This document shows, piece by piece, positions 1 through 20,931 of a stretch of 20,931 nucleotides of DNA (the first letter of the stretch is position 1; each line of letters opens with the position of its first letter). The DNA is from a virus. The notes below the pieces were generated by a model. The model was not told the origin of the DNA. It saw only the letters and a list, made by a program, of their open reading frames with translations, and did no database searches. The position numbers and the translations under genes were made by a program. The DNA lies in the IMG/VR virus record IMGVR_UViG_3300019124_000026, positions 1 to 20,931 of that record. One strand, 5' to 3'.

Positions 1-1614
1 GTCAGTGGCCCTGCGGAGCACCCTGTTCCAGAGGAAGTCCCATCCGTCTGAGATGGATTGGAAGACGTCATCGGCTCCTTTCTTGAACTCGGGCCAGATG
101 TTGTAGAGAACCTCGAAGGCAACGACCGCAAGCGCCGGCCACCCGAGCAGCGCGGCAAGAGGACCGAGCCGCAGGCCGGTTACAGCGGTTCCGATGCGAC
201 TGAAGATTCCGGCAATGCCACCGCCCGCCGCACCGGCCCCCACGCCTGCGAGTGCCCCGAAGGCCCTGGTCACAGCGCCGACGCCGGTGACGAGCATCCC
301 GAGCGAGAACAGGACCGGGCCAATGATCGCGACCAGCCCGGCGATAACGGTGCCCCACTTGAGCACCACCGGATTCGACTTCGAGAGCTCTTCTATCAGA
401 TCTGCCACGCTCTTGACGAACTCGGTCGCCCATTCGAGCAGACCGCTCTTGCCGATAGCGATGGCGAGCTCTTCGAACGCGCCCTGGAGCTGCTTGAGCT
501 GGCCGTTGAAGCCCTGCATACGGGTCGCTGCTGCCGCGTCAGCATCGAACCTATTGACGGCGGCGCGCACTTTTTCGATGCCGCCGGCGCCCTGATCCAT
601 CAGGGCGATCGCCGTGCGCATGGCATCGGTACCGAAGAACTGGGTCAGCTTCTTGTTGCGATCCTCGTCGCTCAACCCCTTGAACTTCTGACGCAGCAAC
701 TCGGCAACCTGGGCAAGCGGCTTCATCTTGCCAGCGGCATCGAAGAAGTTCAGCCCCATTTCCTGAGCGAGTCCTGCCGCCTCTTTCGTGGTGGGCGCGA
801 GCCGCTGCAGGAAGGTCTTGAAGCTGGTGCCCGCATCAGAGCCGGATGAGAATGCGCTCGAAGTCGCCGCAAGCGCCGTGTTCAGATCCTCGAAAGAGAC
901 TCCCAGGCCCCCTGCTGCCGCTCCAGCCTGACCGATGGCCTGCTGGTAGTCGGCAAAGTCCATCTTCGAGGCATTGACCGCACCCGTGATCTGATCAACG
1001 AGTGACGGGATATCCGACGCCTGCCGATGAAACTGGTTCATAACATCAGAAACCAGCTTCGCCGCCGGCGCGAGTTGTGAACCATTGGCGGCAGCGAGCT
1101 TCACCGCCGCGTCCGCCGCGCCATTGAGAATGTCAGTCGTGGAGGCGCCCGTTTTGGCGAGCTCCTCCATTGCCTGAGCGGCTTCTTGCGGGCCGAAGAC
1201 GGTTTCCTTGCCAATACGGCGCGCAAGGATCTCAAGCTTTTGTAGCTCATCTCCCGTCGCCTGCGTAGCAACTTGCAGCGAGTTCATGGACGATTCGAAA
1301 TCGCCCGCAACCTTGATGATGCCTGCGCCAGCCGCAGTCAGCGGCGCGGTCACGTAGGTCGACCAGGTCGACCCTACGTCCTTGATCTGCTGGCCGACCT
1401 TAGTAAAGGCATCTTCAGTCTTCTGGAGCTCCTTCTGGATCTGGTTGAGCTTCCCGACGACCGAGTTGTCCGGGCCTTGAAAGTTCTTGGCAGCCGCCTG
1501 CAGACGGCGGAATGCCTCCTCGCCTACCGCACCAAGAGCCTTAAGCTCGGTTTCGAACTCCTTACCGCCGTCGAGGGCGATGCGCTGAGCGATTGTATTG
1601 CGACCGCGAGCCAT
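1..1614 (-). CDS. Phage tape measure protein, TP901-type core (partial, runs off left edge)
   Basis: 538 codons read without a stop from ATG 1614 to base 1, so the C-terminus lies outside the window. The protein sets tail length and takes part in DNA ejection. The N-terminal 60 residues are charged and helical. A TP901-type core follows (roughly residues 70-330), with the typical run ATQATGDELQKLEILARRIG and then KETVFGPQEAAQAMEELAKT. A hydrophobic segment near residues 425-460 (VIAGLVAIIGPVLFSLGMLV) fits the membrane-inserting part of such proteins. ATG 1614 directly follows the TAA of the upstream gene at 1615-1617, with AAGGA about 10 nt before it. It lies downstream of the two-frame tail chaperone, as expected for a siphophage. 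The family call is firm; total length is unknown. Confidence 0.93.
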   Translation of the reverse strand, partial: MARGRNTIAQRIALDGGKEFETELKALGAVGEEAFRRLQAAAKNFQGPDNSVVGKLNQIQKELQKTEDAFTKVGQQIKDVGSTWSTYVTAPLTAAGAGIIKVAGDFESSMNSLQVATQATGDELQKLEILARRIGKETVFGPQEAAQAMEELAKTGASTTDILNGAADAAVKLAAANGSQLAPAAKLVSDVMNQFHRQASDIPSLVDQITGAVNASKMDFADYQQAIGQAGAAAGGLGVSFEDLNTALAATSSAFSSGSDAGTSFKTFLQRLAPTTKEAAGLAQEMGLNFFDAAGKMKPLAQVAELLRQKFKGLSDEDRNKKLTQFFGTDAMRTAIALMDQGAGGIEKVRAAVNRFDADAAAATRMQGFNGQLKQLQGAFEELAIAIGKSGLLEWATEFVKSVADLIEELSKSNPVVLKWGTVIAGLVAIIGPVLFSLGMLVTGVGAVTRAFGALAGVGAGAAGGGIAGIFSRIGTAVTGLRLGPLAALLGWPALAVVAFEVLYNIWPEFKKGADDVFQSISDGWDFLWNRVLRRATD

Positions 1615-2277
1615 TTACGCATCATCCTTGTAGTGTCGGAAGTACGCCTCAGCCAGCGTATTCGCGGCCCTCTCGACCACGTTGAGTAAGCTGAGACGCT
1701 TCTTGAACGTCACGGAACTGACGGAGACGAACAACGGCACCAGCCTCCGGACAGCTCCATCACCCCTGCCGGTGCGGCCGCGCCGCAGGGCCGTAGACGA
1801 ATATTTGGAGGCCAGCCCGCTTTTCGCGGCCCGGCCAGACATGGCTATCGATGTGGCCAGATACGTCTTGCCACCCCGCCGGATCGGGAACAGTGACCGG
1901 TTCGCTGTGGCAACGAACGCATCAGGGGACATCCTCCGCCGCCCGATCTTCTTGGGTGCCCATGGCAGCGGCACCCACATCTTTGCATTGACCGTCGCGC
2001 CGCGTTCGAAGACGCCAGCATAGGGAATAGCGTGGTAGACCCACGCCGCGGCGAGCTCGCCTGCCACCTTAGTCTGACCTGGCTTGTAGATGTTGACCCG
2101 CAGGGCGTTCTGCCATCGGAGCGAGAAACCGGCCGCAGCGATTTGCGCGCGGCCGTCCCTCTTCACCTTCTCGCCAATCTCCTGAATGGCGGCGAGGCCC
2201 GCTTCCGAGACGGGGACGTACTTCCCATCCATCGAACGAGCGAACTCGCCTACGCCAAAGGTGAGCCGCGCCCGCAT
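1615..2277 (-). CDS. DUF6441-type minor tail protein (gpZ-like)
   Basis: 220 aa. The start is ATG 2277, which overlaps the stop of the upstream chaperone frame by one base (TGATG) and has GGAG about 8 nt upstream. A longer in-frame extension exists but its translation is not protein-like. Recognisable stretches are an early AGFSLRWQNALRVNIYKPGQ, then VYHAIPYAGVFERGATV, KKIGRRRMSPDAFV and the late VRRLVPLFVSVSSVTFKKRL. From memory these match DUF6441, a family of rhizobial phages found near tail genes. Its role is probably tail completion or tail-head joining, like lambda Z, but this is inferred from position. In lambda Z precedes the tail tube, whereas here the gene sits between the chaperone and the tape measure. 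Confidence 0.8.
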   Translation of the reverse strand: MRARLTFGVGEFARSMDGKYVPVSEAGLAAIQEIGEKVKRDGRAQIAAAGFSLRWQNALRVNIYKPGQTKVAGELAAAWVYHAIPYAGVFERGATVNAKMWVPLPWAPKKIGRRRMSPDAFVATANRSLFPIRRGGKTYLATSIAMSGRAAKSGLASKYSSTALRRGRTGRGDGAVRRLVPLFVSVSSVTFKKRLSLLNVVERAANTLAEAYFRHYKDDA

Positions 2278-2492
2278 CAATCTCTCTCCAGTTCCTTGAC
2301 CTGCTTCTTGATCGCTTTGGGGTCTCCGCGCGCTGCGTTGAAGCCGATCACGGTCTGCTCGACCGACCGCCTCTGCTGGCGACGAGCCGCGTAGAACGTC
2401 CAGCCAGCGATTTCGCGCGGCGTGTAGCGCCACACGTCATGCGGACTGTGACCGGCTGCAATTAGGGCTTCCGCCGCTTCCGCGAGTTCGTG
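2277..2492 (-). CDS. Tail assembly chaperone, second (GT-like) frame, probably made by -1 frameshift
   Basis: A 71-residue coding stretch in the -1 frame relative to the first chaperone gene, ending at TGA 2279-2277. It reads HELAEAAEALIAAGHSPHDV, WRYTPREIAGWTFYAARRQQ, then ends KKQVKELERD. The 'W-x-x-T-PREI' core resembles the alphaproteobacterial tail chaperone family PF09550 (gene transfer agent gp10.1 type). The -1 frame is open from 2654 downward, but it contains no ATG or TTG, and its only GTG (2434) lies inside the conserved core. No separate start is therefore visible. As with lambda G/GT, the likely product is a frameshifted fusion with the upstream 141-aa protein. Codons near the overlap make both frames readable between about 2462 and 2500. 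The left limit given here is where the sequence first looks family-like, not a start codon. Confidence 0.72.
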   Translation of the reverse strand, partial: HELAEAAEALIAAGHSPHDVWRYTPREIAGWTFYAARRQQRRSVEQTVIGFNAARGDPKAIKKQVKELERD

Positions 2493-2887
2493 ACCGGCGC
2501 GGTAGCGGGAGCGTCGTCGACGGCCAGTGTTCCCATCAGCGCCGTCATCTTTTCGATGAAGGCGCTTATTCCGTTTGGGAGGGTGAACCGCAGGATCTCG
2601 GCCAGGAGATCCGCCTGCGCATCCAGCGGCAGACGGCGAGCGGCTTCCTCCTGGTCAGGATCGCCCGGATAGCCGACGCCCGCGGCGATGATCGCTGCGA
2701 CCGCATTCGGCGCCACGCGCATCAGGTCCGAGGTGTTGGCCGTGCCCCCGGCGAAAAGGGTGCGAAGCTCTGGGAAGGCGTCGAGCAGCACGACGACACC
2801 TTTCAGGGACACGCCGTAGACGGGGATCTTCTGTCCCAGGACTTCGACGCTGGCGCTCAAAGGCGCGATGGAAAGCAAACCTGACAT
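2462..2887 (-). CDS. Tail assembly chaperone, first (G-like) frame
   Basis: 141 aa. The protein sits between the tail tube and the frameshifted chaperone/tape measure genes, which is the place of lambda gpG. It would bind the tape measure protein during tail assembly and not remain in the virion. The N-terminus has an antiparallel beta pattern (ISVEV-type, VEVLGQKIPVYGVSLKGVVV), followed by LLDAFPELRTLF and a helical half rich in Ala/Leu. The C-terminus is basic (TNSRKRRKP). ATG 2887 has GAGGA about 4 nt upstream. The TAA at 2464-2462 lies within the overlapping -1 frame of the second chaperone part. The assignment rests on gene order, size and the two-frame arrangement; sequence similarity alone is modest. 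Confidence 0.78.
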   Translation of the reverse strand: MSGLLSIAPLSASVEVLGQKIPVYGVSLKGVVVLLDAFPELRTLFAGGTANTSDLMRVAPNAVAAIIAAGVGYPGDPDQEEAARRLPLDAQADLLAEILRFTLPNGISAFIEKMTALMGTLAVDDAPATAPVTNSRKRRKP

Positions 2888-2918
2888 TGGTCCTCGGTCC
2901 TTGTGGGAGCATCAGAAG

Positions 2919-2945
2919 GGCGGCGCGAGAACAACTCGCGCCGCC
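2919..2945 (-). terminator. Perfect 11-bp hairpin after the tail tube gene
   Basis: GGCGGCGCGAG (2919-2929) pairs exactly with CTCGCGCCGCC (2935-2945) around a 5-nt loop. It lies 11 nt past the tail tube stop codon on the minus strand. The sequence after the stem has few T residues, so it is a poor classical terminator. It may instead protect or define the 3' end of the tail tube mRNA. Confidence 0.65.
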
Positions 2946-2955
2946 GAAGGGCTGG

Positions 2956-3513
2956 TTAGGAGGTGGCAGCAGCAAGATCGACCTTGCCGAACTTGCCCGA
3001 CACGTCGACGCTATCGATGGTCGTGCCAGAGGCGGCGACGAGCGCCTCACCCGTGACTTCAATCGAGCCCCATTCGTCCGAGAGCATGTTGATCGAGGAG
3101 CCGGGGTTGAAGGTCACGTTGTAGAGCGTGAGCGTAATGTCGGGGCCGACCTCGCCCGCAGCCACGAACTCCAGCACGCCGCTGACGCTGTTCTTCGAGA
3201 AGATGTCGATATCGGAGCCGCCGCCCACGGTGTCAGAGGAGACCGTGCCGAGCAGCGCCATCGCAAGGTTCTCAGGCGTCCATTCCTCCATGACGATGCG
3301 GACGGTCATCGCCTTCGAGAGCACGATAGAGCGGTCCTTGGTGCGGACGCCCGTACGCGAGGAGAAGTGATCGAGCGTCTCGATCTCGGGAGTCAACTCG
3401 AATTCAGGAACGTTGCCGAGGTCGCGCTTGGTGCCGAGTGTCGTGCCCGTGGTGTACGGGGTGAAGCTCACCACACCCTTGCCGATGTAATACTGAAGTG
3501 GATCAGATGCCAT
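2956..3513 (-). CDS. Major tail tube protein (lambda V-like)
   Basis: 185 aa. This would be the subunit that polymerises into the tail tube. The predicted protein is beta-rich, with an N-terminal DPLQYYIGKGVVSFTP, a central TPEIETLDHFSSRTGVRTKD and a C-terminal immunoglobulin-free stretch ending GKFGKVDLAAATS. The ETLDHFSSRTGVRTKD motif, followed by a region on 'evtGealv', is typical of siphophage tail tube proteins. ATG 3513 has an excellent ribosome site (AAGGAG, 7 nt away). The gene is isolated from its neighbours by hairpins on both sides (3537-3556 and 2919-2945), unlike most other genes in the module. This fits the need for many copies. Confidence in the role is high from sequence and position together. 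Confidence 0.85.
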   Translation of the reverse strand: MASDPLQYYIGKGVVSFTPYTTGTTLGTKRDLGNVPEFELTPEIETLDHFSSRTGVRTKDRSIVLSKAMTVRIVMEEWTPENLAMALLGTVSSDTVGGGSDIDIFSKNSVSGVLEFVAAGEVGPDITLTLYNVTFNPGSSINMLSDEWGSIEVTGEALVAASGTTIDSVDVSGKFGKVDLAAATS

Positions 3514-3531
3514 TACGAGGCTCCTTCAATG

Positions 3532-3556
3532 AAAAAGCCCCGCCAAATGGCAGGGC
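3532..3556 (-). terminator. Rho-independent terminator-like hairpin upstream of tail tube gene
   Basis: On the minus strand an 8-bp stem (3549-3556 with 3537-3544, one G-U pair) and a 4-nt loop are followed at once by five T residues (3536-3532). It lies between the tail-completion gene (ends 3593) and the tail tube ribosome site. It could end transcripts from the head genes, or form the 5' cap-like hairpin of a processed tail tube mRNA. Confidence 0.75.
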
Positions 3557-3592
3557 CAAACCACCTCGCGGATGCGAGGATTGCGTGAATGA

Positions 3593-4039
3593 TCAGAGGT
3601 CGGAAGCGCGGAGGATGTATGCGATACTGATTACGAGCTTCATCTCGCCCTGCATGCTGCGACCGCCGGCGAGAGCGGTCCCGCAACCTTCATATCGGAT
3701 ATCGCCATTCGGGCCGGCCAGGTCCTTGAGCTGCGTGTCCGTCTGGATCGCCTTGATGAGGCGCGCGCGCCATTGATTGAGGACTTGGCCAACCTCCTCT
3801 GGCTTCGCTTGGACGGCGACGTAGATCTCGGGGAAGAGACGAACCCGGCGAGGTGCATAGGCAGGCCGCCCTCTCGGATCATTATCGTCCGCCTCTTCAT
3901 CGGCATCCAAGAGAAGTAGCACCGGCTTCTGCTCATCATCCGCGAGTTGCTCATTGCGAGCCACGGTCACTGCATCTGGCTTCTGCTCCTCGAGGATTCC
4001 GAGCAGGCGGGTAAGGATCAGTTCGCGCTTGTCGGCCAT
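3593..4039 (-). CDS. Tail-completion / tail terminator-type protein (gpU-like position)
   Basis: 148 aa. ATG 4039 is chosen over the in-frame TTG at 4051 because GAGG lies 6 nt upstream of it; it starts one base after the preceding stop (4043-4041). The N-terminus is helical (MADKRELILTRLLGILEEQ). A strand pattern (QKPVLLLLDADEEADD, RLFPEIYVAVQAKPEEVGQV) follows, then a helix (LNQWRARLIKAIQTDTQLKD) and a C-terminal strand (MKLVISIAYILRASDL). This alpha/beta layout and the position directly before the tail tube match tail terminator proteins such as lambda gpU, which cap the tail tube and join it to the head. No catalytic residues are expected. The exact family is not recognised. Confidence 0.62.
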   Translation of the reverse strand: MADKRELILTRLLGILEEQKPDAVTVARNEQLADDEQKPVLLLLDADEEADDNDPRGRPAYAPRRVRLFPEIYVAVQAKPEEVGQVLNQWRARLIKAIQTDTQLKDLAGPNGDIRYEGCGTALAGGRSMQGEMKLVISIAYILRASDL

Positions 4040-4040
4040 C

Positions 4041-4397
4041 TCAATCCTCAATCAGGAACAGCGCGAGTTCGCCGTCTGCCTCGCCAGAGGCAACCGGACG
4101 CGGGAGACTGTTTTCCACGCGATACGATTTGCCGTTCATTTCGAGGGTGGCGCGACGCAACTGCTTGCGGGTCACGCCTGCAGCAGTCAGGTCCGAAACA
4201 CGTACGAGAGCGGCAGGAACAAGAGTTGTGGTCCGGATGCCACCTTCGTGCCCATCTTCGGTCAGGACCTCAAGCCCTGAGCTCTTGTCAATGACGGTCA
4301 GCGGGATCGGGGCACCACCGGACGCCAGGGTGAGCGTCGCCGTCGTGCCATAGATCGAGTAGGCCGGGGCATGGAGCAACGAGCCGAAATCGATCAT
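4041..4397 (-). CDS. Head-tail joining protein (lambda FII-like)
   Basis: 118 aa, beta-rich. ATG 4397 overlaps the upstream stop by four bases (ATGA), pointing to coupled translation. The sequence opens MIDFGSLLHAPAYSIYGTTA and later has LVPAALVRVSDLTAAGV followed by the basic RKQLRRATLEMNGKSYRVEN. A short beta-barrel protein that begins 'F..LL..p.y...G..a' and has a turn to 'v.g..YrV' is typical of the lambda FII / head-tail attachment family (PF05354). Such proteins close the head connector and form the tail docking site. The assignment is from pattern and position; a search against PF05354 would settle it. Confidence 0.65.
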   Translation of the reverse strand: MIDFGSLLHAPAYSIYGTTATLTLASGGAPIPLTVIDKSSGLEVLTEDGHEGGIRTTTLVPAALVRVSDLTAAGVTRKQLRRATLEMNGKSYRVENSLPRPVASGEADGELALFLIED

Positions 4398-4726
4398 TGT
4401 GCGCGCGCCTGCAGCTCGGCCTCGATGCGCGCGATGGCATCAGCCTTCGTCTTAACCGGTGCATCGTCCGGCGAGAGGCCAGCAGCAAGAGAGCGAAGAT
4501 TCGGCCATGACAGCTCCCGCCAGTCGTCGGGGATGATCGGGCCAGGGTCGGTCACATCGGCGCCCTGGGCCGTGATCTCAACCTGCTCGACCTCTGCAGG
4601 CGCGGCGGTCTCGGCCGACTCCTCGACTGCGAGCGTCTCGGGCTGTGCGTCCTGAGTCTCAGGCGCATCATAGCCAGCAGGAGCGGTGCGACGAACAAGA
4701 CGTCCGTATTTCGGAATCCAGGACAT
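4394..4726 (-). CDS. Small head-completion protein with LEM/HeH-like C-terminus (lambda FI position)
   Basis: 110 aa. The N-terminus is short and basic (SWIPKYGRLVRRTAPAGYDA). It is followed by a long acidic, Pro/Ala/Glu-rich linker (about residues 20-68). The C-terminal 40 residues, from DWRELSWPNLRSLAAGL to KTKADAIARIEAEL, resemble a HeH/LEM-like helix-extended-helix motif ('L.w..Lr.la...G....Ktkad.iarIe'). It occupies the place of lambda FI, between capsid E and FII, where a packaging-stimulating or head-completion factor is expected. ATG 4726 has GAGGGA about 7 nt upstream. It overlaps the next gene by ATGA. The motif is seen; the function is inferred. Confidence 0.6.
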   Translation of the reverse strand: MSWIPKYGRLVRRTAPAGYDAPETQDAQPETLAVEESAETAAPAEVEQVEITAQGADVTDPGPIIPDDWRELSWPNLRSLAAGLSPDDAPVKTKADAIARIEAELQARAQ

Positions 4727-4752
4727 GGGGCTTCCCTCAGTTCAGAGCAGGA

Positions 4753-4775
4753 TGGGGGCGGAGCTACCGCCCCCA
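4753..4775 (-). terminator. Perfect 9-bp hairpin after the major capsid gene
   Basis: TGGGGGCGG (4753-4761) pairs exactly with CCGCCCCCA (4767-4775), with a 5-nt loop. It lies 6 nt past the capsid stop on the minus strand. There is no T-tract, so it is more likely a 3' mRNA stabiliser or partial terminator than a full stop. Confidence 0.65.
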
Positions 4776-4781
4776 CTCAGG

Positions 4782-5780
4782 TTAGGTGCGGCGAGCCTGG
4801 ACCAGCGTGTTGGGCCGGGTGCAAAAGTGGACCTGGTTGGTCTGGGTGTCGAAGTGGACACCCTTGCCGTTGGCCATGTCGTACTGCTTGGCGTACATGG
4901 GCTGGCCGAGGGTGTTCACCGTCTCGACATAGTCCGCCGGAGCGTACACGGTCTGGAACAGGCCTGCCGCGACCGGGAAGATGTGGGCCTTGTCAGCCGC
5001 GACGAACGCGGTGCCACCGACGGAGCCGCGATACTCCTCCCACATGATGCCGCCGAAGGGGAATGCGCCGTAGGCGTAGCCGTTGCGCAGCTCCTCTGCT
5101 TGGACCCAGCCGAGATAGGTGTCACGCACCTCCGGGTGAGCCACGAGGTCGTCGAAGAACTCCTTCGAGCAGATCGCGCGGACGCCCTGTAGGACCACGC
5201 CATCGAGCGCATCCTGGATAGTACGGATCACGCTGGCGCACTTCTTGCGGAGAGCGCCGGGTGCGGGGTTGGCGTTGTCGAGATCGAAATCGACCTCGGC
5301 CGGCTGAGAGACGCCGAAGAGAGAGAACAGATCAAGTGTAGTCCCGTCGGCATAAGTGACGACACCCTTGATCGCGCCCACCCGGCTATACTCCGTGGTC
5401 GCAGCATGGCTGTCGACATGGATCGCCATGCGTTCCGCCACTTTGCCCTGCACCATCTCGACCGCAGTCTCGGATCCCCAGGCGCGAACGCCCTGAACTT
5501 CCTCGGCCATGATGGCATCGTTGATCTCGAAATGAGGGATCGAGATCGAGCGCAGGTTGCGCTTTGCCTTGTCGAGCGTTGTGCCCGGACCACCGCGAGG
5601 GGTCGGAGCGACCAGCGAGAGTACACCGGACTTCTCCTCGACCGCGATTGAGGTCGTGGCGACACTCGTCGTGGAGAACAGGCCGAGCTTGGAAATCTGC
5701 CCCGGCACGTACTTCAGCTTGTTGATGGCGTTGGTGAGGGGCACAACGCCGAAGGCGTCATTCTTGAACACGTCCAACAT
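4782..5780 (-). CDS. Major capsid protein (lambda E-type)
   Basis: 332 aa from ATG 5780; lambda E is 341 aa. An in-frame ATG 15 bases upstream (5795) lies right after the T-tract of a hairpin and has no ribosome site, whereas ATG 5780 has GAGG 9 nt before it. Sequence features are the N-terminal MLDVFKNDAFGVVPLTNAIN, then PTPRGGPGTTLDKAKRNLRS, IPHFEINDAIMAEEVQGVRA and the late FPVAAGLFQTVYAPADYVET. The E-type pattern 'R.l..f.iPhf...d.i.a.evqgvR' is clear (PF03864). The protein forms the icosahedral shell with the decoration protein encoded just upstream. Hairpins flank the gene at 5797-5821 and 4753-4775. The call is firm. Confidence 0.93.
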   Translation of the reverse strand: MLDVFKNDAFGVVPLTNAINKLKYVPGQISKLGLFSTTSVATTSIAVEEKSGVLSLVAPTPRGGPGTTLDKAKRNLRSISIPHFEINDAIMAEEVQGVRAWGSETAVEMVQGKVAERMAIHVDSHAATTEYSRVGAIKGVVTYADGTTLDLFSLFGVSQPAEVDFDLDNANPAPGALRKKCASVIRTIQDALDGVVLQGVRAICSKEFFDDLVAHPEVRDTYLGWVQAEELRNGYAYGAFPFGGIMWEEYRGSVGGTAFVAADKAHIFPVAAGLFQTVYAPADYVETVNTLGQPMYAKQYDMANGKGVHFDTQTNQVHFCTRPNTLVQARRT

Positions 5781-5796
5781 GGGAACGGACCTCATG

Positions 5797-5821
5797 AAAA
5801 AGGCCCGCTCTCAGGCGGGCC
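5797..5821 (-). terminator. Rho-independent terminator-like hairpin between decoration and capsid genes
   Basis: On the minus strand GGCCCGC (5821-5815), a 6-nt loop and GCGGGCC (5808-5802) are followed by five T residues (5801-5797). The end of the T-tract is only 16 nt from the capsid start codon, so the capsid mRNA either reads through or begins near here. Confidence 0.8.
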
Positions 5822-5876
5822 GTGATGGAAGGATGACGATGGAGGCCGCAGCGGATGCTCCGCAGCAGCCGGGGTG

Positions 5877-6254
5877 TTAGCGCGCGATGATGCCGATGCC
5901 GGCCCCCGCGAGAGCGGTGAGAACCGTCGTGATCTCGCCGGCGGTGTCGATATCAGAACCGTAGGTAAGCAGGTTCTTATTGATCTCGGCGGCCCGAGCG
6001 ATGACCGCAGCCACGACGTCGCCGTTGCTGGTGTCCGTCGGAGCGATCAGGATCGCGGCGGCGTTCTGCGAGCCATCGCTCGCGCCGGCCGTGACCAGCT
6101 TGTACTTGCCGGAGACCGTGATCTTGCCGAGCACGGAACCGGCCTTCAGGACGCCCTGCCCTGCGAGGACAGTGACGTTATCGCGCGAGCGGGAGCCGTT
6201 GGCCTCGCTCAGGATGAATTCGCCCGCATGGCGGGACTCGGTGAAGGTCGTCAT
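5877..6254 (-). CDS. Head decoration protein (lambda D-type)
   Basis: 125 aa. The protein would bind as trimers on the expanded capsid and stabilise it after packaging. The N-terminal TESRHAGEFILSEANGSRSR, followed by DNVTVLAGQGVLKAGSVLGK, is typical of the lambda D family (PF02924), in which a flexible N-terminus precedes a small beta-fold; the late part carries the 'ILIAPTDTSNGDVVAAVIAR' segment. ATG 6254 has AGGAG 8 nt upstream. The gene lies between the protease/scaffold and the capsid gene, exactly as in lambda. Nothing is unusual except the terminator-like hairpin that follows it. Confidence 0.9.
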   Translation of the reverse strand: MTTFTESRHAGEFILSEANGSRSRDNVTVLAGQGVLKAGSVLGKITVSGKYKLVTAGASDGSQNAAAILIAPTDTSNGDVVAAVIARAAEINKNLLTYGSDIDTAGEITTVLTALAGAGIGIIAR

Positions 6255-6290
6255 CTGACGTTCTCCTGGTTAAGCCGCGGATGCGGACGG

Positions 6291-6755
6291 TTAGCCCTCA
6301 ATGCGGGCGTTGGCACGAGCGACGACCTTTTCCCAGCCGGCGTTCGCGGTTTCGGAAGCCGACGGCGGCGGAGGTGCCGACGCGGCGATTTCGGGCGACT
6401 GGTTGGCCACGATATCTCCGAGCAGAGCCGAGCGAGCCTTTTCGAGGCTGAAGCCCTGCGCGATGAACTCATCAGCCTTCTCGGCCTTGATCGCCGGATT
6501 GACCTTCGAGGCCATAGCGACGGCTGCACGGATCTCGCCAGCTTCCGTAGCGCGGGCATTGGCCTGCTCAACCGTGCCGCCGCCCTTGATGAAGGCTTCA
6601 ATCTTGTCGGCGCTCATGCCGAAGCCTGCGCAGATCGACGCGATGGCAGCTGCATCCGCGACCGGGTTAGCGGCCGGCGCCGGGCTCGGCTCCGTGGCGG
6701 GAGCCGGGGTATTGTTAGGATTCGGGGCATTGCCCGCCTCAGTCGGTTTCGTCAT
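6291..6755 (-). CDS. Nested scaffold protein from internal start (Nu3-like)
   Basis: 154 aa, in frame with the protease gene. ATG 6755 (Met231 of the full protein) has GGAG 9 nt upstream, at the boundary between the protease domain and the scaffold part. In lambda, Nu3 starts the same way inside gene C and is made in excess as the prohead scaffold. The product here would begin MTKPTEAGNAPNPNN, a disordered stretch, and continue into a helical region. What is seen is the ribosome site and its placement; use of the start is inferred from the lambda parallel. Confidence 0.5.
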   Translation of the reverse strand: MTKPTEAGNAPNPNNTPAPATEPSPAPAANPVADAAAIASICAGFGMSADKIEAFIKGGGTVEQANARATEAGEIRAAVAMASKVNPAIKAEKADEFIAQGFSLEKARSALLGDIVANQSPEIAASAPPPPSASETANAGWEKVVARANARIEG

Positions 6756-7445
6756 CGTGGGTTTCTCCGGTTGACGAGTGGAAGCGGCGGGTGCCGCCAT
6801 GGAGGCACGAGGCTTCCAGCCACGTGCATTCGCGAGAGCAACAAAGCGCTCGGGCGCCTTGGCATAGGTGCCGTAGGCGAAAGCAGTCGGCTCGGGCTCA
6901 TTCTCATTCGCCGCGCCGAGATCGTCTGCGAACCCAGCCGCGACAGCCTCAGCCGGGGTCATCCATGTCTCGGCTTTCATCAGGGCGCGGGCTTCCTCGA
7001 CGGTCTTGCCAGAGCGCTCCGCATAGATGCCGGCATAAGAGTCACCGAGAGCATTCAGCGCATCGATCGTCTTCTGGTGCGCCTCGGCATCTCCGAAGGT
7101 GAACCCGGATGGATCGTGTATCATCATGATCGCACCGGGCGACATGGTCAGGCGGTCTGCCGCCATGGCGAGTAGACTTGCCGCCGAAGCCGCGACACCC
7201 TCGACGACGATGTGCACACTGCCCTTATGGCCATTCAGGGCGGCATAGATTGCAGCCCCCTCGGTCGCGATGCCGCCACCACTGTTGAGCCGAACGACGA
7301 TGTCGGTAGTCCGGCCGACCTGGGCCAGTGCGCCGATCACGTCTGATGCGCTGAAGCCATCGGCGAACCAAAAGTCGTCGCCATCAGGCTCACCGCCGAC
7401 CATGCCTGAGAGCACGATCTCATTGCCATCGATGATGAGTGCCAT
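6291..7445 (-). CDS. Head maturation protease (ClpP fold, S49/S14-type) fused to scaffold region (lambda C-like)
   Basis: 384 aa. Residues 1-190 form a ClpP-like protease: the oxyanion stretch VRLNSGGGIATEGAAIYAAL, the nucleophile motif GVAASAASLL with Ser87, and MIHDPSG with His110. The position of the usual acidic residue is taken by Glu159 (AETWMTPAEAVAAGFADDL). Residues 205-290 are a Pro/Ala/Asn-rich linker, and residues 290-384 are a helical scaffold-like tail. The enzyme would cleave the scaffold and portal during prohead maturation, as lambda C does. ATG 7445 has AGGAG 6 nt upstream, overlapping the portal stop. An internal in-frame start (Met231) may give a separate scaffold protein. 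The call is firm for the protease half. Confidence 0.9.
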   Translation of the reverse strand: MALIIDGNEIVLSGMVGGEPDGDDFWFADGFSASDVIGALAQVGRTTDIVVRLNSGGGIATEGAAIYAALNGHKGSVHIVVEGVAASAASLLAMAADRLTMSPGAIMMIHDPSGFTFGDAEAHQKTIDALNALGDSYAGIYAERSGKTVEEARALMKAETWMTPAEAVAAGFADDLGAANENEPEPTAFAYGTYAKAPERFVALANARGWKPRASMAAPAASTRQPEKPTMTKPTEAGNAPNPNNTPAPATEPSPAPAANPVADAAAIASICAGFGMSADKIEAFIKGGGTVEQANARATEAGEIRAAVAMASKVNPAIKAEKADEFIAQGFSLEKARSALLGDIVANQSPEIAASAPPPPSASETANAGWEKVVARANARIEG

Positions 7446-7448
7446 CTG

Positions 7449-9002
7449 CTACTCCTGCTTTTTTCGGCTGCGGGAAGGTGGATCGTCATCCTCGAAGGCG
7501 CTGCCGGGGATGTTGCCAGAGACGACGCTACGGCCGTCACTGGTGTACTTGAGGCCTTTTCCGTCCGCCCGTTCTGCATCGGCCTGCTGCTCGGCATCGA
7601 TCTGCTCGACGTCATCGCCGCGCTCTGAGACCACGCGCTTGCGGCTGTTGAGACCCGCCTGGATTTCCTTCTCCAGGGTCTGAACGTCTTGCAGCGGGTT
7701 GATGTACGGCCAGCGCTGCGGCGTCCATGCGATCTGGGCCGCCGGATCCAGCTCCCGCGCCGCACCGGACAAAACCGCCAGCTCCGCCCACCGGCGAGCG
7801 ACGGGGCGGCAGAACTGGAAGACCATCAAATGATGCTGCCACGTTTCACAGCGTCTGCGGAACTCGGAGACGGCCGCTCTCCAGGTCCTGTCATTGACCT
7901 GCGAGAAGTCTCCGCTGAGTTGCTCGTAGAGCAGGCCGAGCGAGGCCGCGATCATGCGGATCTGATGCCGCATGTAGATCTCGTACATGCCGCCGACATC
8001 TTTCGGATCGGAGAACTCGATCTCCTCACCAGGCTTGAGGACCTGCATGCTGCCTGGCTCAAGACCGGCGAGGCCGATACCGCCGTCGATCTCCGCGCCG
8101 TCACCCCAGATCTCGGCGAGTTCTTCAAGGTCCAACCCTGCCCCTTCCGGGATCGGGCGGCGGATGAAACCCGCGAACATCGCGGCGATCTTTTTGCGAA
8201 CCAGCTCGGCGCTGTCGTACGCTTCGAGGTCCTTCAGCCGTGCTAGTGTCCGCGCCATCCACGGCTCGCCGCGGAGCTGGCCCGGGCGCGTCGGCAGGTA
8301 GAGGTGCAGGACCTCCGATGCAGGGACGCGAACCGGCTCGTTGGTGCCGATGAACGCTCCCCTGTCATGCGGGTGGCGGGGATAGAGCCAGTAGGCCACC
8401 CGCCGAGAGCGAACTGTAGGATGGAACTCGATCCCCTGCCGGATCTCACCGCGAATGACGACACCTTGGTCATTGACCTGTGGCGCCTCGTTCTTGTCCA
8501 CGGGGCAGAACTCGCTCTCGAGGAGTTCGATCTGCAGGGGGACCGAGAGGCCATCCTGAGGCAGGCGCGTGCGGAGGCGGGCGAAAACCTCGCCGGCGGT
8601 CACGATACCGCTCATCCCGAGGCCTTGCTGGCCATAGAAGTCGAGAACGCCGTCGGCCGCGCTCTCGTCGGTCCACGTGTTCCAGAGCTTCTGATGATCC
8701 GGGTTCGGGAAGGTCGGCTTGATGCCGGTGCCGACGACGTTCGAGACAATGCGCTCGACCGCCGCTGCCGCTAGCGTGTTCTTCCGAACCTGGTCGCGCG
8801 ACTGGTTGCGCAGGCCATCGGCGGAGTAATCGAGCGCGGCGTTCGGGCCGAGGCCTGGCGCACGCCAGTTGCGCGAGCGAGAGCCGCTGCCGACAGTCGT
8901 ATAGGCCGACTGATCCGACGAGGCCTGGGCTCTAATGCCCGGGGGGACGGCATCGACGTAAACCGACGTTCCCTTGATTTTGAAGCGAACAGGCTGCGAC
9001 AT
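7449..9002 (-). CDS. Portal protein (lambda B-type)
   Basis: 517 aa from ATG 9002; a GTG one codon upstream (9005) also overlaps the gpW stop. GGAG lies 9 nt from the ATG. The protein forms the dodecameric ring through which DNA enters and leaves the head. Motifs of the lambda-type portal family (PF05136) include the N-terminal SRDQVRKNTLAAAAVERIVS with NVVGTGIKPTF, the middle LLESEFCPVDKNE and LYLPTRPGQLRGEPWMA, and the late LGLLYEQLSGDFSQVNDRTW followed by RAAVSEFRRRCETWQ. The C-terminus is acidic then basic (FEDDDPPSRSRKKQE). It directly follows the connector gene and precedes the protease that may trim it. The call is firm. Confidence 0.94.
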   Translation of the reverse strand: MSQPVRFKIKGTSVYVDAVPPGIRAQASSDQSAYTTVGSGSRSRNWRAPGLGPNAALDYSADGLRNQSRDQVRKNTLAAAAVERIVSNVVGTGIKPTFPNPDHQKLWNTWTDESAADGVLDFYGQQGLGMSGIVTAGEVFARLRTRLPQDGLSVPLQIELLESEFCPVDKNEAPQVNDQGVVIRGEIRQGIEFHPTVRSRRVAYWLYPRHPHDRGAFIGTNEPVRVPASEVLHLYLPTRPGQLRGEPWMARTLARLKDLEAYDSAELVRKKIAAMFAGFIRRPIPEGAGLDLEELAEIWGDGAEIDGGIGLAGLEPGSMQVLKPGEEIEFSDPKDVGGMYEIYMRHQIRMIAASLGLLYEQLSGDFSQVNDRTWRAAVSEFRRRCETWQHHLMVFQFCRPVARRWAELAVLSGAARELDPAAQIAWTPQRWPYINPLQDVQTLEKEIQAGLNSRKRVVSERGDDVEQIDAEQQADAERADGKGLKYTSDGRSVVSGNIPGSAFEDDDPPSRSRKKQE

Positions 9003-9220
9003 CACCAGCCGCTCCGATCATTGAAGCGAACCATGCGCACGCGCTGGCCGGCACCGGAGGCCGCCGCGATCTCGCCCTCGAGCGCCGCGATAGCCTCATT
9101 CATTTCCTTCATGCTGCGGAACGTCGTCGAATCGTCCCCCTTGCGGATCTGCAGCACGCCCGTATTCCGAGCGCGCTTGAGCTGTTCCAGCTGCGCCTGC
9201 AGCTCGGTCAGTGTCGCCAT
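9002..9220 (-). CDS. Head-tail connector protein (lambda W-type)
   Basis: 72 aa. A small, helical protein (LTELQAQLEQLKRARNTGVL and MKEMNEAIAALEGEIAAA) ending in a basic tail (GQRVRMVRFNDRSGW). Lambda gpW is 68 aa, sits between the large terminase and portal genes, and seals the portal before tail joining; size, position and helix-turn-helix pattern agree. ATG 9220 has GAGGAG 6 nt upstream. Its TGA overlaps the portal ATG by one base, so translation is probably coupled. Confidence 0.82.
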   Translation of the reverse strand: MATLTELQAQLEQLKRARNTGVLQIRKGDDSTTFRSMKEMNEAIAALEGEIAAASGAGQRVRMVRFNDRSGW

Positions 9221-9235
9221 GGGGCGCTCCTCGGG

Positions 9236-11275
9236 TTAGCGGGACACGAACGACGAGCGCGAGACTCGCCGACTGAACATTTGTTTCAGCTTTTTCTCAG
9301 CAACCCCGGTCTTGGTGGGCTGTCGTTGAGGTTCACTCGCGACGGTGGGGGCATCCGTCGCCGATTGCTCCTTGGTCGCTGCGGACGGTTGCTCTTCGAT
9401 CGGCTCTGGAGCCTTACCCATCGCCACATACCTCCCGCTCATCGCCTGAAGACCGCAGAGCGCTGCGTAGGCATAGACGAAGCAGACACCGGCCTCGTGC
9501 GCCGCCTTCGGCTTCACCCATTCGGTGAACCCTTGCTTCCGGGTCACCAGACGTTCCCGCGTCTTCTGCGCGAAGAACTCCTCGTCGATCGCGCGCGATC
9601 CGTCCGCAGGGTTCTCCGGGTAGTGCACGTATCGGGGGCCCGGCTGCGTCACCGCGAGACTGCCATAGGCCCAGTCGCGGGCAGCGTTGCCGCCGATCAT
9701 GTACCAGACGTTTCCGAGCTTCGATGACGGCTTGCGCGGCCAGATCTTGCTCCGGTGACCGTTCTTCTCAGCCCGGCCCTTGATCGCCCACACGCGCCGG
9801 CTGCGGCGCTCGTTACAGAAGGCGTAGGTCTCGGCAGTATGGTGACCTCCGGAGTCGATCGCCGCGGCCTGAATCCGCATTTCCTTGCCATCGGCTCGGA
9901 TGAAGCGCCTCTGGAGCAGCAGGTCCAGCGCGGACCAAACCTCGCTTTGCGCGGGGTCTCCAGGAAGGACGAAGTGCCCGATGAGCCAGCATTCCAGCCC
10001 CCTGCCCCAACCATAGACCGCCGCTTCAATGCGCGGGTTCACCTGACCGGATTGGACGTCACCGCCGAGGGTTAGGAACTCAACCCCGGCCGGCACCTCT
10101 GCGGCATAGGTCTCCAGGCGCTCGAGGAACTTCTCGCTCTTGATCTCCTGGCCATACGTGACCTTGAATGTCTGTCCGAGGCGCAGGTTGACGAACGGCT
10201 GTACCAGGGTCGCCGGATCATCCTGAGCCTCAAGCCACTCCTGCACGATCACTGGCCACGCTGCGTTCGGGTTCAGGCTCATCCCGGTCCAGAGATGAAA
10301 CCCCGCATTCCCCGGTATCTTCGGCACGACCGTGGGGCGCCACACACCGCGATCGTCCATCCAAACCTTACGGTCCTCGTCGATGATGCAGCCGCAAGTA
10401 CCGACGCACCAGACAGACTTAAGCGAGCCGTCACGCCCGAGATCCCACTTGATGCCGTAAGGCGTGTCCTTGTCGCCCCAGCGCAGGTACTGCATTTCGC
10501 GGCATTGCGGGCACGGGACGAAGTAGCGTCGCTGGTCGCTCTGCAGCCAGAGCCGCCAGATGCGGGACGTTTCTTCGAGGAGCGGCGTCGAACCCCTTAC
10601 CTGCTTGCGGTTCCAGAAGGTTTCGCCGCGCGTCCAGAACAGTTTGAGCTTGTCGCCCTGGCTCTTCGCCCCCGGTGTCCAGCCGTCACCATCGATCTCG
10701 TCGGCGAACTGGAAGCGCGCCGAGTAGCGGCGGAATGCATCGTCCGATGCCGCACCGACCACGCGGACCGAGGCTCCGTTGCTCAGCTGGTAGAACGTCG
10801 CCTTATCCGGCTTCTCGCCTTTCCTTAGAGGGCGGAGCAGGTTTTTGAGTGCCGGGGCCTCACGGAGCATCGGCGCAATTTCACCGCCGCCAAAGTCCTC
10901 AGCGTCGGGAATCGTCGGCTGGGCCACTGCGCAGAGCGTCGGATCCTGGTGCAGGTGGTAAGCCAGCGCGAGGGTAGCGCAACGGGTATAACCGACGCGT
11001 GCCGCCTTCAGGACCGTAACGAGCGGAATCCTCGGATCGCACATCGCATCGAGGAGACCGCGCTGATAGCCGTACAGGCGCACGGGGCCGCTTTCGGCGC
11101 CCGTGCCCTTGGGGATCCAACCGTACTTTTCCGCATACTCCGACCCGCTCAGTCGAGGGCGGAATTTCAGGGTGTTGTCGAATAGCCCGAGGACTTGGTT
11201 CCGATAGGTGTCCCGGCCCTGCCGGTAATCACCCCAGCGGTGATTGCTCATCCTCTCGGCGGTCGCCGGCGTCAT
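9236..11275 (-). CDS. Terminase large subunit (lambda A-type)
   Basis: 679 aa. The protein is the packaging ATPase and cos-cutting nuclease. Near residue 70 is the LYGYQRGLLDAM adenine-binding region. A Walker A of the gpA kind, KAARVGYTR, lies at residues 90-98 and a Walker B, FADEID, at 190-195. A Cys cluster (VPCPQCREMQYLRW and WCVGTCGCII) looks like a zinc site. The nuclease half carries TLGGDVQSGQVNPRIEAAVY and AIDSGGHHTAETY. PF05876 is the expected family. ATG 11275 overlaps the small subunit gene by 47 bases; Met at 11251 is an alternative start, but GAG-rich sequence stands only 3 nt before it. The C-terminal 60 residues are Pro/Ala/Thr-rich and then basic, probably for portal docking. 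Confidence 0.94.
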   Translation of the reverse strand: MTPATAERMSNHRWGDYRQGRDTYRNQVLGLFDNTLKFRPRLSGSEYAEKYGWIPKGTGAESGPVRLYGYQRGLLDAMCDPRIPLVTVLKAARVGYTRCATLALAYHLHQDPTLCAVAQPTIPDAEDFGGGEIAPMLREAPALKNLLRPLRKGEKPDKATFYQLSNGASVRVVGAASDDAFRRYSARFQFADEIDGDGWTPGAKSQGDKLKLFWTRGETFWNRKQVRGSTPLLEETSRIWRLWLQSDQRRYFVPCPQCREMQYLRWGDKDTPYGIKWDLGRDGSLKSVWCVGTCGCIIDEDRKVWMDDRGVWRPTVVPKIPGNAGFHLWTGMSLNPNAAWPVIVQEWLEAQDDPATLVQPFVNLRLGQTFKVTYGQEIKSEKFLERLETYAAEVPAGVEFLTLGGDVQSGQVNPRIEAAVYGWGRGLECWLIGHFVLPGDPAQSEVWSALDLLLQRRFIRADGKEMRIQAAAIDSGGHHTAETYAFCNERRSRRVWAIKGRAEKNGHRSKIWPRKPSSKLGNVWYMIGGNAARDWAYGSLAVTQPGPRYVHYPENPADGSRAIDEEFFAQKTRERLVTRKQGFTEWVKPKAAHEAGVCFVYAYAALCGLQAMSGRYVAMGKAPEPIEEQPSAATKEQSATDAPTVASEPQRQPTKTGVAEKKLKQMFSRRVSRSSFVSR

Positions 11276-11792
11276 TGTTCTCTTCTGTCCATCTGGCGAC
11301 GAGCTCTGTCTGCGCGACCTCGAAGGCGCGGTTCAATTCTGCCTCACAGAGGTCCTGGATTTCCGGCGGGCTGGTTATGATCGCTGCCCGGGAGGCGATC
11401 TTCGCCGCCGCGTTCGCCAGGCTCGTCTTCAGCACGACGCAGAATGCCGCCATGTCGGCCTCTGCCTCTTCGCGGTTGACGACACCTCCGAGTTCCCGGT
11501 CAGCGGCCACCTCAGCCGATACCGCCTGCGCAATGGCGCGGCGGCGATCTGCTTCTTCTCTGGTGATCCGGCCATTCTCGTCCTGAACACTGGCCAGGGC
11601 ATCCTCGACCGCCCGATTGACCCGCCAATCGATCACTGCGGGGATCGAGATCTCCCACTCGATGCCCCGAGCGCGATCGGCCCGGGACTGCACGGGGCAG
11701 CCCTGATCAATCCATTTCGAGAGTGTGTTTCTGTGCACCCCGAGGATCGAGGCAGCCTGCAGGAGACTGTAGGTTTTGTGTGCGCTTTCCAC
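11229..11792 (-). CDS. Terminase small subunit (Nu1-type)
   Basis: 187 aa, read from GTG 11792; an in-frame TGA lies two codons upstream, so no earlier start is possible. The N-terminal 60 residues form a winged helix-turn-helix of the MerR/Nu1 kind: YSLLQAASILGVHRNTLSKW, then IDQGCPVQ and a wing around RGIEWEISIPAVIDWRVN. The middle is charged and helical (REEADRRRAIAQAVSAEVAA), and a helical C-terminus would contact the large subunit. The protein would bind cos DNA to start packaging. It overlaps the large subunit gene by 47 bases. Because the terminase pair is Nu1/A-type, a cos site should lie just upstream on the same strand. Confidence 0.85.
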   Translation of the reverse strand: MESAHKTYSLLQAASILGVHRNTLSKWIDQGCPVQSRADRARGIEWEISIPAVIDWRVNRAVEDALASVQDENGRITREEADRRRAIAQAVSAEVAADRELGGVVNREEAEADMAAFCVVLKTSLANAAAKIASRAAIITSPPEIQDLCEAELNRAFEVAQTELVARWTEENNDAGDRREDEQSPLG

Positions 11793-11970
11793 GTCTCATG
11801 ACCCCGGTGGGTGCTGATGCTGCCTCTCGTGCAAAAATTTCTCAGCCGGTGGACGAATGCGCCTCGCATACCCTCATAGGCCGGATCGGCCCAGGGTCCC
11901 TCGGCGACCCGGCCCAGTCTACCTCGGAGGGGGTAGGCCCGGGCCGGTGTTGCAACCTCGTCACACCCCA
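11793..11970. other. Short region between zinc-ribbon ORF and terminase; possible cos region
   Basis: About 180 bases with no convincing gene. An open frame starting at ATG 11971 (TGATG overlap with the previous ORF) crosses it on the minus strand and enters the terminase gene, but its translation looks non-biological. The stretch holds a perfect 10-bp palindrome, GGCCCGGGCC (11936-11945), and a 5-bp inverted repeat, GGGTC/GACCC (11894-11910). In phages with Nu1/A terminases the cos site lies at this place. No lambda-like cosN sequence could be recognised, so this is location evidence only. Confidence 0.3.
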
Positions 11971-12105
11971 TCAGGTCGGCCGCCTCGGTCGCGGTGGCCG
12001 CTTGATGGTTGCGTTGTCTCGGGTCGGTCTGCGTCTCGGTGGGCAGGTGCAGGCCTCACATTCCTTGAGGATGCGGCCACAGTTGGCACAGGGGATGCGG
12101 CTCAT
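11971..12105 (-). CDS. Small zinc-ribbon-like protein, 44 aa
   Basis: ATG 12105 overlaps the stop of the upstream gene by four bases (ATGA). The product starts MSRIPCANCGRILKECEACT and continues with a proline/arginine-rich tail. Two CxxC-type pairs (C6-x2-C9, C16-x2-C19, plus C21) fit a small zinc-binding knuckle; the basic tail could contact nucleic acid. It is too short to name, but tight coupling and the cysteine spacing argue for a real gene. Function unknown. Confidence 0.55.
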   Translation of the reverse strand: MSRIPCANCGRILKECEACTCPPRRRPTRDNATIKRPPRPRRPT

Positions 12106-12275
12106 TTGGACTGTGCCATGCGATCATCGGCCTCGCGATCGACCATGTTGAACCAGAACGACAGGACCTTGTTGGCTCGCGTGATCAGGTGCTTCCGCTC
12201 AACTGGATCGCGCACATGCAGCGCGCAGTTCATGAGGTAGCAGTAGCGCTGATACGCGAGCCGTAGGGAGCGCAT
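12102..12275 (-). CDS. Small phage protein of unknown function, 57 aa
   Basis: ATG 12275 starts one base after the TGA of the upstream gene (12279-12277) and has AAGGA 8 nt before it. A longer in-frame start at 12305 is less likely because it would overlap that gene. The protein is helical and aromatic (MRSLRLAYQRYCYLMNCALH, then VLSFWFNMVDREADD). It sits in a run of coupled small genes ahead of the terminase. I do not recognise the family. Confidence 0.6.
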   Translation of the reverse strand: MRSLRLAYQRYCYLMNCALHVRDPVERKHLITRANKVLSFWFNMVDREADDRMAQSK

Positions 12276-12276
12276 G

Positions 12277-12501
12277 TCACCGTTCCTTACGGGCCTCGGC
12301 CTCATCTCTCCGGCGAGCTCTCCGGTTGTCCCGGTCCGCCTGGTGATGAGGGGATGACGGCACCTGTGGTGGCTCTGGCTTCAGAGGAGAGCCGAGGCCA
12401 GCAGCCTGCAGAGCGACGGCGCTCCCGATCACCAGGCCCGAGGCGAGATTCACTATCCGCATCTCTCCTGTGCGCGGGTCCAGGATCCGGTTGATGGCCA
12501 T
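12277..12501 (-). CDS. Small phage protein of unknown function, 74 aa
   Basis: Begins MAINRILDPRTGEMRIVNLA, followed by a hydrophobic stretch (SGLVIGSAVALQAAGLG, residues 21-37) that may be one membrane segment. A Pro/His-rich linker and a very basic C-terminus (DRDNRRARRRDEAEARKER) follow. ATG 12501 lies 8 bases after the preceding stop. One membrane helix with a basic cytoplasmic tail would suit a small inner-membrane phage protein, for example an accessory or lysis-related one, but nothing identifies it. Confidence 0.55.
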   Translation of the reverse strand: MAINRILDPRTGEMRIVNLASGLVIGSAVALQAAGLGSPLKPEPPQVPSSPHHQADRDNRRARRRDEAEARKER

Positions 12502-12509
12502 GATGACTC

Positions 12510-12734
12510 TCAGTGAACGCCGACGATGGGCAGGTCTTCGAGATCGACGAGGATGTGTCGGCCACCCTCGCAGATGATGACGGAGCAGACGTGAGGATCG
12601 TCTGGCTCAACCTCGTCGTGCTCGTCATCCCACCACTCCAGTGGAGCGCAGACAGAACCGTTGGACATGAGGATGAGATCGGAGTACGGGACGCGCCCGA
12701 CAGGGCGCGGTCTCGGGTGACGGACCTTCGACAT
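12510..12734 (-). CDS. Small acidic phage protein of unknown function, 74 aa
   Basis: ATG 12734 has a strong ribosome site (GAGGAG, 7 nt away). The N-terminus is basic (MSKVRHPRPRPVGRVPYSDL); the middle is acidic and aromatic (PLEWWDDEHDEVEPDDPHVC); the end is hydrophobic beta-like (ILVDLEDLPIVGVH). It is the first gene of a run of coupled small genes leading to the terminase. No family recognised. Confidence 0.6.
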   Translation of the reverse strand: MSKVRHPRPRPVGRVPYSDLILMSNGSVCAPLEWWDDEHDEVEPDDPHVCSVIICEGGRHILVDLEDLPIVGVH

Positions 12735-12945
12735 GCGCCTGCTCCTCAGGATCAGAGCTGCGGGCTTCGCGGATACATAACCTTGAGACGTTGAGGCTAG
12801 CGGAGGCGTCGGGGGGATCTCTCTGGAGTGGCTCGCCCTCGCCGCTTGAGGCGGCGGGTCGACCAGGTGAGAGCTTGATCAGCTGCCTATCTGCGCTTCG
12901 CTTGATGATCGGCAGAAGGAGTGATGCCTTCTGTCAACCATCTGG

Positions 12946-13147
12946 TCAATGGGGCGTCGCGGTGCGATTCACTTTCATGATCACACCTGGATCGGACGGG
13001 AGCTTGTTGAGCAACGCCTTGACGTGCAAGGCTTTCCCGCTGCCGTTGGTGTCGCCTCGGACTGTGACCGAGATGACATTCTTTTTGGGCTCCGATCGAT
13101 GGATGAGCGGTTGACAGCATGAGGCGACTAAACCCGCTGTCTCTCAT
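12946..13147 (-). pseudogene. P-loop microprotein with a frameshift
   Basis: Read from ATG 13147 the first frame gives MRDSGFSRLMLSTAHPSIGA and then a non-biological continuation. The frame one base further on reads KNVISVTVRGDTNGSGKALH, VKALLNKLPSDPGVI and stops at 12948-12946. The two join if one A is removed from the run of five at 13082-13086, giving a 66-aa product. GDTNGSGKA resembles a Walker A loop (G-x4-GSGK). From memory, short proteins beginning 'nViSvtvtG..GsGKs' often stand near Acb2-type genes in proteobacterial phages, and such a gene lies 200 bases away. The second frame has no start codon of its own. It is either a decayed gene, a sequencing error in the homopolymer, or a frameshift-expressed product. 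Confidence 0.5.
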
Positions 13148-13195
13148 CGTGCGACGTTTCGTGGCCCGCGGGTGAGGCGGGCAATCCCGTGGGTG

Positions 13196-13333
13196 CTACT
13201 CAGCCTCCCAGAAATGCATTCGTTCGGATCGGGAGGGCCAATGCTTGGCGCCGTATTCGACGCTGAACGCGTAGCCCCAGTTGTAAGCGTTGATCAGCGG
13301 ACTATCGGTGGGGTGCTGCCAGGGACCGCCCAT
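13196..13333 (-). CDS. Small phage ORF, 45 aa (ribosome modulation factor-like pattern)
   Basis: ATG 13333 has GAGGAG 7 nt upstream and starts 19 bases after the stop of the Acb2-like gene. The product reads MGGPWQHPTDSPLINAYNWG, then YAFSVEYGAKHWPSRSERMH, and ends FWEAE. The 'AYxxGYxx' start and aromatic end recall the RMF-like small proteins carried by many proteobacterial phages, but this is a weak likeness. The strong ribosome site and lack of frame breaks support a real gene. Confidence 0.5.
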   Translation of the reverse strand: MGGPWQHPTDSPLINAYNWGYAFSVEYGAKHWPSRSERMHFWEAE

Positions 13334-13352
13334 CAAACCGCTCCTCTTGATC

Positions 13353-13582
13353 CTAAGCGGTGATACCCTTCACGGCCCACATGACGGCCTCTTCCATCTT
13401 GGTCTTCGCGATGGACATCTCCCGCGACGGGCCGCATTCGTCGCAATACGAGGGAAGGCTGCACCCGTGTCCTTGAACCACTTCATAGCGGCCTTCTCCT
13501 CGTCGGAGAGGACGCGGTACTCGTGGCGCATGACGTTGTTCACGGTCCGAGCATCGGACGTGCTGTCGACTGTTTCTGACAT
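13353..13582 (-). pseudogene. Acb2/Tad1-type anti-CBASS/anti-Thoeris protein with a frameshift
   Basis: From ATG 13582 (AGGA 6 nt upstream) the frame reads MSETVDSTSDARTVNNVMRH, EYRVLSDEEKAAMKWFKDTG and AAF. The matching C-terminal half continues in the -1 frame as CDECGPSREMSIAKTKMEEA and VMWAVKGITA, ending at TAG 13355-13353. Restoring one base near the C-run at 13452-13454 gives a 76-aa protein. The pattern 'YR.Ls..E...M...kd.g.....l......sre.siAktk.EEAVMWAvk.iTa' is, as I recall it, that of the Acb2/Tad1 hairpin domain. Known members bind cyclic nucleotides (Acb2) or gcADPR (Tad1) and so switch off CBASS or Thoeris immunity. As read, the gene is broken; a sequence error is possible. Confidence 0.66.
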
Positions 13583-13969
13583 TGTGGGTCCTGGGATGGT
13601 GCCTGGGCTCTCGGCCGCCCAGCGGGCTCAACTTATGGCTCTTGCGAGCATGGCGATTTGAATGCCTGAAACTGGGCCGTGTGTCACCACCCCAGAAAAA
13701 GCATTTCAGAATCATGGTCATAGCTGGCCAAGGCTGGTCGCGAGACGAAAACTTTCGCAACTAAATGACCTTAGCCTGCATGGAGCGATGGTTCGCCGCT
13801 ATGCTGAAAATGCAATTCTTTTCGGGGGGAGAAACTGGAACTCACGGGAAAAAGACCCCTCACCGCACAAAGCGGGAGGGGCTGAAGGCAGAAGGCCGTG
13901 GGGGCAATGAGGCCTTCGCCACGACAATGCCCTCCCACGGGGTTTGTTGCTAACCCGTTTGGAGGTGTC
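13583..13969. other. Intergenic region; boundary between phage small genes and cargo
   Basis: About 390 bases without a gene I can support; open frames on the plus strand here are short, have no ribosome site and give unlikely proteins. It holds the minus-strand terminator at 13849-13881 and must contain the promoter for the Acb2-like gene transcribed to the left. No convincing -35/-10 pair was recognised. Confidence 0.5.
13849..13881 (-). terminator. Rho-independent terminator of the secreted-protein gene pair
   Basis: On the minus strand GAGGGG-type and GCGG-type stems (13876-13881 with 13856-13861, 13872-13875 with 13863-13866, one bulged base) close a 5-nt loop. They are followed by TC and five T residues (13853-13849). 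It lies about 90 nt past the stop at 13970 and would end that transcript before the phage genes. Confidence 0.8.
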
Positions 13970-14293
13970 CTAGAAGCCGGAGATAACCTCCCGCAACGTC
14001 CAGAGGCAGGAGATCTCGCCTTCCGGCCGAAGGCAAGCAAGCCCGTCCCATGTGCTGTCCGCTCTGAAGACCGTCGTCCCCGGTTTGAATATCGCACATT
14101 CGCCTGCGAGCATGGTTGCCATCAGGATCTTGTCTCGCGCCGCTTTGTCACCGGACATTATGATCTCGTGCACCTTCTCGAAGGTGGCTTTCGACCTACA
14201 CCCCGGGAAGGTCGCCTTGACCTGATCAGCGAAGGCCGCACCAGGTACGCTTAGGCCGGTCGCCACAAGCGCTATGAGTAATATGGCTCTCAT
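13970..14293 (-). CDS. Small secreted Cys-rich protein of unknown function
   Basis: 107 aa from ATG 14293, which has GAGG 5 nt upstream (a GTG at 14299 is less well placed). A clear Sec signal peptide, MRAILLIALVATGLSVPGAA then FA, ends near residue 22. The mature part has four cysteines (FPGCRSK, AGECAIFKPG, GLACLRP, ISCLWT), so two disulfides are likely in the periplasm. The pattern 'pGC.sk.tfekvheiimsgDk' followed by 'GeC..f..Gt.Vf' occurs in small proteins of Proteobacteria that I cannot name. It is the second gene of a pair with 14304-14594, which ends 10 nt upstream, and is followed by a terminator. Confidence 0.7.
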   Translation of the reverse strand: MRAILLIALVATGLSVPGAAFADQVKATFPGCRSKATFEKVHEIIMSGDKAARDKILMATMLAGECAIFKPGTTVFRADSTWDGLACLRPEGEISCLWTLREVISGF

Positions 14294-14303
14294 GGGCACC
14301 TCG

Positions 14304-14594
14304 TCAGCTCGTAGCTACCTGATTTTTGACTTCTTCAGTGATCCGCTCAGCCAAAATGGAGATTTCGGAGGTCAGCCTGACGGCCCGCATTGGCAGGTCA
14401 TCATCCCTGCCCGATTGGAACGCGTGGGCAACGAAACCTTGCCCGAACTCTTCGATCTCTACTTGCATGGCTTCAGCCGCTGCTACGGGTTCCGATTCCC
14501 GCATGAGGAGCTTCTTCGCGAGAAAGACGACCATCCACTCAAGTGCATTCCGGCCGTCCTCAAGATTATCGATCCGGCTCTCCAGCGTACCCAT
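14304..14594 (-). CDS. Helical cytoplasmic protein of unknown function, 96 aa
   Basis: ATG 14594 has GGGGG 5 nt upstream; a longer in-frame extension to 14669 has no ribosome site. The protein is largely helical with heptad-like spacing at both ends: MGTLESRIDNLEDGRNALEW, VVFLAKKLLMRESEPVAAAE, and LTSEISILAERITEEVKNQV. It probably forms a coiled coil. There is no signal peptide. It is transcribed with the secreted protein gene that follows after 10 nt. Family not recognised. Confidence 0.65.
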   Translation of the reverse strand: MGTLESRIDNLEDGRNALEWMVVFLAKKLLMRESEPVAAAEAMQVEIEEFGQGFVAHAFQSGRDDDLPMRAVRLTSEISILAERITEEVKNQVATS

Positions 14595-14675
14595 CTGTGC
14601 CCCCTTTCGAAAGTCAGCGAGTGCATGGTGCCGGAACCTGCTGGCCCGCTCAATTCCGTCAGCAGACAAGACTCC

Positions 14676-14697
14676 TACCCTTTAGGGGTATTTTGCC
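14676..14697. promoter_or_regulatory. Inverted repeat upstream of the 14594 gene
   Basis: TACCC (14676-14680) and GGGTA (14686-14690) form a dyad about 85 nt upstream of the minus-strand start at 14594. The adjoining GGGTATTTTGCC recurs almost exactly as GGGTTATTTGCC at 14863-14874. It is a possible regulator site; no known regulator is assigned. Confidence 0.3.
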
Positions 14698-14909
14698 ACT
14701 CTCGGAATCGCAGGCCCTCCGCCGTCTCTATGCATTCAGGTACCATCCGAGGAGCAGCGGTTGGCTAGGCGGTCCCGATCACGTCCTTGGAAGGACTACC
14801 GGCCACTGTCCTCCTATCCCTGACGAGTGCACGGCCAACGCTGAGATTTACGTGGCAACTAAGGGTTATTTGCCCTACCACTTTAGTAGCAATCTTCAGT
14901 GTCGGATGG

Positions 14910-14927
14910 CCGACGGATCTCCGTCGG
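14910..14927. repeat. Inverted repeat, 8 + 2 + 8 bp
   Basis: CCGACGGA and TCCGTCGG flank two central bases. The dyad is perfect. There is no T-tract on either side, so it is not a terminator. It lies in the gene-poor region and could be an operator or a chance repeat. Confidence 0.4.
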
Positions 14928-15503
14928 AAATTCGAGTTTCGTCGCACGAATATCCGATTCCGGACCGGGGCCCGTGAACCATTTTTCGACGAGATCCCGT
15001 GCGCATTCGCGCAAATTGCACGGCTGCTAATCCTTCACGCCGCTGGTTGAATCCTCGGCGCCGCATGCCGGGAAGACGATCCAATTCTTAATCCGAACCT
15101 CCGACCGGCCGACATGCTCTATATTTCCTTCCGTTTGCATGGATGACCGAAAGGATTGCCCGCTCAGATCGATAGCGGCAATACGGTTTTATTCTTGATC
15201 GCTTACGCCAGAGTAATGAATTCAACACTGCTCTAAAAGGATTGTTGACCGCAATTCGGACACGCTTAAGGTTTCGAAGCCAGTCATTGCTGACTTACGA
15301 ATGCAAACGAGAAAAACCATCTGAATCCTTAATTATCTGGTTCAACCAATATGTCGGAAATTGTCGTTCGAACTTCCGATTTTGTCGGACGAAGCTCCGG
15401 CGGATGCTATCCGTCGACTGCCAAAGGACTATTGGTCCTATCTTGACCAGCCCAAGGCAGCACAACATAGTTTGCAGCGAACGAGCCGCCTGAGGACTGA
15501 ACG

Positions 15504-15611
15504 ATGCCGATGCGACTGACGCCCCTTCTGATGATCGCGAGCAGCCTGCCTGCCGTGGAAGAGCGACTATCGTGTCTGCAGATCCGGACCATCGCTATGA
15601 TGGAGACATAG
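15504..15611 (+). CDS. Possible 35-aa peptide
   Basis: ATG 15504 has GAGGA 7 nt upstream. The product, MPMRLTPLLMIASSLPAVEE then RLSCLQIRTIAMMET, starts like a signal peptide. It is very short, and there is no outside support. It could be the remnant of a longer secreted protein. Confidence 0.25.
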   Translation: MPMRLTPLLMIASSLPAVEERLSCLQIRTIAMMET

Positions 15612-15716
15612 CCAGGGCTCGGACAGCAGGGCTACACGCCCTCAGATAACCCGCCCCGCGCCACCAGCATCACTGATCGGGGCCTACATCCACCAACCAC
15701 TTTCTTGGAAGTTGCC

Positions 15717-16118
15717 ATGACCCATGCGCAGCCTGCGAACTCTTGTGCCTTGTCGGATGAAGCCGACACCCACCTAATCGCTCTCGGCATCATGCTTGAG
15801 AGGGCGTGGGCTGAGGAGCGTGCTTCCGGCGGCTCTGAAGACGCGATCGATACGGCATCAGCCATTGCCGACCTGATTCTGCGCATCCAGGCAAAAACGC
15901 TAAGCGGAGTGATCGTAAAAGCTCGGGCTGTGGCGTGGTGTTACGGCGATGAGGAAGTCGCCTTCACGGGCGTGGCCAGAACGACGGACATGCAATTGGC
16001 AGAAAGCATCGTGCTGGATCTGCTTTGCATGGTTCGTGCCGGACCTATTGCTCGGCCGCCCCTTAAGACGATGCCCCGACCCCTTGCCAAGCGGCAGCGA
16101 GGCCCGGGCTGTGCTTAA
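15717..16118 (+). CDS. Rhizobiales-type protein of unknown function, 133 aa
   Basis: ATG 15717 has GGAAG 5 nt upstream and is preferred over a TTG 12 bases earlier. The protein is helical, with ALGIMLERAWAEERASGGS and later LILRIQAKTLSGVIVKARAV, AWCYGDEE and LAESIVLDLLCMVRA. The block 'T.dGl.vKArA..WC.gde' followed by 'd..LaeSIv.Dll' is one I recognise from many hypothetical proteins of Rhizobiales chromosomes and prophages. No catalytic or binding motif is visible. The C-terminus is basic (PLAKRQRGPGCA). It appears to be transcribed alone. Confidence 0.65.
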   Translation: MTHAQPANSCALSDEADTHLIALGIMLERAWAEERASGGSEDAIDTASAIADLILRIQAKTLSGVIVKARAVAWCYGDEEVAFTGVARTTDMQLAESIVLDLLCMVRAGPIARPPLKTMPRPLAKRQRGPGCA

Positions 16119-16204
16119 CTTGACATGACACCCACCAGCGAGCGGCATACCCAAAGCAGTTTTGATACCTTCGTAGAGAGGCCAGGAACCTACGAACGTG
16201 GCAG

Positions 16205-16234
16205 TTGCGAATATTCGCAGCCGCTGCGTATATT
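16205..16234 (+). promoter_or_regulatory. Promoter with overlapping palindrome, upstream of lipoprotein gene
   Basis: TTGCGA (16205-16210) and TATATT (16229-16234) are separated by 18 bases, a fair sigma-70-type promoter. The perfect 14-bp palindrome TGCGAATATTCGCA (16206-16219) covers the -35 box and part of the spacer, so a dimeric repressor bound there would block the promoter. The lipoprotein start lies at 16266. Confidence 0.5.
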
Positions 16235-16265
16235 CTAACCCAGTCTGTGCACGGGGGACGCACTA

Positions 16266-16628
16266 ATGAAGCTGGAACTGGCTGCATCAAGGTTTGCGGT
16301 GCTCTGCGTTCTAGGAACTGCCGTAAGTGGCTGTTCAGAATACATGGACCGCAAGAATACTATTGCTTTCAGCGCTGGGGATGCGGTCCAGACCAACGTC
16401 GTAACTCACGTGATCGACCCGTGGCCTCCTTATGTTCAGAACACGGATATCGCCTTCAATGGGCAGCGGGCCCAGAGCGCGGTCGAAGCCTATCGGTGCA
16501 AGAAGCCGCAGGGTGAAGGTGGGAACGCAAATGCAAGCGCGTCACGAGGCGGCGCCGCATTTGCCATGACCATCAATAACAATTATGGGCCGACTGAGGG
16601 CGCTTCAAAGGGCGGGGACGGCTGCTAA
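16266..16628 (+). CDS. Small lipoprotein
   Basis: 120 aa. The signal peptide MKLELAASRFAVLCVLGTAV ends in the lipobox VSGC, with Cys23 as the lipidated residue. The mature part has DRKNTIAFSAGDAVQTNVVT and HVIDPWPPYVQNTDIAFNGQ, followed by RAQSAVEAYR. The series 'dRrdTi...aGdAv..N...q.iDPWP......I...G.r...a.erYr' is one I know from small lipoproteins of Rhizobiales genomes, some near pilus genes. The C-terminus here, rich in Gly, Asn and Ala, is longer than usual. GGGGGA lies 7 nt before ATG 16266. A lipoprotein in prophage cargo could alter the cell surface, but this role is inferred. Confidence 0.75.
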   Translation: MKLELAASRFAVLCVLGTAVSGCSEYMDRKNTIAFSAGDAVQTNVVTHVIDPWPPYVQNTDIAFNGQRAQSAVEAYRCKKPQGEGGNANASASRGGAAFAMTINNNYGPTEGASKGGDGC

Positions 16629-16641
16629 GTGCCTGGTTGCA

Positions 16642-17553
16642 CTACGGGGCCCACTCCGCGCACCGCCACTCATCGTCCCGATCGCTGAAATCGCAAGCTT
16701 TCCTGGCGGTGACAGCACCGGACTTGTCTCGGGCGGTCTCAAGTAAACTTGGGTCTCCATTCCGATTGAAATAGAAGACTGTGCTCCGGCAGATACCCGT
16801 AGTGGAGCACGAGTGAGTGACCTTTCCTGCGCCGCCATTCTGCTGGGCTGACAACGACGTCGCGAGACCGATCGCCTCGTCCCAGGATGGCAAGCTCAGT
16901 GGCTTCCTATCGATGTCCTCCAAGGTGGGCGCTCGAAGCAGAAGGGGGGCGTCGGAGGGCCTCCCCGTCATTCTGACGCCCATTGATCTGAGATCGTCCG
17001 AGGAGAGCCACGCGACCCGCTCGTTAGGAGTTCGACGCATCCGAACGATGATCGGGGCGGGAACCCCGAGCTTCCTCATTTCGTCTGCCATATCGGCTGT
17101 GGCGGCACGGGCCCACCATGTCTCCCGACCATTATCAGTTCCCTTATGGACACCGATCCACGCGCCGTAACTGGCAACCTTCTCCCTGCCAGCTGCAAAC
17201 ACGATGAAGCAGGCCGAAACGCATCTGCCGCCATCTGAAACAAGTGTGGTCAACCCAAAAGTTTTGACCACCTCGACGATCTTGAGGCTTTCTCCAAAAG
17301 TTCCGCCGAGGGAGTTGAGCCTCAGCACAGGAGGCTTGCGGCCCTCCGAGGCCGCAGCGTCAACAAGCGCCAGTAGCCTGTGTGCGTCGCCCGGGGCGAT
17401 GTTCCCCTCAAGAACAACTTCAGCGTCGCTTCTCGAATGTTCGACGGATACTGATGCCGAGCTCGCGGCGTCCCACGGCAGAGTCAGGGCGCAAACTGCC
17501 AGCCAAAGTACTCGCCAAAAGGACGAATTCCCCAATCTGACCAACAGCACCAC
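16642..17553 (-). CDS. Secreted ClpP-fold (COG3904-like) protein
   Basis: 303 aa if read from GTG 17553. The frame is open to 17715, but the extra 54 residues are not protein-like and run into the promoter of the divergent gene. Residues 1-33 make a signal peptide (FWRVLWLAVCALTLPWDAA). A ClpP-like domain follows: VVLEGNIAPGDA, LRLNSLGGTFGESLKIVEVV, GRCVSACFIVFAAG with candidate nucleophile Ser113, and IGVHKGTD with His136. Residues 240-303 have Cys pairs (HSCSTTGICRSTVF, KACDFSDRDDEWRC). Proteins of this group are predicted periplasmic; activity is unproven. The gene is divergent from 17716 and ends 13 bases from the lipoprotein gene, which runs towards it. Confidence 0.72.
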   Translation of the reverse strand: MVLLVRLGNSSFWRVLWLAVCALTLPWDAASSASVSVEHSRSDAEVVLEGNIAPGDAHRLLALVDAAASEGRKPPVLRLNSLGGTFGESLKIVEVVKTFGLTTLVSDGGRCVSACFIVFAAGREKVASYGAWIGVHKGTDNGRETWWARAATADMADEMRKLGVPAPIIVRMRRTPNERVAWLSSDDLRSMGVRMTGRPSDAPLLLRAPTLEDIDRKPLSLPSWDEAIGLATSLSAQQNGGAGKVTHSCSTTGICRSTVFYFNRNGDPSLLETARDKSGAVTARKACDFSDRDDEWRCAEWAP

Positions 17554-17715
17554 CCATTGCGTTGTTGCCTTAGCTCCAATTATCAGGGAACGCCCCCCTC
17601 TGGTAGATCCCTGCCATCCAACCGGCGACGTCATCGTCTCAGTTGGCCATCTTCGGGAACCACGGCCCATCACTCGAACGTTACAGCTGCGAGGATACTT
17701 CATGGAGGGTGCCAT

Positions 17716-18015
17716 ATGAGAGGTCGTACACTCCTTATCGCGCTCGTGACGTTGGGTTCCGTGCTACCTGGCGTAGCCATGGCTCAAGCTGAGCAGATAA
17801 TCCAACTGCCCAATGGAACAGTCATACAGAATACCTCGAGGCTTCCGGCGGGTAGGCCAGACCTCGACGTTGCGGTGACCGGATCTATCGGTGGAGCCCG
17901 TGTCCTTCGGGCGGTTCCTTCATACGACGCCGGGGTTGCCGTCGACCGTCGCGGGTGTGACGTCCAGAGTTACGTCGTTGGCCCGGGCGAACGGGTTCGG
18001 GTTCATAGGTGCTGA
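17716..18015 (+). CDS. Small secreted protein of unknown function, 99 aa
   Basis: ATG 17716 has GGAGG about 8 nt upstream. The signal peptide MRGRTLLIALVTLGSVLPGV ends at AMA. The mature part begins AQAEQIIQLPNGTVIQNTSR and LPAGRPDLDVAVTGS and has two Cys (RGCDVQ and the final residue), which could form one disulfide. The 'LPNGTVI.NTSRLPaGRPDLDVaVTGS' pattern looks like a Rhizobiales secreted family without a known function. It is divergent from the ClpP-fold gene, and its end overlaps by 13 bases the end of the interrupted gene on the other strand. Confidence 0.68.
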   Translation: MRGRTLLIALVTLGSVLPGVAMAQAEQIIQLPNGTVIQNTSRLPAGRPDLDVAVTGSIGGARVLRAVPSYDAGVAVDRRGCDVQSYVVGPGERVRVHRC

Positions 18016-18272
18016 TCGCTGGTCATCTCACCCTCGCCTTGGGCCGACTGAGCCGGGATCGGACGCCCCGGCTCCCCTGCCCTCATCAGCTTCCGCTGGT
18101 ATTTCTCCAGAGCCCCCGGCAGGGCCTTGTCCAGGATGAGGGCCGCATTGGTCGAGAGAGCCCCATGAATGCGCCTCGCAATCTCGGCGGCTTTATGCCG
18201 TCAGGGTCTGTCTTGTTGAGGCCTGAGAAGAGTCACATGGCCTCGAGAGTCAATGGCAGTGTCTTGGGACAT
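18003..18272 (-). pseudogene. Small gene interrupted by an in-frame TGA
   Basis: One frame runs from ATG 18272 (MSQDTAIDSRGHVTLLRPQQ, DRP) to TGA at 18203-18201. It then continues for 65 codons in the same frame (RHKAAEIARRIHGALSTNAA, LILDKALPGALEKYQRKLMR) to TGA 18005-18003. The second part is clearly protein-like but has no ATG, GTG or TTG start before its core. A single CGA-to-TGA change would explain it; the TGA is followed by C, the context most prone to readthrough. ATG 18272 lies 9 nt after the stop of the membrane-protein gene, with no good ribosome site. Function unknown. Confidence 0.45.
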
Positions 18273-18281
18273 GAGAGGGGT

Positions 18282-18503
18282 TTAGGGTTGATCCTGTTCT
18301 CTGGCGGAACAGCGGCTTCCGGGCCCATACCGTCGCCAGTAGTCATACACCCCGTAGCCGAAGCCGGTTACGATGACCCCAACTAAGACAGCAAGGCTAC
18401 CGACTATGTCGGCATCTCGTGGATTGGACAGAGTATAGCAAGCCACAAGCCCGGGGCCGAACACAATTGCCAGGATAAGGGCCACACGCCCAAAATGCCT
18501 CAT
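18282..18503 (-). CDS. Small membrane protein, 73 aa
   Basis: Two hydrophobic segments are visible: GRVALILAIVFGPGLVACY (residues 5-23) and DIVGSLAVLVGVIVTGFGYG (residues 32-51). They are joined by a short polar loop, and the tail is basic (YWRRYGPGSRCSAREQDQP). ATG 18503 has AAGAGAG about 8 nt upstream. It is followed after 9 nt by the interrupted gene. It runs divergently from the KAP NTPase gene, 146 bases away. Small two-helix membrane proteins next to NTPases can be partners, but nothing here proves it. Family not recognised. Confidence 0.6.
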   Translation of the reverse strand: MRHFGRVALILAIVFGPGLVACYTLSNPRDADIVGSLAVLVGVIVTGFGYGVYDYWRRYGPGSRCSAREQDQP

Positions 18504-18609
18504 GCACGCGCTCTCTTTATTGGGGCAACAAGATCATGATTCTCGCCCTTCGTCAGCCCTTGCGTGCTTACGCTCAAAACTTCAAGGCACTTGATCAGCC
18601 ATCGTGAAT

Positions 18610-18643
18610 CCCCGATGGTCATGCCCATCAGGCAACATCGGGG
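18610..18643 (+). promoter_or_regulatory. Leader hairpin covering the ribosome site of the KAP NTPase gene
   Basis: CCCCGATG (18610-18617) pairs exactly with CATCGGGG (18636-18643). Inside, TGCC (18622-18625) pairs with GGCA (18631-18634). The GGGG at 18640-18643 is the only purine-rich ribosome site before ATG 18650, so the folded form would hide it. It could delay or condition synthesis of the NTPase. Confidence 0.55.
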
Positions 18644-18649
18644 CAAGCA

Positions 18650-20017
18650 ATGAAGATATTTCCTCCCGCTATCGACATTGAAGACGACGAAGGTTTCTCG
18701 CAAAAGGATATTTTCGGCAGAGCCTCTTTGGGAGAGGGACTGACGCATTTTGTAGGAACGGTCTCGGACCCGCTGGTGATTGCTCTCGACGCACAGTGGG
18801 GGAGTGGCAAAACGACCTTCCTGAAGATGTGGGCGGGCGAGCTCCGAAAGACGGGCTTCCCTGTCGTTTATTTCGACGCGTTTGAACATGACTATTTCGA
18901 CGACGCTTTCCTAGCGATTGCCGGCGAGGTCATAGCACTGGCCGAAGCAAAACGGAAAGATGACACACCAGAGGGGCAGAAGTTCTTCAGCAAGGCGAAG
19001 GGCGTTGCTAAGGTTTTAGCTGGTTCTGGTCTGCGACTGGCTGTTAGGGGCGCGACACTCGGAGCGGTGGACACGGTCGACCTCGGCGACACTGTCGACA
19101 AGTTGATTGAAGCGACGGGCTCTGAAGCTGAGAAGCTTCTAGATAAGCACGTTGGTGATTTGTTGACACGACAGAAGGAGCAAAAGGCTGCGATTACGCA
19201 GTTTAGGGAGGCGCTGTCCGATCTTCCATCGCTTCTTGCTTCGTCGGGCAGCGCGTCCGAAGACGATGTCGAGGCGAAGCCACTGATCTTCATCATAGAT
19301 GAACTCGACCGGTGCCGCCCCGTGTTCGCACTCCAGGTTTTGGAACGTATCAAGCACTTTTTCTCCGTCGAGAACGTACACTTCGTGCTTGGCGTCCACC
19401 TAGGGCAACTCCGCAACTCAGTTGTCAGCGCGTATGGCAGAAACATTGATGCGAGGCTGTATCTTGAGAAATTCATACATTTAACTGTTCCGCTGGTGGA
19501 CGCTCCTCAAGACCAGCGGAACCTAACTGCTGGTCGTTACGCCGAGCATCTCGCAAGAACTCTTGACCTTCGCTCGAGGACCGCTAGCGAGGTAGTTTCG
19601 GAGATCGTTTCAGTAGCAAACCGTCAAAACCTGAGCCTCAGAACTGTTGAGAGGATCATGACGACTGTTGCTCTAAGCCTCGCATTCGCAGGTAATCTCA
19701 TACAACCCCCCATACTCATCGCCGGTCTCTGCATTCTTAAGGTCACACACCCAGATCTCTTCGTGAAAGCGAAGCTGGGGACAATCAAGCTGGACGAGGT
19801 TCGTGAAGCATTGACCTTAGATTGGCCAGCGGATGAATCCGACCAATGGCACCAATACATCGTGCTCGGCTTTTGGAAGTACTGCCTAGGGGAAGAAATG
19901 CCCGAGGAAGAGCTAAGACAATTCCGATCAGCAATTGGGGGGTCTTTTCTGTCCAGGGACCGTATTGTGCCAATCATTGCAAACGGGATAATTGACAGAT
20001 TGATGCCGCGCACATAG
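18650..20017 (+). CDS. KAP-family P-loop NTPase (PifA-like group), candidate phage-exclusion protein
   Basis: 455 aa, intact. Walker A is DAQWGSGKTTFLKMW with Lys54 and Thr55; Walker B is LIFIIDELDRCRP, with Asp217, Glu218 and Asp220. The KAP-typical stretch after Walker A, VVYFDAFEHDYFDDAFLAIA, is present, and VLERIKHFFSVENVHFVLGV and SLRTVERIM follow Walker B as in the family (PF07693). The insert at about residues 118-145 is weakly hydrophobic; no sure membrane helix is seen. Bacterial KAP NTPases include PifA of plasmid F, which excludes phage T7. Sited alone in prophage cargo, this gene probably blocks other phages; this is inference. It ends 3 bases from the stop of the gene that runs towards it. 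Confidence 0.88.
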   Translation: MKIFPPAIDIEDDEGFSQKDIFGRASLGEGLTHFVGTVSDPLVIALDAQWGSGKTTFLKMWAGELRKTGFPVVYFDAFEHDYFDDAFLAIAGEVIALAEAKRKDDTPEGQKFFSKAKGVAKVLAGSGLRLAVRGATLGAVDTVDLGDTVDKLIEATGSEAEKLLDKHVGDLLTRQKEQKAAITQFREALSDLPSLLASSGSASEDDVEAKPLIFIIDELDRCRPVFALQVLERIKHFFSVENVHFVLGVHLGQLRNSVVSAYGRNIDARLYLEKFIHLTVPLVDAPQDQRNLTAGRYAEHLARTLDLRSRTASEVVSEIVSVANRQNLSLRTVERIMTTVALSLAFAGNLIQPPILIAGLCILKVTHPDLFVKAKLGTIKLDEVREALTLDWPADESDQWHQYIVLGFWKYCLGEEMPEEELRQFRSAIGGSFLSRDRIVPIIANGIIDRLMPRT

Positions 20018-20020
20018 GCG

Positions 20021-20815
20021 TCAGCGCACCGGCACCCTCGCCTCGTGCAGCTGCTCAGCGAGGTATGAGAGTCCGGCCGGAAGATACCGGTCCAGGGTCG
20101 TCCGGCTCAGGACCTTCTCAGGCAAAGCCTGCCAGGGCAGCACGACAGGCTTCGTCGGGATCGTGAGGCCCTTGTGCCCCTGCCGGATCCGGGCATGCAT
20201 CTGGGCCGTCAGATCAGCCCAAGCCTGAGCCTTAGCGGCTTCACGCATGGCGTTAAGTCCGAGCTCGTCCGCTTGAGCCTGGCGCCAACGTCCGGCCTCG
20301 ATGATGACCCGCTTGCGCTCGCGAGAGATCGGCTCCCAGGTCGGGCGCATCTTCTCCCACTCCTCGACCATCATGCGCTCCGCAATCGCCTTCGCTTTGA
20401 CGGTCCGCTCCCTCAGGAGCGCCGCGATCGAGAATCCGCCGGCCTTGCACATGGACCAGAGCAGGACGGCATCGCAGGCCATCGGCTCATGAGCCGCGTA
20501 TTTGAGCGGCCATGCCAGCGCCTCGTCGGACATGCTGATCTCCTCGGCCGTCGGGCGCCTGAAGCCCGCGGCATAGGCATCCCGGGCTGACTTGATCGCA
20601 TCCTCGTCCAACAGGTCCGAGAATTCCTTCAGGGCAGCGGGCCAGGCGTTGGCATAAGCCCTAGGCCCTACCCTGCTCGACATGGCAAGCAACACGTCAA
20701 AGGCCTGTATGAGCCGGTGGGCGACATGCTCGGGCGTCCAGTAGGACGGCACCTCGTAGGGCGGCACATACCCATCGGGCGAAGGGCTCAGCTCAGAATC
20801 GGAACGATCAGGCAT
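20021..20815 (-). CDS. Phage protein, DUF6362-like, 264 aa
   Basis: ATG 20815 has GAGG 6 nt upstream; an alternative start 33 bases earlier would run into the operator repeats. After a polar start (MPDRSDSELSPSPDGYVPPY) comes VPSYWTPEHVAHRLIQAFDV, then LWSMCKAGGFSIAALLRERT and VKAKAIAERMMVEEWEKMRP. The order 'WTPe.Va.rl.eA......p....YanaWPa' and a late helix-turn-helix-like 'rs..a.lL.er.t....ai' is, from memory, that of DUF6362 in rhizobial phages, possibly a sigma- or terminase-like DNA-binding protein. The C-terminal 80 residues add a basic, Trp/Pro-containing region. It is transcribed from the repeat-bearing region 20829-20877. Confidence 0.58.
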   Translation of the reverse strand: MPDRSDSELSPSPDGYVPPYEVPSYWTPEHVAHRLIQAFDVLLAMSSRVGPRAYANAWPAALKEFSDLLDEDAIKSARDAYAAGFRRPTAEEISMSDEALAWPLKYAAHEPMACDAVLLWSMCKAGGFSIAALLRERTVKAKAIAERMMVEEWEKMRPTWEPISRERKRVIIEAGRWRQAQADELGLNAMREAAKAQAWADLTAQMHARIRQGHKGLTIPTKPVVLPWQALPEKVLSRTTLDRYLPAGLSYLAEQLHEARVPVR

Positions 20816-20828
20816 GGGCCACCTCAAT

Positions 20829-20877
20829 TTCGTCCAACTTTTTTGCACTTATCGTGTTGTGTGGTTCGTCCAACTTT
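20829..20877. promoter_or_regulatory. Two 13-bp direct repeats between divergent genes (operator-like)
   Basis: TTCGTCCAACTTT occurs at 20829-20841 and at 20865-20877, 36 bases apart. The second copy lies in the spacer of a plausible plus-strand promoter, TTGTGT (20857-20862) - 17 nt - TATACC (20880-20885), which would serve the gene starting at 20910. The first copy lies just before the ribosome site of the minus-strand gene at 20815. A repressor bound to both could control both directions. Confidence 0.55.
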
Positions 20878-20909
20878 GTTATACCAAGTTCAACAAGGGC
20901 GGGACGAAT

Positions 20910-20931
20910 ATGATCCGGAGTTTCAAAGATA
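20910..20931 (+). CDS. Start of a possible HigB-type toxin gene (partial, right edge)
   Basis: Only seven codons, MIRSFKD, are inside the window. HigB/RelE-type toxins very often begin 'MIrSFkdk', and such genes are commonly controlled by an upstream operator bound by the antitoxin, as the repeats here suggest. A GGGCGGG stretch lies upstream of ATG 20910. The evidence is short and the call is tentative. Confidence 0.35.

Follow-up and report, generated by a model that had tools for sequence, protein, structure and literature searches.

The window, by which we mean the whole 20,931-nucleotide stretch of viral DNA that was analysed (IMG/VR record IMGVR_UViG_3300019124_000026), has its late genes, those for terminase, portal, protease, major head protein, tail proteins and tape measure, in an intact minus-strand operon. 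Upstream of this operon lies a variable slot that holds an interrupted acb2-type gene. The nearest relative of the window is the viral contig L092, with a terminase of 82% identity, and the nearest relative of its accessory end is L125, with 67% identity over 452 aa for the KAP gene and 55% for the gene at 20021–20848. The features discussed below are the following.

13353–13582, minus strand: interrupted acb2-type gene for a 76-aa Acb2/Tad1-hairpin protein across two frames, one base short (PF24729, intact relatives, length)
13454–13582, minus strand: N-terminal half, residues 1–43, in the frame from the ATG at 13582 (third-position changes relative to relatives)
13353–13451, minus strand: C-terminal half, residues about 45–76 and stop, in the neighbouring frame (PF24729 match by itself, third-position bias)
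About 13449–13458, minus strand: frame break, within predicted helix 2 (frame comparison and AlphaFold2 helix limits of the L003 homologue)
13370–13453, minus strand: out-of-frame tail of about 27 aa in place of the second half (ORF translation, without Pfam match)
13626–13725, minus strand: conserved non-coding segment on the upstream side of the gene, possible promoter, operator or leader of the cargo slot (identity to L125 and L092)
13196–13333, minus strand: 45-aa ORF immediately downstream of the acb2-type gene, without known relatives (relative searches)
12767–13169, no strand assigned: conserved stretch downstream of the gene, probably non-coding, the other slot border (78% identity to L125:3225–3625)
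18650–20017, plus strand: intact KAP-family P-loop NTPase gene in the same accessory region, candidate anti-phage defence PDC-S20 (Pfam PF07693, E = 6.8e-37; PADLOC PDC-S20, E = 2.2e-87)

The acb2-type gene is split between two frames

Read on the minus strand from 13582 to 13353, the acb2-type gene has a length of 230 nt compared to the 231 nt expected for 76 codons and a stop. The first frame, from the ATG at 13582, encodes MSETVDSTSDARTVNNVMRHEYRVLSDEEKAAMKWFKDTGAAF and continues with unrelated residues up to a stop at 13370, while the neighbouring frame encodes SYCDECGPSREMSIAKTKMEEAVMWAVKGITA and reaches its stop at 13353. These lengths bear out the proposal in an earlier note that two halves of one protein lie in adjacent frames with one base missing, and the positions that it gave for the gene (13353–13582) and the break (about 13449–13458) are correct. 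The joined 76-aa product, for which an HMM check had been suggested, scores 64.1 bits (E = 1.3e-17) against Pfam PF24729 (Acb2_Tad1_hairpin) over profile positions 2–57 of 58, the curated cut-off being 27 bits. The second-frame part by itself scores about 46.9–48 bits, and a Pfam search with the first-frame product as written gave no match.

GC3 peaks in the frame that each half uses (0.81 for the N-terminal and 0.84 for the C-terminal half). Relative to L003, the closest intact homologue, the three codon positions show 4, 5, and 28 changes in the N-terminal half and 4, 3, and 13 in the C-terminal half, each counted in its own frame. Because relatives are 56–80% identical over both halves in one unbroken frame and because GC3 peaks in the own frame of each half, chance similarity is, on this comparative evidence, excluded for the split gene. 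The pattern of changes also shows that the protein was under selection until recently; because the third-position bias tracks each half in its own frame, the break is either recent or a base-calling error absent from the virus. No second lesion was found in either half. With 43 correct residues followed by about 27 wrong ones, the allele as written would be unable to yield a working sponge. Because the frame break leaves no ORF able to make an Acb2 protein, we count the window copy among the Acb2-type genes, but as a broken allele and not as a working Acb2.

Relatives carry the gene in a single frame

A scan of IMG/VR gave 103 relatives, 80 of which were kept (56–80% identity), and a single uninterrupted frame runs across the match in all 80. 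One-piece matches were also present in nine genome contigs (eight full-length and one short fragment) and four phage records, and PF24729 matches, without internal stop, in 21 of 397 genomes of the Hyphomicrobiales, the order of L086. The same frame break in relatives would have counted against the original reading; every relative examined has the gene in a single frame, and the break was seen in none of about 90 (at least 80 viral and eight cellular, each with one open frame). Because the relatives are intact, the break appears to be particular to this record, as far as seen. The joined product of the window retains 19 of the 19 residues that are invariant across 32 aligned relatives.

The intact relatives, from environmental viral contigs as well as from several genomes of alphaproteobacteria, form a well-conserved clade; a search for near-identical phage records found none, and a plasmid search gave no match. 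Their gene neighbourhoods are diverse, with thymidylate synthase and integrase, DNA polymerase, and recT regions among them, and no gene next to acb2 in the relatives is shared with the window. All four copies in public phage records are annotated as hypothetical. The intact homologue in Sinorhizobium phage Aussie (AUSSIE_37; L119:7992–8228), annotated in this way, lies between the genes for the head-to-tail adaptor and the stopper, which is an unusual position for a counter-defence gene.

The joined product is an Acb2-type hairpin protein

A search of the PDB with a profile of the clade ranked Acb2 homolog 43 (9PTQ), T4 Vs.4 (7UQ2), two Acb2 chains (8IXZ, 8H2J; p26), and a Tad1 in this order as the first five hits; the matches are individually weak (best E = 0.00096), yet the top nine all belong to the Acb2/Tad1 family. 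An AlphaFold2 model of the L003 homologue (mean pLDDT 82; 95–99 in the two long helices) consists of one short and two long helices (residues 14–20, 30–53, and 57–78) without any strand, in agreement with Acb2, whose fold has a short helix and two long ones that run antiparallel. With this model, Foldseek returned T4 Vs.4 (7UQ2) and Acb2 (8H2X) first, at a probability of 0.99–1.00 but an E-value of about 0.1, and Tad1 next.

At 76 aa, the joined product is also of Acb2 size and type, i.e. hairpin-only, roughly 70–95 aa, and without a beta domain. Only 21 residues precede the hairpin match, and the N-terminal beta-sheet domain of Tad1 is absent. Because there is no beta domain, the protein is Acb2-type (hairpin only) and not Tad1; the earlier label Acb2/Tad1-like is right about the PF24729 hairpin but should be restricted to the Acb2 type. 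Because the protein is Acb2-type and not Tad1, CBASS is the target expected by homology, whereas the alternative role against Thoeris, which had been proposed alongside it, is not supported.

Tyr22 of the window product, which is invariant in the 32 relatives, aligns with the Acb2 tyrosine at chain position 10–11, and Lys37 aligns with the Acb2 lysine at chain position 25–26. In PaMx33 Acb2, Y11 and K26 contact the ligand. For T4 Acb2, the substitution Y8A reportedly disrupts the binding of cyclic dinucleotides (PMC12657218). The putative sponge function of the clade rests on homology, at 23–29% identity to solved Acb2 proteins, and a hexamer with binding of cyclic di- and trinucleotides is likewise putative for the intact homologue, by analogy. 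The break at residues 43–45 falls inside predicted helix 2 (homologue residues 30–53) and helix 3 is predicted to be lost; therefore, no hairpin is expected to form from the product as written.

Acb2 of the Pseudomonas phages PaMx33 and PaP2 (8H2J, 8H2X, 8IXZ) resembles the window protein in its hairpin domain, its short size, the similar predicted fold of the intact homologue, and the motif 'YR.LS.EE....K..G..F' with Tyr and Lys aligned, but shares only about 23% identity with it, and the window copy is broken; moreover, the N-terminal segment 'DSTSD.RTVNNVMRH' is typical of the clade of the window, unlike PaMx33/PaP2 Acb2. T4 Vs.4 (Acb2; 7UQ2) shares a profile match in the C-terminal helix and, by E-value, ranks first among the fold matches of the intact homologue, but identity is 27–29%. 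Its gene context also differs from that of the window. Tad1 (7UAV, 8SMD) has the hairpin domain PF24729 at its C-terminus, but its chains are about 123–138 residues long and carry an N-terminal beta-sheet domain (PMC12043709) that is missing in the window protein.

The gene lies in a cargo slot

The slot is bordered by two conserved stretches. On the upstream side, about 100 bases (13626–13725) are 75% identical to L125:4710–4808, and about 60 of them (13634–13692) are 75% identical to L092:6282–6340; elsewhere in IMG/VR, this leader pattern occurs only in the L092 and L125 contigs. No Rfam match and no sigma-70-like site were found in 13626–13725. On the other side, the stretch of about 400 bases at 12767–13169 has frame-changing indels relative to L125 in all frames. 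Its position is upstream of the operon, on the terminase side, and it is possibly a packaging site or leader. We also considered a second broken gene at 12946–13143 ('KKNVISVTVRGD...') and rejected it: it has no relatives, and because the conserved L125 region differs by indels in all frames, this region is probably non-coding. Rfam and tRNA searches found none. Between the borders, the window has the broken gene and the 45-aa ORF, and L125 and L092 have other small ORFs. A search for a close relative with an intact gene at this site led, through terminase or KAP, to these two as the nearest, and acb2 is absent from their slot. The acb2-type gene behaves as exchangeable cargo.

Origin of the break

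The most likely explanation of the break is that an Acb2-type sponge was recently lost by natural means, and a base-calling error is nearly as likely. Specifically, we consider it somewhat better than an even chance that the gene is a cargo gene for a phage sponge of the Acb2 family whose function was recently lost via one missing base at codons 43–45. An intact homologue would fold as the Acb2 helical hairpin and assemble as a hexamer able to take up the cyclic di- and trinucleotides of CBASS. In the allele as written, helix 2 would be cut short and helix 3 would be missing altogether, so that its product could not bind. Loss of the sponge may be neutral, in a host without CBASS, or may be favoured by sponge-triggered defences such as Panoptes.

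Against a natural loss, the missing base is known from one assembled record. A sequencing or assembly error, with the phage encoding an intact Acb2-type sponge, is a substantial possibility, though one that we rate below even: the invariant residues are all present, the halves lack a second lesion, and the gene is unbroken in all of about 90 relatives. However, the earlier note placed the break at a C-run, and the run that is present (local letters TTC CCT) is only three C long and not a classic site of homopolymer errors; the window's other genes with homologues show no frame break across 13.7 kb of conserved single-frame matches, the lone exception being an ORF on the strand opposite the head genes; and real loss is known for accessory counter-defence genes. 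An error-ridden assembly is not supported, given these 13.7 kb. Recoding by ribosomal −1 frameshifting or transcript slippage would restore the full protein, and the halves are indeed adjacent and both well preserved; we regard it as very improbable and reject a conserved recoding site, and with it the frameshift control suggested earlier, because the break is found in no relative examined and a standard −1 slippery heptamer (X XXY YYZ) is missing at the site. It is also unlikely that the clade comprises structural or regulatory hairpin proteins instead of nucleotide sponges. The head-tail position of the Aussie homologue and the low identity to characterised Acb2 would fit such a role, but the neighbourhoods of the relatives vary widely and have no gene in common with the window, as for cargo, and Acb2 and Tad1 are the best profile and fold matches.

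Natural loss of acb2 is already known in other phages, namely PaMx41, Bas35, G2540, and probably T2, and the Panoptes defence selects for it. The acb2 gene of PaMx41 has a natural premature stop (PMC10419184, PMC12657218), and the gene is restored by a no-stop mutation of codon 37 (PMC10419184). Like this allele, the window copy would be a natural loss-of-function sponge allele in a phage, but it has a frame break instead of a stop codon, and the PaMx41 allele has been tested experimentally. Acb2 sequesters CBASS signals (PMC12043709, PMC10419184) and triggers the Panoptes defence; of 15 T4 escapers that overcame Panoptes, 14 had mutations in acb2, with frameshifting indels among them, and T2 has a probable binding-site mutation in acb2 (PMC12657218). 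Panoptes-resistant T4-like phages have natural defects in acb1 or acb2, those of Bas35 and G2540 being in acb2 (PMC12657230). A real break would be a further case of natural acb2 loss, from a phage background unlike those studied, and would fit the dilemma proposed for phages between evasion of CBASS and activation of Panoptes. That the break is both real and adaptive, the sponge having been dropped to escape a Panoptes-like sponge-sensing defence in a phage that belongs to neither the T4-like nor the Pseudomonas groups, is a long shot; if the loss were adaptive, the trade-off between CBASS and Panoptes would act beyond those groups. The intact relatives offer a clade in which nucleotide binding can be tested.

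Other observations in the window

The description of the source as a prophage is plausible, although no integrase was present among the genes scanned in the 20.9-kb fragment. An orphan 109-aa ORF on the minus strand (13970–14299) appears to begin with a signal peptide; searches of IMG/VR, Pfam, and PHROGs found no relatives of it. The KAP gene and the gene at 20021–20848 are both common to the window and L125. In L092, the matching accessory region contains, as judged by eye, a BrnT/BrnA-like toxin-antitoxin pair on the minus strand (L092:7724–8546).
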